Positions 1 to 58,464 of a stretch of DNA of 58,464 bases are shown one piece after another. This DNA is from Bacillus sp. (in: firmicutes) (GTDB taxonomy: Bacteria; Bacillota; Clostridia; Lachnospirales; Lachnospiraceae): the NCBI GenBank assembly GCA_023666125.1, contig JAMPCN010000006.1, positions 1 through 58,464 of the forward strand, read 5' to 3'. The notes below the pieces were generated by a model, which had not been told where the DNA came from, made no database searches, and was given only the letters and a program-made list of their open reading frames with translations. The position numbers and the translations under genes are program-made. Each line of letters starts with the position of its first letter. Position 1 is the first letter of the stretch.

Positions 1-195
1 AAGTATTCTACGCATTTCTTCCAAAAAAACCAATATTTATTTGTGAGAATAAAGTTTGGAAAAATATACGAGGAAAACAGGGAGAAAAAAGATAAAATTA
101 TCAAATATGGATAAAAAAACACAAAAACATATAAAAATATTGTAATATATGAATAAAGAAAGAAAGATAAAAAGAGAATTATTTTGTAAATAATA

Positions 196-224
196 TTCAC
201 TTTCTGATTGGAGTGTGATATAAT
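196..224 (+). promoter_or_regulatory. Extended -10 promoter of glgC-glgD
   Basis: TTCACT (196-201), a 17-nt spacer and TATAAT (219-224) preceded by TG (216-217) form an extended -10 sigma-A promoter. The rest of the first 289 bases is AT-rich and holds no convincing gene; a short minus-strand frame there has no ribosome site and low-complexity composition. Confidence 0.6.
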
Positions 225-289
225 TATGGAACAAAATAAAATTATTATTTTTATTTTAAATAAATTTATCAGAAACAAGAGGTGAGGAT

Positions 290-1564
290 ATGGTTAAGAA
301 AGAGATGATTGCCATGCTGTTAGCGGGCGGTCAGGGAAGCAGACTGGGGGTGTTGACTTCCAAAGTGGCGAAGCCTGCCGTATCATTTGGCAGTAAGTAC
401 AGGATTATTGATTTTCCACTAAGTAATTGTATCAATTCCGGTATTGATACGGTGGGTGTCCTGACACAGTACCAGCCGCTTCGTTTGAATACGCATATCG
501 GTATTGGCATTCCGTGGGATTTGGACAGGAATATCGGCGGCGTTACCGTGCTTCCTCCTTACGAGAAGAGCGTACACAGTGAATGGTATACGGGTACGGC
601 GAATGCGATTTACCAGAACATTGCCTATATGGAGAGCTTTAACCCTGAATATATCCTGATTCTTTCGGGTGACCATATCTACAAGATGGACTATGAAGTA
701 ATGTTGGATTTCCACAAGCAGAACGGTGCGGAAGCCACCATTGCGGTTATGCCGGTTCCGATGGAGGAGGCGAAGCGGTTCGGTATTATGATTACCGATG
801 AGAACCGCAGAATTACCGACTTTGAGGAGAAACCGGAGCAGCCGAGAAGCAATCTCGCTTCGATGGGGATTTATATTTTTAACTGGAAGACCTTAAAGGA
901 AGCGCTGCTTGTCAATGCGGAACAGTCAGGCTTGGACTTTGGTAAACATATTATTCCATACTGCCATAAAAAAGGCGCGCCTCTTTACGCATATGAATTT
1001 AACGGATATTGGAAGGACGTAGGAACGCTGAGTTCTTATTGGGAAGCCAATATGGAACTGATTGACATTGTTCCGGAATTTAATTTATATGAAGAGTACT
1101 GGAAGATTTATACGAAATGTGAGACGCTGCCGCCTCAGTATCTGGCTCCCGACAGCGTGGTGGAAAGAAGCATTATCGGAGAGGGAAGCGAGGTATACGG
1201 AAAGGTGTATAATTCCGTTATCGGCTGCGGCGTAACGATTGGAGCAGACACTGTTATCAGGGATTCCATAGTCATGAATTCTACGGAAATCGGCAAAAAC
1301 TGTGAATTATATAAAGCCATCGTAGCGGAGAACGTGACCTTGGGAGATAACGTGAAACTGGGAATCGGGGATGAAGTTCCCAATATGACGGATCCGCATA
1401 TTTATAATCACGGCCTTGTAACGATCGGGGAAAAGAGCGTTATCCCTGACGGTGTTACGATAGGGAAGAACTCCGTTGTATTTGGCGCGACCACTGCCGA
1501 AGATTATGAGAACCTATATCTTCCGAGCGGTAGAACATTGATTAAGGCAGGTGATGAACAGTGA
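290..1564 (+). CDS. glgC: Glucose-1-phosphate adenylyltransferase, catalytic subunit
   Basis: Makes ADP-glucose from glucose-1-phosphate and ATP, the committed step of bacterial glycogen synthesis in the cytosol. The 424-residue length is normal. The nucleotide-binding signature GGQGSRLG lies at residues 13-20 and the catalytic-region motif [10 protein letters not shown] at about 126-135. The C-terminal third (from about residue 290) is a left-handed beta-helix of hexapeptide repeats. The start is fixed by a strong ribosome site (GAGGTGAGG) just upstream. The gene overlaps glgD by four bases, so the two are translationally coupled; in Firmicutes GlgC and GlgD form a mixed tetramer. Glycogen phosphorylase (glgP) lies about 32 kb downstream, so synthesis and breakdown genes are not in one operon here. 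Confidence 0.95.
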
Positions 1565-2679
1565 GAGCGATAGGAATTATTTTAGCCGGCGGTAACAACC
1601 ACAGAATGAAAGAATTGACGAGAAAGCGTGCTGTCTGTGCTATGCCGATTGCAGGAAGTTATCGCGGTATCGACTTTGCACTCAGTAACATGACCAATTC
1701 CCATATCAATAAGGTTGCGGTATTTACCCAGTATAATGCGGGCAGCTTAAATGAACATTTAAGTTCATCCAAATGGTGGGATTTCGGACGTAAACAGGGC
1801 GGATTATTTCTTTTTACCCCTGCGACGACGGCGGAGAGCAATGCATGGTATCGCGGCACGGCGGACGCCATAGCCCAGAACCTTGCTTTTTTGAAAAACA
1901 GCCATGAACCTTATGTAGTCATTTCTTCCGGTGACTGTGTTTACAAGATGGATTATAATAAGGTATTGGAATATCATATTGAAAAAAAGGCTGATATTAC
2001 GGTAGTATGTAAGGAGATGGGAGCCGACGCCAATATAGAACGTTTCGGTACGGTTAAGATGAATGAGGAAAGCCGTATTGAAGAGTTTGAAGAAAAGCCG
2101 GTAGTAGCAAAATCCAACACGATTTCCTGTGGCGTATATATCGTCAGAAGACGACAGCTTATCGAAATGATTGAGAAATGCGCCGAAGAAGACCGGTACG
2201 ATTTTGTAAAAGACATTCTGATTCGTTATAAAGACATTAAGAGAATCTTTGGTTATAAAATTAAGGAGTACTGGAGCAACATTGCGACGGTGGAGGATTA
2301 TTTCAAGACAAATATGGATTTCTTACAGCCGGATATCAGAAATTATTTCTTTAAACAGTATCCGGACGTATACTCCAAGGTAGATGATAATCCTCCGGCA
2401 AAATATAACGTAGGAGCAAAAATAAGAAACAGCCTGATTTCAAGCGGCTGTATTGTAAATGGTACTGTAGAGGATTCAGTTATCTTTAAAAAGACCTATG
2501 TTGGAAACAACTGCTATATTAAGAATTCCATCATTTTAAATGATGTTTATATCGGAGATAATACGCATATTGAAAATTGTATCGTTGAAAGCCGGGGTAC
2601 AATTAGGGCAAATTCATATTACAGAGGGGAAAACGGAATAGAAATTGTGGTAGAACATAATGACAGATATGTTATTTAA
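1561..2679 (+). CDS. glgD: GlgD, regulatory subunit of ADP-glucose pyrophosphorylase
   Basis: Paralogue of GlgC that acts as its partner subunit. The fold is the same (Rossmann-like nucleotidyltransferase followed by beta-helix), but the nucleotide-binding loop is altered: LAGGNNHRM at about residues 8-16 replaces the GQGSRL signature, and [10 protein letters not shown] replaces [10 protein letters not shown]. This fits the known reduced or absent catalytic activity of GlgD. The start is GTG at 1561, inside the end of glgC (stop at 1562-1564), giving tight translational coupling. At 372 residues it is of normal length for GlgD. Confidence 0.93.
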
Positions 2680-2832
2680 TGTTATTGTATCCGAAGTAGG
2701 TCTGATAGATTGAATGGATAAAGATGTTGTTGATTACAAGCTGCGTGGCTTGATAAGTATGACTTGTGTGGAAAAGCTTGTGAAAGCCGACGGGAACCTG
2801 TTCGGTATCATATGATAAGGAGGCTGAGCTTC

Positions 2833-3105
2833 ATGAGAATTACTGATGTCCGCGTACGTAAAATGACTCAAGACAGCAAGATGAAAGCAATCGTCTCAAT
2901 TACCATTGACGACGAGTTTGTAGTGCATGACATTAAAGTAATTGAGGGCGAAAAAGGACTTTTTATTGCTATGCCAAGCAAGAAGGCGACTGATGGCGAA
3001 TATCGGGATATTGCACATCCGATTAATTCGACTACCAGAGAACGTATTCAAAGTATCATTTTGGATAGCTATGAGAAAGCGCTTTTAGAACCGAATGACG
3101 AATAA
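2833..3105 (+). CDS. spoVG: SpoVG septation/RNA-binding regulator
   Basis: A 90-residue SpoVG protein; the family binds nucleic acids and influences septation and sporulation. The reading frame extends upstream, but the real start is the ATG at 2833, where AAGGAGG sits at normal distance and the protein begins MRITDVRVR, the family's conserved N-terminus. Other conserved blocks are [11 protein letters not shown] and FIAMPSKK. It lies in the order spoVG-pth-mfd known from Bacillus, but glmU-prs-ctc are missing and glgC-glgD are upstream. The 150-base gap before it contains small hairpins; I could not find a convincing sigma-H promoter there. Confidence 0.95.
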
Positions 3106-3126
3106 TGGATTGAGTGAGTAATTGGC

Positions 3127-3153
3127 AAAAAGGATGCTTAGGCATCCTTTTTT
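3127..3153 (+). terminator. Intrinsic terminator after spoVG
   Basis: An 11-bp perfect stem, AAAAAGGATGC (3127-3137) with GCATCCTTTTT, closes a 4-base loop (3138-3141) and is followed directly by a T run. Only 24 bases separate it from pth, too few for a normal promoter, so pth-mfd must be read through it or be transcribed from a promoter overlapping the spoVG end. Confidence 0.85.
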
Positions 3154-3177
3154 GTCAGCCACAAACGGGGAGAGGCT

Positions 3178-3771
3178 ATGTACATTATCGCAGGTTTGGG
3201 AAATCCGGGTGGAAAATATGAAAATACACGCCATAATATAGGTTTTATGGTAATTGATGCAGCGGCAGAAAAGTATCATATCGCGGTAACGGAAAAAAAG
3301 CATAAGGCGTTAATCGGAAAGGGTATGATTGGCGGTGAAAAAGTGATTCTGGTAAAGCCGCAGACTTTTATGAATCTCAGTGGTGAAAGTATAAGAGAGG
3401 TCATAGACTATTATAAAATAGAAGAAAAGTCGGAACTTATCGTCATTTCCGACGATATCAGTCTGGATGTGGGAATGCTCCGTATCCGTAAAAAAGGCAG
3501 CGCAGGCGGGCATAACGGCCTTAAAAATATTATCCTGCATCTTGGACATGATGAATTTCAGCGGATTAAAATCGGCGTAGGGGAAAAACCGTCCGATTAT
3601 GATTTGGTGGATTATGTGTTGGGGCATTTCGGAACAGAAGACAGAACAATAATAGAAGACTGTGTGAAAAAAGCGGTAGAGGCAATGGAAGTTATGATAA
3701 CGGAAGGAGCCGACGCGGCAATGAACCAATTTAATAAAAAGACGGCGAAAGGAGCAGGACAACAACCATGA
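3178..3771 (+). CDS. pth: Peptidyl-tRNA hydrolase
   Basis: Releases peptides from prematurely dissociated peptidyl-tRNA, an essential recycling step in the cytosol. The 197 residues cover the whole family. N9 and the catalytic H19 sit in GLGNPGGKY...TRHNIGF, the conserved Asp follows in ISDDISLD (about residue 92), and GSAGGHNG is the second substrate-contact motif. The ribosome site GGGGAGAGG precedes the ATG. The stop codon overlaps the mfd start (ATGA). Bacillus has the anti-sigma-F gene fin between pth and mfd; the overlap here leaves no room for it. Confidence 0.96.
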   Translation: MYIIAGLGNPGGKYENTRHNIGFMVIDAAAEKYHIAVTEKKHKALIGKGMIGGEKVILVKPQTFMNLSGESIREVIDYYKIEEKSELIVISDDISLDVGMLRIRKKGSAGGHNGLKNIILHLGHDEFQRIKIGVGEKPSDYDLVDYVLGHFGTEDRTIIEDCVKKAVEAMEVMITEGADAAMNQFNKKTAKGAGQQP

Positions 3772-6700
3772 GGGCATTACTGGCGCCCCTGCATGAACTG
3801 GGAGAATATGACGAAATTAAAAAAATGCTGAAAAAGGACAATGCGGCAGTTGCGTTAAGCGGCTGTGTTGATTCTGAAAAGCTGCATATGGTATACGGAC
3901 TTGGCGATGGTTTTCGATATAAAATCATCGTTACTTTTGATGAACTGAAAGCAAAGGAATTGTATGAAGATTATAAATTTTATGACAGAAATGTCATGAT
4001 TTATCCGGCCAAGGATCTGATATTTTTTCAGGCCGACATTCATGGAAATCAGTTGATTATGCAGCGTATGAAAGCGCTGCGCAGACTGATGGAAAAAAAG
4101 CCCGCGACCATCATTACGACCTTTGACGCATTGATGGCGCCGCAGGTTCCGTTATCGGTGCAAAAAGAGAATGTTATTTCCATTAATAAAGAAAACAGCG
4201 TTGACGAAAACAGCCTGGCCGTGCAATTAACCTCATTAGGGTATGAGAAAAACTATCAGGTGGAAGCGCCCGGACAGTTCAGTATCCGGGGCGGCATTAT
4301 TGATATTTTTGACTTAACGGAAGAAAATCCTTACCGCATTGAACTGTGGGGGGAGGATGTGGAGTCTATCCGGAGTTTTGATGTATTGAGCCAGCGTTCC
4401 ATTGAAAAATTAGAGTCCGTTTCTATTTATCCCGCGACGGAAATTGCCTTAAGCGAAGAACAACTGCGTACAGGTCTTAAGGCCATTGAAAAAGAGGGAA
4501 AAGAATATGAGGCAAAACTGCGCGCTGAAATGAAGACGGAGGAGGCGCACCGCATTCATAAACAGATAGGAGAGCTGAAAGAACAGCTTTTGGAACTGGG
4601 ATTTTCTTTTAACGCGGTGAATCTGGAAAGCTATATCCGGTATTTTTATCCAAAGCTTACGACTTTTCTGGAATTTTTTCCGGTAGAGCAAAGCTGCGTT
4701 TTTATAGATGAACCGATTCGCGTCGGCGAATATGCGGGGGCGGTGGAATTTGAATTCAGAGAAAGCATGATGCACCGTGTGGAGAAAGGCTATATTTTAC
4801 CGGGGCAGATGGACGTTTTATTCAGATGTGAGGAGGTTGCCGCAAAACTTGCGGACAGAAGAGTTGTGGCGCTGTCCATGATGGACGGGAAAAATCCGCT
4901 GTTTAAGACGGAGCGGAAATTTGATATTCAGGCAAGAAGCCTGCCTTCTTATAATAACAGTTTTGACGCGCTGGTAAAAGACTTATTAAGATATAAAAAG
5001 AACGGATACCGGGTGCTGCTTTTGTCGGGTTCCAGAACGAGAGCCAAAAGACTTGCTGAAGATTTGCGGGAGCAGGAGGTTTCCGCTTTTTACAGTGAAG
5101 ACCCGGAACGGGAAGTACAGCCGGGAGAAGTAATGACTTATTACGGACGGGTGCTAAAGGGATTTGAATATCCGCTGCTTAAGTTTATCGTCATTTCGGA
5201 GAGCGATATCTTCGGCGTCCAGAAAAAGAGAAAGAAGAAGAAAAAGATTTATGAAGGGCAGAAAATTAATGATTTTGCGGAACTGAAAGTCGGCGATTAT
5301 GTCGTGCATGAGACGCACGGTCTCGGTATATACCGTGGCATCGAGAAAGTGGAAGTGGAGAAAGTCACAAAGGACTATATTAAAATAGAGTATCGGGATG
5401 GCGGAAATCTGTATATTCTGGCGACAGGACTGGACGTCATTCAAAAATATGCGTCTGCGGATGCCGGAACGCCGAAATTAAATAAATTAGGCACGCAGGA
5501 ATGGAATAAGACAAAGACCAAAGTACGCAGCGCAGTCAATGAAATAGCGCAGGATTTGGTGGAATTATATGCACACAGACAGCAGAGAAACGGTTATCAG
5601 TACGGGGCGGATACGGTCTGGCAGAAAGAATTTGAAGAAATGTTTCCCTATGAGGAAACGGAGGATCAGTTAAATGCTATTGCCGATACCAAGGCGGATA
5701 TGGAAAGTGTTAAGATAATGGATCGCCTGATTTGCGGAGACGTCGGATATGGAAAGACAGAAATTGCCATCCGCGCCGCGTTTAAGGCGGTGCAGGAGGG
5801 AAAACAGGTGGTTTATCTGGTGCCGACAACGATTTTGGCGCAGCAGCATTACAATACCTTTATACAGCGTATGAAGGACTTTCCGGTTCGTATCGAACTG
5901 CTTTCCCGTTTCCGCACTGCAGCAGAGCAGAAAAAGACGATAGAAGCGCTGCGAAAAGGCATGGTGGATATCGTTATCGGTACGCACAGAGTACTTTCGG
6001 ATGATGTTGTTTTTAAGGATTTAGGATTATTAATTGTAGATGAGGAACAGCGTTTTGGCGTAACGCATAAAGAAAAAATTAAGAAGATGAAAGAAGACGT
6101 TGACGTATTGACGCTGACCGCGACGCCGATTCCCAGAACGCTTCATATGAGCCTTATCGGTATTCGCGACATGAGTGTGTTAGAGGAGGGGCCGAACGAC
6201 AGGCTGCCGATACAGACCTTTGTCTGTGAATACAATGAGGAGCTGGTGCGGGAAGCGATTGTCAGGGAACTTGCCAGAAAAGGACAGGTATATTATGTTT
6301 ATAACAGGGTTGCGCATATTGCCGATGTTGCAGCCTCTGTCCAAAATCTGGTTCCGGAGGCGACGGTTGCCTTTGCCCATGGACAGATGAAAGAGAGGGA
6401 ATTAGAGCGTATCATGTATGATTTTATCGACGGGGAGATTGATATTCTGGTGTCTACCACCATTATTGAAACCGGATTGGATATCACGAATGTGAATACC
6501 ATGATTATTCATGATTCCGATAATATGGGGCTGTCGCAGCTCTATCAGCTTCGGGGCAGGGTAGGGCGTTCCAACCGGACGGCATACGCTTTTCTCATGT
6601 ATAAGAGAGATAAGATGTTAAAAGAAGTCGCGGAGAAACGTCTGGAGGCAATCCGGGAGTTTACCGATTTGGGAAGCGGTTTTAAAATTGCCATGCGCGA

Positions 6701-7325
6701 TTTGGAAATCCGCGGCGCGGGCAATATTCTCGGCGCAAGACAGCATGGGCATATGCAGGCGGTAGGATATGATTTATACTGTAAAATGCTAAATGAGGCG
6801 GTAAAAAATATAAAGGGCATCCCTGTCATAGAGGATTTTAACACGGCGATTGATTTGGATGTGGATGCCTATATTCCGCCCTCTTATATTGTCAATGAGA
6901 TTCAAAAACTGGATATTTATAAGCGGATTGCCGGCATTGAGAACGACAGGGAATGCGACGATATGAAAGAGGAACTTCTTGACCGTTTCGGGGAAATCCC
7001 CAAATCTGTTGATAATCTGCTACGGATTGCGCTTATCCGGGTGAAGGCGCACAAACTTTTTATGCCCGAGGTGAAAGGGAAAAACGAATTGCTGCAATTC
7101 CTGTTTAGGACGGACGCGCCGATAGCGGTGGAGAATATTCCGCTGTTAATACAAAGGTACGAGGGAAAACTTTTGTTTGACCCGAAAGGCACGCCTGCTT
7201 TCCGGTATCGGTATAGAAAATGCGATTTGGTGGAAAAAAATGAAGAAATGCTCTTATCCTTGACAGAGCAGCTATTGGGCGATATGGAGGAACTTCTTTT
7301 AGGAAAAAATATGGCAGTGCAGTAA
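3768..7325 (+). CDS. mfd: Transcription-repair coupling factor
   Basis: ATP-driven translocase that pushes stalled RNA polymerase off damaged DNA and recruits UvrA. At 1185 residues it is full length. The order of domains is the UvrB-like module at the N-terminus, the RNA-polymerase interaction domain (VVHETHGLGIYRG at about residue 510), and a RecG-like helicase core with Walker A GDVGYGKT at about 655 and Walker B DEEQ at about 758. Motif VI and the TRG region follow (QLRGRVGRS), then the C-terminal autoinhibitory domain. Translation is coupled to pth by the ATGA overlap. No terminator is visible straight after it. Confidence 0.97.
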   Translation: MRALLAPLHELGEYDEIKKMLKKDNAAVALSGCVDSEKLHMVYGLGDGFRYKIIVTFDELKAKELYEDYKFYDRNVMIYPAKDLIFFQADIHGNQLIMQRMKALRRLMEKKPATIITTFDALMAPQVPLSVQKENVISINKENSVDENSLAVQLTSLGYEKNYQVEAPGQFSIRGGIIDIFDLTEENPYRIELWGEDVESIRSFDVLSQRSIEKLESVSIYPATEIALSEEQLRTGLKAIEKEGKEYEAKLRAEMKTEEAHRIHKQIGELKEQLLELGFSFNAVNLESYIRYFYPKLTTFLEFFPVEQSCVFIDEPIRVGEYAGAVEFEFRESMMHRVEKGYILPGQMDVLFRCEEVAAKLADRRVVALSMMDGKNPLFKTERKFDIQARSLPSYNNSFDALVKDLLRYKKNGYRVLLLSGSRTRAKRLAEDLREQEVSAFYSEDPEREVQPGEVMTYYGRVLKGFEYPLLKFIVISESDIFGVQKKRKKKKKIYEGQKINDFAELKVGDYVVHETHGLGIYRGIEKVEVEKVTKDYIKIEYRDGGNLYILATGLDVIQKYASADAGTPKLNKLGTQEWNKTKTKVRSAVNEIAQDLVELYAHRQQRNGYQYGADTVWQKEFEEMFPYEETEDQLNAIADTKADMESVKIMDRLICGDVGYGKTEIAIRAAFKAVQEGKQVVYLVPTTILAQQHYNTFIQRMKDFPVRIELLSRFRTAAEQKKTIEALRKGMVDIVIGTHRVLSDDVVFKDLGLLIVDEEQRFGVTHKEKIKKMKEDVDVLTLTATPIPRTLHMSLIGIRDMSVLEEGPNDRLPIQTFVCEYNEELVREAIVRELARKGQVYYVYNRVAHIADVAASVQNLVPEATVAFAHGQMKERELERIMYDFIDGEIDILVSTTIIETGLDITNVNTMIIHDSDNMGLSQLYQLRGRVGRSNRTAYAFLMYKRDKMLKEVAEKRLEAIREFTDLGSGFKIAMRDLEIRGAGNILGARQHGHMQAVGYDLYCKMLNEAVKNIKGIPVIEDFNTAIDLDVDAYIPPSYIVNEIQKLDIYKRIAGIENDRECDDMKEELLDRFGEIPKSVDNLLRIALIRVKAHKLFMPEVKGKNELLQFLFRTDAPIAVENIPLLIQRYEGKLLFDPKGTPAFRYRYRKCDLVEKNEEMLLSLTEQLLGDMEELLLGKNMAVQ

Positions 7326-7386
7326 AGCAATCCGAACAGTTGTTCGTCAAAGACCGGTTTATGGTACTTTATAAATGCTATTCTAT

Positions 7387-7420
7387 TTTCAGAACAAGAA
7401 AACAGATTCTGAAAGGAGAT
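7387..7420 (+). promoter_or_regulatory. Inverted repeat abutting the microprotein ribosome site
   Basis: TTTCAGAA (7387-7394) and TTCTGAAA (7407-7414) form a perfect 8-bp stem with a 12-base loop. The right arm runs straight into the SD AAAGGAGAT (7412-7420) of the 35-residue ORF, sharing its first three bases. In RNA this could limit ribosome access. No T run follows, so it is not a terminator. Confidence 0.5.
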
Positions 7421-7427
7421 GGCATTT

Positions 7428-7535
7428 ATGAAAGGATACACAGTGGAAAGCGGTTATATGGGATATGTGGAAGGTGTCTATATGTTATTTGCAAGCGAGA
7501 CGGATTATGAAGAATATGTAGAACACCGGAATTGA
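7428..7535 (+). CDS. Conserved-looking 35-residue microprotein
   Basis: An ATG at 7428 with an excellent ribosome site (AAAGGAGAT, 7-base spacing) opens a 35-codon frame ending in TGA at 7533-7535. The peptide starts MKGYTVESGYMGYVEG and ends ETDYEEYVEHRN. It is acidic, rich in Tyr and Gly, and has no membrane segment or signal peptide. The two aromatic/Gly-rich halves (GYMGYVEG and YMLFASETDYEEY) look like a small folded beta-hairpin plus helix rather than random sequence. From memory similar short proteins occur in Lachnospiraceae, but I cannot verify this here. Function unknown. It sits between mfd and the hydrolase promoter. Confidence 0.65.
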   Translation: MKGYTVESGYMGYVEGVYMLFASETDYEEYVEHRN

Positions 7536-7543
7536 ATTAAGTG

Positions 7544-7572
7544 TTGTATGATGGGATGAAATGGCATATATT
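7544..7572 (+). promoter_or_regulatory. Sigma-A promoter of hydrolase-murF-ddl
   Basis: TTGTAT (7544-7549), exactly 17 bases, then TATATT (7567-7572). It stands directly behind the microprotein stop and upstream of the alpha/beta hydrolase, so it probably drives the three-gene cell-wall unit. Confidence 0.6.
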
Positions 7573-7645
7573 ATATGTTAAGATAACGAAAGTGCGATAC
7601 CGTTCGTTCATAATCCGTGTTGTGGAAAATAATATGGAGGTCTGC

Positions 7646-8410
7646 GTGATTATTAAAGTTGATAATATTCCGGTAAATTATATAGATGAAGGAACAGGCG
7701 ATGTTATTTTGCTTCTGCATGGGTGGGGGTCTAATATTACCCTGTTTGATGGGATTATCAAGACGCTTTCTGCAAGGCACAGAATAATTGCGCCGGATAT
7801 GCCGGGATTTGGCAAAACACCGGAGCCGCAGACGCCGTGGTGTGTGGATGACTATGTGGACTTTGTGATGAAGTTTATGGAGAGTCTGCAATTAACAGAG
7901 GTAAGTGTCGTAGTGCATTCCTTTGGCGGCAGAGTCCTATTTAAAATGAATGCGAGGCAGAATCTTCCCTATACAATCCGTAAGGCGGTTTTGATTGACA
8001 GTGCGGGAATTATGCCGAAAAAGACATGGAAGCAGAAAGTGAGCCTTCGCCTTTATAAGATGGCAAGCAGTATGATGAGTACGAAAGTATTGCATTTTTT
8101 GTACCCTGATGCGGTGGAGGATATGAGGAAAAAGAGGGGATCCGCGGATTATAATAATGCGACGCCGATTATGCGGGCTACGCTGGTAAAAGTCGTGAAT
8201 GAAGATTTGGAACCGCTTATTTCCAAAATAAAATGTCCGACGCTTCTGATTTGGGGAGATGCGGATACGGCGACGCCGATTGCAGATGCCCGGACAATGG
8301 AGCGGCTGATAAAAGACGCAGGGCTTGTGGTATGCGAGGGGGCGGGGCATTATTCTTTCCTGGAACAGCCCGCAAAAGTACACGGCGCATTGCAGAGCTT
8401 TTTCGGATAG
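7646..8410 (+). CDS. Alpha/beta-fold hydrolase
   Basis: A 254-residue cytosolic alpha/beta hydrolase of unknown substrate. The oxyanion motif LLHGWGSN is at about residues 20-27, the nucleophile elbow VHSFGGR at about 88-94, the acid in WGDADTATP at about 205 and the catalytic His in GAGHYSFLE at about 233, so the triad is complete. The frame is open further upstream, but GTG at 7646 with GGAGG five bases before it fits best and the family homology begins there. It is the first gene of a unit with the MurF-like ligase and ddl. That context suggests, but does not prove, a role near cell-wall precursors. Confidence 0.85.
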   Translation: MIIKVDNIPVNYIDEGTGDVILLLHGWGSNITLFDGIIKTLSARHRIIAPDMPGFGKTPEPQTPWCVDDYVDFVMKFMESLQLTEVSVVVHSFGGRVLFKMNARQNLPYTIRKAVLIDSAGIMPKKTWKQKVSLRLYKMASSMMSTKVLHFLYPDAVEDMRKKRGSADYNNATPIMRATLVKVVNEDLEPLISKIKCPTLLIWGDADTATPIADARTMERLIKDAGLVVCEGAGHYSFLEQPAKVHGALQSFFG

Positions 8411-8443
8411 AGGATGTTGGAAGAAGAAAGGAATTAAAAATCA

Positions 8444-10015
8444 TTGATGGATATCTTTTTGTGGATTATCTGGTTCGGCACATATATACCCGGAGCAGTT
8501 TGCTTTGAACTTTATATCATGCATATGTTTCAGCAAAATTCCTATAAACCGACGGAATACCGGGAATGGCTTGCAGTAACCGGGAATGTCGGAAGACTGC
8601 TTGGAAAAACGCTTTACAGCCTGATTTCTCTGCCATTACTTATGATTGGCGGGCGAGGATGTCTTATTACGGCGTGCCTGATGAATATAATGACTATTTT
8701 GGTCAATAAACCCCGTAAAGCAAAAAAACCGCTTGTTTATACGGCAAGAGTCAAGAGAATGCTGATAACGACAGGTATTTTATTTATCATTGGCATGTTG
8801 TGTTCTTTTATCCGCAGGGCGGATATCGTCAGAACATGCAGTGTGGTTTTATCGGTGTTATTTGTGCTGCTTCCTGTTTTGGCGCTGTTGGTGAATTTTA
8901 TCAATCATCCGATAGAGCAGGCCATTGACAGGTATTATATTAATGATGCGGCGCGGATTTTAAGCAGGATGCCGGATTTAACGGTCATAGGCGTTACCGG
9001 AAGTTATGGGAAGACCAGCGTCAAATATTTTCTAAGCAAGCTGCTTTCCCAACAGTTTAATGTTTTGCACACGCCCGGCAATTACAATACGACTCTGGGT
9101 GTTGTCAGGACCATCAGGGAGCATATGAAGTCTTTCCATGAAATTTTTATCTGTGAGATGGGAGCAAGACAGGTAGGGGATATTAAGGAAATCTGCGACT
9201 TAGTGCATCCAAAATATGGAATTATCACTTCGATAGGCCCACAGCATCTGCAAAGTTTTCATACGATTGAGAATGTCATCGGCACGAAATTTGAACTGGC
9301 CGACGCCATACCGTCTGACGGGAAAGTTTTTTTAAATTATGATAATCCTTATATCAGGGATAAAAAAACAGACAAACCGTTTGTCAGCTATGGCACATCA
9401 GGAGAAAATACGGATTATGCGGCTTATGATATCAGGGTGTCAAAAGAAGGCTCATTTTTTAAGATGAAAGATAAACAGGGCGCGGAATATGAGTTTCATA
9501 CGAAGCTGGTCGGCAATCATAATGTGCAAAACATTGCCGGAGCTATCGCGGTTGCCAATACGCTTGGCATTTCAATGGAAAAACTGATATTTCCGGTGAA
9601 ACAACTGGAGAGCGTACCGCACAGACTGCAGTTAATCAAGCAGGGAAGCAGAACCATATTGGATGACGCTTATAATTCCAATAAAAATGGATTTAAGGCC
9701 GCTTTGGATACATTGGCGATGTTTGAAGACCTCAGAATCTTAGTGACGCCCGGTATGGTGGAACTCGGGGAACGTCAGTATGAGGAAAATAAGGAAATAG
9801 GCATATATGCGCATGATAAATGCGATTATGCGGTGCTGGTAGGAAAAGAGCAGACAAAGCCGATACAGGACGGTCTGCTGGAATCCGGTTTTGCAAAGCA
9901 AAAAATGATTGTCGTAGATACGATTCAGGAGGCGTTTCAGATGGTGAATGCGATACCCGGCGAGAAACAGAAAGTTGTTTTGATTGAAAATGATCTGCCG
10001 GATAATTATATGTAA
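8444..10015 (+). CDS. murF: Membrane-anchored MurF-like ligase
   Basis: Mur-ligase family protein closest to MurF, which adds D-Ala-D-Ala to the UDP-MurNAc-tripeptide. The first ~160 residues are not the usual MurF uridine-binding domain: they contain several hydrophobic membrane segments. The ATP-binding loop GVTGSYGKT is at about residues 184-192, followed by PGNYNTTLG, CEMGARQVGD and the C-terminal DDAYNSNKNG motif. The adjacent ddl, which makes the D-Ala-D-Ala dipeptide, supports the MurF reading. The start is TTG at 8444 (11 bases after AAAGGA) or the ATG at 8447. Without the canonical N-terminal domain the acceptor could differ from the standard muropeptide. Confidence 0.78.
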   Translation: MMDIFLWIIWFGTYIPGAVCFELYIMHMFQQNSYKPTEYREWLAVTGNVGRLLGKTLYSLISLPLLMIGGRGCLITACLMNIMTILVNKPRKAKKPLVYTARVKRMLITTGILFIIGMLCSFIRRADIVRTCSVVLSVLFVLLPVLALLVNFINHPIEQAIDRYYINDAARILSRMPDLTVIGVTGSYGKTSVKYFLSKLLSQQFNVLHTPGNYNTTLGVVRTIREHMKSFHEIFICEMGARQVGDIKEICDLVHPKYGIITSIGPQHLQSFHTIENVIGTKFELADAIPSDGKVFLNYDNPYIRDKKTDKPFVSYGTSGENTDYAAYDIRVSKEGSFFKMKDKQGAEYEFHTKLVGNHNVQNIAGAIAVANTLGISMEKLIFPVKQLESVPHRLQLIKQGSRTILDDAYNSNKNGFKAALDTLAMFEDLRILVTPGMVELGERQYEENKEIGIYAHDKCDYAVLVGKEQTKPIQDGLLESGFAKQKMIVVDTIQEAFQMVNAIPGEKQKVVLIENDLPDNYM

Positions 10016-10095
10016 CAACGCATAAGAAACTTTACGTCTGCGTCTTTGTGTCTGTGTCCGGATTTGCAGGCGGCGGGAAAGGTATGGGAAAGATT

Positions 10096-11277
10096 ATGAA
10101 AATTAAAGTAGGCGTTTTTTTCGGAGGAAAAAGTGTGGAGCATGAGGTTTCCGTTATTTCGGGTATTCAGGCATTAAAAGCCTTTGATAAGGAGAAATAC
10201 GAAGCGCTTCCCATCTATATTACCAAAGAAAATGAGATGTATACCGGCGAGGCGGCAGGAGAGATTGAGAATTATAAAAATATTCCGGAGTTATTAAAAA
10301 AGAGTATTCGTATCTTCTGTATCTGTGAACAGGGAAAACTGAATCTGGTACAATACCCGGAGAAAAAATTCGGCAGTTCGGTAGTGGATTATATTGATGT
10401 GGCATTCCCGGTTGTGCATGGCGCCAACGTGGAAGACGGCTCTTTGCAGGGCTTTTTACGTCACTATAATGTGCCGCTTGTAGGCTGTGATGTGGCGCCT
10501 GCGGCGGTTTCCATGGATAAATATGTCATGAAAGCAGTGTTAAAGGATAATGATATTCCGATACTGGACTGCGTCACGCTGCATGTGTCGGAATACCGGC
10601 AAGATGAAGAGAGCGCATACCATAAGGTGGAAAATAAGGTAGCATATCCGGTTATTGTAAAGCCTGTCAATCTGGGTTCCAGCGTAGGCATTAAAATTGC
10701 GAAAGACAGGGAGGAATTGCGGGAGGCTTTGGAATATGCTTATGAATTTGGGCAGAAAGTGCTGATAGAAAGAGCAATTATGAATCTGCGGGAAATTAAC
10801 TGTGCGGTTTTAGGGGATTATGAGAGCGCGCAGGCATCCGAGTGTGAAGAACCGGTTTCCAGTGATGAAATTTTAAGTTATGAAGATAAGTATGTGGCGG
10901 GAAATAAATCCGGTTCCGAGGGAATGAGGACGGCGAAAAGAGAACTGCCTGCCAATCTGACGCCTGAACTGCGGGAGGAAATCCGCAGCCTTGCGGTAAA
11001 AACATTCCGGGCATTGGATTGTAATGGTGTGTCCAGGATTGACTTTATGATTGATAAAGATACGAACAAGGTATATGTGAATGAAATCAACTCCATTCCG
11101 GGTTCTCTTGCTTTTTATTTATGGGAGGCCGTGGGAAAACCGTACGCGGAGTTGTTGGATGATATGGTAAAACTTGCATTAAAAAGGGAACGTGAAGAGA
11201 ATAACCTTTTAACTTCCTTTGAAAGCAATATTTTACAAAATGCCAGCCTTTCCGGCGCAAAGGGTGTAAAAAAATAA
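10096..11277 (+). CDS. ddl: D-alanine--D-alanine ligase
   Basis: ATP-grasp ligase joining two D-Ala for peptidoglycan precursors. The protein begins MKIKVGVFFGGKSVEHEVSVIS, the N-terminal dipeptide-site motif. GSSVGIK carries the conserved Ser, and NEINSIPGS near residue 330 holds metal and product contacts. The omega-loop Tyr of the KY pair (YEDKY) is kept, which in the known family goes with D-Ala rather than D-lactate as second substrate; the loop has a Gly/Ser/Lys-rich insertion after it. Upstream ATG 10084 and GTG 10048 are also in frame; 10096 gives the family's normal N-terminus. The C-terminal ~40 residues extend beyond the core. Downstream lies spoVT. Confidence 0.92.
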   Translation: MKIKVGVFFGGKSVEHEVSVISGIQALKAFDKEKYEALPIYITKENEMYTGEAAGEIENYKNIPELLKKSIRIFCICEQGKLNLVQYPEKKFGSSVVDYIDVAFPVVHGANVEDGSLQGFLRHYNVPLVGCDVAPAAVSMDKYVMKAVLKDNDIPILDCVTLHVSEYRQDEESAYHKVENKVAYPVIVKPVNLGSSVGIKIAKDREELREALEYAYEFGQKVLIERAIMNLREINCAVLGDYESAQASECEEPVSSDEILSYEDKYVAGNKSGSEGMRTAKRELPANLTPELREEIRSLAVKTFRALDCNGVSRIDFMIDKDTNKVYVNEINSIPGSLAFYLWEAVGKPYAELLDDMVKLALKREREENNLLTSFESNILQNASLSGAKGVKK

Positions 11278-11319
11278 AGAGGGCAATATAAAAATCATAT
11301 AGAAAATAACAAGATTCAG

Positions 11320-11348
11320 GTATAAACTCCCACCATTTACAGATACTA
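11320..11348 (+). promoter_or_regulatory. Candidate sigma-G promoter of spoVT
   Basis: GTATA (11320-11324) fits the sigma-G -35 consensus gHATR. After 17 bases, GATACTA (11342-11348) matches 6 of 7 positions of CATHHTA. In Bacillus subtilis spoVT is transcribed by sigma-G. The transcript should begin near 11355. Confidence 0.5.
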
Positions 11349-11389
11349 CTAGCACGGTTTATATAAAATACGATTAGAGTAAATGGAGG
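11333..11389 (+). promoter_or_regulatory. Inverted repeat pairing with the spoVT ribosome site
   Basis: CCATTTAC (11333-11340) is the exact reverse complement of GTAAATGG (11379-11386). After one mismatch two more G-C pairs follow, so four of the five bases of GGAGG (11385-11389) are paired. The left arm lies in the spacer of the sigma-G-like promoter, upstream of the expected transcript start; the hairpin can therefore form only in read-through RNA. Confidence 0.5.
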
Positions 11390-11399
11390 TTTTTAGTAT

Positions 11400-11945
11400 A
11401 TGAAAGCAACGGGAATTGTTAGAAGAATAGATGATTTAGGACGTATTGTCATTCCGAAGGAGATTCGCAGGACACTGCGCATCAGAGAAGCCGACCCGCT
11501 GGAAATTTATACCGACAGAGAAGGCGAAATTATTCTGAAGAAATATTCGCCTATCGGAGAGATGGGAACGTTTGCAAAACAGTATGCCGAGAGTATGGCA
11601 CAGGTATCCGGACACATTGCAATGATATCCGACAGAGACCAGTTTATTGCCGTTTCCGGAGGTATGAAAAATGTTTTGGGAAAATCCATCAGTAGGGATT
11701 TGGAAGAAAAAATTAATAACAGAGAGAGCGTGGTAGCGACAAAGGGAGACAGAAATTTTATTCCTGTCTGCCACGAAGCCGGTGAAGAATATCACCATGA
11801 GGCAATCAGCCCCATTATATGTGAGGGGGATGTGATTGGCGCCGTTATTCTTTTGGAAATGGATAACAAATCCAAAATGGGCGAGGTGGAGCAGAAGCTG
11901 ATTCAGTCCGCAGCAGGTTTTTTGGGCAGACAGATGGAACAGTGA
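11400..11945 (+). CDS. spoVT: Stage V sporulation protein T
   Basis: Transcriptional regulator of late forespore genes. Residues 1-50 are the AbrB-type swapped-hairpin DNA-binding domain (MKATGIVRRIDDLGRIVIPKEI). Residues ~55-181 are the GAF-like domain typical of SpoVT, ending at normal length (181). The start follows ATGGAGG, part of an inverted repeat. It is separated from mfd by three enzyme genes and the microprotein, whereas mfd and spoVT are neighbours in Bacillus. The stop codon touches, with no gap, the stop of the convergent C39-like gene. Confidence 0.95.
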   Translation: MKATGIVRRIDDLGRIVIPKEIRRTLRIREADPLEIYTDREGEIILKKYSPIGEMGTFAKQYAESMAQVSGHIAMISDRDQFIAVSGGMKNVLGKSISRDLEEKINNRESVVATKGDRNFIPVCHEAGEEYHHEAISPIICEGDVIGAVILLEMDNKSKMGEVEQKLIQSAAGFLGRQMEQ

Positions 11946-12587
11946 TTATATAAAATAGTCTATCGTATCTTCCGGGAGAAGACGGGTATTGTTATTAAAG
12001 ATGATGACCGCCTCCCGGATGGGATACGGTCCCATCTCATAAAAACCTTCGCCGGTACGGTTTAAACGTTCGATAGAGACAAGACGGTTGGCGCGTTTGG
12101 GCTGGTCCGGTATAAAGGTGATGCCCGGTTCGGAGTATTCTTCGCTTAATTCGGGGTCATCTTCTTCCTCATAATAAGGGTCAAAGAGGTAGATATTATC
12201 ATCCTCAACGCCCGTTAAAAGTACATAGTGGCCTACGTCTAAAAATACGCGCAGCACAACAACGCCGCCCTGCTGTAAGGCATACAGAATTTTACCGGTC
12301 TGGTTGATATGTACATCCTCACCCGATATAAATTCACAGGAAATCGGAAAGTTTTTCATCCGTCCAAACTGGTTGAGCCAATTAGAAAGGAACATCATAG
12401 CGGTAGCGGAAGTGCCATGTTTTCCAACCTCGCCGTTTTCATTATAGGAATCCAGACAATAAAGCATAATGTACTTAATAATGTCCGGATAGATATCCTC
12501 TCTTTCAAAAAGATAGCGGACGGCATTGGTAAGCGTAACCGGACCGCAGTCGTATTCGCTGGATTGATAATTGAGTAAATTTTTCAT
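11946..12587 (-). CDS. C39-like cysteine peptidase family protein
   Basis: A 213-residue protein with the papain-like peptidase C39 signature and no signal peptide or membrane segment. The presumed triad is complete: C14 in EYDCGPVTL, H120 in DVGHYVLLTG and D136 in YLFDPYY; Q8 could be the oxyanion residue. Stand-alone C39-like domains differ from the double-glycine leader peptidases fused to ABC transporters, and their substrates are mostly unknown. A good promoter lies upstream on the minus strand. The start codon overlaps a 4-codon minicistron. The gene converges on spoVT without spacing and no terminator is visible between them, so their transcripts may run into each other. Confidence 0.8.
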   Translation of the reverse strand: MKNLLNYQSSEYDCGPVTLTNAVRYLFEREDIYPDIIKYIMLYCLDSYNENGEVGKHGTSATAMMFLSNWLNQFGRMKNFPISCEFISGEDVHINQTGKILYALQQGGVVVLRVFLDVGHYVLLTGVEDDNIYLFDPYYEEEDDPELSEEYSEPGITFIPDQPKRANRLVSIERLNRTGEGFYEMGPYPIREAVIIFNNNTRLLPEDTIDYFI

Positions 12588-12598
12588 GTGGAATCCAT
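12584..12598 (-). other. Four-codon minicistron overlapping the C39-like gene start
   Basis: On the minus strand ATG GAT TCC ACA TGA ends in ATGA, sharing its stop with the start codon of the C39-like gene. The SD-like GGAAAGG lies three bases before the minicistron ATG but about 14 bases before the gene's ATG. Ribosomes may therefore first load on the minicistron and re-initiate. Confidence 0.3.
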
Positions 12599-12646
12599 GT
12601 TCCTTTCCAATGTTTTCTCGGCATAAAACAGTATAAAAGTGATTGT

Positions 12647-12675
12647 AATATACAACGTATTGATTTTTTTGTCAA
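12647..12675 (-). promoter_or_regulatory. Sigma-A promoter of the C39-like gene
   Basis: Read on the minus strand: TTGACA (12675-12670), 17 bases, TATATT (12652-12647). The match is near-perfect. Confidence 0.7.
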
Positions 12676-12760
12676 GAATGTGCTATGATACGTTTGCCTG
12701 TCCGATAAAGCGCGCATTTAAGAGGCATTTTAATAAATGTCAGTTTTTTGGAAAAAAATG

Positions 12761-12789
12761 TTGACAATAGAGAGTTCTGGAAATATAAT
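12761..12789 (+). promoter_or_regulatory. Perfect-consensus sigma-A promoter of the oligopeptide importer
   Basis: TTGACA (12761-12766), exactly 17 bases and TATAAT (12784-12789) give the full consensus. Such strong promoters are usually held down by a repressor; see the dyad immediately downstream. Confidence 0.85.
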
Positions 12790-12798
12790 TTAACACAG

Positions 12799-12819
12799 TT
12801 CCTAGTTGAATACTAGGAA
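12799..12819 (+). promoter_or_regulatory. Operator-like dyad at the transcript start
   Basis: TTCCTAGT (12799-12806) and ACTAGGAA (12812-12819) form a perfect 8-bp dyad with a 5-base centre. It begins about three bases after the expected transcription start and ends just before the ribosome site. It has no T run, so it is more likely a repressor site or mRNA 5' stem than a terminator. Confidence 0.55.
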
Positions 12820-12835
12820 ATGGGAGGAGGAGTTT

Positions 12836-14488
12836 ATGATGAAAAAGTTGTTTGGTAAAGCTGTCAGTATTGCGCTTGTATGGACAATGCTGTTTCTGAT
12901 GACAGGCTGTGGTTCATCAGAAGAGCAGGGCGGCGCATCCGCAGATAACGCGGCAGAGACGCTGGATAGTGCGTCTGCGGATGGAAAGGTAGTCAACATC
13001 GGCATTACGGATTCTTTGGGCGGCATGAATCCCTTGACAATCGACCAGACCTGGATTAATAAATATGCAATAGGATTAGAATTTCTTCCGCTGGTGGATT
13101 TGGATGAAAATTTGAATTTCCAGCCCATGCTGGCAGATTCCGTGACGACGGAGGATAATATAAATTTCATCGTTCATATTGATGAAAATGCCGCGTGGTC
13201 GGACGGTACGCCGGTTACGGCGCAGGATGTTGAGTTTACGTTCTGTCGTCTGGCAAGCCCTGTGATAGCCAATCCGACTTTGATGCTCTATGCCTTTGAA
13301 GGGGTAAACGATGAAGGGTTTGTAGAAGAGGGCGTAAACAGCGTAGAGGGAATCAAGATTCTGGATGATAAGACGGTTCAGTTTACGACAAAATATCCGA
13401 TAGCGCTGACTACATTTGAAAATACGTATGCTTTTTATATTCATACGTTACCGAAACATGTGCTGGAGGGCTACAGTGAAGCGGAACTTTCCACATTGGA
13501 TTGGTTTAACCATCCTGACGTTATAAGCGGCCCTTACAGGGTGACGGATTATGATGTTGACCATTATATTTCCTATACGGCCAATGAAAGTTACTGGAAA
13601 GGCGCGCCGAAAATTGATAAGCTGAATTTCCGGATTCTGGATTCCAGCCAGATTTATGCAGGATTACAGTCCGGAGAAATAGATGTCACACATCATACGA
13701 TGACGGCAATTCCGCAGGAAGACTATGAAAATATAGAAGCATTGGAAAATGTCGATGTGGTATATGGTTCACCGATTACCAATCAGTCCGTATTTATCCA
13801 GACGGAAAATATTCCGGATGTAAGAGTGCGGCAGGCGCTTGTATATGCGATTGACAGGAATCAGATTTTAGAGCAGTTGATGAAAGGACATGGTGAAATC
13901 GTAGACGGTTTCCTTTCTTCCGCCGGTCCGTTTTTTGATGAAACGATTACGCCGCTGCCGTATGACCCGGAAAAAGCAAAGGCATTGTTGGAAGAGGCGG
14001 GATGGGATAGTTCCCGGACACTTCGCTTTTATGTCAATTCCGGCGATGGCACGTTTGTGAATGCGGCACAGGTTATGGCGGCGCAGTGGGCGGACGCAGG
14101 CATTAAGGTAGAGATTCAGACGGTTGATTTGGCAACGTTGATGACGATTGCAGGTACGACTGACTATGATTTCTTTGCGGTGCAGTATACATATGCGCCG
14201 GTTGACCCTTATCCGGACATTGCATGGCTGCTTGGCGGCGAGGGAAGCTGGACCGGATATGGCAGTGATGAAATTAACGACGCGCTGGCTTCTACCCAGA
14301 CGGCGGGCAGTGTTGAGGAAATGAAAGAGTTTTATTCCGTTGTCGATAAAAAAGTGCAGGAGGATGTACCGATGTTTTCCGCCTATGTTATTAGTGCGCA
14401 GGGAGCCGTCAGCAAGAGATTGACGGGAGTTAATGCGAATGTTTACGGGTTCTTTACCAATGTGCATGAATGGGATGTTGCACAATAA
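12836..14488 (+). CDS. Oligopeptide-binding lipoprotein (SBP_bac_5 family)
   Basis: Extracellular solute-binding lipoprotein of a peptide ABC importer (OppA/DppA type). The N-terminus MMKKLFGKAV is followed by a hydrophobic stretch ending in the lipobox LMTGC. After an acidic Ser/Ala linker comes the family-5 binding fold of about 500 residues, with conserved elements such as WSDGTPVTAQDV, SGPYRV and DVRVRQALVYAIDR. At 550 residues it is normal length. The ribosome site GGGAGGAGG serves the ATG at 12836 or 12839. It is first in the operon and followed by a strong hairpin that probably keeps its mRNA level above that of the transporter genes. Confidence 0.93.
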   Translation: MMKKLFGKAVSIALVWTMLFLMTGCGSSEEQGGASADNAAETLDSASADGKVVNIGITDSLGGMNPLTIDQTWINKYAIGLEFLPLVDLDENLNFQPMLADSVTTEDNINFIVHIDENAAWSDGTPVTAQDVEFTFCRLASPVIANPTLMLYAFEGVNDEGFVEEGVNSVEGIKILDDKTVQFTTKYPIALTTFENTYAFYIHTLPKHVLEGYSEAELSTLDWFNHPDVISGPYRVTDYDVDHYISYTANESYWKGAPKIDKLNFRILDSSQIYAGLQSGEIDVTHHTMTAIPQEDYENIEALENVDVVYGSPITNQSVFIQTENIPDVRVRQALVYAIDRNQILEQLMKGHGEIVDGFLSSAGPFFDETITPLPYDPEKAKALLEEAGWDSSRTLRFYVNSGDGTFVNAAQVMAAQWADAGIKVEIQTVDLATLMTIAGTTDYDFFAVQYTYAPVDPYPDIAWLLGGEGSWTGYGSDEINDALASTQTAGSVEEMKEFYSVVDKKVQEDVPMFSAYVISAQGAVSKRLTGVNANVYGFFTNVHEWDVAQ

Positions 14489-14535
14489 CTTGCAATCAAT
14501 AAGCATGGATGATAATATAAAGAAACGATAAGTGT

Positions 14536-14570
14536 AATACCACAGATGGCGTAAAACCGTCTGTGGTATT
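14536..14570 (+). terminator. Partial terminator or mRNA-stabilising hairpin after the binding protein
   Basis: AATACCACAGA (14536-14546) pairs perfectly with TCTGTGGTATT (14560-14570), and three more pairs extend inward, giving a 14-bp stem with a 7-base loop. The following sequence is TGTTGCAG, a poor T run. It should attenuate rather than stop transcription into the ATPase genes. Confidence 0.65.
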
Positions 14571-14620
14571 TGTTGCAGTATAGCGCAGGGGAAATAATTG
14601 ATAATCAGTGGGGAAAAATC

Positions 14621-15598
14621 ATGTCACATTTGCTGGAAGTTGACGGACTTACAACGGCTTTTAAGGGAGATTACGGGGAAAATATAAGCGTGGACCATAT
14701 TCATTTTTATGTGGATAAGGGAGAGACTGTCTGTATTGTGGGAGAGTCCGGATGCGGGAAAAGCGTTACATCGCTTTCTATCATGGGGCTGTTAGCCAGA
14801 GACGGGAAAGTGACGGACGGGGCGGTTTATTTTGACGGGCGCAACCTGTTTGAAATGACGCAGCAGGAATTGGATAATGTCAGAGGCAATCAGATGACCA
14901 TGATTTTTCAGGACCCGCTTACGTCGTTGAATCCCGTTTTTACGATAGGCAACCAGATTACGGAAAGTATCAGGACGCATATGGGGCTTTCCAAAGCAGA
15001 AGCGGAAAAAAGAGCGCAGATGCTGCTTACAAGAGTCGGTATGCCGGATGCAAAGCAGGCAATGAAAAAATTCCCGCACACGCTTTCCGGCGGTATGCGC
15101 CAGAGGGTTATGATTGCCATGGCGTTATCCTGTAATCCGCAGCTTTTAATTGCGGATGAGCCGACTACCGCGTTGGATGTTACGATTCAGGCGCAGATAA
15201 TGAAATTGATAAAAGAATTGCAGCAGGAAAATGACATGTCTGTCATTTTGATTACACATGATATCGGACTGGTTGCGCGTATGGCGGACAGGGTGCTTGT
15301 GATGTATGCAGGGCAGTTGATTGAAGAGGCGTCCGTGACGGAATTATTTCAAAATCCGAAACATCCGTATACGCAGGCGCTTTTGGCGTCTGTGCCGACG
15401 ATAAGAGACGATGCCGACAGGCAGTTGGTATCCATACCTGGACTTGTGCCTGAAAATTATGATGATATTACGGGATGCCGCTTTGCCCAAAGGTGCCGAT
15501 ACTACTGCGCGAAATGCGATAAAAAACAGACCGATTACGAAGTGCTTCCCGGACATACGGTTAAGTGCGCAAGACAAACGAGTTTGTCCGGCGAATAA
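14621..15598 (+). CDS. Oligopeptide ABC transporter ATPase (OppD/DppD type)
   Basis: One of two ATPases powering the importer. Walker A GESGCGKS is at about residues 42-49, followed by Q-loop FQDPLTSLNP, signature LSGGMRQR, Walker B LLIADEPTTALD and H-switch ILITHD. The C-terminal oligo_HPY extension carries Cys residues (CRFAQRCRYYCAKC), as in [4Fe-4S]-containing DppD proteins. A frame opens upstream at TTG 14570, but that start would lie within the hairpin and has no ribosome site; ATG 14621 is chosen. The end of the gene is unusual: its last codons lie in a run of three hairpins. Confidence 0.94.
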   Translation: MSHLLEVDGLTTAFKGDYGENISVDHIHFYVDKGETVCIVGESGCGKSVTSLSIMGLLARDGKVTDGAVYFDGRNLFEMTQQELDNVRGNQMTMIFQDPLTSLNPVFTIGNQITESIRTHMGLSKAEAEKRAQMLLTRVGMPDAKQAMKKFPHTLSGGMRQRVMIAMALSCNPQLLIADEPTTALDVTIQAQIMKLIKELQQENDMSVILITHDIGLVARMADRVLVMYAGQLIEEASVTELFQNPKHPYTQALLASVPTIRDDADRQLVSIPGLVPENYDDITGCRFAQRCRYYCAKCDKKQTDYEVLPGHTVKCARQTSLSGE

Positions 15599-15632
15599 GT
15601 TCGCCTGACAGAATTGTCAGAGACAATTCTGT
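15573..15632 (+). repeat. Three tandem perfect hairpins at the ATPase-ATPase junction
   Basis: GACAAAC/GTTTGTC (15573-15588, 2-base loop), GGCGAA/TTCGCC (15590-15605, 4-base loop containing the stop codon) and ACAGAATTGTC/GACAATTCTGT (15608-15632, 3-base loop) follow each other with 1-2 base gaps. None has a T run. Confidence 0.8.
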
Positions 15633-15650
15633 GGAAAGAGAGAATGCAGT

Positions 15651-16640
15651 ATGAATACGGAACAGACGCCACTGATTCAGGTGGAGAGGATGAAAAAATA
15701 TTATCCCGTTAAGGGCGGGATGATTACACATACGACAGGCTATGTGAAAGCGGTGGATGATGTTAGTTTTTCCATTATGAAAGGGGAAACATTAGGGCTT
15801 GTAGGAGAATCGGGCTGCGGAAAGTCTACGATTGGCAGACAGTTGGTCGGACTGGAAAGACCAACAGGCGGTGCGGTTTACTATAAAGGAAAGAATCTGG
15901 CGGATATGGGGAAAAAAGAGATGCAGCAGATTCGTACCGGGCTGCAGATGGTGTTTCAGGATCCATATTCTTCCTTAAATCCGAGAAAACATATATACGA
16001 GATTTTGGCGCAGCCGATGTTGTACCATAAAGTATCAACAAAAGATTCCGTCGAAAAAGATGTTTTGCAGATTCTGGACATGGTCGGACTGCCAAAGAAT
16101 ACGCTGGGCAGATATCCTCATGAGTTTTCCGGCGGACAAAGACAGCGTATTGGCATTGCAAAAGCGCTGTCTTTACATCCGGAATTTATCGTCTGTGATG
16201 AACCGGTAAGCGCGCTGGATGTTTCCATACAGGCGCAGATTTTGAATTTATTAAAAAGCCTGCAAAAAGAACTGCATTTGACGTTACTTTTCGTAGGGCA
16301 TGGGCTTGGCGCGGTGAATTATGTCAGTGACAGAATCGCCGTCATGTATCTTGGCAAAATTGTAGAAATGGGAGAGGCAAAAGAAATTTTTAGGAATCCG
16401 GTACATCCCTATACAAAAGCGTTGCTGGATGCGGCGCCGGTTCCCGACCCGGATGAGAATGCTTTGGAGCATGGCATTTTACAGGGCGAGGTTGGCAGCA
16501 GCGTCAACCCGCCGTCCGGATGCAGATTTCATACAAGGTGTCCTTATGCGCTGGACGAGTGCGGCAAAGACGAGCCTCTGATAAAAGAGGCTAAGGGCGC
16601 GGCTGACGGGCATTGTGTGGCCTGTTGGAATGATAAGTGA
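15651..16640 (+). CDS. Oligopeptide ABC transporter ATPase (OppF/DppF type)
   Basis: Second ATPase of the importer, 329 residues. Walker A GESGCGKS is at about residue 57, FQDPYSSLNPR is the Q-loop, FSGGQRQR the signature and CDEPVSALD Walker B. The H-switch reads FVGHGLG; most family members have a VAHDLS-type sequence, so the Asp following the His is replaced by Gly. This is unusual and I note it as seen. The C-terminal Cys-containing extension CRFHTRCPYALDEC is present. Confidence 0.93.
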   Translation: MNTEQTPLIQVERMKKYYPVKGGMITHTTGYVKAVDDVSFSIMKGETLGLVGESGCGKSTIGRQLVGLERPTGGAVYYKGKNLADMGKKEMQQIRTGLQMVFQDPYSSLNPRKHIYEILAQPMLYHKVSTKDSVEKDVLQILDMVGLPKNTLGRYPHEFSGGQRQRIGIAKALSLHPEFIVCDEPVSALDVSIQAQILNLLKSLQKELHLTLLFVGHGLGAVNYVSDRIAVMYLGKIVEMGEAKEIFRNPVHPYTKALLDAAPVPDPDENALEHGILQGEVGSSVNPPSGCRFHTRCPYALDECGKDEPLIKEAKGAADGHCVACWNDK

Positions 16641-16654
16641 GTGGAGGCGTCGGC

Positions 16655-17602
16655 ATGGGTAAATATATTTTAAAAAGAATAGTCATCGCAATTCCCGTTC
16701 TGATTGGCATTACGATTATTGATTATGCCATTATGTGTCTGGCCGGCAGTCCGCTGGAGATGCTGCAAGGCCCAAGGGTATCCGAGGGGGCGCTGGAAGC
16801 GAAAAAGATTGCGCTTGGTCTGGATAAACCGTTTTATATACAGTATTTTGTTTGGTTAGGACAGCTTTTACACGGCAACCTGGGATATTCCATTAAGTCT
16901 TATCAGTCGGTCGCTTCTTTAATTGGAAGCCATTTAGGGCCTACGCTGCTTTTGATGGGCGTATCGTTGATTGTCAGCCTGCTTATTGCAATTCCGGCAG
17001 GCATATACAGTGCGGTTCACCAGTATTCCAAGGGAGATTACGCCGTTGTGACGCTTTCTTTTCTGGGAAGCAGTGTACCCGGATTTTTTCTGTCGTTATT
17101 GTTGATTTATATTTTTACCGTCCGGCTGGGAATTTTACCGTCCAGCGGTATGATTACGCTGGGAACGGAGGGCGGCGCCGGGGATGTGGCAAGGCATATG
17201 GTAATGCCGGTCATTGTGCTGGCGGCTTCTATGGCGGGCAGTAATATCCGCTATATCAGAAGCGCGGTATTGGAGATTTTGCAGCAGGATTATTTGCGGA
17301 CGGCCAGAGCAAAGGGAATTGGCAGATTTAAAGTCATTTATAAACATGCTTTAAGAAATGCGTTAGTGCCGATTGTCACGGTAATCGGCATGGAAATTCC
17401 GATGCTTTTTGGAGGCGCAATTATTATCGAACAGGTTTTTTCCTGGCCGGGACTTGGACTTATGACAATGAGCGCAATCAGCAACAGGGATTATCCCGTG
17501 ATTATGGGGGTATGCCTGCTTTCTGCGGTTGTCGTTTTAATCGGTAATTTACTGACGGATATCCTCTATGCGCTGGTAGACCCGACCATTCAACTGCAAT
17601 AG
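16655..17602 (+). CDS. Oligopeptide ABC transporter permease (OppB/DppB type)
   Basis: Integral membrane permease, 315 residues with six predicted membrane segments. It starts MGKYILKRIVIAIPVLIGIT, typical for the family. The cytoplasmic coupling motif DYLRTARAKGIGRFKVIYKHALRNAL lies near residue 210, and the C-terminus ends with YALVDPTIQ. The ATG at 16655, seven bases after GGAGG, is preferred over an in-frame GTG at 16637 that overlaps the previous gene. Confidence 0.94.
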   Translation: MGKYILKRIVIAIPVLIGITIIDYAIMCLAGSPLEMLQGPRVSEGALEAKKIALGLDKPFYIQYFVWLGQLLHGNLGYSIKSYQSVASLIGSHLGPTLLLMGVSLIVSLLIAIPAGIYSAVHQYSKGDYAVVTLSFLGSSVPGFFLSLLLIYIFTVRLGILPSSGMITLGTEGGAGDVARHMVMPVIVLAASMAGSNIRYIRSAVLEILQQDYLRTARAKGIGRFKVIYKHALRNALVPIVTVIGMEIPMLFGGAIIIEQVFSWPGLGLMTMSAISNRDYPVIMGVCLLSAVVVLIGNLLTDILYALVDPTIQLQ

Positions 17603-17626
17603 ATTAATCAATCATGGAGAAAAATA

Positions 17627-18511
17627 ATGGAATCACAGGCTATGGAAATGGATAAAATTGCAACGGAAAGATATGGGCAGACTGTTTTTAGAAGATTTAG
17701 AAAACATCATCTGGCAGCGTGCAGCCTGGTAGTTTTGGCATTTTTATGCGGCGCGGCCGTCTTAGCGCCCGTTATCGCCCCCTATGACCCGGATACAATC
17801 GTCGGTACATTCAGCGGTGCGCCATGCCGGGAATTTATATTGGGAACGGATCAGATAGGCAGGGATGTGTTGAGCAGACTGCTCTATGCAACAAGAATTT
17901 CTTTGTTAGTAGGAGTTATGGCGACATTGATATCAACGGCGGTAGGCGTTGTGCTGGGGCTTTTGGCCGGATATTTCGGCGGCGTTGTGGATATGGTGAT
18001 TATGCGTTTTACGGATATGGTAATGTCCTTTCCTTATATTTTATTGGTGTTGGTTGCGGCCGCTGTCTTTAAACCCGGTCTCTGGAATATCATATTGATT
18101 CTCGGTTTTGTGGACTGGCCGGGTATCGCAAGGCTTGTAAGAGGCAATGTATTGTCGTTGCGGGAAACCAATTTCGTAAAGGGAAATATTGTGGCGGGTA
18201 TGCCGCTGCGTCATATTTTATTTTCCGAGATACTGCCGAATACGGTTGCGCCGATTCTGGTTTATGCGACGTCCGTTCTGGCTATTTCCATACTGGACGA
18301 AGCGGCGCTTAGTTTTCTTGGCATGGGCGTGCAGCCGCCGACGGCGAGTCTGGGCAATATGTTAAACGGCGCGCAGTCTTTAACGGTGCTGACCGATAAG
18401 CCGTGGTTATGGATTCCGCCGGGGCTGTTGATTATTATATTGGTGATTGCAATTAATTTTGTCGGGGATGCATTAAGGGATGCACTTGACCCGAATGGTG
18501 GAAAACGTTAG
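17627..18511 (+). CDS. Oligopeptide ABC transporter permease (OppC/DppC type)
   Basis: Second permease, 294 residues. It has the OppC N-terminal domain with one membrane segment (FRRFRKHHLAACSLVVLAFL), the FILGTDQIGRDVLSRLLYATR motif, and a binding-protein-dependent transport core with a coupling helix around residues 180-205. It ends with the family's ALRDALDPN. It pairs with the upstream permease to form the channel. The downstream peptidase starts within about 20 bases, so the importer and hydrolase are co-transcribed. Confidence 0.94.
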   Translation: MESQAMEMDKIATERYGQTVFRRFRKHHLAACSLVVLAFLCGAAVLAPVIAPYDPDTIVGTFSGAPCREFILGTDQIGRDVLSRLLYATRISLLVGVMATLISTAVGVVLGLLAGYFGGVVDMVIMRFTDMVMSFPYILLVLVAAAVFKPGLWNIILILGFVDWPGIARLVRGNVLSLRETNFVKGNIVAGMPLRHILFSEILPNTVAPILVYATSVLAISILDEAALSFLGMGVQPPTASLGNMLNGAQSLTVLTDKPWLWIPPGLLIIILVIAINFVGDALRDALDPNGGKR

Positions 18512-18533
18512 TGAAAAGAAAGCAGGGATTACT

Positions 18534-19652
18534 ATGCAGGAGTTGGAGCGGGAATTAAAGGAAGCGTTTTACTGGTTTCACAGACATCCGGAACTGTCTT
18601 ATGAAGAATATGAGACGACAAAGAAAATCCGGGAATTTTTGGCGGCGCATGACATCGAAATTTTACCGTATGAACCGGAAACCGGGCTGATAGCCATTAT
18701 CCGCGGGGAAAAAGACGGCGCGGTGCAGGCGCTTCGCTGTGATATTGACGCGCTTCCGATAGAAGAAAAAACAGACTTAGCGTATCGCTCCGAAATACAG
18801 GGTAAGATGCACGCCTGCGGACATGATATGCATATTACGGCGGGACTTGGCTGCGCCGTGCTGCTGCAACAAAGAAAAAGTACGTTACAGGGAAACGTTA
18901 AAATTATTTTTCAACCGGCGGAGGAAACTTCTCTTGGTTCATTAAAGATTCTGGAGACTGATGTTATGGAGGATGTAAGTCGCATTTGGGGATTTCACGC
19001 AGATCCGACGAATGCGGTCGGTACGATTGGCATTAGAGAGGGATATGTTACGGCGGCCGTGGACAGATTTGTCATTACGGTAAAGGGGGTGGGCTGCCAC
19101 GGCGCGCATCCGGATGACGGTATTGACCCGATTGTGGTATCGGCAGCAATCATTCAGGCATTGCAGTCGATTGTCAGCAGAAACGTCAATGCGTTTCATC
19201 CGTCGTTACTTAGCGTGACAAGGATAAACGCAGGCACCACATGGAATGTTATCCCGGCGCAGGCTGTTATGGAGGGAACTGTCCGTACCATGGAGCGGGA
19301 GGATAGAATCCTTTATGAGAGAAAAATACAGGAAATAGCGGTAAATACAGCTAAGGCATATGGTGCGGAAGCGCAGGTGGAATGGATTGCGGGTTCCCCG
19401 GCGACGTATAATGATAAGGAAATGGCGGATTTTTGCGCCCGAAAGGCAAAAGAATCAGGCATGAATGTTGTTTTGGAAGAAAGTTCTTTAGGCGGGGATG
19501 ATTTCTCGTTTTATGAAGAAAAAATACCCGGATGTTATTTAAAAGTCGGAACCGGAATTGGGCATCCGATTCATCATCCTGCGTTTTTGGTAAATCCGGA
19601 TGTGCTGTATACGACAGCAGGGTTTCTTACGGAATTGTTATTGTCCGTGTAA
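18534..19652 (+). CDS. M20-family amidohydrolase/peptidase
   Basis: Metal-dependent amidohydrolase of the N-acyl-amino-acid/hippurate hydrolase type (M20D), 372 residues, cytosolic. Metal ligands are visible in MHACGHDMH, QPAEE, WGFHADP and the C-terminal HHPAF. The dimerisation (lid) domain occupies about residues 180-290. As the last gene of the importer operon it likely hydrolyses the imported peptides or acylated amino acids; the exact substrate cannot be told. The start ATG 18534 follows a modest ribosome site (AGGGA). Confidence 0.9.
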   Translation: MQELERELKEAFYWFHRHPELSYEEYETTKKIREFLAAHDIEILPYEPETGLIAIIRGEKDGAVQALRCDIDALPIEEKTDLAYRSEIQGKMHACGHDMHITAGLGCAVLLQQRKSTLQGNVKIIFQPAEETSLGSLKILETDVMEDVSRIWGFHADPTNAVGTIGIREGYVTAAVDRFVITVKGVGCHGAHPDDGIDPIVVSAAIIQALQSIVSRNVNAFHPSLLSVTRINAGTTWNVIPAQAVMEGTVRTMEREDRILYERKIQEIAVNTAKAYGAEAQVEWIAGSPATYNDKEMADFCARKAKESGMNVVLEESSLGGDDFSFYEEKIPGCYLKVGTGIGHPIHHPAFLVNPDVLYTTAGFLTELLLSV

Positions 19653-19685
19653 CTGGGCGGCGTACAGAGAAAGGCGTCCGGGAGG

Positions 19686-20930
19686 CTAGAAATAATCTGA
19701 AAAATATGGTTTCTCTACCGGAATCAGGCGTTCCAGCCATGTCAGCATATAGTATTCCGTTTGGATTTTTTCATGCTCATAAAGATATGTAGGTCTTTTA
19801 TACCCCATCAGCATGGTTGTTAAAGTATTCACAGACAGTTCCACGACATTGATGGACTGGTTGTTTTCCACCCGCTCGCATATTGTCTTGCCATTATGCC
19901 AGGAAAGCATATAGTCGCCCTCGTTCCAGGGAGCCATCCGGTCATGGACAAGAAAGTGGAGCTTGAGGTCTTCAGGCTGTATTTGATAGGGATATTCCGT
20001 TAAAAACGCCTTTACATCAACAATACGCGCCATAATGTATGGGGAGATGGTTTCCGTAATTTCGCTGTCCTCAAATAAATAGGCCATTGTTTCGCCGGAA
20101 TAATTATTTCCCTGTACCTGCGTAATCATGGAAAAATGCGCGCTGATATAGTTCCATAGGCCGTAGTTGGCCTCGATATTCAAATAGACCATTTCCTTGA
20201 TGTGGAAAATTTCATTGGCAATATAGTAGACGACATAGCCGAGCGGTTTGTGTTCCTTGCTGTAATAGACCGCGGCAATGATATCCTCGTTATCCCAACG
20301 CCAATACTCTTCCCAGGCAAGGTTGTCACGGATAAGCGCGCCATGTCTTTGCAGGGCGAAATAGGAATGGACGTTATGATAATCTTCCGAATCCAGGCTG
20401 ACCCTTTCCACCATGCCGCCTACCGGAACTGCTTTGGGAAGCTGCGTGTCTTTTACGACAAAGGTGAGCTTGTCTGATACGATTTCCCATCCCATCTTAC
20501 GGTAGAAAGGAATGGAATACGGATAAAGGAAAGAAATGAGCATACCGTTTTGATGTATGTAATCAAGCGCATGTCTCATGAGAGAATGAATCAAGCCTCG
20601 GCCGGTATATTCCGGATAGGTAGCGACGCCGGTAATGCCGCCCATATCCATAATTTCATCCAGAATATTTACTTTCATGGAGTATACGACAATCATAGAG
20701 GCCAGTTTTTCCTGATAAAACCAGCCTAAGACATAGGCTTCTTTCAATATCGGGCTTTTAGCGGATTTGATTTCTTCCTGCTGCCAGCCTGTTTGAAAAA
20801 GGTCGTAAGAGGTGACTTGAAAGGCATATTGCAACAGCGCGTTGAACTGCTCTAAGTCGTTTTCCCCCAGTTCCCGCATTTTAAAATTTCCGTTTTCCTC
20901 GATATAAGTATATTGCTGTATTTCACTCAT
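19686..20930 (-). CDS. Eis-like GNAT N-acetyltransferase
   Basis: A 414-residue protein with the tripartite Eis architecture: an N-terminal GNAT domain (FKMRELGENDLEQF; acetyl-CoA loop VATYPEYTGRGLIHSLM at about residues 101-117), a second GNAT-like domain, and a C-terminal sterol-carrier-like domain. Eis relatives acetylate amines, including aminoglycosides in Mycobacterium; the physiological substrate here is unknown. It lies 24 bases downstream of degV on the same strand and is probably its operon partner. Its tail converges on the M20 gene and no clear terminator is seen between them. Confidence 0.85.
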   Translation of the reverse strand: MSEIQQYTYIEENGNFKMRELGENDLEQFNALLQYAFQVTSYDLFQTGWQQEEIKSAKSPILKEAYVLGWFYQEKLASMIVVYSMKVNILDEIMDMGGITGVATYPEYTGRGLIHSLMRHALDYIHQNGMLISFLYPYSIPFYRKMGWEIVSDKLTFVVKDTQLPKAVPVGGMVERVSLDSEDYHNVHSYFALQRHGALIRDNLAWEEYWRWDNEDIIAAVYYSKEHKPLGYVVYYIANEIFHIKEMVYLNIEANYGLWNYISAHFSMITQVQGNNYSGETMAYLFEDSEITETISPYIMARIVDVKAFLTEYPYQIQPEDLKLHFLVHDRMAPWNEGDYMLSWHNGKTICERVENNQSINVVELSVNTLTTMLMGYKRPTYLYEHEKIQTEYYMLTWLERLIPVEKPYFSDYF

Positions 20931-20954
20931 AAAAGTTCCCCCGTGTCTGACTTC

Positions 20955-21842
20955 TTATTCCGTAAAATATTTCGCATATTTGCCGTTATCTGCATCAAAG
21001 AAGCAAAAGCCGATAATGCCGCGGCCGGTATGTGCGCCGATTGCGCATCCGACAACAGAAGTCATAACGGATTTGGGATGAAAAGTCTCCTCAACCATAT
21101 CCTGAACAAAGGCAAGCGATTCGCGGTCTTCCCCATGGCAGAGCGCCACTGTCTGATTTTCCAGATGGAATCCGGTTTCGTTTGCATATTCAATAAGATA
21201 GCGAAGCGATTTTTTGCGCCCGCGCACCGTTTTGATGACGGATAGAGCGCCTTTGTCATCGACTATCAGCACCGGTTTCATGTCCAGCGTTTCGGCAAGC
21301 GTGCCTTTGAACTTGGTAAGGCGGCCGCCTTTTATGAGATAGGCAAGCGTCTGGACGGTAAAAACATGTTTGATATGCGCTATAAAATAATCCGCCGCTT
21401 CTATAATTTCTTCTTTGGACGCGCCTTTTTCCAACATGGTAACCAGTTTGGAAACAAGCAGGCCAAAGCCAATCGATGCGCATTTGGAATCAATAATCGT
21501 CAAATCAAAGTCAGGGTAGTCCTCCAGCACATTATTCTTAGCAATATTGGCGGCATTAAAGGTTCCTGCGATTCCCGTTGAAAAACAGAGATAAATAATG
21601 GTGTCTTTCGCCTGTGCATACGGCGTAAAAGCGTCCGTAAACATAGCGGGATTGATGTGGTAGGTTTTTACATCACATTTGATATCATCCAGAATATTAT
21701 AAAACTCTTCCGTTTGAATTGTTGCGCCGTCAAAATAATCCACGTCATCTATAACGACAGGCGTCGGAATGACATGAAGCTTGTGTTCTTTAATATAATC
21801 TTTAGGTAAATCGCTTGCGGAATCGGTAATAATACGAAGCAT
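20955..21842 (-). CDS. DegV-family fatty-acid-binding protein
   Basis: DegV proteins bind fatty acids for the FakA kinase (FakB role). At 295 residues it has the expected size. It starts MLRIITDSASDLPKDYI and holds the conserved loop FSTGIAGTFNAAN and the C-terminal GAHTGRGIIGFCF, typical of the ligand-cradling fold. The frame is open further upstream, but this ATG has AGAGGG at proper distance and the family's N-terminus. No fakA is visible in the window. It has its own promoter, divergent from the acyltransferase cluster. Confidence 0.92.
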   Translation of the reverse strand: MLRIITDSASDLPKDYIKEHKLHVIPTPVVIDDVDYFDGATIQTEEFYNILDDIKCDVKTYHINPAMFTDAFTPYAQAKDTIIYLCFSTGIAGTFNAANIAKNNVLEDYPDFDLTIIDSKCASIGFGLLVSKLVTMLEKGASKEEIIEAADYFIAHIKHVFTVQTLAYLIKGGRLTKFKGTLAETLDMKPVLIVDDKGALSVIKTVRGRKKSLRYLIEYANETGFHLENQTVALCHGEDRESLAFVQDMVEETFHPKSVMTSVVGCAIGAHTGRGIIGFCFFDADNGKYAKYFTE

Positions 21843-21882
21843 AATGTTTTCCCTCTTTATTTTGATATAAAATACTTCTTTT

Positions 21883-21911
21883 ATCATACGTTATGATGGA
21901 AAACTTTGCAA
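21883..21911 (-). promoter_or_regulatory. Sigma-A promoter of degV
   Basis: On the minus strand TTGCAA (21911-21906), 17 bases, TATGAT (21888-21883). Confidence 0.6.
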
Positions 21912-21928
21912 GTTAAGAAAAAATAAAT

Positions 21929-21957
21929 TTGTCAAAATACGGGTAGTAGTATATAAT
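21929..21957 (+). promoter_or_regulatory. Sigma-A promoter of the surface-glycan cluster
   Basis: TTGTCA (21929-21934), exactly 17 bases, TATAAT (21952-21957). It precedes the MBOAT gene and is the only strong promoter before 28.6 kb, so it may drive the first five genes. Confidence 0.7.
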
Positions 21958-21986
21958 TGGAAAGATAAAACGGTAAGGAGCCAAGC

Positions 21987-23399
21987 ATGTTATTTCAGTC
22001 TGTTGAATTTATTGTTTTTCTTTTCATAATATGGGTATGTTACTGGAAAATGCCGCCGCGTCACAGATGGATTCTCATGCTGGCGGCAGGCTGTTTTTAT
22101 TATGCTCTATGGAATGTAAAATATATCGCGTTAATTTTGGCTGTGGCGGCATTCTCCTATATGGCTGCGCGCTATATGGGAAATAAGCAGGGGCATGGCA
22201 GGAAAATAATATTGATTGCGGATATTGTTTTTGAACTGGCCGTTTTATTTGCTTTTAAATATCTCGGCTTTTTTGGGGAAATATACAATGATATTTTATC
22301 GTTGCTGGGAAGTTTTGCACAGATTTCTGTTTTTCAACTGGTTTTGCCGGTTGGAATTTCTTTTTATATTTTTCAAACGCTTGCTTATGTAATAGATGTA
22401 TATACGGGGAAAATCTTACCGGAGAGGCACTTCGGCTATTTTTTGGAGAGTGTTATCTTTTTTCCGATTTTATTGGCGGGGCCGATTGAAAGAATCCAGC
22501 ATCTGACCGCGCAGTTTAGGGAAGAAAAGGTATTCTCCTATGAAAATGCCTGTATGGCGTTACAACGCATTTTATTGGGCTATATGAAAAAAATGATTAT
22601 TGCGGACAGTCTGGCGGCTGTGATTGACAGAATTTATGGAGACATGGAAACTTACAGGGGATTTCCGCTTCTTTTGGCAATTTTATTTTATTCTGTCCAG
22701 ATTTATTGTGATTTTTCAGGTTATTCGGATATTGCCATCGGCACGGCAGGATTATTCGGCATCCATATACAGCCCAATTTCAGGCAGCCCTATTTTGCGG
22801 ATTCGATGAAAGACTTCTGGAAGAGGTGGCATATTTCACTCACCTCATGGTTTCGTGATTATATTTATATTCCGCTTGGCGGAAGCAGGGTGTCCGCCTG
22901 GAAAATATACAGAAACGTGATGTGCGTATATTTATTGAGCGGGCTGTGGCATGGGGCAGCGTGGACATTTTTGGTATGGGGCGGGCTGAATGGAGCGTTG
23001 CAGGTTGTGGAAAGCGTATTTAGAAAAAGAGTGTATAGACGTTCTCTTCTGCAAATTGGCAGACAGATAGTTACATTTGTATTAGTGAGCGTTATGTGGG
23101 TCTTTTTCAGGATGGATTCCCTAGCGGACGCCGTCTTTGCCATTAGACATTGTCTGGACGGCGTCGGCGCATTCGGCGCCTATATCATGGGAGGCGTTCA
23201 GTTGTTGGCGCTTCCGAAAATGCAGGTTTGCCTTTTGGGCATATTTTTATTGTTATTATTCTTTTTCGACCTGATGCAGGAAAAGGGGAAAGAAAAGATA
23301 TTCCACGGATATCAGGTGAGTATTGTATTTATGATGGCTATGTTCTATTATTGTAAATATGGGATTGACAGTGGAACTTTTATTTATTTTCAATTTTAA
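21987..23399 (+). CDS. MBOAT-family O-acyltransferase (AlgI-like)
   Basis: Multi-pass membrane O-acyltransferase, 470 residues with about ten or more hydrophobic segments. The family core is complete: KRWHISLTSWFRDYIYIPLGGSR and the catalytic His in SGLWHGAAWTFLVWGG. AlgI, PatA and DltB relatives move acyl groups across the membrane onto alginate, peptidoglycan or teichoic acid. Here the next gene encodes an SGNH-like protein, the usual second half of such systems. No dltA or dltC is nearby, so D-alanylation is unlikely and O-acetylation of a surface glycan is the better inference. The ribosome site TAAGGAG fixes the start. Confidence 0.92.
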   Translation: MLFQSVEFIVFLFIIWVCYWKMPPRHRWILMLAAGCFYYALWNVKYIALILAVAAFSYMAARYMGNKQGHGRKIILIADIVFELAVLFAFKYLGFFGEIYNDILSLLGSFAQISVFQLVLPVGISFYIFQTLAYVIDVYTGKILPERHFGYFLESVIFFPILLAGPIERIQHLTAQFREEKVFSYENACMALQRILLGYMKKMIIADSLAAVIDRIYGDMETYRGFPLLLAILFYSVQIYCDFSGYSDIAIGTAGLFGIHIQPNFRQPYFADSMKDFWKRWHISLTSWFRDYIYIPLGGSRVSAWKIYRNVMCVYLLSGLWHGAAWTFLVWGGLNGALQVVESVFRKRVYRRSLLQIGRQIVTFVLVSVMWVFFRMDSLADAVFAIRHCLDGVGAFGAYIMGGVQLLALPKMQVCLLGIFLLLLFFFDLMQEKGKEKIFHGYQVSIVFMMAMFYYCKYGIDSGTFIYFQF

Positions 23400-23407
23400 A
23401 AGCTTTT

Positions 23408-24310
23408 ATGGGAAAGGGTATGGTTATAAAGTTGAAAAAGTTTTTGATAAGAACCGTGGGAATTATATGCGGGGCGTGTTTTCTGTTTCTGCTGTTGAAT
23501 ATAGCTTATTATGCAGTGACAAAAGATTCCAGGCAGGTGGCGTTTGAGGTTTATGACGCGGCGGATAAAGCGGGCGTCAATGACGGCTATACGGGACTGG
23601 TTTTGGGCGACAGTGTAGCAAGGCAGATTTTTCAGCCGCAATATCAGGAGGAAAGCGACGATATATGTTATCTTGCGACCAATCAGGCGGTTACAACCAT
23701 TGGCAATTTCGTGTTGATGGAGCGGTTTATAGAAAATAATCCCCAGATAGCGGATGTGTATTATATAGCGAGGCCGGACAGTATTATGGGGAATCCTAAT
23801 TTCATATACACATACAGTTATTTTGTGACGCCTTTATATAACGAGTTGTTTTTGCAATATTTAGAGCCGGAAACAAGAGCGGAACTTGAGAATATTTACG
23901 GACGTTTTTTTGTGAGCAGGGAGTTTCCGAAATGGATGCTTGCCAAATACCCCAAATTGCTGGATATCTATCAAAACGAATGTCGGCGCATACAACAGAT
24001 GAAAAGAAAGACAGACGGCGGAGAAGAAATGGATATGGCGGCCATTTATTTGGAGAAAATGAAAGCAGTTTGTGATGAAAAGAATATTAGATTCCATTTA
24101 TTAGCCCCCCCTATTCCGGAAAATTATGAATATTTTTTGGGAGAAATGCAGGACAGATTGCATTTTGAGGGTACAGAGGAATTGCTAAATCGTTATATGG
24201 ACAGCATTATCTATGTAAGCGAGGATGAACTTGTGGACGGTGTTCATATGAGCGATTCTTATTTGGAAAAGAACAGGGAGAGTATTCGGGAGAGATTATT
24301 AGAAGAATAA
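23408..24310 (+). CDS. Membrane-anchored SGNH-hydrolase-like acyltransferase partner
   Basis: A 300-residue protein with one N-terminal membrane segment (about residues 13-33) and an extracytoplasmic domain. SGNH block I is seen as LVLGDSVARQ near residue 65, and the C-terminal Asp-His pair as DGVHMS near residue 280. These are the catalytic Ser, Asp and His of GDSL-type enzymes. In MBOAT pairs such a protein performs the final transfer of the acyl group to the glycan. Start ATG 23408 or 23420; neither has an ideal ribosome site. Eight bases separate it from the MBOAT gene. Confidence 0.75.
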   Translation: MGKGMVIKLKKFLIRTVGIICGACFLFLLLNIAYYAVTKDSRQVAFEVYDAADKAGVNDGYTGLVLGDSVARQIFQPQYQEESDDICYLATNQAVTTIGNFVLMERFIENNPQIADVYYIARPDSIMGNPNFIYTYSYFVTPLYNELFLQYLEPETRAELENIYGRFFVSREFPKWMLAKYPKLLDIYQNECRRIQQMKRKTDGGEEMDMAAIYLEKMKAVCDEKNIRFHLLAPPIPENYEYFLGEMQDRLHFEGTEELLNRYMDSIIYVSEDELVDGVHMSDSYLEKNRESIRERLLEE

Positions 24311-24323
24311 TGAGGATGTTAAT

Positions 24324-26072
24324 ATGACAGCAAAACAAAAAGATAAAATATTGTTAGGAATGTTTTTTCTTGGTACATTTCTTGTAAGAATTTTTTATAT
24401 TACAAAAGTAAAGGGGCCATTTGTCTATACGGATGAATTGGGATATTGGGGGCATGCTGCAGCCATGACCGGTCATACATGGGCTGGAGTTATGCAGAAT
24501 ATGCCGTGGTATGCTTTCGGTTACAGCCTGCTTTTGGCGCCGCTTTTCTTGATTACGACAAATATGCTTGTTATGTATAGAATGGCAGTAATTATCAATA
24601 TTGTGTTAAGCCTGATAAGTTTCTGGCTGGCTTTTAAAGTGATACAAAAAGCGGCGCCGGAGATTTCCGGAGTATTGCCGATAGGAGCCATAGCGTTTAC
24701 GGCAACATCTTATTCCACTTATATTTTCAATTCTTATATCGGATGGAGCGAGACATTGCTTGTTTTTTTACTGTGGCTGCTCTTATATGAGTTGATTCTA
24801 TTTGAAGAAAAGCCGGGCGTTGGAAAAGGCATTTTAATAGGAGTGACAGCCGGATATGCCTATATGGTTCATAACAGGGTGTTAGCCGTTATCGCAGCGT
24901 TGATATTGACAATGCTTTTGCTGTTATGGCGAAAAAAGATTAAAATACAGCATTTTTTATCCGTAGTGATTGCAATAGCATTATTGTTTGGGCTTTCCTT
25001 CATTGGGAAGCAGTATTTTAATGATTTGCTGGTAAATAATACCGTCTTGCAAAATGCGGAAGTCAACATTATTTCAGGGGAGGCAACGACATTTTCCGGA
25101 CAGTCGGAAAAATTAAGGGAAGTTTTGACGTTGGATGGCATAAAGAGGTTTCTCCTTAATGTTATCGGACAGATATGGCAGCTTTTATCGGCAACTTATT
25201 TACTGGTCGGGCTGGGGATTGTTTTTTGTATTCATAAAGGAATCAAAGCATTAAAAGAAAAGCAAAATATCAGTTTGTATATATTTCCGTTTATGGCATT
25301 GGCCGGCACGATAGCAATGACGAGTCTGTATTTTATTAAGTATGTTGTTGCCGGTTCTTCGGACAGTGTGGTTCGGATAGATACTTTATTTTATGGAAGA
25401 TATAGTGATGCTTTAGTGGGATTTTTTATTATGATGGCCTTGCTTTTCCTATATGAAAAGAGGGAGAAAAAATCATATGCAGCCTATATAATCCCGATTT
25501 GCGCAATTTATTTGACAGCGTCATTTATTATATATTACAATTTGAAAGATATAGAAAACTTTTATTTAAATACGGTCTCGACAGTCGGCATTTATATTTT
25601 TCACTGGCTGGGAGAGTTCAGTGTTGTTAAGTGTGTGTTAATGGCATTATGTGTAAGCGCACTTTATTTGATATTTTTCTTAGTAAAGATGCCGAAGCAG
25701 TTCAACCGTTATATTGGATGCTTATTGCTTATTTTCTTTTTTTCCACCACCGCGCTGGCGTGTATGCGTATCGTGATTAGAGGGGAAAATGATTATATAC
25801 AGCAGTATGCGCAGATTTTTGATTTTTTGAATGAAAATACAAAAAAAGAAGACATTATTTATACGACTGCGGAAGACAAACCGGCCTATGATTTGCAGAC
25901 GAGAGTGGTGGATAAGGCGGTTATCAGTATCGATAAAAGTCAAATGAATGCGATAACGGGTTCTCCATATATCGTAATGCCCGAACAGGATTATGCGGAT
26001 TATGCCGACGAAGGATATACTATGTGTCTGCAGGTAAAGGACTATGTCATCATACAAAGAAAGGCGCAATAA
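24324..26072 (+). CDS. Multi-pass membrane protein, probable GT-C-type glycosyltransferase
   Basis: A 582-residue protein with roughly twelve membrane segments followed by a short C-terminal extracellular tail. Near the N-terminus, directly after the first membrane helix, lies VYTDELGYWGHAA: an acidic pair in the first outer loop, as in GT39/GT83-type (ArnT, PMT) enzymes that use polyprenyl-phosphate sugars. Overall identity to a named family is not certain. The ribosome site is GAGGATG. It sits between the SGNH partner and a GT2 enzyme able to make polyprenyl-phosphate sugars, which fits a donor-maker and donor-user pair. Confidence 0.65.
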   Translation: MTAKQKDKILLGMFFLGTFLVRIFYITKVKGPFVYTDELGYWGHAAAMTGHTWAGVMQNMPWYAFGYSLLLAPLFLITTNMLVMYRMAVIINIVLSLISFWLAFKVIQKAAPEISGVLPIGAIAFTATSYSTYIFNSYIGWSETLLVFLLWLLLYELILFEEKPGVGKGILIGVTAGYAYMVHNRVLAVIAALILTMLLLLWRKKIKIQHFLSVVIAIALLFGLSFIGKQYFNDLLVNNTVLQNAEVNIISGEATTFSGQSEKLREVLTLDGIKRFLLNVIGQIWQLLSATYLLVGLGIVFCIHKGIKALKEKQNISLYIFPFMALAGTIAMTSLYFIKYVVAGSSDSVVRIDTLFYGRYSDALVGFFIMMALLFLYEKREKKSYAAYIIPICAIYLTASFIIYYNLKDIENFYLNTVSTVGIYIFHWLGEFSVVKCVLMALCVSALYLIFFLVKMPKQFNRYIGCLLLIFFFSTTALACMRIVIRGENDYIQQYAQIFDFLNENTKKEDIIYTTAEDKPAYDLQTRVVDKAVISIDKSQMNAITGSPYIVMPEQDYADYADEGYTMCLQVKDYVIIQRKAQ

Positions 26073-26073
26073 T

Positions 26074-27027
26074 ATGAAACTGATAATACAGATTCCATGC
26101 TATAACGAAGAGGAGACATTGGAGATTGCTTTAAATGCACTTCCAAAACACATTGATGGTATTGACGAAATAGAATATTTGATTATTAACGATGGCAGTA
26201 TGGACAAAACGGTGGAAGTGGCAAAGAACTGGGGTGTTCATTATGTTGTTAATTTTAAAAGAAATAAAGGACTTGCCCGCGGGTTTATGGCAGGATTGGA
26301 CGAGGCGTTAAAGCAGGGGGGGGATATTATTGTCAATACCGACGCAGACAATCAGTACTGCGGTGACGACATTGCAAAGCTGGTGGCTCCGATTTTGGAG
26401 GAAAAAGCTGATATTGTTATTGGAGCGCGTCCGATTGATTCGATATCCCATTTTTCTTTTTTAAAAAAGAAGCTGCAGCATTTAGGTTCCTGGTTTGTCC
26501 GGGTGGCGTCCGATACGGATATTCCGGATGCCCCAAGTGGTTTTCGCGCTATTTCCCGGGATGCGGCTATGCGTTTGCATGTCATTAACGAATATACATA
26601 TACGTTAGAGACTATTATACAGGCAGGCCAGGAGAAAATTGCGATTACTTCCGTTCCGATACGGACGAATGCGGAACTGCGTCCGTCCAGACTTTTTCAT
26701 AGTATGCGCGCTTATATTAAAAAGTCCGCTTTGACAATTATCAGAGCCTTTATGATGTATAAGCCTCTTAAGTTTTTCGGTATTATTGGCACTATTCCAT
26801 TTACAATGGGAATGCTGCTGGGAATTCGTTATCTGATTTATTTAGCGCATGACCCGCATGCCGGACATGTTCAATCATTAATTTTGGCAGCTATTTTATT
26901 GTTGATAGGCGTACAAACTTATATCGTGGGCTTACATGCCGATGTTATGGCGGCAAACCGCAAAATGATTGAAGAGATTAAATATCATCTCAAAAAAATG
27001 GAGTATGACAATCAGGAGAAAAAGTAA
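26074..27027 (+). CDS. GT2 glycosyltransferase (polyprenyl-phosphate sugar synthase type)
   Basis: A 317-residue family-2 glycosyltransferase. The N-terminus KLIIQIPCYNEEETL binds the nucleotide sugar; the metal-binding motif is NTDADNQY at about residues 92-99. Two C-terminal membrane helices (about residues 230-295) follow, as in GtrB/DPM1-type enzymes that load a sugar onto undecaprenyl phosphate. The ATG at 26074 directly follows the previous stop and has a GAAAGG site; the longer in-frame start would overlap the preceding gene. Likely supplies lipid-linked sugar to the adjacent GT-C-like membrane proteins. Confidence 0.88.
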   Translation: MKLIIQIPCYNEEETLEIALNALPKHIDGIDEIEYLIINDGSMDKTVEVAKNWGVHYVVNFKRNKGLARGFMAGLDEALKQGGDIIVNTDADNQYCGDDIAKLVAPILEEKADIVIGARPIDSISHFSFLKKKLQHLGSWFVRVASDTDIPDAPSGFRAISRDAAMRLHVINEYTYTLETIIQAGQEKIAITSVPIRTNAELRPSRLFHSMRAYIKKSALTIIRAFMMYKPLKFFGIIGTIPFTMGMLLGIRYLIYLAHDPHAGHVQSLILAAILLLIGVQTYIVGLHADVMAANRKMIEEIKYHLKKMEYDNQEKK

Positions 27028-28628
27028 TGTATTCGGAATATGTATTAAAAATGGCGCCTAGAGTATTGACGCAAGTGGACAGGGATAAACATTCTAAGAA
27101 TTACGGTGACTGCGATAGGAATCACTGGCATTTAAAAATTCGGGATTTTTCTTCCGCAATCTTACAGCAGACGGGGCTGGCATTGGCATTACTATATACG
27201 GTGGATTTTCCGGAAAACCGTTTTTATCAAAAAGACGTTGTGCGGGAATGGGCAATAAGTACGGTTTATTATTGGAAGTCTATTCAGTTAAAGGATGGAA
27301 GTTTTAATGAATATTATCCGCACGAGCATGGTTTCCCGCCGACGGCGTTTTCCCTTTATGCAATGTGCGAGGTATATAAACGATTGGACATGCAGGACGA
27401 AAATATCTTGCAGGCATTTGAAAAGTCTGCCGGGTATTTGTCTGCACATGTAGAAAAAAAGGCGTATAATCAGGAACTGGCGTCTATTACCGCGTTGTAT
27501 TCGGCCTATACTGTTTTACAAAAAGATTGGATTTTAGAAGGATTAAATAAAAAACTGGAAAGAATTTTAGCATTACAGTCCAAAGAGGGATGGTTTCCGG
27601 AATATGGCGGAGCGGATATCGGCTGCTTAAGCGTGTCTTTGGATATGCTGGCGGAGTATTACTGGATGAGCCATGATGAGAAGGTTCTGGAGCCATTAAA
27701 CAAAATGACGGCATTTTTGAAATATTTTGTACATCCGGATGTTTCAGTGGGAGGAGAGTATGCTTCTCGAAATACGATTTATTTTTTACCGAATGGGCTT
27801 CAGGTTATGAGCAATCTGGGTAATCAGGATGCAGCGGCGATGCTGCAGTTTTTATATCGTAACTGCGAAAAAGATTTTTATTTCCTTGATGCAGCGGACG
27901 ACCGTTATTTTTCCCATTATCTGCTGCATTCTTTTCTGCGGGCCATTGAAAAAGCCAAACAGGAAGAAAGTAAGACGCGGCTCGATGTGAAACTGCCGTT
28001 TGCTTATGAGCAGGAGCATTATTTTGCGGAGGCGGGATTACTTTCCTGTACCAGAGGCAATATCTATATGATAGTCGGTGCATCAAAAGGCGGTGTGTGC
28101 AGGATTTTTAAAGGCGATAAGGAATGTTTTGCCGATTATGGTTATCGCGTGAAACTGGATGAGGGAAAAGTGGCCGCAACTAATTGGCAGAGTGCGGATT
28201 ATCAAATAGAGTATGAGGCATGCAGAATCAAAATAAGCGGCCATATGAATATGGTAAAACAAAAAACGGCCACGCCGTTTATGCTTTTTGGTCTGCGCGT
28301 CATATCGGCGGTTGTAGGAAATAGAATTATCGGTATGTTAAAAAGACTGATTATTTTAGTGGATAAAAAAACGGATATCCGGTTTGAAAGAATGATATTT
28401 TTACAAAAAGATAAAATTGTGATAGATGATGTTATCTCCAGTCAGGACAAGATTTGTCTGGAATGCGCAGATAGTTTTTCACTGCGGCATGCAGCTTCGG
28501 GAAAGTTTTTCTCATTGTCGGATATCGGCTGTCACAGCAGGAAACAGTACCCGGATATAAACAATATCAGAATACAGAGGGTATTTTATTTTGACAGTGA
28601 ACAGATGGAGGAAAAGGTGATTCCGTAA
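27027..28628 (+). CDS. Alpha/alpha-toroid protein of unknown function
   Basis: A 533-residue protein without signal peptide or membrane segments. Residues ~1-320 are helical repeats with alternating aromatic-rich turns (DCDRNHWHLKIRDF near residue 28, LKDGSFNEYYPHEHGFPPTAF near 90, SKEGWFPEYGGADIGC near 190). These resemble the (alpha/alpha)6 toroids of terpene cyclases, glycan lyases and epimerases. Residues ~330-533 look beta-rich, as in the second domain of heparinase II/III-type lyases. The conserved Asp, His and Tyr residues in the loops suggest an active site. Its start overlaps the GT2 stop by one base (TAATG), so it belongs to the glycan operon. I do not recognise a precise family. 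Confidence 0.6.
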   Translation: MYSEYVLKMAPRVLTQVDRDKHSKNYGDCDRNHWHLKIRDFSSAILQQTGLALALLYTVDFPENRFYQKDVVREWAISTVYYWKSIQLKDGSFNEYYPHEHGFPPTAFSLYAMCEVYKRLDMQDENILQAFEKSAGYLSAHVEKKAYNQELASITALYSAYTVLQKDWILEGLNKKLERILALQSKEGWFPEYGGADIGCLSVSLDMLAEYYWMSHDEKVLEPLNKMTAFLKYFVHPDVSVGGEYASRNTIYFLPNGLQVMSNLGNQDAAAMLQFLYRNCEKDFYFLDAADDRYFSHYLLHSFLRAIEKAKQEESKTRLDVKLPFAYEQEHYFAEAGLLSCTRGNIYMIVGASKGGVCRIFKGDKECFADYGYRVKLDEGKVAATNWQSADYQIEYEACRIKISGHMNMVKQKTATPFMLFGLRVISAVVGNRIIGMLKRLIILVDKKTDIRFERMIFLQKDKIVIDDVISSQDKICLECADSFSLRHAASGKFFSLSDIGCHSRKQYPDINNIRIQRVFYFDSEQMEEKVIP

Positions 28629-28640
28629 CCAAAACCCCAC

Positions 28641-28668
28641 TTGCGCTATTGCATATTTTTGGTATAGT
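28641..28668 (+). promoter_or_regulatory. Sigma-A-like promoter inside the glycan cluster
   Basis: TTGCGC (28641-28646), 16 bases, TATAGT (28663-28668), just behind the toroid gene. Suggests independent transcription of the following membrane protein. Confidence 0.5.
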
Positions 28669-28685
28669 ATATTATCGGAGGATAA

Positions 28686-28700
28686 ATGGAAAATAAATGA
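28686..28700 (+). other. Four-codon minicistron overlapping the next gene start
   Basis: ATG GAA AAT AAA TGA lies five bases after GGAGG and ends in ATGA, whose ATG (28697) starts the membrane protein gene. The SD is ideally placed for the minicistron but about 16 bases from the real start. Confidence 0.35.
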
Positions 28701-30442
28701 TTTTAACATTCATAAACTGGTTTTATATAACGTTGACCGCCGGTATCATGGGGATTGGCGTTTTGACCTTATTAAAAAAGACAACCGGCTATGCGTGTAA
28801 AGAAGCGGATGTATGCCTCTTTACGGGAATTGCTTTTGTGACGGCATATGCCGAGATTTTCAGCCTTTTTTATAAAGTGGCCGGACTGGCGAATGTGTTT
28901 TTGCTTCTCCTTTGCATTTTGACCGCGGTTTTATGCAGAAAACAAATGGCTGATTTGCTAAAAATGCTGTATCAGAAAGCCTTGTGCATAAAAAAGGAAA
29001 AATTATCCAAATCGTCGGTTATCCATGCAGCGCTTGTCGCGGCGGCATTTATGGTGTTTTGGTTTATTGCGTGTCAGAGAGCATATCATGCGGATACTGA
29101 TTTATATCATGCGCAGGCCATTAGATGGCTGGAAGAATACGGTATTGTCAAGGGGCTTGGCAATCTGCATAACCGTTTTGCCTATAATAGTGCATTTATG
29201 CCGTTACAGGCTTTATATAGCTGGGCGTTTTTGATAGACCAGTCTATGCATGTGATGAACGCATACTTATGTATGCTTGTCACAGTGTATGCGCTTATCA
29301 AATTTCCATGTCAAAAAGGAAAGTATAAAGCATCCAACTGTTTTGTGCCGGTAATTATCTTATATGATATGGTAAATATGGGAACGATGGCTTCCCCGGG
29401 AACGGATCACTTTGTTTTATTGTTTTTACTGTATTTATTAGGTAAATGGTGCGATTACGCAGAGGAAAAAGAAACTCCGACGGAAGCATACGGGCTGCTT
29501 TGTATATTGGCATTGTATGCCCTGACCGTAAAATTGTCCGTTGCCATGATTATGATTTTGACGATAAAACCCGCAGTAGAACTGATAAAAGCGAAAAAGG
29601 GCAAAACGATTGGCGTTTTGATTACGGCCGGATTGTTTATTTTACTGCCGTTTTGTATCAGGAATTTTATTATATCGGGTTATTTTGTGTATCCGATGAC
29701 AGTATCGGGATTTTTGGATGTAGACTGGAAGATGCTTCCATATTCAGTGGAATTTGATAAAGAAGAGATTGCGTCTTACGCAAAAGGCGTATATGATGAA
29801 CTACGGTATCATGAAGTATGGAATATGTCCATCCGGGAGTGGTTTCCGGTCTGGTGGCAGACATTAGCGTTATGGCTTAAATTCATGATGGTTTCCCATA
29901 TCGTCTGGCTGCCTGCTTTTGTGGTAATTAATATCATCAAAATTATAAAGAAACGGCCTGCCTATGATATTGTCATCAATATTGCCGTTCTTGCGCAATT
30001 TTTGTACTGGTTGTTATCTGCGCCGCTTGGCAGATATGGAAGCATTGTTTTATTCCTGATTCCCTGTATGGTGGTGATTCATCTGCTGGAGAATAGGCAA
30101 AAGACGGCGGTGATGTGTTATCAGGCGCTTTTGCCTTTTGTTTTAACGGCGCTTATGCTATGTCTGGGCGTGCAGACGGTGCGTTATATGGAGAAATTAC
30201 CTTTGAAAAGGTCATCCTATTATGTATATCGGGAAGGTTACGAAATAGAATGGGAGAACATGACGATATATGGGCCGATTGAAAATAACTATACCGGTTA
30301 TTATGCTTTCCCGGGTACGCCATGCGTTGGCATGCTGCCGTATATAGAGCTTCGCGGCGCATCTGTCGAGGATGGGTTCAGGGTCAAAGAAGAATATAAG
30401 AAGTTAAAACTTACAACAAACGGAACCGTGATGGAGCGGTAA
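28697..30442 (+). CDS. Multi-pass membrane protein resembling the LIC_10190 family
   Basis: A 581-residue protein with about twelve membrane segments. After the fourth comes the outer loop CQRAYHADTDLYHAQAIRW followed by KGLGNLHNRFAYNSAFM, which I recognise as the hallmark of LIC_10190-type membrane proteins; these occur in polysaccharide clusters and are thought to be GT-C-like glycosyltransferases. The Asp and His in DTDLYHAQ would be the catalytic-loop residues by analogy. Starts with ATG 28697, translationally overlapping a minicistron. It ends the surface-glycan region; ileS follows after 47 bases. Confidence 0.7.
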   Translation: MILTFINWFYITLTAGIMGIGVLTLLKKTTGYACKEADVCLFTGIAFVTAYAEIFSLFYKVAGLANVFLLLLCILTAVLCRKQMADLLKMLYQKALCIKKEKLSKSSVIHAALVAAAFMVFWFIACQRAYHADTDLYHAQAIRWLEEYGIVKGLGNLHNRFAYNSAFMPLQALYSWAFLIDQSMHVMNAYLCMLVTVYALIKFPCQKGKYKASNCFVPVIILYDMVNMGTMASPGTDHFVLLFLLYLLGKWCDYAEEKETPTEAYGLLCILALYALTVKLSVAMIMILTIKPAVELIKAKKGKTIGVLITAGLFILLPFCIRNFIISGYFVYPMTVSGFLDVDWKMLPYSVEFDKEEIASYAKGVYDELRYHEVWNMSIREWFPVWWQTLALWLKFMMVSHIVWLPAFVVINIIKIIKKRPAYDIVINIAVLAQFLYWLLSAPLGRYGSIVLFLIPCMVVIHLLENRQKTAVMCYQALLPFVLTALMLCLGVQTVRYMEKLPLKRSSYYVYREGYEIEWENMTIYGPIENNYTGYYAFPGTPCVGMLPYIELRGASVEDGFRVKEEYKKLKLTTNGTVMER

Positions 30443-30489
30443 AAGCAGCAGAATATTGAAAACTTTGTTTGACAGGGAGGAGAATAATC

Positions 30490-33400
30490 ATGTATCAGAA
30501 AGTCGATGCCAGTTTAAATTTTGTAGACAGGGAGAAAGAGGTATGTCAATTCTGGAAAGAAAATAATATTTTTGAAAAAAGCATGGAAAACCGAAAAGAG
30601 GGTGAGACATATACGTTTTATGACGGCCCGCCGACGGCAAACGGAAAGCCGCATATCGGACATGTTTTAACCCGCGTTATCAAAGATATGATTCCGCGTT
30701 ACCGTACGATGAAAGGCTACATGGTTCCAAGAAAAGCGGGATGGGATACGCACGGACTGCCGGTGGAACTGGAAGTCGAAAAGTTATTAGGGTTGGACGG
30801 GAAAGAACAAATTGAAGAATACGGCTTGGATCCTTTTATCAGTAAATGTAAGGAATCCGTCTGGAAATATAAGGGTATGTGGGAGGATTTTTCCGGTACG
30901 GTCGGTTTCTGGGCGGATATGAATGACCCGTACGTAACATATCATGACGATTTTATCGAATCGGAATGGTGGGCGCTGAAACAGATTTGGGATAAAGAAT
31001 TATTATATAAAGGATTTAAGATTGTGCCGTACTGCCCACGCTGCGGAACGCCGCTTTCCTCTCATGAGGTGGCGCAGGGATATAAAGCGGTCAAAGAACG
31101 TTCGGCGGTAGTGCGTTTTAAAGTAGTGGGCGAGGACGCGTATTTCCTGGCATGGACAACAACGCCGTGGACACTGCCTTCTAACGTGGCGCTTTGTGTA
31201 AATCCTGATGAACAATATGTGAAAGTAAAAGCGGCGGACGGCTATACTTATTATATGGCGCAGGCGCTTTTGGATAATGTACTCGGTAAACTGGCGGCTT
31301 CCGGCGATTCCGATAAGACGGACGCGGCGCCATATACTATACTGGAAACTTACAAAGGAACGGATTTAGAGTATAAAGAGTACGAGCCTTTATTTACCTG
31401 CGCAGGCGAAGCGGCGGCAAAGCAGCATAAAAAAGGCCACTATGTGACATGCGATAATTATGTTACAATGACAGACGGTACGGGTATCGTCCATATCGCG
31501 CCTGCATTCGGTGAGGATGACGCGCAGGTAGGACGTAAGTATGATTTGCCGTTTGTACAGTTTGTTGACGGGAAAGGCGAGATGACGCAGGAGACGGCTT
31601 ACGCAGGTCTTTTCGTAAAAAAAGCCGACCCGGAAATTTTAAAGGATTTGGATAAAGAAGGAAAATTGTTCGATGCGCCGAAGTTTGAACATGATTATCC
31701 GTTCTGCTGGCGATGCGATACGCCGCTTATCTACTATGCGCGCGAGTCATGGTTTATCAAAATGACGGCGGTGCGGGACGATTTAGTCCGCAATAACAAG
31801 ACGGTCAACTGGATTCCCGAATCCATCGGTGAAGGACGTTTCGGCAACTGGCTGGAAAATATTCAGGACTGGGGCATTTCCCGTAACCGTTACTGGGGAA
31901 CGCCGCTTAACGTATGGGAATGCGGCGAATGCGGACATATGGAATCTATCGGTTCCCGTGAGGAACTTGCTAACATGAGCGGCAATCCGGACGCGCGGAC
32001 GGTGGAACTTCACAGACCGTACATTGATGAAATTACGATTCCCTGTCCGAAATGCGGTAAAGTGATGAAGAGAGTGCCGGAAGTTATCGACTGCTGGTTT
32101 GATTCGGGAGCCATGCCTTTCGCACAGCATCATTATCCGTTTGAAAATAAGGAACTGTTTGAGCAGCAGTTCCCGGCGCAGTTTATTTCTGAGGCTGTTG
32201 ACCAGACCCGTGGCTGGTTCTATTCCCTGATGGCGGAGTCTACGCTTTTATTTAATAAAGTGCCGTTTGAAAACGTCATTGTATTAGGGCATGTACAGGA
32301 TGAAAACGGGCAGAAGATGTCGAAATCCAAGGGCAATGCCGTAGACCCGTTTGAGGCGTTGGAGACATACGGGGCGGACGCCATCCGCTGGTATTTCTAT
32401 ATCAATTCCGCACCGTGGCTGCCCAACCGTTTCCACGGTAAGGCGGTACAGGAAGGACAGCGTAAATTCCTCGGCACACTTTGGAATACGTATGCGTTTT
32501 TTGTACTTTATGCGAATATTGATAATTTTGACGCTACCAAATATACATTGGATTATGATAAACTTCCCATTATGGATAAATGGCTGTTATCCAAATTGAA
32601 TACGGCGATTAAAGAAGTCGATAACAATTTAAATGAATATAAGATTCCGGAGGCGGCGAGAGTCCTCGATAACTTTGTGGACGAGATGAGCAACTGGTAT
32701 GTCAGAAGAAGCCGTGAGCGTTTCTGGGCAAAAGGCATGGAGCAGGATAAAATCAATGCGTATATGACGCTGTATACCGCGTTGGTAACAATTAGCAAGT
32801 GCGCCGCGCCCATGATTCCTTTCATGACGGAGGAAATCTATCTGAATCTGGTAAAAAGTGTTGATACAGACGCGCCGGAGAGCATCCATCTGTGCGATTT
32901 TCCTGTCGCGGATGAAAAGATGATTGATGCGAAACTAGAAGAGGATATGGAAGAGGTTTTGAAAATCGTCGTAATGGGCCGTGCGGCTCGTAACGCAGCG
33001 AATATCAAAAACCGTCAGCCTATCGGCATGATGTTTGTCAAAGCGGAGAATGCGCTGGGCGAATTTTATCAGGAAATTGTAAAAGACGAGTTAAACGTAA
33101 AAGAAATTCAGTTTACGGATGATGTCAGGGCGTTTACCAGCTACAGCTTCAAACCGCAGCTTCGGACCGTCGGACCTAAATACGGCAAGCAGCTTGGCGG
33201 CATCCAAAAAGTGCTGGCTTCCTTGGACGGCAATCAGGCAATGGATGAACTGAATGCAAACGGCGCGCTTACCTTTGATATCGACGGCGTGGAAGTGGTT
33301 CTGGAAAAAGATGATTTATTGATTGAAATGGCGCAGAAAGACGGTTATATTTCCGAGGCAGACAATGTTATGACCGTTGTGCTTGACACCAATTTATCCG

Positions 33401-33663
33401 AGGCATTGATTGAAGAGGGCTTTGTATACGAAATCATCAGCAAGATTCAGACGATGCGTAAGGATGCCGATTTTGAGGTGATGGATAACATTACAGTATC
33501 TATCTGCAACAACGAAAAGATTATGGGCATCGTACGGAAGAATGAAGAAATGATTGCCACAAAAGTGCTGGCTAAGAGGATTGTGGAGGGAAAATCCCTG
33601 CCGGTATCGAAAGAATGGAATATCAACGGTGAAAAGGCAGTCATCAGCATAGAGAAAGTATAA
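30490..33663 (+). CDS. ileS: Isoleucyl-tRNA synthetase (type 2-like)
   Basis: Charges tRNA-Ile; class I synthetase of 1057 residues. HIGH is in ANGKPHIGHVLTR near residue 57 and KMSKS in GQKMSKSKGNAVDP near 600. The editing domain lies between, and CPRCG-type Cys pairs suggest zinc sites. The N-terminal region reads FYDGPPTANG and GWDTHGLPVELEVEKLLG, which resembles the eukaryote-like type 2 IleRS more than the classical bacterial form. The start is ATG 30490 behind GGGAGGAG; an upstream in-frame start is not supported. There is no room for a T-box leader in the 47-base gap. Confidence 0.95.
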   Translation: MYQKVDASLNFVDREKEVCQFWKENNIFEKSMENRKEGETYTFYDGPPTANGKPHIGHVLTRVIKDMIPRYRTMKGYMVPRKAGWDTHGLPVELEVEKLLGLDGKEQIEEYGLDPFISKCKESVWKYKGMWEDFSGTVGFWADMNDPYVTYHDDFIESEWWALKQIWDKELLYKGFKIVPYCPRCGTPLSSHEVAQGYKAVKERSAVVRFKVVGEDAYFLAWTTTPWTLPSNVALCVNPDEQYVKVKAADGYTYYMAQALLDNVLGKLAASGDSDKTDAAPYTILETYKGTDLEYKEYEPLFTCAGEAAAKQHKKGHYVTCDNYVTMTDGTGIVHIAPAFGEDDAQVGRKYDLPFVQFVDGKGEMTQETAYAGLFVKKADPEILKDLDKEGKLFDAPKFEHDYPFCWRCDTPLIYYARESWFIKMTAVRDDLVRNNKTVNWIPESIGEGRFGNWLENIQDWGISRNRYWGTPLNVWECGECGHMESIGSREELANMSGNPDARTVELHRPYIDEITIPCPKCGKVMKRVPEVIDCWFDSGAMPFAQHHYPFENKELFEQQFPAQFISEAVDQTRGWFYSLMAESTLLFNKVPFENVIVLGHVQDENGQKMSKSKGNAVDPFEALETYGADAIRWYFYINSAPWLPNRFHGKAVQEGQRKFLGTLWNTYAFFVLYANIDNFDATKYTLDYDKLPIMDKWLLSKLNTAIKEVDNNLNEYKIPEAARVLDNFVDEMSNWYVRRSRERFWAKGMEQDKINAYMTLYTALVTISKCAAPMIPFMTEEIYLNLVKSVDTDAPESIHLCDFPVADEKMIDAKLEEDMEEVLKIVVMGRAARNAANIKNRQPIGMMFVKAENALGEFYQEIVKDELNVKEIQFTDDVRAFTSYSFKPQLRTVGPKYGKQLGGIQKVLASLDGNQAMDELNANGALTFDIDGVEVVLEKDDLLIEMAQKDGYISEADNVMTVVLDTNLSEALIEEGFVYEIISKIQTMRKDADFEVMDNITVSICNNEKIMGIVRKNEEMIATKVLAKRIVEGKSLPVSKEWNINGEKAVISIEKV

Positions 33664-33698
33664 CGGATGTGAATATGATAATTTAGTCATATTGATGG

Positions 33699-33738
33699 TA
33701 GTCAAAAAAGAAAATACAGGATATAATAAGACCTGTAT
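33699..33738 (+). promoter_or_regulatory. glgP promoter with a dyad bracketing the -10
   Basis: TAGTCA (33699-33704), 17 bases and TATAAT (33722-33727). ATACAGG (33714-33720) and CCTGTAT (33732-33738) form a perfect 7-bp dyad on both sides of the -10, a typical operator position. A T run after the dyad means it could also act as a weak terminator for ileS. A second dyad, AATATGA/TCATATT, lies at 33672-33693. Confidence 0.45.
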
Positions 33739-33779
33739 AGATATTTTTTAGAGCAAAAGACAGACAAGGAGGAAGTCAG

Positions 33780-36257
33780 ATGCAAAAAAAAGCAGCGACA
33801 TTTGATACGGAATTGTTTAAGAGGAGCGTGCTTTATAATGTTAAGACGCTTTATCGTAAAACATTGGAGGAAGCAACTGACCAGCAGATTTTTCAGGCGG
33901 TGTCCTATGCGATTAAGGACGCTATCGTAGACCAGTGGCTGACGAGCCAGCAGGAATACGAAAAACAGGACCCTAAGATGGTGTACTATCTGTCCATGGA
34001 GTTTTTGATGGGACGTGCGCTTGGTAACAATCTGATTAACTTACAGGCATATGATGTATTTAAGAAAGCGTTGGAGGAACTGGGCATTGACCTCAATGTG
34101 ATAGAAGACCAGGAACCGGACGCAGCGCTTGGTAACGGCGGTCTGGGAAGACTGGCGGCATGTTTCTTAGATTCGCTTGCCACGTTGGGATATGCGGCAT
34201 ATGGCTGCGGTATCCGTTACCGCTATGGTATGTTTAAACAGGAAATCAAAGACGGCTATCAGGTGGAAGTGCCGGATAACTGGTTAAAGGACGGCAACCC
34301 GTTTGAACTGCGCAGACCCGAATACGCCAAAGAGGTAAAATTCGGCGGCTATGTGAATGTATATGTGGATGAGAACGGCAGAAATAATTTCAGGCAGGAA
34401 GGCTACCAGTCCGTAAGGGCGATTCCTTATGATATTCCGATTGTCGGCTATGGCAACGGCATTGTCAATACGCTTCGTATCTGGGATGCGGAGCCGGTGG
34501 AGTGTTTCCAGCTTGATTCTTTTGATAAAGGCGATTACCATAAGGCGGTGGAACAGGAGAACCTCGCCAGAAATATCGTCGAGGTGCTTTACCCGAACGA
34601 TAACCACTATGCCGGCAAAGAGCTTCGTTTAAAACAGCAGTATTTCTTTATTTCTGCATCCGTACAGGAAGCAGTGGAAAAATATATGCGTAAGCATAAA
34701 AATATTAAGAAATTCCATGAAAAGGTTACATTCCAGTTAAACGATACCCATCCGACGGTAGCAGTTGCGGAATTAATGCGTATTTTGATGGATGATTACT
34801 ATTTGACATGGGATGAGGCATGGGAAGTTACGACGAAGACCTGCGCTTACACGAACCATACGATTATGGCGGAAGCCTTGGAAAAATGGCCGATTGAATT
34901 GTTCTCCAGACTGCTTCCCCGTGTATACCAGATTGTGGAAGAAATTAACCGCAGATTCATCGCCAGAATCGAACAGATGTATCCGGGCAATCAGGAAAAA
35001 ATCAGTAAGATGGCAATTATCTATGACGGACAGGTGAAGATGGCGCATCTTGCCATTGCGGCAGGTTATTCCGTAAACGGCGTTGCCAGATTACATACGG
35101 AGATTTTGAAAAATCAGGAATTGAAAGATTTTTATGAGATGATGCCGGAAAAATTCAACAATAAGACAAACGGTATCACGCAGAGGCGTTTCCTTCTGCA
35201 TGGAAATCCGCTTCTTGCCGACTGGGTAACAGCACATGTAGGTGATGACTGGATTACCGATTTGCCTAAGATTAATAAATTAAAAGTGTATGCGGATGAT
35301 GAAAAGGCACAGCAGGAATTTATGAACATCAAGTATCAGAATAAAGTGCGTCTTGCTAAATACATTATGGAGCATAACGGTATTGAGGTAGACCCGCGTT
35401 CCATTTTCGATGTGCAGGTTAAGAGGCTGCATGAGTACAAACGCCAGTTAATGAATATTCTGCACGTTATGTATCTGTACAATGAATTAAAAGAACATCC
35501 GGATATGGAGTTTTATCCGCGTACCTTTATTTTCGGCGCAAAGGCGGCAGCCGGTTATATGAATGCAAAGCTGACGATTAAGCTGATTAATTCGGTTGCT
35601 GATGTTATCAATAATGATGCAAGCATTAATGGTAAGATTAAAGTGGTATTTATCGAGAATTACCGCGTATCTAATGCGGAAATGATTTTTGCGGCGGCCG
35701 ATGTATCGGAGCAGATTTCAACGGCGAGTAAGGAAGCTTCCGGAACCGGTAACATGAAGTTTATGTTAAACGGCGCGCTGACGATTGGAACAATGGACGG
35801 TGCAAACGTGGAGATTGTTGAAGAGGTTGGAGAAGAGAATGCTTTTATCTTCGGTCTCAGTTCCGATGAAGTTATCAAGTATGAAAATTACGGCGGATAT
35901 GATCCGATGGATATCTTTAATAACGACCCGGATATCCGAAAAGTGCTGATGCAGCTTATTAACGGAACCTATTCACCGAACGATCCTGACTTGTTCAGAA
36001 CGTTGTACAATTCTTTGTTGAATACACAGAGTACTTCCAAGGCTGATACGTATTTTATCCTGAAAGACTTCAAGTCTTATGCAGAGGCGCAGCGTAAAGT
36101 CGAAGAGGCGTACATGGATGAAAAGAGATGGGCTAAGAGCGCGATTTTAAACGTGGCATGTTCCGGTAAATTCACTTCCGACAGAACCATTCAGGAATAT
36201 GTGGATGATATCTGGAAACTGGATAAGGTAGTGATACCGAAAAAGACAGGGAAATAA
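33780..36257 (+). CDS. glgP: Glycogen/maltodextrin phosphorylase
   Basis: PLP-dependent phosphorylase releasing glucose-1-phosphate from glycogen or maltodextrins; 825 residues. The substrate and phosphate-site region DAALGNGGLGRLAACFLDSLATLG lies near residue 113-137, and the PLP-lysine region EASGTGNMKFMLNGALTIGTMDGAN near residue 650. The ribosome site AAGGAGG is strong. It works opposite to glgC-glgD at the start of the window. A structured terminator follows. Confidence 0.96.
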   Translation: MQKKAATFDTELFKRSVLYNVKTLYRKTLEEATDQQIFQAVSYAIKDAIVDQWLTSQQEYEKQDPKMVYYLSMEFLMGRALGNNLINLQAYDVFKKALEELGIDLNVIEDQEPDAALGNGGLGRLAACFLDSLATLGYAAYGCGIRYRYGMFKQEIKDGYQVEVPDNWLKDGNPFELRRPEYAKEVKFGGYVNVYVDENGRNNFRQEGYQSVRAIPYDIPIVGYGNGIVNTLRIWDAEPVECFQLDSFDKGDYHKAVEQENLARNIVEVLYPNDNHYAGKELRLKQQYFFISASVQEAVEKYMRKHKNIKKFHEKVTFQLNDTHPTVAVAELMRILMDDYYLTWDEAWEVTTKTCAYTNHTIMAEALEKWPIELFSRLLPRVYQIVEEINRRFIARIEQMYPGNQEKISKMAIIYDGQVKMAHLAIAAGYSVNGVARLHTEILKNQELKDFYEMMPEKFNNKTNGITQRRFLLHGNPLLADWVTAHVGDDWITDLPKINKLKVYADDEKAQQEFMNIKYQNKVRLAKYIMEHNGIEVDPRSIFDVQVKRLHEYKRQLMNILHVMYLYNELKEHPDMEFYPRTFIFGAKAAAGYMNAKLTIKLINSVADVINNDASINGKIKVVFIENYRVSNAEMIFAAADVSEQISTASKEASGTGNMKFMLNGALTIGTMDGANVEIVEEVGEENAFIFGLSSDEVIKYENYGGYDPMDIFNNDPDIRKVLMQLINGTYSPNDPDLFRTLYNSLLNTQSTSKADTYFILKDFKSYAEAQRKVEEAYMDEKRWAKSAILNVACSGKFTSDRTIQEYVDDIWKLDKVVIPKKTGK

Positions 36258-36264
36258 AAACATG

Positions 36265-36279
36265 GCATATGACATATGC
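36265..36279 (+). promoter_or_regulatory. Perfect 15-base palindrome after glgP
   Basis: GCATATG, one central base, CATATGC. Lies six bases after the glgP stop. Could be a protein-binding site for hflX regulation; no promoter is evident around it. Confidence 0.4.
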
Positions 36280-36284
36280 TAACC

Positions 36285-36335
36285 AAAGGAGCTGTTGCAA
36301 AAGTAGATAACATCTACCGGAACAATAGCTCTTTT
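36285..36335 (+). terminator. Nested-hairpin terminator between glgP and hflX
   Basis: The outer stem AAAGGAGCT/AGCTCTTTT (36285-36293 with 36327-36335, one G-T pair), continued by TTG/CAA, encloses a perfect inner hairpin GTAGAT/ATCTAC (36303-36317). It ends in TTTT. Confidence 0.7.
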
Positions 36336-36373
36336 GCATAAGCTGCGGGCGGGAAGAAAGCGAGGTTATACTT

Positions 36374-37645
36374 ATGGAACGGGCATTATTAGTAGGCATG
36401 AATCTAAATAACGGAGAGGACTATAAACTTTCCTTGGAGGAGCTGGAAAGTCTGGCGGACGCCTGTGATATGGAGGCTGTCGGCGTCATAGAGCAGAATC
36501 TGCCTGAAGTGCATAAGGCGTTCTATATCGGTACGGGAAAAGTGGAAGAAGTAAGGGAAGAAGCCGAAAATCAGGATGTGGACGTCGTCATTTTTGATAA
36601 TTCCCTTTCCCCGATGCAGATACGGAACTTACAGGATAAAATCGGGAAACCGATTCTGGACAGAAGTACATTAATATTGGACATTTTTGCCAGACGCGCC
36701 CGTACGAAAGAAGCGAAATTACAGGTGGAAGTGGCAAGACTGCAATATATGCTGCCGCGTCTGGTGGGGCTTCATGCGGCTCTCAGCCGTCAGGGCGGAG
36801 GCAGCGGCTCTTTGAGCAATAAGGGCGCCGGTGAGAAAAAGCTGGAATTGGACAGGCGTGTTTTGGAACAGCGTCTGGCGCAGTACCGCAGGGAATTAAA
36901 AGAGGTAAGCGCCCAGCGGCAAAACCAGCGTAAAAAACGCGCGGCTTCCGGTATGCCGCGCATTGCGCTTGTGGGATATACCAATGCGGGAAAATCCACG
37001 CTGTTAAACGCCATGCTGGAACTATACGGCGTGGATGAAATTGATACGGAAGAGAAAAAGGTGATGGAAAAGGATATGCTGTTTGCCACGCTCGATACGA
37101 CCGTACGCAAAATAAGCCCGGAGAACCACCATGACTTTTTGCTCTCAGATACGGTAGGTTTCATCCATAAACTGCCGCATCATCTGGTGGAGGCTTTCCA
37201 TTCCACATTGGAAGAAGCGAAAGAGGCGGATATTTTATTACAGGTGGTGGACTACAGTGACAGCCATTACAAAGAACAGATAAGCGTAACGGAGAGTACG
37301 TTAAAAGAGCTGGGCGCGGACGGGATTCCCGTAATTTATGTCTATAATAAAGCGGATAAAGTGCAAAACGCCGCTTCTAAACTGCCCATAGTGAACCGCG
37401 ACAGCATTTATTTGTCCGCTAAAGAAAAAATCGGCATGGAGGAGTTAATCTGCCTGATAGAGGAGAAACTGGCGGATGGTTACAGGGAGTGTGAGATGTT
37501 GATTCCCTATGCCGACGGCAGGGCGGTCTCTTATCTGAATGAGAATGCCGTAGTCTATGATACGCAGTATAAGGAGGACGGCGTTTGGATGAAACTGAAC
37601 TGCAAAACGCAGGATTATCAGTATTACGAAAAATATTTAATATAA
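36374..37645 (+). CDS. hflX: GTPase HflX
   Basis: Ribosome-associated GTPase that splits stalled or hibernating ribosomes. 423 residues. The N-terminal HflX domain contains ALVGMNL and VDVVIFDNSLSPMQIRNL. The Gly-rich linker SRQGGGSGSLSNKGAGE (about residues 137-153) is a family mark. The G domain begins near residue 198 with G1 GYTNAGKST, G3 DTVGF and G4 NKAD. Normal length. GAGG upstream marks the start. Confidence 0.95.
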   Translation: MERALLVGMNLNNGEDYKLSLEELESLADACDMEAVGVIEQNLPEVHKAFYIGTGKVEEVREEAENQDVDVVIFDNSLSPMQIRNLQDKIGKPILDRSTLILDIFARRARTKEAKLQVEVARLQYMLPRLVGLHAALSRQGGGSGSLSNKGAGEKKLELDRRVLEQRLAQYRRELKEVSAQRQNQRKKRAASGMPRIALVGYTNAGKSTLLNAMLELYGVDEIDTEEKKVMEKDMLFATLDTTVRKISPENHHDFLLSDTVGFIHKLPHHLVEAFHSTLEEAKEADILLQVVDYSDSHYKEQISVTESTLKELGADGIPVIYVYNKADKVQNAASKLPIVNRDSIYLSAKEKIGMEELICLIEEKLADGYRECEMLIPYADGRAVSYLNENAVVYDTQYKEDGVWMKLNCKTQDYQYYEKYLI

Positions 37646-37744
37646 CATACTGCTAATATTATTTTGATTTTATAGCAGGTGAAAATGTTAGAAAGTCAGG
37701 AAAAATATGAAAAAATTGGAATAATAATATAGTTTTATTGTTGA

Positions 37745-37771
37745 CTAATATAGTTTCATGTGGTACGATAT
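37745..37771 (+). promoter_or_regulatory. Candidate sigma-28-like promoter of the chemoreceptor
   Basis: TACGATAT (37764-37771) resembles the sigma-28 -10 GCCGATAT in its last six bases; CTAA lies 15 bases upstream. A second candidate, TAAA-N15-GCCAATCA, is at 37784-37810. The segment GGTACGATATAAT recurs upstream of the gene at 58035. The 373-base gap 37646-38018 otherwise holds an AT-rich stretch with a direct repeat. Confidence 0.4.
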
Positions 37772-37819
37772 AATGCAATCAGATAAAAGGGGACGGAAGA
37801 TTGCCAATCATCCAAATTA

Positions 37820-37877
37820 TATAGTATTTATAACAGTATTTTTATAGTTTTATAGAGTACTATTATAGTATTTATAA
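37820..37877 (+). repeat. Direct repeat TATAGTATTTATAA upstream of the chemoreceptor
   Basis: The 14-mer occurs at 37820-37833 and again at 37864-37877, 44 bases apart (about four helical turns), in a strongly AT-rich stretch. Could be a regulator-binding pair or a simple AT-rich upstream region. Confidence 0.5.
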
Positions 37878-38018
37878 TAAACATTTTATGTGTTACTTTC
37901 TCCATGGTTTGTGCAGCGGTAGAATGTTCGATGGGAAGACAGTTTTCGGTTTTAAGTCTGAGTCATTTGTAAATGGCATAAGGGATTCTATGGTTCAGTA
38001 CAGGGAGGAGAAAAGGTA

Positions 38019-39725
38019 ATGAGTAAAAGATTAAGAAAGTATCGAATTAAGAAGCGATTGGAAAGCGCGTTTCTGGTTGCGTCCGGTATTCCGGCGATTG
38101 CGGCAGTCATAGCGTTGGTGGTTATGATTGTAGTATCCAGCGTGTATAGTAAATCTTTGGTAAATTACGGGTTTGCACAGGGTGACGTCGGTAAGTCGAT
38201 GACGTATTTTGCAGAGGCAAGGTCTGCACTGCGCGGCGTTATCGGTTATGATGAGATGAGCGCAATAGAGAACATGAAAGCCAGCCATGATGAGAATGTG
38301 GAATTGTTCAAGAAGAGCTTTGCCGATTTGGAAAAAACGATGGTAACAGAGGAAAACAAGGCGATTTATAATGATATTGCCGACAAGTTAGAGGATTACT
38401 GGAAGCTTGATGCGGAAATTATAGAACTGGGTGCAACGACGGACAGGGCGATTGCAACACAGGCACAGAATATGGCAATGAACGATCTGATGCCGATGTT
38501 TGACGATATTTATTCACAGTTGACTGCCATTATGGATATTAAAGTGGAACATGGAGATGCCAATTCGGATATGTTGAGTATCGTATGCGACATACTGGCG
38601 GTAGTGATTGGCGTTGCGATTGTCGGAGCAATGTTATTAGCCCGGCTCCTTGGTAAAAACATTGCGGACGATATTGCGAAACCGATGCAGGAACTTGGCG
38701 ACAGACTCGAGGGGTTTGCGCAGGGTGATTTGTTCAGTCCGTTCCCGACTGTTGATACCAAAGATGAGGTCGCCGATATGATAGCGTCGGCCAACGATAT
38801 GGCGGAGTCGCTTGACTTTATCATCAGCGATATGGAACATATCCTGGGCAAGATGGCGGATACGGATTATACCGTAAGGTCTAAGGACGGTACGAAATAC
38901 ATAGGAGATTTCAGGCAGTTATTTGATTCCTCCAAGAAACTGAGAGACTGCATGGTTGATACAATGCATTTTATCGAGCAGTCATCCATACAGGTTACTG
39001 CAGGTTCCGGAAACCTTTCAGAGACTTCTTTAAGCTTGGCGGAGGGCGCGACGGAGCAGGCAAGCGCAGTAGAAGAGTTACAGGCAACCATTACCACGAT
39101 TGCAGAGGCGTCTGCAAAAGCAGCGGAAAATGCAGAGGAAGCATATAACCAGTCACAGGAATATGCTGATGTGGCAAATAACAGCAGCGCGGATATCAGG
39201 GCAATGGTAGACGCGATGGCTCGTATCAATGATGCATCCATGAAAATCGGCAATATTATTTCAGAAATTGAAAGCATTGCCTCACAGACGAATCTGCTTT
39301 CCTTAAACGCTTCTATCGAGGCGGCAAGAGCTGGCGAAGCAGGACGCGGATTTTCCGTTGTTGCCGACCAGATTAGGCAGCTTGCGGAGCAGAGCAGCAA
39401 ATCCGCTGTTGATACCAGAACATTGATTGAGGGCGCTATGTTAGAGATTGAGAACGGCGGCAAGGTAGCGGAACGTGCCGTATCTTCTATCGAAGTGGTG
39501 GTAGAGGGTATCAAGAAAGTAGCGGAATCCTCCAAGGAGTTAAGCAACATTTCCGCTAATCAGGCGCTTACGATGAAAGAGGCGGAAGAGGGAATCAATC
39601 AGATTTCGGATGTTATTCAGACAAATGCGGCGGTTGCGCAGCAGTCCTCGGCTACCAGCCAGGAGTTGGCGGCACAGGCGGCTTCGCTGGATTCACTGAT
39701 TGCGAAATTTACTTTACCGGCGTAA
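38019..39725 (+). CDS. Methyl-accepting chemotaxis protein
   Basis: Transmembrane chemoreceptor, 568 residues. The first membrane helix is at about residues 22-44; a four-helix-bundle type sensor domain of about 140 residues follows, with the second helix at about 187-210. Then come HAMP-like segments and a cytoplasmic signalling coiled coil with the invariant hairpin tip [20 protein letters not shown]. Ala/Glu-rich heptads on both sides provide methylation sites. GGGAGGAG marks the start. The ligand is unknown. Its presence suggests a motile organism; no flagellar gene is in the window. Confidence 0.93.
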
Positions 39726-39767
39726 ATGGATAAAAATAGCCGTTAAGACAAGAGAATATAAGAAAAT

Positions 39768-39803
39768 AAAACTCTCCGCTTAAATTTAGCCGGAGAGTTT
39801 TTA
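39768..39803 (+). terminator. Intrinsic terminator after the chemoreceptor
   Basis: AAAACTCTCCG (39768-39778) pairs with CGGAGAGTTTT (39791-39801), with a short inner CT/AG extension, and is followed by more T. Confidence 0.85.
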
Positions 39804-39830
39804 TTGTATAGGAAATTCCTCCAAAATCCG

Positions 39831-39859
39831 TTGCGTTAAAGCCGTTTATCCTATATAAT
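39831..39859 (+). promoter_or_regulatory. Sigma-A promoter of the hydratase
   Basis: TTGCGT (39831-39836), 17 bases, TATAAT (39854-39859). TTCCTCC at 39816-39822, just upstream of the promoter, is complementary to GGAGGAA in the gene's ribosome site (39935-39941); a 7-bp match with a long loop, possibly chance. Confidence 0.6.
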
Positions 39860-39947
39860 TAATAATTAGGGGTTCACTATGATTGAATAGTAGAAAATGA
39901 TGTAGCGGGGAGCGGTTAGAGAGAGACTGTAACAGGAGGAAACTACT

Positions 39948-42248
39948 ATGATAAAGTTATGGAATGGCGGGGCATACCTGATTCGTAATGACGAATTAAT
40001 AGCAGAACAGGCGGATGCTGCCGCACAGATAAAAAATAAGACGGGAAAAGAGATTACTAAGGAGGCAGCGGCACAGGGTACGATTGCCTACCGTATTTTG
40101 AAGGAACATAATACTTCCGGCAATATGGAAAAACTGAAAATTAAGTTTGATAAACTGACCTCACATGATATTACTTTCGTAGGCATTATTCAGACGGCAA
40201 GGGCGTCGGGGCTGACAAAATTCCCGATTCCTTATGTGCTTACCAACTGCCATAACTCTTTGTGCGCCGTAGGCGGCACTATCAATGAAGATGACCATAT
40301 GTTTGGGCTGACATGCGCCAAAAGATATGGCGGCGTCTATGTTCCTCCGCATCAGGCTGTTATCCACCAGTTTGCCAGAGAGATGCTTGCGGGCGGCGGG
40401 AAGATGATTTTAGGCTCCGATTCCCATACGAGATATGGCGCGTTAGGTACGATGGCAGTAGGCGAGGGCGGACCGGAACTGGTTAAGCAGCTTCTTTCCC
40501 AGACTTATGATATCAATATGCCCGAAGTGGTAGGCGTATATCTAAAAGGTGCGCCCGTTAAGGGGGTGGGACCACAAGATGTAGCACTTGCAATTATCGG
40601 CGCAGTGTTCCATAATGGATATGTTAAGAATAAAGTGATGGAATTTGTAGGTCCGGGCGTGAAAAATTTAAGCGCAGACTTCCGTATCGGCATCGACGTG
40701 ATGACGACGGAGACGACCTGTCTGTCCTCCATCTGGGCAACGGATGAGAAAATCCGGGAGTTTTATGATATTCATGGCAGAAAAGAGGAATATCAGGAAT
40801 TACTCCCAGATGAAATAACATATTATGACGGCATGATTGAAGTGGATTTATCAGCCATCAGACCGATGATAGCGATGCCGTTCCATCCGAGCAATACTTA
40901 TACAATAGACGAATTAAACGCCAACCTTGCGGATATTCTGCATGATGTGGAAGAGAAAGCGAAAGTCAGCCTCGACGGTGCCGTACCTTATTCTTTGCAG
41001 GAAAAGATAGTAAACGGCAAGTTTGTGGTAGACCAGGGCATCATTGCAGGCTGTGCGGGCGGCGGTTTTGAAAATATCTGTGCGGCGGCTGACATTTTAA
41101 AAGGTTCTTATATCGGTTCAGACGGCTTTACCTTGAGCGTATATCCGGCTTCCATGCCAATTTATATGGAGCTGATTAAAAACGGCTGCGCGGCGGCGAT
41201 TCTGGAAACGGGAGCCGTTATGAAAACGGCGTTCTGCGGACCGTGTTTCGGCGCGGGCGACACACCGGCGAATAACGCATTCAGTATTCGTCATTCTACG
41301 AGAAACTTCCCGAACAGGGAAGGTTCTAAATTACAAAACGGACAGATATCTTCCGTAGCTTTAATGGACGCGCGTTCGATTGCGGCTACGGCGGCTAATA
41401 AAGGCATACTGACACCGGCGACGGAGTTTGATGGGGAAATAGGCGTTTATCAATATTACTTTGATGCGAATATCTATGCAAACCGTGTCTTTGATTCCCA
41501 TGGTGTGGCGGATGAAAGCGTTGCCATCCAGTTTGGGCCGAATATTAAAGACTGGCCTGCGATGGGAGCATTACCGGAGAATTTGGTGCTTCGCGTTGTT
41601 TCGGAAATTCATGACCCCGTTACGACGACCGATGAGTTGATTCCGTCCGGGGAAACATCATCCTACCGCTCGAACCCGTTAGGGCTTGCCGAGTTTGCAT
41701 TGTCCAGAAAGGATCCCGAGTATGTAGGCCGCGCAAAAGATATTCAGAAAGCGGAGAAAGCCAGAATGGCGGGAGAACATCCCTGTCAGGCGCATCCGGA
41801 TGTAAAACCGGTCATGAATGTGGTAAAGAAGACCTTTGCGGATGCTTCCCATGAGAATACCGGATTCGGTTCCACAATTTTTGCGGTAAAACCGGGCGAC
41901 GGTTCAGCGAGGGAACAGGCTGCAAGCTGCCAGAAAGTATTGGGCGGCTGGGCGAATATCGCGAATGAGTATGCGACGAAAAGATATCGTTCCAATCTGA
42001 TAAACTGGGGTATGCTTCCGTTTGTCATCAAAGAGGGAGCGTTACCATTTAAGAATCTGGATTATCTTTTTATTCCGGAGATTAAGAAAGCAGTAGAGGA
42101 GAAGTGGGAAGACATTACCGCCTATATGGTATCGGTACAAGAGGATTCCCTGCATCCTTTTACAATGCAGTTGGGGGAATTAACTGACGAAGAACGTCAA
42201 ATTATTTTGAAAGGATGTCTGATTAATTATAACAGGGTCGATGCATAA
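39948..42248 (+). CDS. Aconitase-family hydratase (YbhJ-like)
   Basis: A 766-residue member of the aconitase superfamily, closest in layout to the uncharacterised E. coli YbhJ rather than AcnA, AcnB or LeuC. The region [20 protein letters not shown] near residue 160 is the aconitase substrate loop. Cys ligands for a [4Fe-4S] cluster are available as one Cys in IAGCAGGG and the CGPC pair in AFCGPCFG near residue 430. The C-terminal swivel domain is present. The dehydratase substrate is unknown. It has its own promoter, an AGGAGG ribosome site and no obvious pathway partners. Confidence 0.88.
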
Positions 42249-42277
42249 GCGGCTGATGTAATTTATGACGGAAACTT

Positions 42278-43273
42278 ATGGGTAAGTGGAATAGCAATCA
42301 AAAACGACATTTTCTTGTAAAAACGATTTTTACGGTCTGCTTTTTAGGGGGGCTTGTTCTGGTATGCGCATATGCGGAAAGCCGGACAGGAATGCAGAAC
42401 TCGGAAGTGAAAGCGGCCAGAAGAGCGTTGGAAATTGAAATTGAGGAAGCGCAGCCGTCGCTTTTGGCTATGATGGATGGGGAAGAGCCGGAGGAGGAAT
42501 CCACAAAGGAGATTGTGAACGACAGCATTTTAGGTAATGTTCCGGCGGCGGATTATTCCTATTCGTTCAATAAAAAGCTGGGCAATGCCAAGGTAGTGTC
42601 CAGACAGGGAGATTACGGCGGATATAATGAGGCCGGCGCGTATCCTGAGGAGAATGCAGAGAAGTCGCCGCTGTTCACGGAGGGAATAGAGGGAGAAGCC
42701 ATTTATCTGGACGGAAGCTATGGCATAGAACTTTCCGATATTTCGCCGCTTTCGGATTCTTATACGATTGCTTTCTGGTTTAAGGCGGAAGAGTTATGTG
42801 ATTGGTCTCCGTTTATGACAATCGGCTCCAATTTAATGGATGTCAATGCCACACAGAATTATGTCTGCTTTAATAAGAAGACGGACGAAGACGGAGAAGA
42901 AGTGGTACCGATATTTAATACGATTAATGCGGTGTACGAGAATTCCTGTGAAGTTCGTCCTTCACTAGAAGACAAAAAATGCATTGATTTGAATAAGTGG
43001 AATTATATTACCATCCGGGTGGACGCTGCACAGAGCGTAGAGGGCGACGACACCAAAGTGATGGCGTATCTGTATTTGAACAGTGAAATGATTGGCAGTG
43101 ACGCCGTTTCCAAGATGTGTTTTGACGAAGGGAATATGCATGCTTATCTGGGAATTAACTGTTATGATAAGATGTTCCGCGCATGTTATGATGAAGTACG
43201 TATCTGGAACAGCCTTTTGGATGAGAACCAGATTACCAATATTTATACCTCTTATATCAGCGCAGATAGCTGA
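42278..43273 (+). CDS. Membrane-anchored LamG-like domain protein
   Basis: A 331-residue protein with a short basic N-terminus, one membrane segment (about residues 13-31), an acidic Glu-rich linker (about 45-85) and an extracellular concanavalin-A-like/LamG domain (about 120-330). Typical LamG strands are seen in FTEGIEGEAIYLDG, YTIAFWFKAEE and the closing CYDEVRIWNSLL. Five Cys are present, which is unusual for a clostridial surface protein. Such domains bind glycans or proteins; the ligand is unknown. It follows the hydratase by 29 bases. Confidence 0.78.
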   Translation: MGKWNSNQKRHFLVKTIFTVCFLGGLVLVCAYAESRTGMQNSEVKAARRALEIEIEEAQPSLLAMMDGEEPEEESTKEIVNDSILGNVPAADYSYSFNKKLGNAKVVSRQGDYGGYNEAGAYPEENAEKSPLFTEGIEGEAIYLDGSYGIELSDISPLSDSYTIAFWFKAEELCDWSPFMTIGSNLMDVNATQNYVCFNKKTDEDGEEVVPIFNTINAVYENSCEVRPSLEDKKCIDLNKWNYITIRVDAAQSVEGDDTKVMAYLYLNSEMIGSDAVSKMCFDEGNMHAYLGINCYDKMFRACYDEVRIWNSLLDENQITNIYTSYISADS

Positions 43274-43290
43274 CAGAAATGAAAAATAAA

Positions 43291-43308
43291 AATCTGCACA
43301 GGCAGATT
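43291..43308 (+). other. Perfect 7-bp hairpin between the LamG-like gene and the sigma-28-type promoter
   Basis: AATCTGC, loop ACAG, GCAGATT. It is followed by A-rich, not T-rich, sequence on the + strand, so it does not look like a forward terminator. It ends at the -35 of the downstream promoter. Confidence 0.5.
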
Positions 43309-43334
43309 AAGGAAAAAATAAAAACGGTCGATAT
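43308..43334 (+). promoter_or_regulatory. Sigma-28-type promoter of the EF-hand-like gene
   Basis: TAAG (43308-43311), exactly 15 bases, GTCGATAT (43327-43334). The consensus TAAA-N15-GCCGATAT is missed at one base in each element. The transcript should begin near 43341. Confidence 0.6.
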
Positions 43335-43340
43335 ATAAGT

Positions 43341-43470
43341 TACAAGGGATGGCTGCTTCTGGCCAGACGGTCATTCCTTGAATTTATAAATCTTGACCAC
43401 GGATGGTATTTTTGGGAAAAGGAATTTCCCCTGAAAATGCCATTTTTTTGTGGCAAAAAAGGAGGTATCA
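43341..43470 (+). ncRNA. Structured 5' leader with competing hairpins (candidate riboswitch/attenuator)
   Basis: The first stem is CAAGGGATGGC (43343-43353) with GTCATTCCTTG (43370-43380), 11 pairs including two G-T. An alternative pairing is GGTCA (43369-43373) with TGACC (43394-43398), which would break the first stem. The ATGGC of the first stem can also pair with GCCAT in the terminator arm (43439-43443) and so act as antiterminator. The leader ends in the terminator described next. I do not recognise a known aptamer, including c-di-GMP-I. Confidence 0.5.
43403..43449 (+). terminator. Strong intrinsic terminator inside the leader
   Basis: ATGGTATTTT (43403-43412) pairs with AAAATGCCAT (43434-43443, one G-T). 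The inner stem GGGAAA (43414-43419) pairs with TTTCCC (43425-43430). Seven T follow (43443-43449). Only 11 bases separate it from the ribosome site GGAGG at 43461, so no promoter fits between them and the downstream gene must be transcribed through it. Confidence 0.8.
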
Positions 43471-44538
43471 TTGCGAATTAGTTCCAGTATGATAGGAATG
43501 GAATCCGCCAGAAGTTATTCTTCTGTAACAGTGAGAACTGCCCGTACTTATGCGGGCAGGCCCAAGAGCATGACAACCGGGGGAGGAAATGGATTTCTGG
43601 GAAGCTTTTGGGGAATGGAAGGGGAGGCAGAGGATGCCGATAAAAGTAGTAATGCGCAGACTACTTTACAGGATGTTTCACTCCACTTCCGCAATCTGTC
43701 CAATACGGGCAGGGTAACAGCCAGCAGGGAGGAAAAGGACGCCAGGGAGACAGTCAGGCAGCAGTGCATGAAATTTTTGATGTATCTTTTGTTTGGCGAC
43801 CGCCATAAGAGGGAGCTGGACGAGTTCTGGGGAACCGGAACGGACTCTTCACAAACCCTGAGCGATACGCAGTCCTACGGCATTACGAATACGTATTACC
43901 ATAGCGAGACGGAAACAACTTCTTTTGCTACAACCGGAGTAGTAAAGACTGCCGACGGCAGGGAAATTAATTTCGGTCTCAATCTGGAAATGAGCAGGAG
44001 TTTCACGGAGTATTACGAAGAAAGTTATGATATCGGGCAGCTGCACTATACAGACCCGCTTGTCATTAACTTAGACAGTAATATTGCAGAACTTTCTGAC
44101 CAGACTTTTTTCTTTGATTTGGATTGTGACGGAACGAAAGAGGAAATATCCACTTTAGGTTCCGGCAGCGGCTATCTGGCGCTGGATTTGAATCAGGATG
44201 GCGTCATTAACGACGGCAGCGAGCTGTTCGGTACGAAATCCGGCAATGGGTTTGCCGATTTAGCGAAGTATGATGCGGACGGCAACGGCTGGATTGATGA
44301 GGGTGATGACATCTGGGATAAGCTTTTGGTCTGGACAAAAGATGAAGACGGCAACGATAAGCTTTATCATTTGTCGGAGGCAGGCGTGGGCGCTATCTGT
44401 TTACAGAATGCCCGGACGGAATTTGCCGTTAATTCCATGAAAGATAATCACACGAACGGAGTCATCAGAAATACCGGTATTTTCTTATATGAAAACGGCG
44501 GTGTGGGTACGGTGCAGCATTTGGATTTGGTACGCTAA
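43471..44538 (+). CDS. EF-hand-like calcium-binding protein of unknown function
   Basis: A 355-residue protein starting at TTG 43471: a perfect AAGGAGGT lies five bases upstream, whereas the longer frame from GTG 43450 would begin inside the terminator. The peptide begins MRISSSMIGMESARSYSS, has no signal peptide, and is predicted soluble. In the C-terminal half two calcium-loop-like segments occur, LDLNQDGVINDGSELFG (about residue 237) and YDADGNGWIDEGDDIW (about 268), followed by WTKDEDGNDKLY. These match the DxDxDG pattern of EF-hand/dockerin-like loops. A sigma-28-type promoter links it to motility genes, but its function is unknown. Confidence 0.75.
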   Translation: MRISSSMIGMESARSYSSVTVRTARTYAGRPKSMTTGGGNGFLGSFWGMEGEAEDADKSSNAQTTLQDVSLHFRNLSNTGRVTASREEKDARETVRQQCMKFLMYLLFGDRHKRELDEFWGTGTDSSQTLSDTQSYGITNTYYHSETETTSFATTGVVKTADGREINFGLNLEMSRSFTEYYEESYDIGQLHYTDPLVINLDSNIAELSDQTFFFDLDCDGTKEEISTLGSGSGYLALDLNQDGVINDGSELFGTKSGNGFADLAKYDADGNGWIDEGDDIWDKLLVWTKDEDGNDKLYHLSEAGVGAICLQNARTEFAVNSMKDNHTNGVIRNTGIFLYENGGVGTVQHLDLVR

Positions 44539-44572
44539 GGTTAATTCCATTGGCATGGAATAGTTATGAATT

Positions 44573-44607
44573 AGGACACTGATACATACAATGAGAAGAG
44601 GTGTCCT
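44573..44607 (+). promoter_or_regulatory. Inverted repeat over the spoIID start region
   Basis: AGGACAC (44573-44579) and GTGTCCT (44601-44607) form a perfect 7-bp stem with a 21-base loop containing the CATACAAT element. The right arm covers the end of the SD and ends one base before the ATG at 44609. Confidence 0.5.
44585..44592 (+). promoter_or_regulatory. Candidate sigma-E -10 element of spoIID
   Basis: CATACAAT is the exact sigma-E -10 consensus. The -35 (around 44564-44570) is weak. The transcript would start only ~10 bases before the ATG, so this call is tentative. Confidence 0.35.
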
Positions 44608-44608
44608 G

Positions 44609-45625
44609 ATGAATTTATTTAGAATCGTCTTAAAAAGAACAAACAAAAGGAAGTATGAAAGCAGTCCGCTTAGGGATGCACTTACGATACTTTTGTTTGT
44701 TTTTTTGCTTCCGTATGTAATTTCCTGTTTGTGGGGGCATGTCGGCAAGGAAACGACGCTTCTTTTTATACAGGATGAAGAATGGATTGACACAATGTAT
44801 GAAGTGCGCCTTTTTGGAGAGTGGGGAAGCAAACGGATGAATATGCAGGAATATCTGATATGGAAGTTAAAGCTAGTCATGCCCTGCGATGAAGAAGACG
44901 GGATGGCAATAAAATACGAGGAAGAGGCTTTAAAGGCACAGGCGGTGCTGTTAAGAACACAGCTATGGGAAAATTATCGGAAAGGTGATGGCAATGAAAA
45001 TACGCTTACCTTGCAGGACGACGCCTTTTTTCATTACGGGGAAAATCGATACAGCCGGGAAACGGAAACGCTTTATAAAAATGCGGTTTGTAAAACGGAT
45101 GGCGTATATTTATCTTATGGAAAGGAACCTATAAAGGCGGCGTATTTTCCCGTCAGTAACGGGCGGACGAGAAATGCGTCGGAAATCATGTATGGGGAAA
45201 GTTACCCCTATTTAGTCAGCGTAGAATGCGGACAGGATATTCTGGCAAAAGATTATCAGAGCCGTGTAAGCATGGAAAAGGAGAAGTACTGCAGCCTTGT
45301 CGGAACGCTTTTTTCCATAGAAGATACAAATGAGGAAGTCTGGGGTCGGCTGGAACTTACCTATGACAGTGCAGAGTATGTGAAAGAAGCGTCGGTCAAC
45401 GGGCATGCATGCAGCGGAGAAATTTTCCGGAGCGCACTTGGGCTTGCCTCTTCCAGTTTTTACGTCGAGTGGGGGGAACGGGAAGTTGTTTTTTTTGTGA
45501 AAGGCGTCGGGCATGGACTGGGAATGAGTCAGTATGACGCCAATGAAAGAGCTGTTTCGGGAGAGACTTTTGATGAGATTTTAGCAAATTACTTTTTTCA
45601 GGCAGAATTAGTAAAAATTGAATAA
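44609..45625 (+). CDS. spoIID: Stage II sporulation protein D
   Basis: Membrane-anchored lytic transglycosylase of the engulfment (DMP) complex that degrades septal peptidoglycan. 338 residues, one N-terminal membrane segment (about 24-42), then the SpoIID domain: YEEEALKAQAVLLRTQLW (the conserved EALKAQA element with the probable catalytic Glu), YFPVSNGRT and the C-terminal VKGVGHGLGMSQYDANE. ATG 44609 follows AGAGGTG; ATG 44591 is also in frame but lacks a ribosome site. spoIIQ follows, as in other clostridia. Confidence 0.92.
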   Translation: MNLFRIVLKRTNKRKYESSPLRDALTILLFVFLLPYVISCLWGHVGKETTLLFIQDEEWIDTMYEVRLFGEWGSKRMNMQEYLIWKLKLVMPCDEEDGMAIKYEEEALKAQAVLLRTQLWENYRKGDGNENTLTLQDDAFFHYGENRYSRETETLYKNAVCKTDGVYLSYGKEPIKAAYFPVSNGRTRNASEIMYGESYPYLVSVECGQDILAKDYQSRVSMEKEKYCSLVGTLFSIEDTNEEVWGRLELTYDSAEYVKEASVNGHACSGEIFRSALGLASSSFYVEWGEREVVFFVKGVGHGLGMSQYDANERAVSGETFDEILANYFFQAELVKIE

Positions 45626-45648
45626 TGTGCCAAATTCGGGAAAGACTA
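45620..45648 (+). promoter_or_regulatory. Candidate sigma-F promoter of spoIIQ
   Basis: GGAAAGACTA (45639-45648) fits all fixed positions of the sigma-F -10 pattern GGnnAnAHTR. GAATA (45620-45624), overlapping the spoIID stop, is one base off the -35 pattern GYATA with a 14-base spacer. spoIIQ is a classical sigma-F gene in Bacillus. Confidence 0.5.
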
Positions 45649-45708
45649 AACACCATAAAATAATTTCTCAAAAAAACTGATACGATAACAGGAGGCAAAG
45701 TTGGAATC

Positions 45709-46647
45709 ATGGGTATGAGAAGAAATAGAAATGGTGTAAGGAAAGAACGAATTATTATGCTGGCATCATCAGCGCTGGTGCTGACTGCGCTTACGGTGAC
45801 GGGAGTGTTTGTCAGAAACAGCCGCCAGAAGGAAGATGAAAGCAATGTGGTGGATTTCAGCGTCATTGAAAACCGCGTGGAAGAAAGTGCGGAAAGCATT
45901 ATGTCGGATGAGGATTTGGACACGCTCTTTGCGGAGGTGGGAACGGATGACTTAGATTATGACCCCTATTTTCAGGAGGCCAATTCCGGACATGTGGAAA
46001 ACGCGATAACAGGTAAAAATCAGAAAGAAACAGACGACACGGAAAAGAAAACCGCGGAAGAATCCGAAAATAAGCAAAACACTTCCACAAAGCAGGACGC
46101 CAAAAAGAAAGAGGCACAGACAGAGAGCGACGGAAGTAAAGAAGGTATGTTTGACGAATCTGAGGAAACGATGTTAGAAGAGCCGGAAGACACGGAGGCA
46201 ATCGCGACGACGGTGCAGCCTATATTGGATTTTGGAGAAGAGGAGGAGCTGGTATGGCCGATTGCAGGAGATATTTTAATCAATTACAGCATGGATAAGA
46301 CGGTTTATTTCCCGACGCTGCAACAATATAAATATCATCCGGCCATTGTGATTTCCGCGACGGTAGGAGAATCCATTGCGGCGGCTGCGGAAGGCAGGGT
46401 AGTTTCCGTCTCTTATGACACACAGCTTGGTAATACGGTGGTTATGGATTTGGGAAATCAGTATGAATTGACTTACGGACAGCTTGACAATATTACCGTG
46501 AGCGAGGGCAGCTATGTCGTTACCGGAGATATTATCGGCAGCGTGGCGTCTCCAACAAAGTATTACAGCACGGAGGGGGCAAATGTCTATTTTAAACTGA
46601 CAAAGGACGGACAGCCGGTTAATCCAATCAGCAAATTGAAAAATTAG
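45709..46647 (+). CDS. spoIIQ: SpoIIQ-like LytM/M23-fold protein
   Basis: Forespore-side membrane protein expected to bind SpoIIIAH across the two membranes during engulfment. 312 residues: a membrane segment at about 17-35, a long acidic/Lys-rich low-complexity linker (about 80-165) and a C-terminal M23 fold (about 180-305). The zinc-site residues are mostly lost: the HxxxD motif is reduced to a lone His in KYHPAIV, and the later H-L pair reads YGQLD. It is therefore probably non-catalytic, like Bacillus SpoIIQ and unlike several clostridial SpoIIQ proteins. The GGAGG site lies 13 bases upstream of the ATG, rather far. Confidence 0.85.
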   Translation: MGMRRNRNGVRKERIIMLASSALVLTALTVTGVFVRNSRQKEDESNVVDFSVIENRVEESAESIMSDEDLDTLFAEVGTDDLDYDPYFQEANSGHVENAITGKNQKETDDTEKKTAEESENKQNTSTKQDAKKKEAQTESDGSKEGMFDESEETMLEEPEDTEAIATTVQPILDFGEEEELVWPIAGDILINYSMDKTVYFPTLQQYKYHPAIVISATVGESIAAAAEGRVVSVSYDTQLGNTVVMDLGNQYELTYGQLDNITVSEGSYVVTGDIIGSVASPTKYYSTEGANVYFKLTKDGQPVNPISKLKN

Positions 46648-46667
46648 AAAAAAGAAAGGCAGCGCGG

Positions 46668-47837
46668 ATGCTTACAATTATTCACGGGGAAATAATGACA
46701 ATGGCGCAGGCGTATTATCAGGACGGATTTTTGCAGATACAAGACGGGAAGATTACCGCCATCGGCGATATGAAAGATTGTCCTGTGAAAAAGGGAGACA
46801 GCGGCGTTTTGGATGCGAAAGGGAATCTGGTGCTGCCCGGCATTGTAGAAGCGCATTGTCATATGGGAATTACGGAGGAAAAGAAAGGGATGGAGGGGGA
46901 TGACTGTAATGAAAGCGTAGAACCGGTGACGCCCTGGCTGCGTGCTATCGACGCTATCAATCCCATGGATGCGGCTTTTGATGACGCGCTTCGTGCAGGA
47001 ATCACCTCCGCCATGGTAGGACCTGGCAGTTCCAATGTGGTAGGCGGGCAGTTTGCCTTTATCAAAACGCATGGCAGATGTATCGACAACATGATTGTCA
47101 AGGCGCCTGCGGCCATGAAAATTGCTTTTGGAGAAAACCCAAAAGTGAATTATGCAGGACAAAACGTATCGCCGTCTACCAGAATGGCGATTGCGGCGAT
47201 GCTGCGCCGGGAACTTTTTGAAGCGAGGGCATACTGGAAAAAGCAAAAGGAGAATAAAAATCAGGAGAAAGATTTCCGCTATGAATGCTGGATTCCGGTT
47301 TTGGAGGGAGAAATTCCGCTAAAGGCGCATGTCCACCGTGCAGACGATATTTTAACCGCTATCAGAATTGCCAAAGAATTTGGTCTGTCCATGACGCTTG
47401 ACCATTGCAGCGAAGGACATTTGATTGCCGAGGAAATTAAGGCAAGCGGGTTTCCGGCGATTGTGGGACCGGATATGGCGAGCAGAAATAAAATCGAAGT
47501 GCAGAATATGGCTTTTAAAACGGTCGGTATTTTGAGCCGGGCCGGCGTCTGTACGGCTATTATGACGGACCATCCGGTTTCCATGATACAGTTTCTGCCT
47601 ATCTGTGCAGGACTAGCAGTAAAATCAGGTCTTGACGAGGAAGAAGGGTTTCGTTCCATTACCATAAACGCGGCGAAAATCTGCGGCGTTGCGGACAGGG
47701 TCGGCAGCCTGGAAGTCGGCAAGGACGGCGACGTTGCCATCTTTGACGGCAGTCCGCTGGAAGTATCTACCAAAGCATTATATACAATAATAGAAGGAAA
47801 AATTGTATATCATGATGAAAACATGAAAGATTTGTGA
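46668..47837 (+). CDS. Amidohydrolase-superfamily enzyme (imidazolonepropionase/dihydroorotase-like)
   Basis: A 389-residue metal-dependent hydrolase. The small beta-domain at both ends (DGKITAIGD, GVLDAKGNLVLPG; C-terminal GSLEVGKDGDVAIFDG) frames a TIM barrel. Metal ligands include EAHCHMG (about residue 62), KAHVHRADD (about 222), DHCSEGH (about 244) and the MTDHP Asp (about 300). The substrate is unknown. It lies 20 bases after spoIIQ and may be read through from it, but no sporulation role is known for the family. An extended -10 (TGATATAAT, 47835-47843) at its end probably starts the next transcript. Confidence 0.88.
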   Translation: MLTIIHGEIMTMAQAYYQDGFLQIQDGKITAIGDMKDCPVKKGDSGVLDAKGNLVLPGIVEAHCHMGITEEKKGMEGDDCNESVEPVTPWLRAIDAINPMDAAFDDALRAGITSAMVGPGSSNVVGGQFAFIKTHGRCIDNMIVKAPAAMKIAFGENPKVNYAGQNVSPSTRMAIAAMLRRELFEARAYWKKQKENKNQEKDFRYECWIPVLEGEIPLKAHVHRADDILTAIRIAKEFGLSMTLDHCSEGHLIAEEIKASGFPAIVGPDMASRNKIEVQNMAFKTVGILSRAGVCTAIMTDHPVSMIQFLPICAGLAVKSGLDEEEGFRSITINAAKICGVADRVGSLEVGKDGDVAIFDGSPLEVSTKALYTIIEGKIVYHDENMKDL

Positions 47838-47839
47838 TA

Positions 47840-47945
47840 TAATAACCGCAAAAGAAAAGGAAGCGGCGGCGAAGCCGACATTTACTTTTCTTGCGGTATT
47901 AACGAGAAAGCGTTTGACGAAGTCAAACAATGAGTGCGATAGCAC
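47840..47945 (+). repeat. Array of stem-loops upstream of the GH9-like gene
   Basis: A long bulged stem pairs TAATAACCGCAAAAGAAAAG (47840-47859) with the segment CTTTTCTTGCGGTATTA (47885-47901) and encloses a small CGGC/GCCG hairpin. It is followed by GTTTGAC/GTCAAAC (47912-47928, 3-base loop) and GTGC/GCAC (47934-47945). The whole forms most of the 5' leader of the GH9-like gene if transcription starts at the extended -10 at 47835-47843. Confidence 0.65.
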
Positions 47946-47993
47946 GGGCTTTCGAGTGTACAAGAATGATGAATAATGCATAAAAGGAGTTTT

Positions 47994-49550
47994 ATGAAAA
48001 AAAGACATTTAAAAACGATAGTGCCTGTTTTAATAACAGCGCTTTTTCTTTCTGCCTGCGCTGAATTGGACCCCTCTTCCATGGCGGGGAATGGGAATGA
48101 GGAAAAAGAGGATGAGATTGTCAGTCTGGGGCTGACTCCTGAATTTGATTATGAAGTGCCAAAAAGCATTCCGGATATTATGGTGAATCAGGTGGGCTAT
48201 GCATCAGATAGCAGTAAAGTTGCAGTGTTTCGCGGAGAAACGCTGCCCGATACATATGATTTGGTGAACGCTGAAACCGGGGATATTGTATACACGGGAG
48301 CAATCGAGCCGAAAGGGTACAATGAGACCACCAAAGAGAACATCAGCTACGGTGATTTTACGGATTATACGGTTCCGGGAACCTATTATTTACAGGCGGA
48401 TATTATCGGACAGTCTTATTTGTTTGTGATTGAGCATAATCCGTATGAGGATATTTTCACGGAAGCGTTAAAACAGTATTATTATAACCGTTGCGGGTTG
48501 ACGTTATCGACACAGCTTGCAAGAGGGGCGGCGCATAATGCCTGTCATACCAAAACCGCGCAGTTAAAAGAAGATACCACCGTACAGATTGACGTGGCGG
48601 GAGGCTGGCATATTGACGGGAAGGGAAACAGAGACGTGATAAGCGGCTGTCAGGCGGTGAATAATCTGCTGTTGGCTTATGAATTATATGGCGGCATCTT
48701 TACCGATGAAGTTGGCATTCCGGAGAGCGGCAACGGCATTCCGGATGTGTTGGATGAAGTGAAGTATGAGACAGACTGGCTTCTTAAGATGCAGGATTCC
48801 ACAAGCGGGGCGGTTTATTCGGCGGTCAGCGTGATTGAAAATCCCAATGCGGCATATGTTTTGTATGTGGAGCCTGCGACGGTGAACGCTACTATTCAGT
48901 TTGCGGCTACTATGGCGAAGTTCAGCTACCTGTACCAGGGTTATGACAGGGATTTTGCAACGCAGTGTTTAAGAGCCGCAGACAGAGCCTACCGATATGT
49001 GGAAAAGTATCCGGAAAATATTTCCAAGGAGGAATATTTTTTTGCGGCAGCGGAACTGTACCGGGCGACCGGCACATATGGCTATCATGATGCAGTCTTA
49101 AAGTATTTAAAAGAGGAAAGTGAGCCGGATATAGAAAACGATTATGTTTTCTGGGGCTGCGTTACATATTTGTCCACCAAACAGCGAGTGGATGTGGCTA
49201 TATGCGAAAAGGTTATTACAAAGCTGCTGGCGGCCGTGGAGAGAATCTCCTTAAATTCCAAAAGTTCCAAATATTTGACGGAAGGGAATTTGGAACAGAG
49301 CAATAACAATGAACTATTGCAGAAAATGGCGCGGATGGCGGTTGTAGACCATATTATTACCAACCACGAGTATATGATGGTTTTGGAAAATCATCTGCAT
49401 TATTTTCTGGGAAGAAATGCGCAGTCTGTCAAATACATTGATCATACGGATAATAATGAGGGAAAAATCAATATTATGAAGCAGATGGATTTGAATGCGC
49501 AGTTTATTTTGTTTATGAGTGTGATAGAGGAAGAATTGGCGGAAAAATAA
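47994..49550 (+). CDS. GH9-like lipoprotein with a degenerate active site
   Basis: Cell-surface lipoprotein (signal peptide, lipobox LSAC with Cys 22), 518 residues. An N-terminal cellulase Ig-like domain (IMVNQVGYASDSSKVAVF at about 62-79) is followed by a GH9 (alpha/alpha)6 barrel. In active GH9 enzymes the segment GGWYDAGD carries two catalytic Asp; here it reads GGWHIDGKGN. The C-terminal part, which should carry a PHHR segment and the acid Glu (NEVACDYN-like), is shortened to YFLGRNAQSVKYIDH...KQMDLNAQF, without a matching Glu. It may bind rather than cut glycans. The start ATG 47994 sits just behind AAAAGGAG. Confidence 0.8.
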   Translation: MKKRHLKTIVPVLITALFLSACAELDPSSMAGNGNEEKEDEIVSLGLTPEFDYEVPKSIPDIMVNQVGYASDSSKVAVFRGETLPDTYDLVNAETGDIVYTGAIEPKGYNETTKENISYGDFTDYTVPGTYYLQADIIGQSYLFVIEHNPYEDIFTEALKQYYYNRCGLTLSTQLARGAAHNACHTKTAQLKEDTTVQIDVAGGWHIDGKGNRDVISGCQAVNNLLLAYELYGGIFTDEVGIPESGNGIPDVLDEVKYETDWLLKMQDSTSGAVYSAVSVIENPNAAYVLYVEPATVNATIQFAATMAKFSYLYQGYDRDFATQCLRAADRAYRYVEKYPENISKEEYFFAAAELYRATGTYGYHDAVLKYLKEESEPDIENDYVFWGCVTYLSTKQRVDVAICEKVITKLLAAVERISLNSKSSKYLTEGNLEQSNNNELLQKMARMAVVDHIITNHEYMMVLENHLHYFLGRNAQSVKYIDHTDNNEGKINIMKQMDLNAQFILFMSVIEEELAEK

Positions 49551-49580
49551 AGAACCGGTTTTATACCAGTTCTTTATTTT
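49549..49580. terminator. Bidirectional terminator between GH9-like gene and plsC
   Basis: AAAGAAC (49549-49555) pairs with GTTCTTT (49569-49575), with GGT/ACC inside. It is flanked by A-rich sequence on the left and ATTTTT on the right, so it works in both directions. It overlaps the end of the minus-strand plsC. Confidence 0.75.
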
Positions 49581-50295
49581 TGAAGTACATTTCCTTAATA
49601 ATCGACTGCACTTTTACGCCGATGCCTTTCTTTTCTTCCCTTGTCATTTCATTCATGTAAACGGGTTTACCGTATTCGATGACAACATGTGTCTTCTTTA
49701 TCTTCGGAAGATGGTCTTCAAAGATATCCGCGGCGTTGTTAATGCTCATGGGAACGATAGGGCATCCGCTTTTTTCCGCGATTTTAAAACTGCCTTCATG
49801 AAAGGGCAGGAAAGTGTCGTTGACTTTATTTCGGGTTCCTTCCGGGAAAATGCAGATGGAAATGCCCGCATGGATTTTATCGATTCCTTCCAGTATCGTT
49901 TTCATGCCCTGTTTGATGTCGTTTCTGTCGAGGAACAGGCAGTGCAGATATTTCATCCAGGTGCGCAGAAGCGGATAGCGCAGCATTTCTTTTTTGGCGA
50001 TATAGCCGGTCGGCCTGGGAACCCGCACATATGTCATGACGATATCAAAATAGCTTCGATGGTTGCCAATGTATAAAACAGGCACGTCTTTCGGAACATT
50101 CTCCTCACCAAGAACAGTGATTTTCGTGCCGGCAAAAAACAGGCAGCAGCGGAAAGCCCAGTTGACAATGGCGAGGGAAGAACGGTTTTTTATGTCCATA
50201 TTAAATTTACCGATAAAATATTCAATTATCATTAAGGGAATGCTCAAAATCAGAAATAATACCACAAAAAGCGCAACCAAAATAAATCGAATCAT
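49561..50295 (-). CDS. plsC: 1-acyl-sn-glycerol-3-phosphate acyltransferase
   Basis: Second acylation step of phosphatidic-acid synthesis at the inner membrane face. 244 residues, N-terminal membrane segment, acyltransferase motifs NHRSYFD (HX4D, about residue 79), GYIAKKEM and FPEGTRNK (about 150). Complete and of normal length. It has its own promoter, divergent from the PrcB-like gene. Confidence 0.93.
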   Translation of the reverse strand: MIRFILVALFVVLFLILSIPLMIIEYFIGKFNMDIKNRSSLAIVNWAFRCCLFFAGTKITVLGEENVPKDVPVLYIGNHRSYFDIVMTYVRVPRPTGYIAKKEMLRYPLLRTWMKYLHCLFLDRNDIKQGMKTILEGIDKIHAGISICIFPEGTRNKVNDTFLPFHEGSFKIAEKSGCPIVPMSINNAADIFEDHLPKIKKTHVVIEYGKPVYMNEMTREEKKGIGVKVQSIIKEMYFKNKELV

Positions 50296-50328
50296 AAATG
50301 TACCCTTTCTTCAAAATCTTCTCACACT

Positions 50329-50357
50329 ATTATAGTAGACTTTGCTTTTTTATTCAA
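50329..50357 (-). promoter_or_regulatory. Sigma-A promoter of plsC
   Basis: Minus strand: TTGAAT (50357-50352), 17 bases, TATAAT (50334-50329). Confidence 0.65.
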
Positions 50358-50366
50358 TAGGAATAG

Positions 50367-50437
50367 ACTTTTCCGTTCGCTAATAAATTAGTAATAACCA
50401 AAGTATACCGCGTTTTATCAGCGTAGAAAGGAAAAGT
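50367..50437 (+). promoter_or_regulatory. Inverted repeat including the PrcB-like gene's ribosome site
   Basis: ACTTTTCC (50367-50374) and GGAAAAGT (50430-50437) are perfect reverse complements. The right arm is the AAGGAAAAG ribosome site of the lipoprotein gene. The loop (55 bases) contains two further short hairpins. Confidence 0.4.
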
Positions 50438-50444
50438 TATTACA

Positions 50445-50867
50445 ATGGGTGAATGGGAGAAAAGACTGTTTAGCGTTTTGCTTGTAGGGATGCTGTGCAT
50501 AAGCGTGATTGCCTGCGGGGCTGATAAGCAAAGCCCTATGGAAAAAATTAAGGATTTGACTTTTACGGTTATTGCGGAGGATAAACTACCGGAGGAACTG
50601 TTGGCGATGATTGAAGAAAAAAAGGCAGATTCTTTTAAGATGACTTTTGAAGACCGGGGGTTTCTCTATATTTGTGTCGGCTATGGGCAGCAGGAGACGG
50701 CCGGTTACAGCATATCGGTCAACGCCTTATATGAGACGGGTAACGCAGTGTACATAGACACTAATCTGATTGGCCCGGGGCCGGAGGAAAAAGGAAAGAA
50801 TGCGCCGACCTATCCGTATATCGTTGTGAAAACGGAAAATGTATCAAAGCCGGTAGTGTTTGACTGA
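50445..50867 (+). CDS. PrcB-like domain lipoprotein
   Basis: A 140-residue lipoprotein: signal peptide with lipobox VIAC (Cys 24), then a single PrcB C-terminal-type domain, recognised by GYGQQETAGYSISVNAL and the closing TYPYIVVKTE. In Treponema PrcB is a subunit of a surface protease complex; here no partner protease is adjacent and the role is unknown. The end overlaps the beginning of the pyrC leader. Confidence 0.78.
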   Translation: MGEWEKRLFSVLLVGMLCISVIACGADKQSPMEKIKDLTFTVIAEDKLPEELLAMIEEKKADSFKMTFEDRGFLYICVGYGQQETAGYSISVNALYETGNAVYIDTNLIGPGPEEKGKNAPTYPYIVVKTENVSKPVVFD

Positions 50868-50895
50868 AAATTATGATAAAATAGATACGGACTTG

Positions 50896-50927
50896 AGGAG
50901 GCGGAACTGTACCGACATCCGCCTCCT
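50896..50927 (+). promoter_or_regulatory. Strong hairpin in the pyrC leader
   Basis: AGGAGGCGGA (50896-50905) pairs perfectly with TCCGCCTCCT (50918-50927), with a 12-base loop. No T run follows. An extended -10 (TGATAAAAT, 50874-50882) just upstream is a possible promoter. I see no PyrR-type binding-loop sequence. Confidence 0.55.
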
Positions 50928-50967
50928 GACAGTAACGTCACAGAGCGGGAAGAGAGCAGGATTTGAT

Positions 50968-52335
50968 ATGATTCATATTATTAACGGTTATGTCATAGAC
51001 CCGAAATCAGGATTGCAGGATTATCGGGATATTCTGGTAAAGGGCGGAAAAGTAGCGGCGATTGCCGGGCGGGGTACGCCTCTTTCCCGCCTGTTAAAAG
51101 AAGCAGGGGAAACGGAATGCGAACCGGCAGACGGTTCGTGCAGGACGGAGAAGATAGAACAAATTGACGCAGACGGACAGATAATCGCGCCCGGATTGGT
51201 GGATGTACATGTTCATTTCAGAGACCCCGGCTTTACGTATAAGGAAGATATCATAAGCGGAGCGGCAGCGGCCGCAAAGGGCGGATTTACAACTGTCGTG
51301 CTGATGGCAAATACCAAACCTGCGGTAGATACGGCAGAGACGCTTTCCTATGTTTTGGAGAAAGGAAAACAAACCGGTATCCATATCCATACATGCGCGA
51401 ATGTGACGATGGGAATGCAGGGGAAAGAACTGGTGGATATGGAGGCGTTAAGCCTGGCCGGAGCAGCGGGCTTTACGGATGACGGCATTCCTATTATGGA
51501 AGAAGAAATTTTACGAAAAGCATTGCAAAACGCTGCAAGACTGCATAAGCCGGTCAGCCTGCATGAAGAAGACCCGGCGTATATTACGAATAACGGTATT
51601 CATGCGGGTAAGGCGTCGGCGCATTATCATATTAAGGGTTCCCCCAGAGAAGCGGAAATCAGTATGGTACGGCGGGATATTGAAATAGCCATGGATGCGC
51701 AAGCTTCCATTGAGGAAGAGGCGGATATGTCCATTCAGCATATCAGTACGAAAGAGGCGGTGGAGCTTGTCAGACAGGCAAAAAAACGAAGCTCTCATAT
51801 TTATGCCGAAGCGACGCCGCATCATTTTACGCTGACACAGGAGGCTGCCATTACACACGGCACGCTTGCCAAGATGAATCCGCCGCTGCGTGAGGAAGCT
51901 GACAGAATGGCGATTATAGAGGGGCTGCGGGATGGCACAATCGATATGATAGCGACAGACCATGCGCCCCATAGTGAAGAAGAAAAGGCAAAACCGATAA
52001 CGGAGGCGCCGAGCGGCATTATCGGACTGGAAACGGCATTATCGCTCGGTATCAGGGAACTGGTGGCTCCGGGCTATTTGAATATGCTGCAACTCATGGA
52101 AAAGATGAGTCTTGCACCAGCGAAACTGTATCATTTGGATGCAGGATATATTGCAGTAAACGCTTTGGCGGATTTGGTTATTTTCCAAAAAGACGCAGAG
52201 TGGAAAGTGGAAAAAGAAAAGTTTGCCTCGAAAGCGTGTAATTCCCCATTTATTGGAGAGACTCTTCCGGGCATCGTTACTTATACGATATGCGGAGGAA
52301 AGATTGTGTATAGGAACGAATACAGAACAAAATAA
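50968..52335 (+). CDS. pyrC: Dihydroorotase
   Basis: Third step of pyrimidine synthesis, N-carbamoyl-aspartate to dihydroorotate. 455 residues, long (type I) form. Metal motif VDVHVHFRDPG is at about residues 80-90, the Lys region KGGFTTVVLMANTKP follows, and the ATDHAPH motif is near 330. The frame is open for 108 bases upstream, but homology begins at MIHIINGYVIDP (ATG 50968). There is a 25-30 residue charged insertion (about 37-62) before the metal site, not typical of the family. Followed by pyrK and pyrD. Confidence 0.94.
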   Translation: MIHIINGYVIDPKSGLQDYRDILVKGGKVAAIAGRGTPLSRLLKEAGETECEPADGSCRTEKIEQIDADGQIIAPGLVDVHVHFRDPGFTYKEDIISGAAAAAKGGFTTVVLMANTKPAVDTAETLSYVLEKGKQTGIHIHTCANVTMGMQGKELVDMEALSLAGAAGFTDDGIPIMEEEILRKALQNAARLHKPVSLHEEDPAYITNNGIHAGKASAHYHIKGSPREAEISMVRRDIEIAMDAQASIEEEADMSIQHISTKEAVELVRQAKKRSSHIYAEATPHHFTLTQEAAITHGTLAKMNPPLREEADRMAIIEGLRDGTIDMIATDHAPHSEEEKAKPITEAPSGIIGLETALSLGIRELVAPGYLNMLQLMEKMSLAPAKLYHLDAGYIAVNALADLVIFQKDAEWKVEKEKFASKACNSPFIGETLPGIVTYTICGGKIVYRNEYRTK

Positions 52336-52367
52336 CATGCAGACGGCATGAAAAGAGAGGAACGCAT

Positions 52368-53144
52368 ATGACGCAGAAGAAAAAAATGAAAGCGACAGTT
52401 GTGTCACAAAATGAAATAGCAGAGCATATTTATGATATGTGGCTGGAAACGGAGGCTGCAAAGGACGCACATCCCGGACAGTTTATAGGGATTTATCCGA
52501 AAAATGCCGCAACGCTTCTGCCAAGACCTGTCAGTATCTGTGAGGCGGACAGGCAGCAAAGCAGACTGCGTCTTGTCTATCGGGTGGCGGGAAAAGGCAC
52601 GGAGGAATTTTCCGCCTATAAAGCCGGAGACGAAGTTTTCATATTAGGCGTTCTGGGCAATGGCTTCCCGCTGGAAAAGGCGCAGAAAAAAAGCGTATTT
52701 ATCATGGGAGGCGGCATTGGGATTCCGGCGCTTTTACAGCTTTCTAAAGAAATGGACGCCGATAAACGGATTATTCTCGGCTATCGGAACAGGGATTTAT
52801 TTTTACAAAAAGATTTGGCTAAGAACGGAACCGTATATATCGCAACGGAGGATGGCAGCGTCGGCAGCAAAGGAAACGTTATGGACGCTATACGGGAAAA
52901 TCAATTACAGGCAGACGTAATTATGGCCTGCGGACCGATGCCGATGCTTCGCACCATCAAAAAATATGCGCAGGAAAATGGGATAGAAGCCTATATTTCC
53001 CTGGAGGAACGGATGGCCTGCGGCGTGGGAGCCTGTCTTGGATGCGTCTGCAAAACAAAAGAAATCGATGCGCATTCCAATGTGCATAACGCGCGTATCT
53101 GCACGGATGGCCCGGTATTTGAAGTAAGAGAGGTGGATATCTGA
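52368..53144 (+). CDS. pyrK: Dihydroorotate dehydrogenase B, electron-transfer subunit
   Basis: FAD and [2Fe-2S] subunit passing electrons from dihydroorotate to NAD+. 258 residues. FAD motif LLPRPVSI is at about 43-50, the NAD-binding GGGIGIPALL at about 109-118, and the cluster Cys are in MACGVGACLGCVCKT plus the later ARICTDGPVF. Together with PyrD it forms the class 1B enzyme. The stop overlaps the pyrD start (TGATG). Confidence 0.95.
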   Translation: MTQKKKMKATVVSQNEIAEHIYDMWLETEAAKDAHPGQFIGIYPKNAATLLPRPVSICEADRQQSRLRLVYRVAGKGTEEFSAYKAGDEVFILGVLGNGFPLEKAQKKSVFIMGGGIGIPALLQLSKEMDADKRIILGYRNRDLFLQKDLAKNGTVYIATEDGSVGSKGNVMDAIRENQLQADVIMACGPMPMLRTIKKYAQENGIEAYISLEERMACGVGACLGCVCKTKEIDAHSNVHNARICTDGPVFEVREVDI

Positions 53145-54046
53145 TGAATACAAAAGTTGAAATTGCAGGAGTTACATTAAAAAATCCGGTCATGACGGCG
53201 TCGGGAACTTTTGGTTCAGGGATGGAATACAGTGATTTTGTAGACTTGAACCGCCTGGGGGCGGTCGTGACAAAAGGCGTTGCCAATGTGCCGTGGCCGG
53301 GAAATCCCGTACCCAGAGTGGCGGAAACTTACGGCGGGATGCTAAATGCCATCGGCTTACAGAATCCGGGGATAGATGTGTTCGTAAAGCGCGATATTCC
53401 TTTTTTAAAAGAATATAACACAACTGTCATAGTTAATGTCTGTGGCAAAACGGTGGAAGATTATCTGGAAGTGGTGGAAAGACTTGGCGATGAACCGATA
53501 GATATGCTGGAAATCAATGTTTCCTGCCCGAATGTAAAAGAGGGGGCAATCGCTTTCGGACAGAAGGCGGACTGTCTGTACGATATTACCGCCCAAATCA
53601 AAAAGAAAGCGAAGCAGCCTGTTATCATGAAACTCAGCCCAAACGTGACAGATATTACGGAAATGGCGAAAGCGGCGGAGGCGGCAGGCGCGGATGCGCT
53701 TTCCATGATTAATACGCTGACGGGTATGAAGATAGACATTCATAAAAGAAAATTTGTTCTGGCCAATAAAACGGGCGGGCTTTCGGGTCCGGCCATCAAA
53801 CCTGTGGCGGTCAGGATGGTATATCAGGCGGCTCGGGCGGTAAAGATTCCGATTATCGGCATGGGCGGCATTGCGACGCCGGAGGACGCCATTGAGTTTA
53901 TGCTGGCCGGAGCTTCGGCCATAGCGGTGGGCGCGATGAATTTTGTTAATCCTTATACGACGATAGAGGTCATAGAGGGAATCGAAAGTTATATGAAGCA
54001 GTACAACATAGAGGATGTCAAAGAATTAATTGGGGCGGTAATATAA
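53144..54046 (+). CDS. pyrD: Dihydroorotate dehydrogenase B, catalytic subunit
   Basis: Fourth step of pyrimidine synthesis; FMN TIM-barrel of 300 residues. The N-terminus VEIAGVTLKNPVMTASGTFG is typical. The catalytic-base Cys of class 1 enzymes is in NVSCPNVKEG near residue 128, and the FMN-phosphate loop is GMGGIATPEDAIEFMLAGAS near 240. Last gene of the pyr unit; no strong terminator lies between it and the sporulation gene downstream. Confidence 0.96.
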   Translation: MNTKVEIAGVTLKNPVMTASGTFGSGMEYSDFVDLNRLGAVVTKGVANVPWPGNPVPRVAETYGGMLNAIGLQNPGIDVFVKRDIPFLKEYNTTVIVNVCGKTVEDYLEVVERLGDEPIDMLEINVSCPNVKEGAIAFGQKADCLYDITAQIKKKAKQPVIMKLSPNVTDITEMAKAAEAAGADALSMINTLTGMKIDIHKRKFVLANKTGGLSGPAIKPVAVRMVYQAARAVKIPIIGMGGIATPEDAIEFMLAGASAIAVGAMNFVNPYTTIEVIEGIESYMKQYNIEDVKELIGAVI

Positions 54047-54068
54047 AGAATGTAATTCTTTCAACATG

Positions 54069-54098
54069 GAATATTTTTTCCTCCATGCGGCATACAAT
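54069..54098 (+). promoter_or_regulatory. Near-perfect sigma-E promoter of the sipL-like gene
   Basis: GAATATT (54069-54075) matches the -35 pattern KMATATT. After 15 bases CATACAAT (54091-54098) is the exact -10 consensus. The transcript should begin near 54105. Confidence 0.8.
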
Positions 54099-54120
54099 AC
54101 AATAAGTATACGCATGGAGG
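54080..54120 (+). promoter_or_regulatory. 10-bp inverted repeat linking the promoter spacer and the SD of the sipL-like gene
   Basis: CCTCCATGCG (54080-54089) is the exact reverse complement of CGCATGGAGG (54111-54120), which contains the GGAGG ribosome site. The left arm lies between -35 and -10 of the sigma-E promoter. A further CATGGA (54065-54070) can pair with the same left arm, giving an alternative fold. Confidence 0.7.
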
Positions 54121-54127
54121 TATTTTT

Positions 54128-55684
54128 GTGGAATTAGTGAAAAAAAAGATACATATGGACCGCATTGCCAGCAAGGCCGGAACCCAGATGGTGTTGGAAG
54201 AGGATGTAAATATATCAGATAACAGACCGGATGCCAGTCATTTGATTGCCGTCAAGGGGGATGTCGTTGTAGATGAGATTCGCGTCAATGACGACCGGGT
54301 CAATTTGAAAGGCAGGCTGCAAGTGCGGATGCTGTATCTGACGGAAGAAAACGGCATGTGCGCCGGTATGGAGGCGGCAATCCCCTTTGATGAAAAAATC
54401 AATATGGAGGGCGTACATAACGGCGATACGGTACTATATTCCTGGAAGATTGAGGATTTGAGCGTCGGCTTGATTAATTCCAGAAAGATGAGCGTGCAGG
54501 CGATGCTTTCTTTTGAACTGGAACTGGAAGAAAGGACAGAGCAGGAAGCGGCCGTCGATATTTATCATGAAGAACCGGTGGAATACCGCAAAAAAGTTCA
54601 TCCGCTGTTACAGATTGCCGTCAACAAAAAAGATATTTTCCGCATCAAAGAGGAAATGGAGCTGCCAAGCAACCTGCCTAACGTCTTTCAGGTAATCTGG
54701 CACAGCATTACTTTAAACAATGTAGAGTTCAAGGCATTGGATGAAAAAATCGCCCTGCAGGGAGAAATGAAAGCCTTTTTCCTATATGAGGGCGAGGGGG
54801 ATAACGACAGGACGCTCTGGTATGAAAATACCGTACCGTTCAGCGGCATGATAGAATGTCATGGATGCCGGGAAAATATGATTCCGGATATCCGCTATAC
54901 GAATGCACAGTGCAGTGTCGAGGTCAAACCGGACTTTGACGGGGAGGAAAGAGTTCTGTGCGTGGAAAGTGTGCTGGATATGGAAATCCGCCTCTATGAA
55001 GAGGAAAATCTGGAAGTATTATCGGATATTTACGGCGTCTCCAAAGAGATAGAGGCCGTCACAACGGAAGTCTCCCTAAAGAGCCTGCTGTTACATGGCA
55101 ATGGAAAATGTAAAATAGCGGAACATGCTAAAATCCAAAATACGGAAATGCACATGTACCAGCTTTTACACAGCGAAGGCGAGATTCAGATAGAAGAGGA
55201 AGCGGCCGCCGATAACGGTATCAATATTAACGGAACGCTCTATATTACGACCATCTATTTGTGTACGAACGGACAGAATACGCTGTATGCGACGAAGAGC
55301 GCGCTGCCGTTTACCCATTTCATTGAGGTGCAGGATATGGAGCCGTCCGTTATCAGCCATATCCACTGGAACATAGAGCAGCTTATTGTGACGATGTTAG
55401 ACAGCGATGAACTGGATGTAAAAGCGGTGCTGAATTTTGACGCCCTTGTCTTTACAACAGGGAAAACCAGCTTTATTACGGATATTAAAGTGGAAGAACT
55501 GGATATGAATAAAATAAGCGAACTTCCGGGCATTGTTATCTATATTGCGGGAACGGGGGATACGCTGTGGGATATCGGTAAAAGGTACTATGTGCCGATT
55601 GCGCAGTTGAAAGAAGTAAACGAACTGGTTTCGGAAGAAATTAAGGCCGGAGATAAGATTTTAGTGGTGAAAGGTATTTCATAA
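54128..55684 (+). CDS. sipL: SipL-like spore coat morphogenetic protein (DUF3794 + LysM)
   Basis: A 518-residue protein with repeated DUF3794-type beta domains (about residues 30-140, 170-290 and 310-440) and a C-terminal LysM domain (GTGDTLWDIGKRYYVPIAQL, about 472-491). This is the layout of Clostridioides difficile SipL, which binds SpoIVA through LysM and anchors the coat. The start is GTG 54128, seven bases after GGAGG. A sigma-E promoter precedes it, as expected for a mother-cell gene. It follows the vegetative pyr operon by only 81 bases. Confidence 0.88.
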   Translation: MELVKKKIHMDRIASKAGTQMVLEEDVNISDNRPDASHLIAVKGDVVVDEIRVNDDRVNLKGRLQVRMLYLTEENGMCAGMEAAIPFDEKINMEGVHNGDTVLYSWKIEDLSVGLINSRKMSVQAMLSFELELEERTEQEAAVDIYHEEPVEYRKKVHPLLQIAVNKKDIFRIKEEMELPSNLPNVFQVIWHSITLNNVEFKALDEKIALQGEMKAFFLYEGEGDNDRTLWYENTVPFSGMIECHGCRENMIPDIRYTNAQCSVEVKPDFDGEERVLCVESVLDMEIRLYEEENLEVLSDIYGVSKEIEAVTTEVSLKSLLLHGNGKCKIAEHAKIQNTEMHMYQLLHSEGEIQIEEEAAADNGININGTLYITTIYLCTNGQNTLYATKSALPFTHFIEVQDMEPSVISHIHWNIEQLIVTMLDSDELDVKAVLNFDALVFTTGKTSFITDIKVEELDMNKISELPGIVIYIAGTGDTLWDIGKRYYVPIAQLKEVNELVSEEIKAGDKILVVKGIS

Positions 55685-55696
55685 TACAAGATATAG

Positions 55697-55735
55697 AAAC
55701 CGAATGGAAATACGCGAGAATTTCCGTTCGGTTTT
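55697..55735 (+). terminator. Intrinsic terminator after the sipL-like gene
   Basis: AAACCGAATGGAAA (55697-55710) pairs with TTTCCGTTCGGTTT (55721-55734) with a single G-T, followed by a T-rich tail. Confidence 0.88.
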
Positions 55736-55746
55736 CTGTTTATGGT

Positions 55747-55775
55747 TTTACTTTTATAAAAAATTATGATATGAT
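55747..55775 (+). promoter_or_regulatory. Sigma-A promoter of the LytM-bactofilin unit
   Basis: TTTACT (55747-55752), 17 bases, TATGAT (55770-55775). A small hairpin CAGAAA/TTTCTG follows in the leader. Confidence 0.55.
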
Positions 55776-55818
55776 ATATCAGAAAATGCTTTCTGCATAA
55801 AGCTGAAAGGGGAACGAT

Positions 55819-56562
55819 ATGAAACGTAAAGGACATAATCATAAGGAATCTTTTTCCATACTCCTGATTTCCAATACGGGGCAGCGTAACAGGCAATTTC
55901 GTATTACACGTTTTGCATCCCGGCTGCTTATTGTTTTACTGCTTATTGTCTGCGTGGCTGTCGGAGGCGCGATATGGATATTCGCGCAGAATCCGTTAGC
56001 GGGCATGGAACAGAATAAGCTGCGCGCGCAGGTGGATGAGCAGACACAGCTAATGCAGCAGTTGGAGGCGGAAAAAGAAACTTTGAGTAATGAACTGCTG
56101 GCATTACGGCAGGAGAACGAAAGTTTACTCCAGACAGTGGAACAGTACAACGAAGCAGCGTTAGCGGAAGCCGAGGCGGCAGCGAATGATGATGCCGGCA
56201 TTCCCAGACGCTATCCGACTTCCGGAACGAGCGGGAGGCTTTCTTCTTACTCCGAAGAACAGCCCTATCTTGCTATCAGCACACATACGGAAGGAAATAT
56301 TGTTGCGACAGGCAACGGCACGATAACCACGGTAACGTCGGATGATACTTATCCGGTTATTGTGGAAGTGGAACATGATAAAGGCTATCAGACGCGCTAT
56401 ATGTGCCGTCAGGAAGCGGAAGTACAGGCGACGGAAGGCGCGCAGGTGGAAGCGGGCGATACCTTATTTACCATTACAATAGATGATTCACAACTGGATT
56501 ATCAGATTCTCTTTGAGGGAGAACCGATAGACCCGCTTACGGTTATTGAAGCGAAAGGATAA
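55819..56562 (+). CDS. EnvC-like protein: membrane anchor, coiled coil, degenerate LytM domain
   Basis: A 247-residue protein with a basic N-terminus, one membrane segment (about 34-54), a coiled coil (about 62-115, Gln/Glu/Leu-rich) and a C-terminal M23/LytM fold (about 150-245). The catalytic zinc residues of M23 peptidases are absent: the Y-x-H-L position reads YMCRQ and the final H-x-H region reads LDYQILFEG. It thus resembles regulatory EnvC/NlpD-type LytM proteins. The bactofilin gene follows 15 bases later, a pairing known from cell-shape systems, although the peptidase there is usually active. Confidence 0.82.
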   Translation: MKRKGHNHKESFSILLISNTGQRNRQFRITRFASRLLIVLLLIVCVAVGGAIWIFAQNPLAGMEQNKLRAQVDEQTQLMQQLEAEKETLSNELLALRQENESLLQTVEQYNEAALAEAEAAANDDAGIPRRYPTSGTSGRLSSYSEEQPYLAISTHTEGNIVATGNGTITTVTSDDTYPVIVEVEHDKGYQTRYMCRQEAEVQATEGAQVEAGDTLFTITIDDSQLDYQILFEGEPIDPLTVIEAKG

Positions 56563-56577
56563 AAGGAGGATGATATA

Positions 56578-57033
56578 ATGATGAGTAAAAACAAAAATTC
56601 TGCGGCGGACGCACGCGCAAAAGTTGGAACACTAATTGGAAAAGGAGCGGTTTTTGACGGTAATCTGGAGGCGCCGGAGACAATCCGCGTAGACGGTACG
56701 GTCAATGGAAACTGTAACTGCAAAGCGATGTTAATCGTTGGCGTAGAGGGAAAGATTAACGGCGATATCACGGCACAGAATGTCATTATTTCCGGAAAAG
56801 TAGACGGTGACATTATAGCGCATGGAAAACTGGAACTGCTTTCCACGGCAAAACTGGTCGGCAATATTACGGCGCGTTCTCTTGTTGTCGATGAAGACGC
56901 AAGCTTCGATGGCAGATGTACGATGACGAATGCTGCGGATGATGCGTCAGGCAGCAAATTCGGCAAGGATAAGACAAATCAGGACAATGCGCAGAATAAC
57001 GCATCTGCGGACGCTGCTATGAAAAAAGCTTAA
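56578..57033 (+). CDS. Bactofilin
   Basis: Polymer-forming cytoskeletal protein, 151 residues. The central beta-helix (about residues 17-110) is visible as hexapeptide-like repeats (GTLIGKGAVFDGNLEA, IRVDGTVNGNC, GVEGKINGDITAQNVIISGKVDGDIIAHGKLELLSTAKLVGNITA). Short charged or disordered tails lie on both sides, the C-terminal one rich in Asn/Asp/Ala. Bactofilins form filaments without nucleotides and position wall enzymes. AGGAGG marks the start (56578, or 56581). Confidence 0.93.
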   Translation: MMSKNKNSAADARAKVGTLIGKGAVFDGNLEAPETIRVDGTVNGNCNCKAMLIVGVEGKINGDITAQNVIISGKVDGDIIAHGKLELLSTAKLVGNITARSLVVDEDASFDGRCTMTNAADDASGSKFGKDKTNQDNAQNNASADAAMKKA

Positions 57034-57047
57034 GGCAGGTTTTTGCT

Positions 57048-57872
57048 ATGATTTATAAAGAATATCCCATTCGCATAGAGGGAATGAAAGAAGAGGCAAC
57101 TTTAATTACATATTTGATATCCCATTCGGAAAGCGTCGGCGTTGATAAAAGACCGTTGATTATCATATGCCCGGGAGGCGGTTATGAGCATGTCTCCGAC
57201 AGGGAGGGAGAGATGCTGGCATTACAGTGGGCGTCTTTTGGATATCATGCGGCTGTGCTTCGCTATTCCATTAGTCCGGCGGTTTATCCGACCGCGCTGT
57301 TACAGCTTGCGGCTGCCGTAAGGTTTATGAGGGAACACGCAGACGAGTGGCATATTATGGCCGATAAAATTCTGATAGAGGGTTCGTCGGCGGGCGGACA
57401 TCTGGCGGCAAATTACAGTATGTTTTGGAACAGGGGATTTCTGGCGCAGAAGCTGGGCGTACCCTCCGAACTTCTTCGCCCGGCGGGCATGATTTTAAAT
57501 TATCCGGTCATCACTTCCGGAGAGTATGCGCACGAGGGTTCTTTCAGGCGTTTATTGGAGGAAAATTATGAGGCGATGAAAGCAGAGCTGTCTTTGGAAA
57601 ATCAGGTAAACGAAGACACGCCGCCGGCCTTTATCTGGCATACGAATGAAGATACGGCTGTTCCGGCGGAAAATTCACTGTTGCTTGCATTGGCAATGAG
57701 AGAACGGAATATTCCGGTGGAACTGCATTTATATGCGAAAGGCGGCCATGGTCTTGGGCTTGCCGACGAGCGGACGGTCGGACCGGAAAGAAAGGAAATA
57801 GAGCCGGAATGCCAGTCATGGATAGCGCTTGCCCATACGTGGATAGAGGAAGTTATTTTAGCTTCCCAATAA
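57048..57872 (+). CDS. Alpha/beta-hydrolase, acetyl-esterase type
   Basis: A 274-residue cytosolic esterase of the BD-FAE/acetyl-xylan-esterase-like group. The oxyanion motif CPGGGYEHVSDREGE is at about residues 41-55, the nucleophile elbow EGSSAGGHLAAN at about 109-120, the acid in NEDTAVP at about 203 and the His in KGGHGLGL at about 228. It likely deacetylates sugars or oligosaccharides. It follows the bactofilin by 14 bases, probably in the same transcript, without an obvious functional link. Confidence 0.88.
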   Translation: MIYKEYPIRIEGMKEEATLITYLISHSESVGVDKRPLIIICPGGGYEHVSDREGEMLALQWASFGYHAAVLRYSISPAVYPTALLQLAAAVRFMREHADEWHIMADKILIEGSSAGGHLAANYSMFWNRGFLAQKLGVPSELLRPAGMILNYPVITSGEYAHEGSFRRLLEENYEAMKAELSLENQVNEDTPPAFIWHTNEDTAVPAENSLLLALAMRERNIPVELHLYAKGGHGLGLADERTVGPERKEIEPECQSWIALAHTWIEEVILASQ

Positions 57873-57941
57873 AGATGCCATGAGCGGACGTACTTTTGTC
57901 ATGAAAAGTATAAAAAAATTGAAAAAACTGCCATTTTGCTC

Positions 57942-57969
57942 TAATGTTTTTGGGATGGCGGTACGATAT
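57942..57969 (+). promoter_or_regulatory. Candidate sigma-28-like promoter
   Basis: TAATGTTT (57942-57949) resembles the extended -35 TAAAGTTT; TACGATAT (57962-57969) resembles GCCGATAT. Spacing is one base longer than usual. GGTACGATATAAT is shared with the chemoreceptor promoter. Confidence 0.4.
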
Positions 57970-58034
57970 AATATACAGAACTGACGGAATCGGCAGATTC
58001 CAGGTAGATTTAAAATTTCCAAGGAGGGATAAAC

Positions 58035-58464
58035 ATGAGCGTAAACGGAGTTACCAATTCAACCAGCACTTACGAAACAGCTTACCAGACAAGCCAGGCA
58101 TCTACGGCAGCAAAAGAGCAGACAGCGGCAGAGTCTACAGAGAAAGAGACAGGCGTTGTTTATGAGCAGTCAAAGGATGCAGCGACAACTTCTTCCACCA
58201 AGAAGACTTACACACAGAATACGGATTTAGTTGCTAAATTAAAAGCAGACCAGGAAAGCAGACAGCAGCAGTTACAGGATATCGTAAATAAGATGCTGTC
58301 CAAGCAGGGCGATACTTATAATAAAGCAAACGGTATCTGGAGCATTTTATCAAGCGGAAACTTTACGGTTGATGCAGCGACAAAGGCACAGGCAGAAAAA
58401 GATATCGCAGAAGACGGTTACTGGGGCGTAAAACAGACTTCAGAACGTATTCTTGATTTTGCTA
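58035..58464 (+). CDS. Ser/Thr/Ala/Gln-rich conserved protein, cut by the window end
   Basis: The first 143 codons of a gene with an excellent AAGGAGG site. The protein starts MSVNGVTNSTSTYETAY, is rich in Ser, Thr, Ala and Gln for ~75 residues, then becomes helical (DLVAKLKADQESRQQQLQ) with a more conserved part (SGNFTVDAATKAQAEKDIAEDGYWGVKQTSERILDFA). It has no signal peptide. The Ser/Thr-rich N-terminus without Cys recalls flagellar-export substrates, and the upstream promoter is sigma-28-like. From memory similar proteins occur in motile Lachnospiraceae, but no function is known to me. The C-terminus is missing. Confidence 0.75.
   Translation, partial: MSVNGVTNSTSTYETAYQTSQASTAAKEQTAAESTEKETGVVYEQSKDAATTSSTKKTYTQNTDLVAKLKADQESRQQQLQDIVNKMLSKQGDTYNKANGIWSILSSGNFTVDAATKAQAEKDIAEDGYWGVKQTSERILDFA

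Follow-up and report, generated by a model that had tools for sequence, protein, structure and literature searches.

The gene at positions 43471..44538 (+ strand) of the 58,464-nucleotide Lachnospiraceae DNA stretch analyzed here (contig JAMPCN010000006.1; the window) is preceded by a structured leader whose constant parts are ANGGAN loops carried on unrelated stems. Sequence comparison indicates that CsrA probably binds this 5′ leader and thereby links a sigma-28-type (flagellar late) gene to the FliW-CsrA-flagellin circuit.

The gene encodes a 355-residue protein for which no match was obtained in Pfam or NCBIfam. Its C-terminal half matched the self-processing module of FrpC (PDB 6sjw, E = 2.2e-11; PDB 6sjx, E = 7.2e-11). 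This module is Ca2+-dependent and cleaves an Asp-Pro bond. The alignment with FrpC starts at the cleaved Asp-Pro, which all 12 aligned homologues retain, and the C-terminal half of the protein resembles, and is a candidate for, a Ca2+-dependent self-processing module. The predicted structure of the protein was of low confidence (mean pLDDT 38.5). Clear homologues were present on six named contigs, each from a metagenome assembly, the nearest from a Clostridium sp. (99% identity) and others of 52-79% identity from a Ruminococcus sp., two Lachnospiraceae, a Butyrivibrio sp. and Clostridiales.

A sigma-28-type promoter was read in the sequence at 43308..43334 (+ strand), where TAAG (43308-43311) is separated by a 15-nt spacer from GTCGATAT (43327-43334), exactly as described in the first-pass annotation of this DNA. 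The arrangement corresponds to the TAAA-N15-CCGATAT type of sigma-28 consensus (PMC3720852), with TAAG and GTCGATAT as the version present in the window, and from its position the RNA 5′ end would be expected near 43341. A Shine-Dalgarno sequence, AAGGAGG (43459..43465, + strand), was read ahead of a TTG start codon at 43471. The promoter assignment is reinforced by homologous genes in other genera. With a profile of the protein, 77 of 299 family genomes (76 genera) proved to carry homologues; of 93 places listed outside the genus, 68 were examined, six of which were dropped for want of a well-scoring start codon. CGATA occurred within 330 nt upstream of 61 of the 62 usable genes, compared with 13.6 in shuffled sequences, and these 61 leaders, to which a few genomes contribute two, form the set used below for other genera. 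TAA[AGT] or TTAA preceded CGATA in 49 of the 61, a count made without a shuffle control.

The 135-nt leader folds with a predicted energy of −45.6 kcal/mol, against −31.3 ± 3.4 kcal/mol for 200 shuffled sequences, none of which was as stable (z = −4.2). Both elements picked out previously, a stem spanning 43343-43380 and a hairpin with seven T residues behind it (43443-43449), belong to its minimum-free-energy structure. The former, hairpin P1 (43343..43380, + strand), is identified by this fold and by compensatory pairs in alignment A2. Its loop contains a GGCC (43361-43364) that was retained in 56 of 56 leaders from the genus, and neither a pairing partner nor a reason for this P1-loop GGCC was found. 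A GGCC was also seen upstream of the S2 element (see below) in nine of 30 S2-bearing leaders elsewhere, where 1.9 would be expected from mononucleotide shuffling. The latter, P3, is an intrinsic-terminator hairpin with its T run (43401..43449, + strand), assigned from the fold. Folded alone, it gave −19.1 kcal/mol and is followed by the tail TTTTTTT; it was absent from the list returned by a simple terminator scan. The spacing between T run and Shine-Dalgarno sequence is short, as had been stated, although 9 to 10 bases were counted rather than 11. The attenuation originally suggested for this terminator-containing leader is a real possibility.

For a comparison of genus leaders, 62 loci were tried, 57 of which had an upstream region (L005, L052, L057, L076 and L077 did not); L074, from another genus, was left out, and the remaining 56 leaders, 55 of them distinct, were compared. 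Of 98 relatives searched, 60 of them from the genus, 58 had the downstream protein and 43 a match to the leader DNA. When a covariance model was built from 49 genus leaders, 75 of the 77 genomes of the genus each gave one matching place, and the five second matches were weak and lay on the opposite strand at the same place. Conservation of the leader is borne out by this distribution and by compensatory changes in P1 (alignment A2) and in a further hairpin, P4. A second leader-like DNA match in genome G040 lay, by eye, inside a coding sequence and was taken as chance. Outside the genus the model gave 25 matches; among the 17 loci examined (L131-L146 and L148), the nine best matches lay upstream of homologues of the gene, and the other eight had no gene homologue in the stretch looked at. 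Fifteen of the 56 genus leaders are arranged like that of the window, and 41 have an extra 3′ domain in which P4 lies between the terminator and the Shine-Dalgarno sequence. By eye, L071 and L072 (genomes G003 and G025) carry insertions of ∼70 nt between terminator and P4 with a further CACAGGGAATA-like GGA site, and in L069 (genome G002) more than 100 nt of inserted DNA, containing inverted repeats, separate the leader from the Shine-Dalgarno sequence.

The recognition element known for CsrA is an ANGGAN loop, including six-nucleotide loops closed by AC and GU (PMC7652899). Two such hexaloop hairpins were found in the window up to the terminator. S2 (ACC-ACGGAT-GGT, 43396..43407, + strand) has a loop of the form ANGGAY with CC/GG closing pairs in 55 of 55 distinct genus leaders, 52 of which also form the third pair. 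The A and the GGA are fixed, and all four nucleotides occur at N. A search pattern, GGA[TC]GGT[AG] (a fallback in G002), served to locate the base of P3, and those letters thus record presence rather than an open test; the A, N and CC that precede GGA lay outside the locating pattern. S3 (GGGAA-AAGGAA-TTTCC, 43414..43429, + strand) is a CsrA-type hairpin at the tip of P3 in 55 of 56 genus leaders, its GGA being lost in one genome (G043). The S3 stem is A/T-rich, with 276 of 330 cells paired across the genus compared with 267 and 247 when the strands were slid by one; because it barely surpasses the slid versions, support for S3 comes from other genera. In the window, 20 nt separate the GGA motifs of S2 and S3; the 56 genus leaders have a median of 22 (range 15-34). 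A CsrA dimer can bridge sites 10-63 nt apart, and does so best above 18 nt (PMC7652899), and the 10-63 nt range covers the spacing in the window and in the genus leaders. The Shine-Dalgarno sequence also fits ANGGAN; no hairpin was seen around it in the window, but it lies inside a hairpin loop in several relatives from other genera.

Hairpin P4 has a 6-bp stem and an ANGGAN loop in 40 of 40 distinct leaders that possess it, although P4 was located by a pattern that itself contains A-N-GGA. Pairing was seen in 230 of 240 cells of its stem, with slid versions reaching no more than 141, and both sides had changed at five of the six pairs (36 distinct sequences). These paired changes bear on the idea that a translated upstream open reading frame controls the terminator by leader-peptide attenuation. 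ATG frames of at least eight codons occur in 53 of the 56 leaders, counted without a shuffle control. That P1 and P4 change as base pairs, and that length changes break the frame through the 3′ domain (CTATTTGCC in 5 of 56), speaks against such a peptide, and leader-peptide control is highly improbable.

Two features of the terminator were noted in P4-bearing leaders. Their T tail is weaker (T-tract score 3.58 versus 4.66; background 2.04), and their terminator helix has a single clear variable position in the 5′ arm, whereas the 3′ arm swaps G-U and A-U partners at several. A near-invariant 5′ arm opposite a variable 3′ arm is what would be expected if the 5′ arm were also read as sequence.

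The ANGGAN element extends beyond the genus, into far-diverged leaders ahead of the homologous genes. Between CGATA box and start codon, an ANGGAN hexaloop closed by at least 3 bp was found in 45 of the 61 leaders from other genera, compared with 3.2 ± 1.9 in shuffled sequences (maximum nine in 100), and one closed by at least 5 bp in 22 of 61, compared with 0.6; by the strict test, 16 of the 61 had no such hairpin. The stems have different sequences from one leader to the next. Four control motifs gave 1, 1, 2 and 4 of 61; a fifth, AGNGAN, coincides with ANGGAN in AGGGA and exceeded its shuffles (12 of 61 against 2.9). The form of S2 written as CCANGGANGG occurs in 30 of the 61 leaders, a set that the pattern CCANGGANGG itself selects, whereas neither CCANGGANGG nor the covariance model entered into the selection behind the count of 45. 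Of the 30, 22 have a GGA that opens the 5′ arm of an intrinsic-terminator-like hairpin, and 22 (counted with no shuffle control) have a second ANGGAN 8-45 nt downstream. In several leaders from other genera, only 38 to 80 nt separate the box from the start codon, and a single ANGGAN hairpin is retained with the Shine-Dalgarno sequence in some of these short forms.

A caveat to such counts is that GGA is common to CsrA sites and ribosome sites. The GGA loops could be ribosome standby or Shine-Dalgarno-like elements, with hairpins that merely stabilize the mRNA, and AAGGA is indeed Shine-Dalgarno-like. However, N varies at S2 and P4 while the A and the GGA stay constant, loops such as ACGGAC and ATGGAC would make poor Shine-Dalgarno sequences, and four of the five control motifs were not enriched. 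A standby role is on these grounds very unlikely, and binding by CsrA remains the preferred reading of the loops.

The proteins that the CsrA reading calls for are encoded in the same genomes. The window's own genome has both csrA and fliW, adjoining on contig C119; across the genus, csrA was found in 74 and fliW in 73 of 77 genomes. In the family, 74 of the 77 genomes that encode the protein have csrA, versus 80 of the 222 that lack it, a co-occurrence that may only reflect motility. Genome G109 (95% complete) counts against the CsrA reading, having an intact leader, no match to fliW and only a diverged match to csrA. Additional diverged csrA matches were noted near flagellin genes on G000:C94, on G040:C46 and in other genus genomes, with at most four csrA matches per genome. 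Flagellin is a classical CsrA target. Among 28 usable flagellin loci of 30 in the genus (the last 150 nt being used where CGATA was not found), 23 leaders carry an ANGGAN hexaloop hairpin within ∼50 nt of the start codon, a likeness to the leader described here, and three permuted motifs gave none. Only half of the genus flagellin leaders had a CGATA box within 300 nt.

These observations bear on the proposal, also made in the first-pass annotation, that the leader is a ligand-responsive riboswitch in which a stem GGTCA/TGACC competes with P1. The pairing exists in the window but is not conserved, occurring in only four of the 56 leaders of the genus; a 5-bp complement of any kind between the two strands was found in 29 of 56, no more than after strands were swapped between genomes (31.1 ± 2.4). 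A search of the window against Rfam gave nothing at gathering score and, when taken to E = 10, three matches far below gathering scores (E = 3.1 to 5.1), in line with the original remark that the leader does not look like c-di-GMP-I/II, T-box, fluoride, SAM or preQ1 leaders. This lack of a match, a structured and conserved leader with its terminator close to the Shine-Dalgarno sequence, and a P1-loop GGCC that is constant for no known reason would all suit a small-molecule riboswitch of a new class in control of the terminator. Yet besides the sparse competing stem, the constant parts are the ANGGAN element of CsrA, and csrA and fliW are present in the genomes; moreover, some short homologous leaders outside the genus (38 to 80 nt), with one ANGGAN hairpin and the Shine-Dalgarno sequence, leave little room for a ligand pocket. 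The leader is thus probably not a new small-molecule riboswitch, and control of the terminator by one is very unlikely.

A different long-range pairing, P2, joins TTG-A-CCAC (43393..43400, + strand) to GTGGCAA (43450..43456, + strand), which ends two nucleotides before the Shine-Dalgarno sequence. It is present in the fold and was assessed by the duplex energies of own and swapped strands. The strands of 55 genus leaders (G002 left out) paired at −10.8 kcal/mol compared with −8.5 kcal/mol after swapping (0 of 5000 permutations), and those of 27 leaders from other genera at −7.7 compared with −5.7 kcal/mol (0 of 10,000). When each genus leader was offered the strand of its nearest relative (G002 and G015 left out), its own was better in 33 cases, equal in 5 and worse in 16 (p = 0.018), so that this swap gives moderate support for P2 within the genus. 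The window's own strands did worse than the relative's (−2.3 versus −3.9 kcal/mol) in a test that omits the AC used by its P2. As P2 and S2 share the ACC strand, they are mutually exclusive, and formation of S2 likewise rules out pairing at the terminator base. For the window, S2 with S3 amounts to −12.2 kcal/mol compared with −23.4 kcal/mol for P2 with P3, a cost of 11.2 kcal/mol for S2; CsrA could therefore stop termination only if bound before the 3′ arm is made.

P2 also helps to weigh the possibility that termination yields a small RNA, driven by sigma-28, that sequesters CsrA in the manner of CsrB, the gene being read by leakage. Several ANGGAN sites, a terminator here and in 22 of the 30 leaders with S2 from other genera, and the further GGA site in the insertions of G003 and G025 would fit a sponge of this kind. 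P2, however, joins sequence on either side of the terminator and is sensible only in a read-through mRNA; the sites are few compared with the 22 GGA motifs of CsrB (PMC7652899), and many homologous leaders have no such terminator (31 of 61 are without the S2 form). A sponge as the leader's role is unlikely.

Under the preferred reading of a CsrA-bound mRNA leader, a CsrA dimer would bridge two GGA sites. CsrA on S3 and the Shine-Dalgarno sequence would presumably block translation while unexported flagellin holds FliW, and FliW may later lift the block, as for hag; this core function would be common to the simpler leaders that precede the gene elsewhere with a single hairpin loop and the Shine-Dalgarno sequence. 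Part of the 5′ arm of the terminator also belongs to S2, so CsrA and the terminator should compete, and where S2 lies in the terminator, CsrA on the nascent RNA might also compete with termination, in either direction. The outcome could be antitermination, termination unaffected by CsrA, or a sponge RNA. A tentative model drawn from the sequence, which we hold to be possible rather than probable, is a CsrA-controlled intrinsic attenuator in which a dimer bridging S2 and S3 (∼22 nt) on nascent RNA would keep the 5′ arm of the terminator open, and the FliW-flagellin export checkpoint would switch read-through into the sigma-28 gene.

The hag gene of Bacillus subtilis is under sigma-D control. 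It encodes flagellin, and its leader is controlled by CsrA and FliW (PMC6529632, PMC7652899). The present leader resembles that of hag in belonging to a probable flagellar gene, in having putative CsrA sites, to which the Shine-Dalgarno sequence may add one, and in the presence of csrA and fliW in the genome. It differs in serving another gene, in the location of S2 within an intrinsic terminator, in helix P2 and in P4, found in 41 of 56 genus leaders. CsrA sites are coupled to termination in Escherichia coli, where CsrA acts on the pgaA leader to promote Rho-dependent termination (PMC7652899, PMC6582626), and in Legionella, where it opposes Rho in the gap operon (PMC7858274). Both resemble the present leader in the coupling proposed for it, but both are Rho-dependent, whereas the terminator here is intrinsic. 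The proposed competition between an RNA-binding protein and a hairpin switch resembles that in the trp leader of B. subtilis. That leader is a protein-controlled attenuator governed by TRAP, and the present one differs from it in protein family, in recognition element and perhaps in sign.

Among open-licence papers, we recognized no work on CsrA at an intrinsic terminator or on the FrpC-like gene, and the cases of CsrA-linked termination met in the literature are Rho-dependent (PMC7652899, PMC6582626, PMC7858274). The sites are short, and point mutations in them lead to clear predictions. If the attenuator model is true, CsrA would act as an antiterminator at an intrinsic terminator, in an arrangement kept in many genera of the family.
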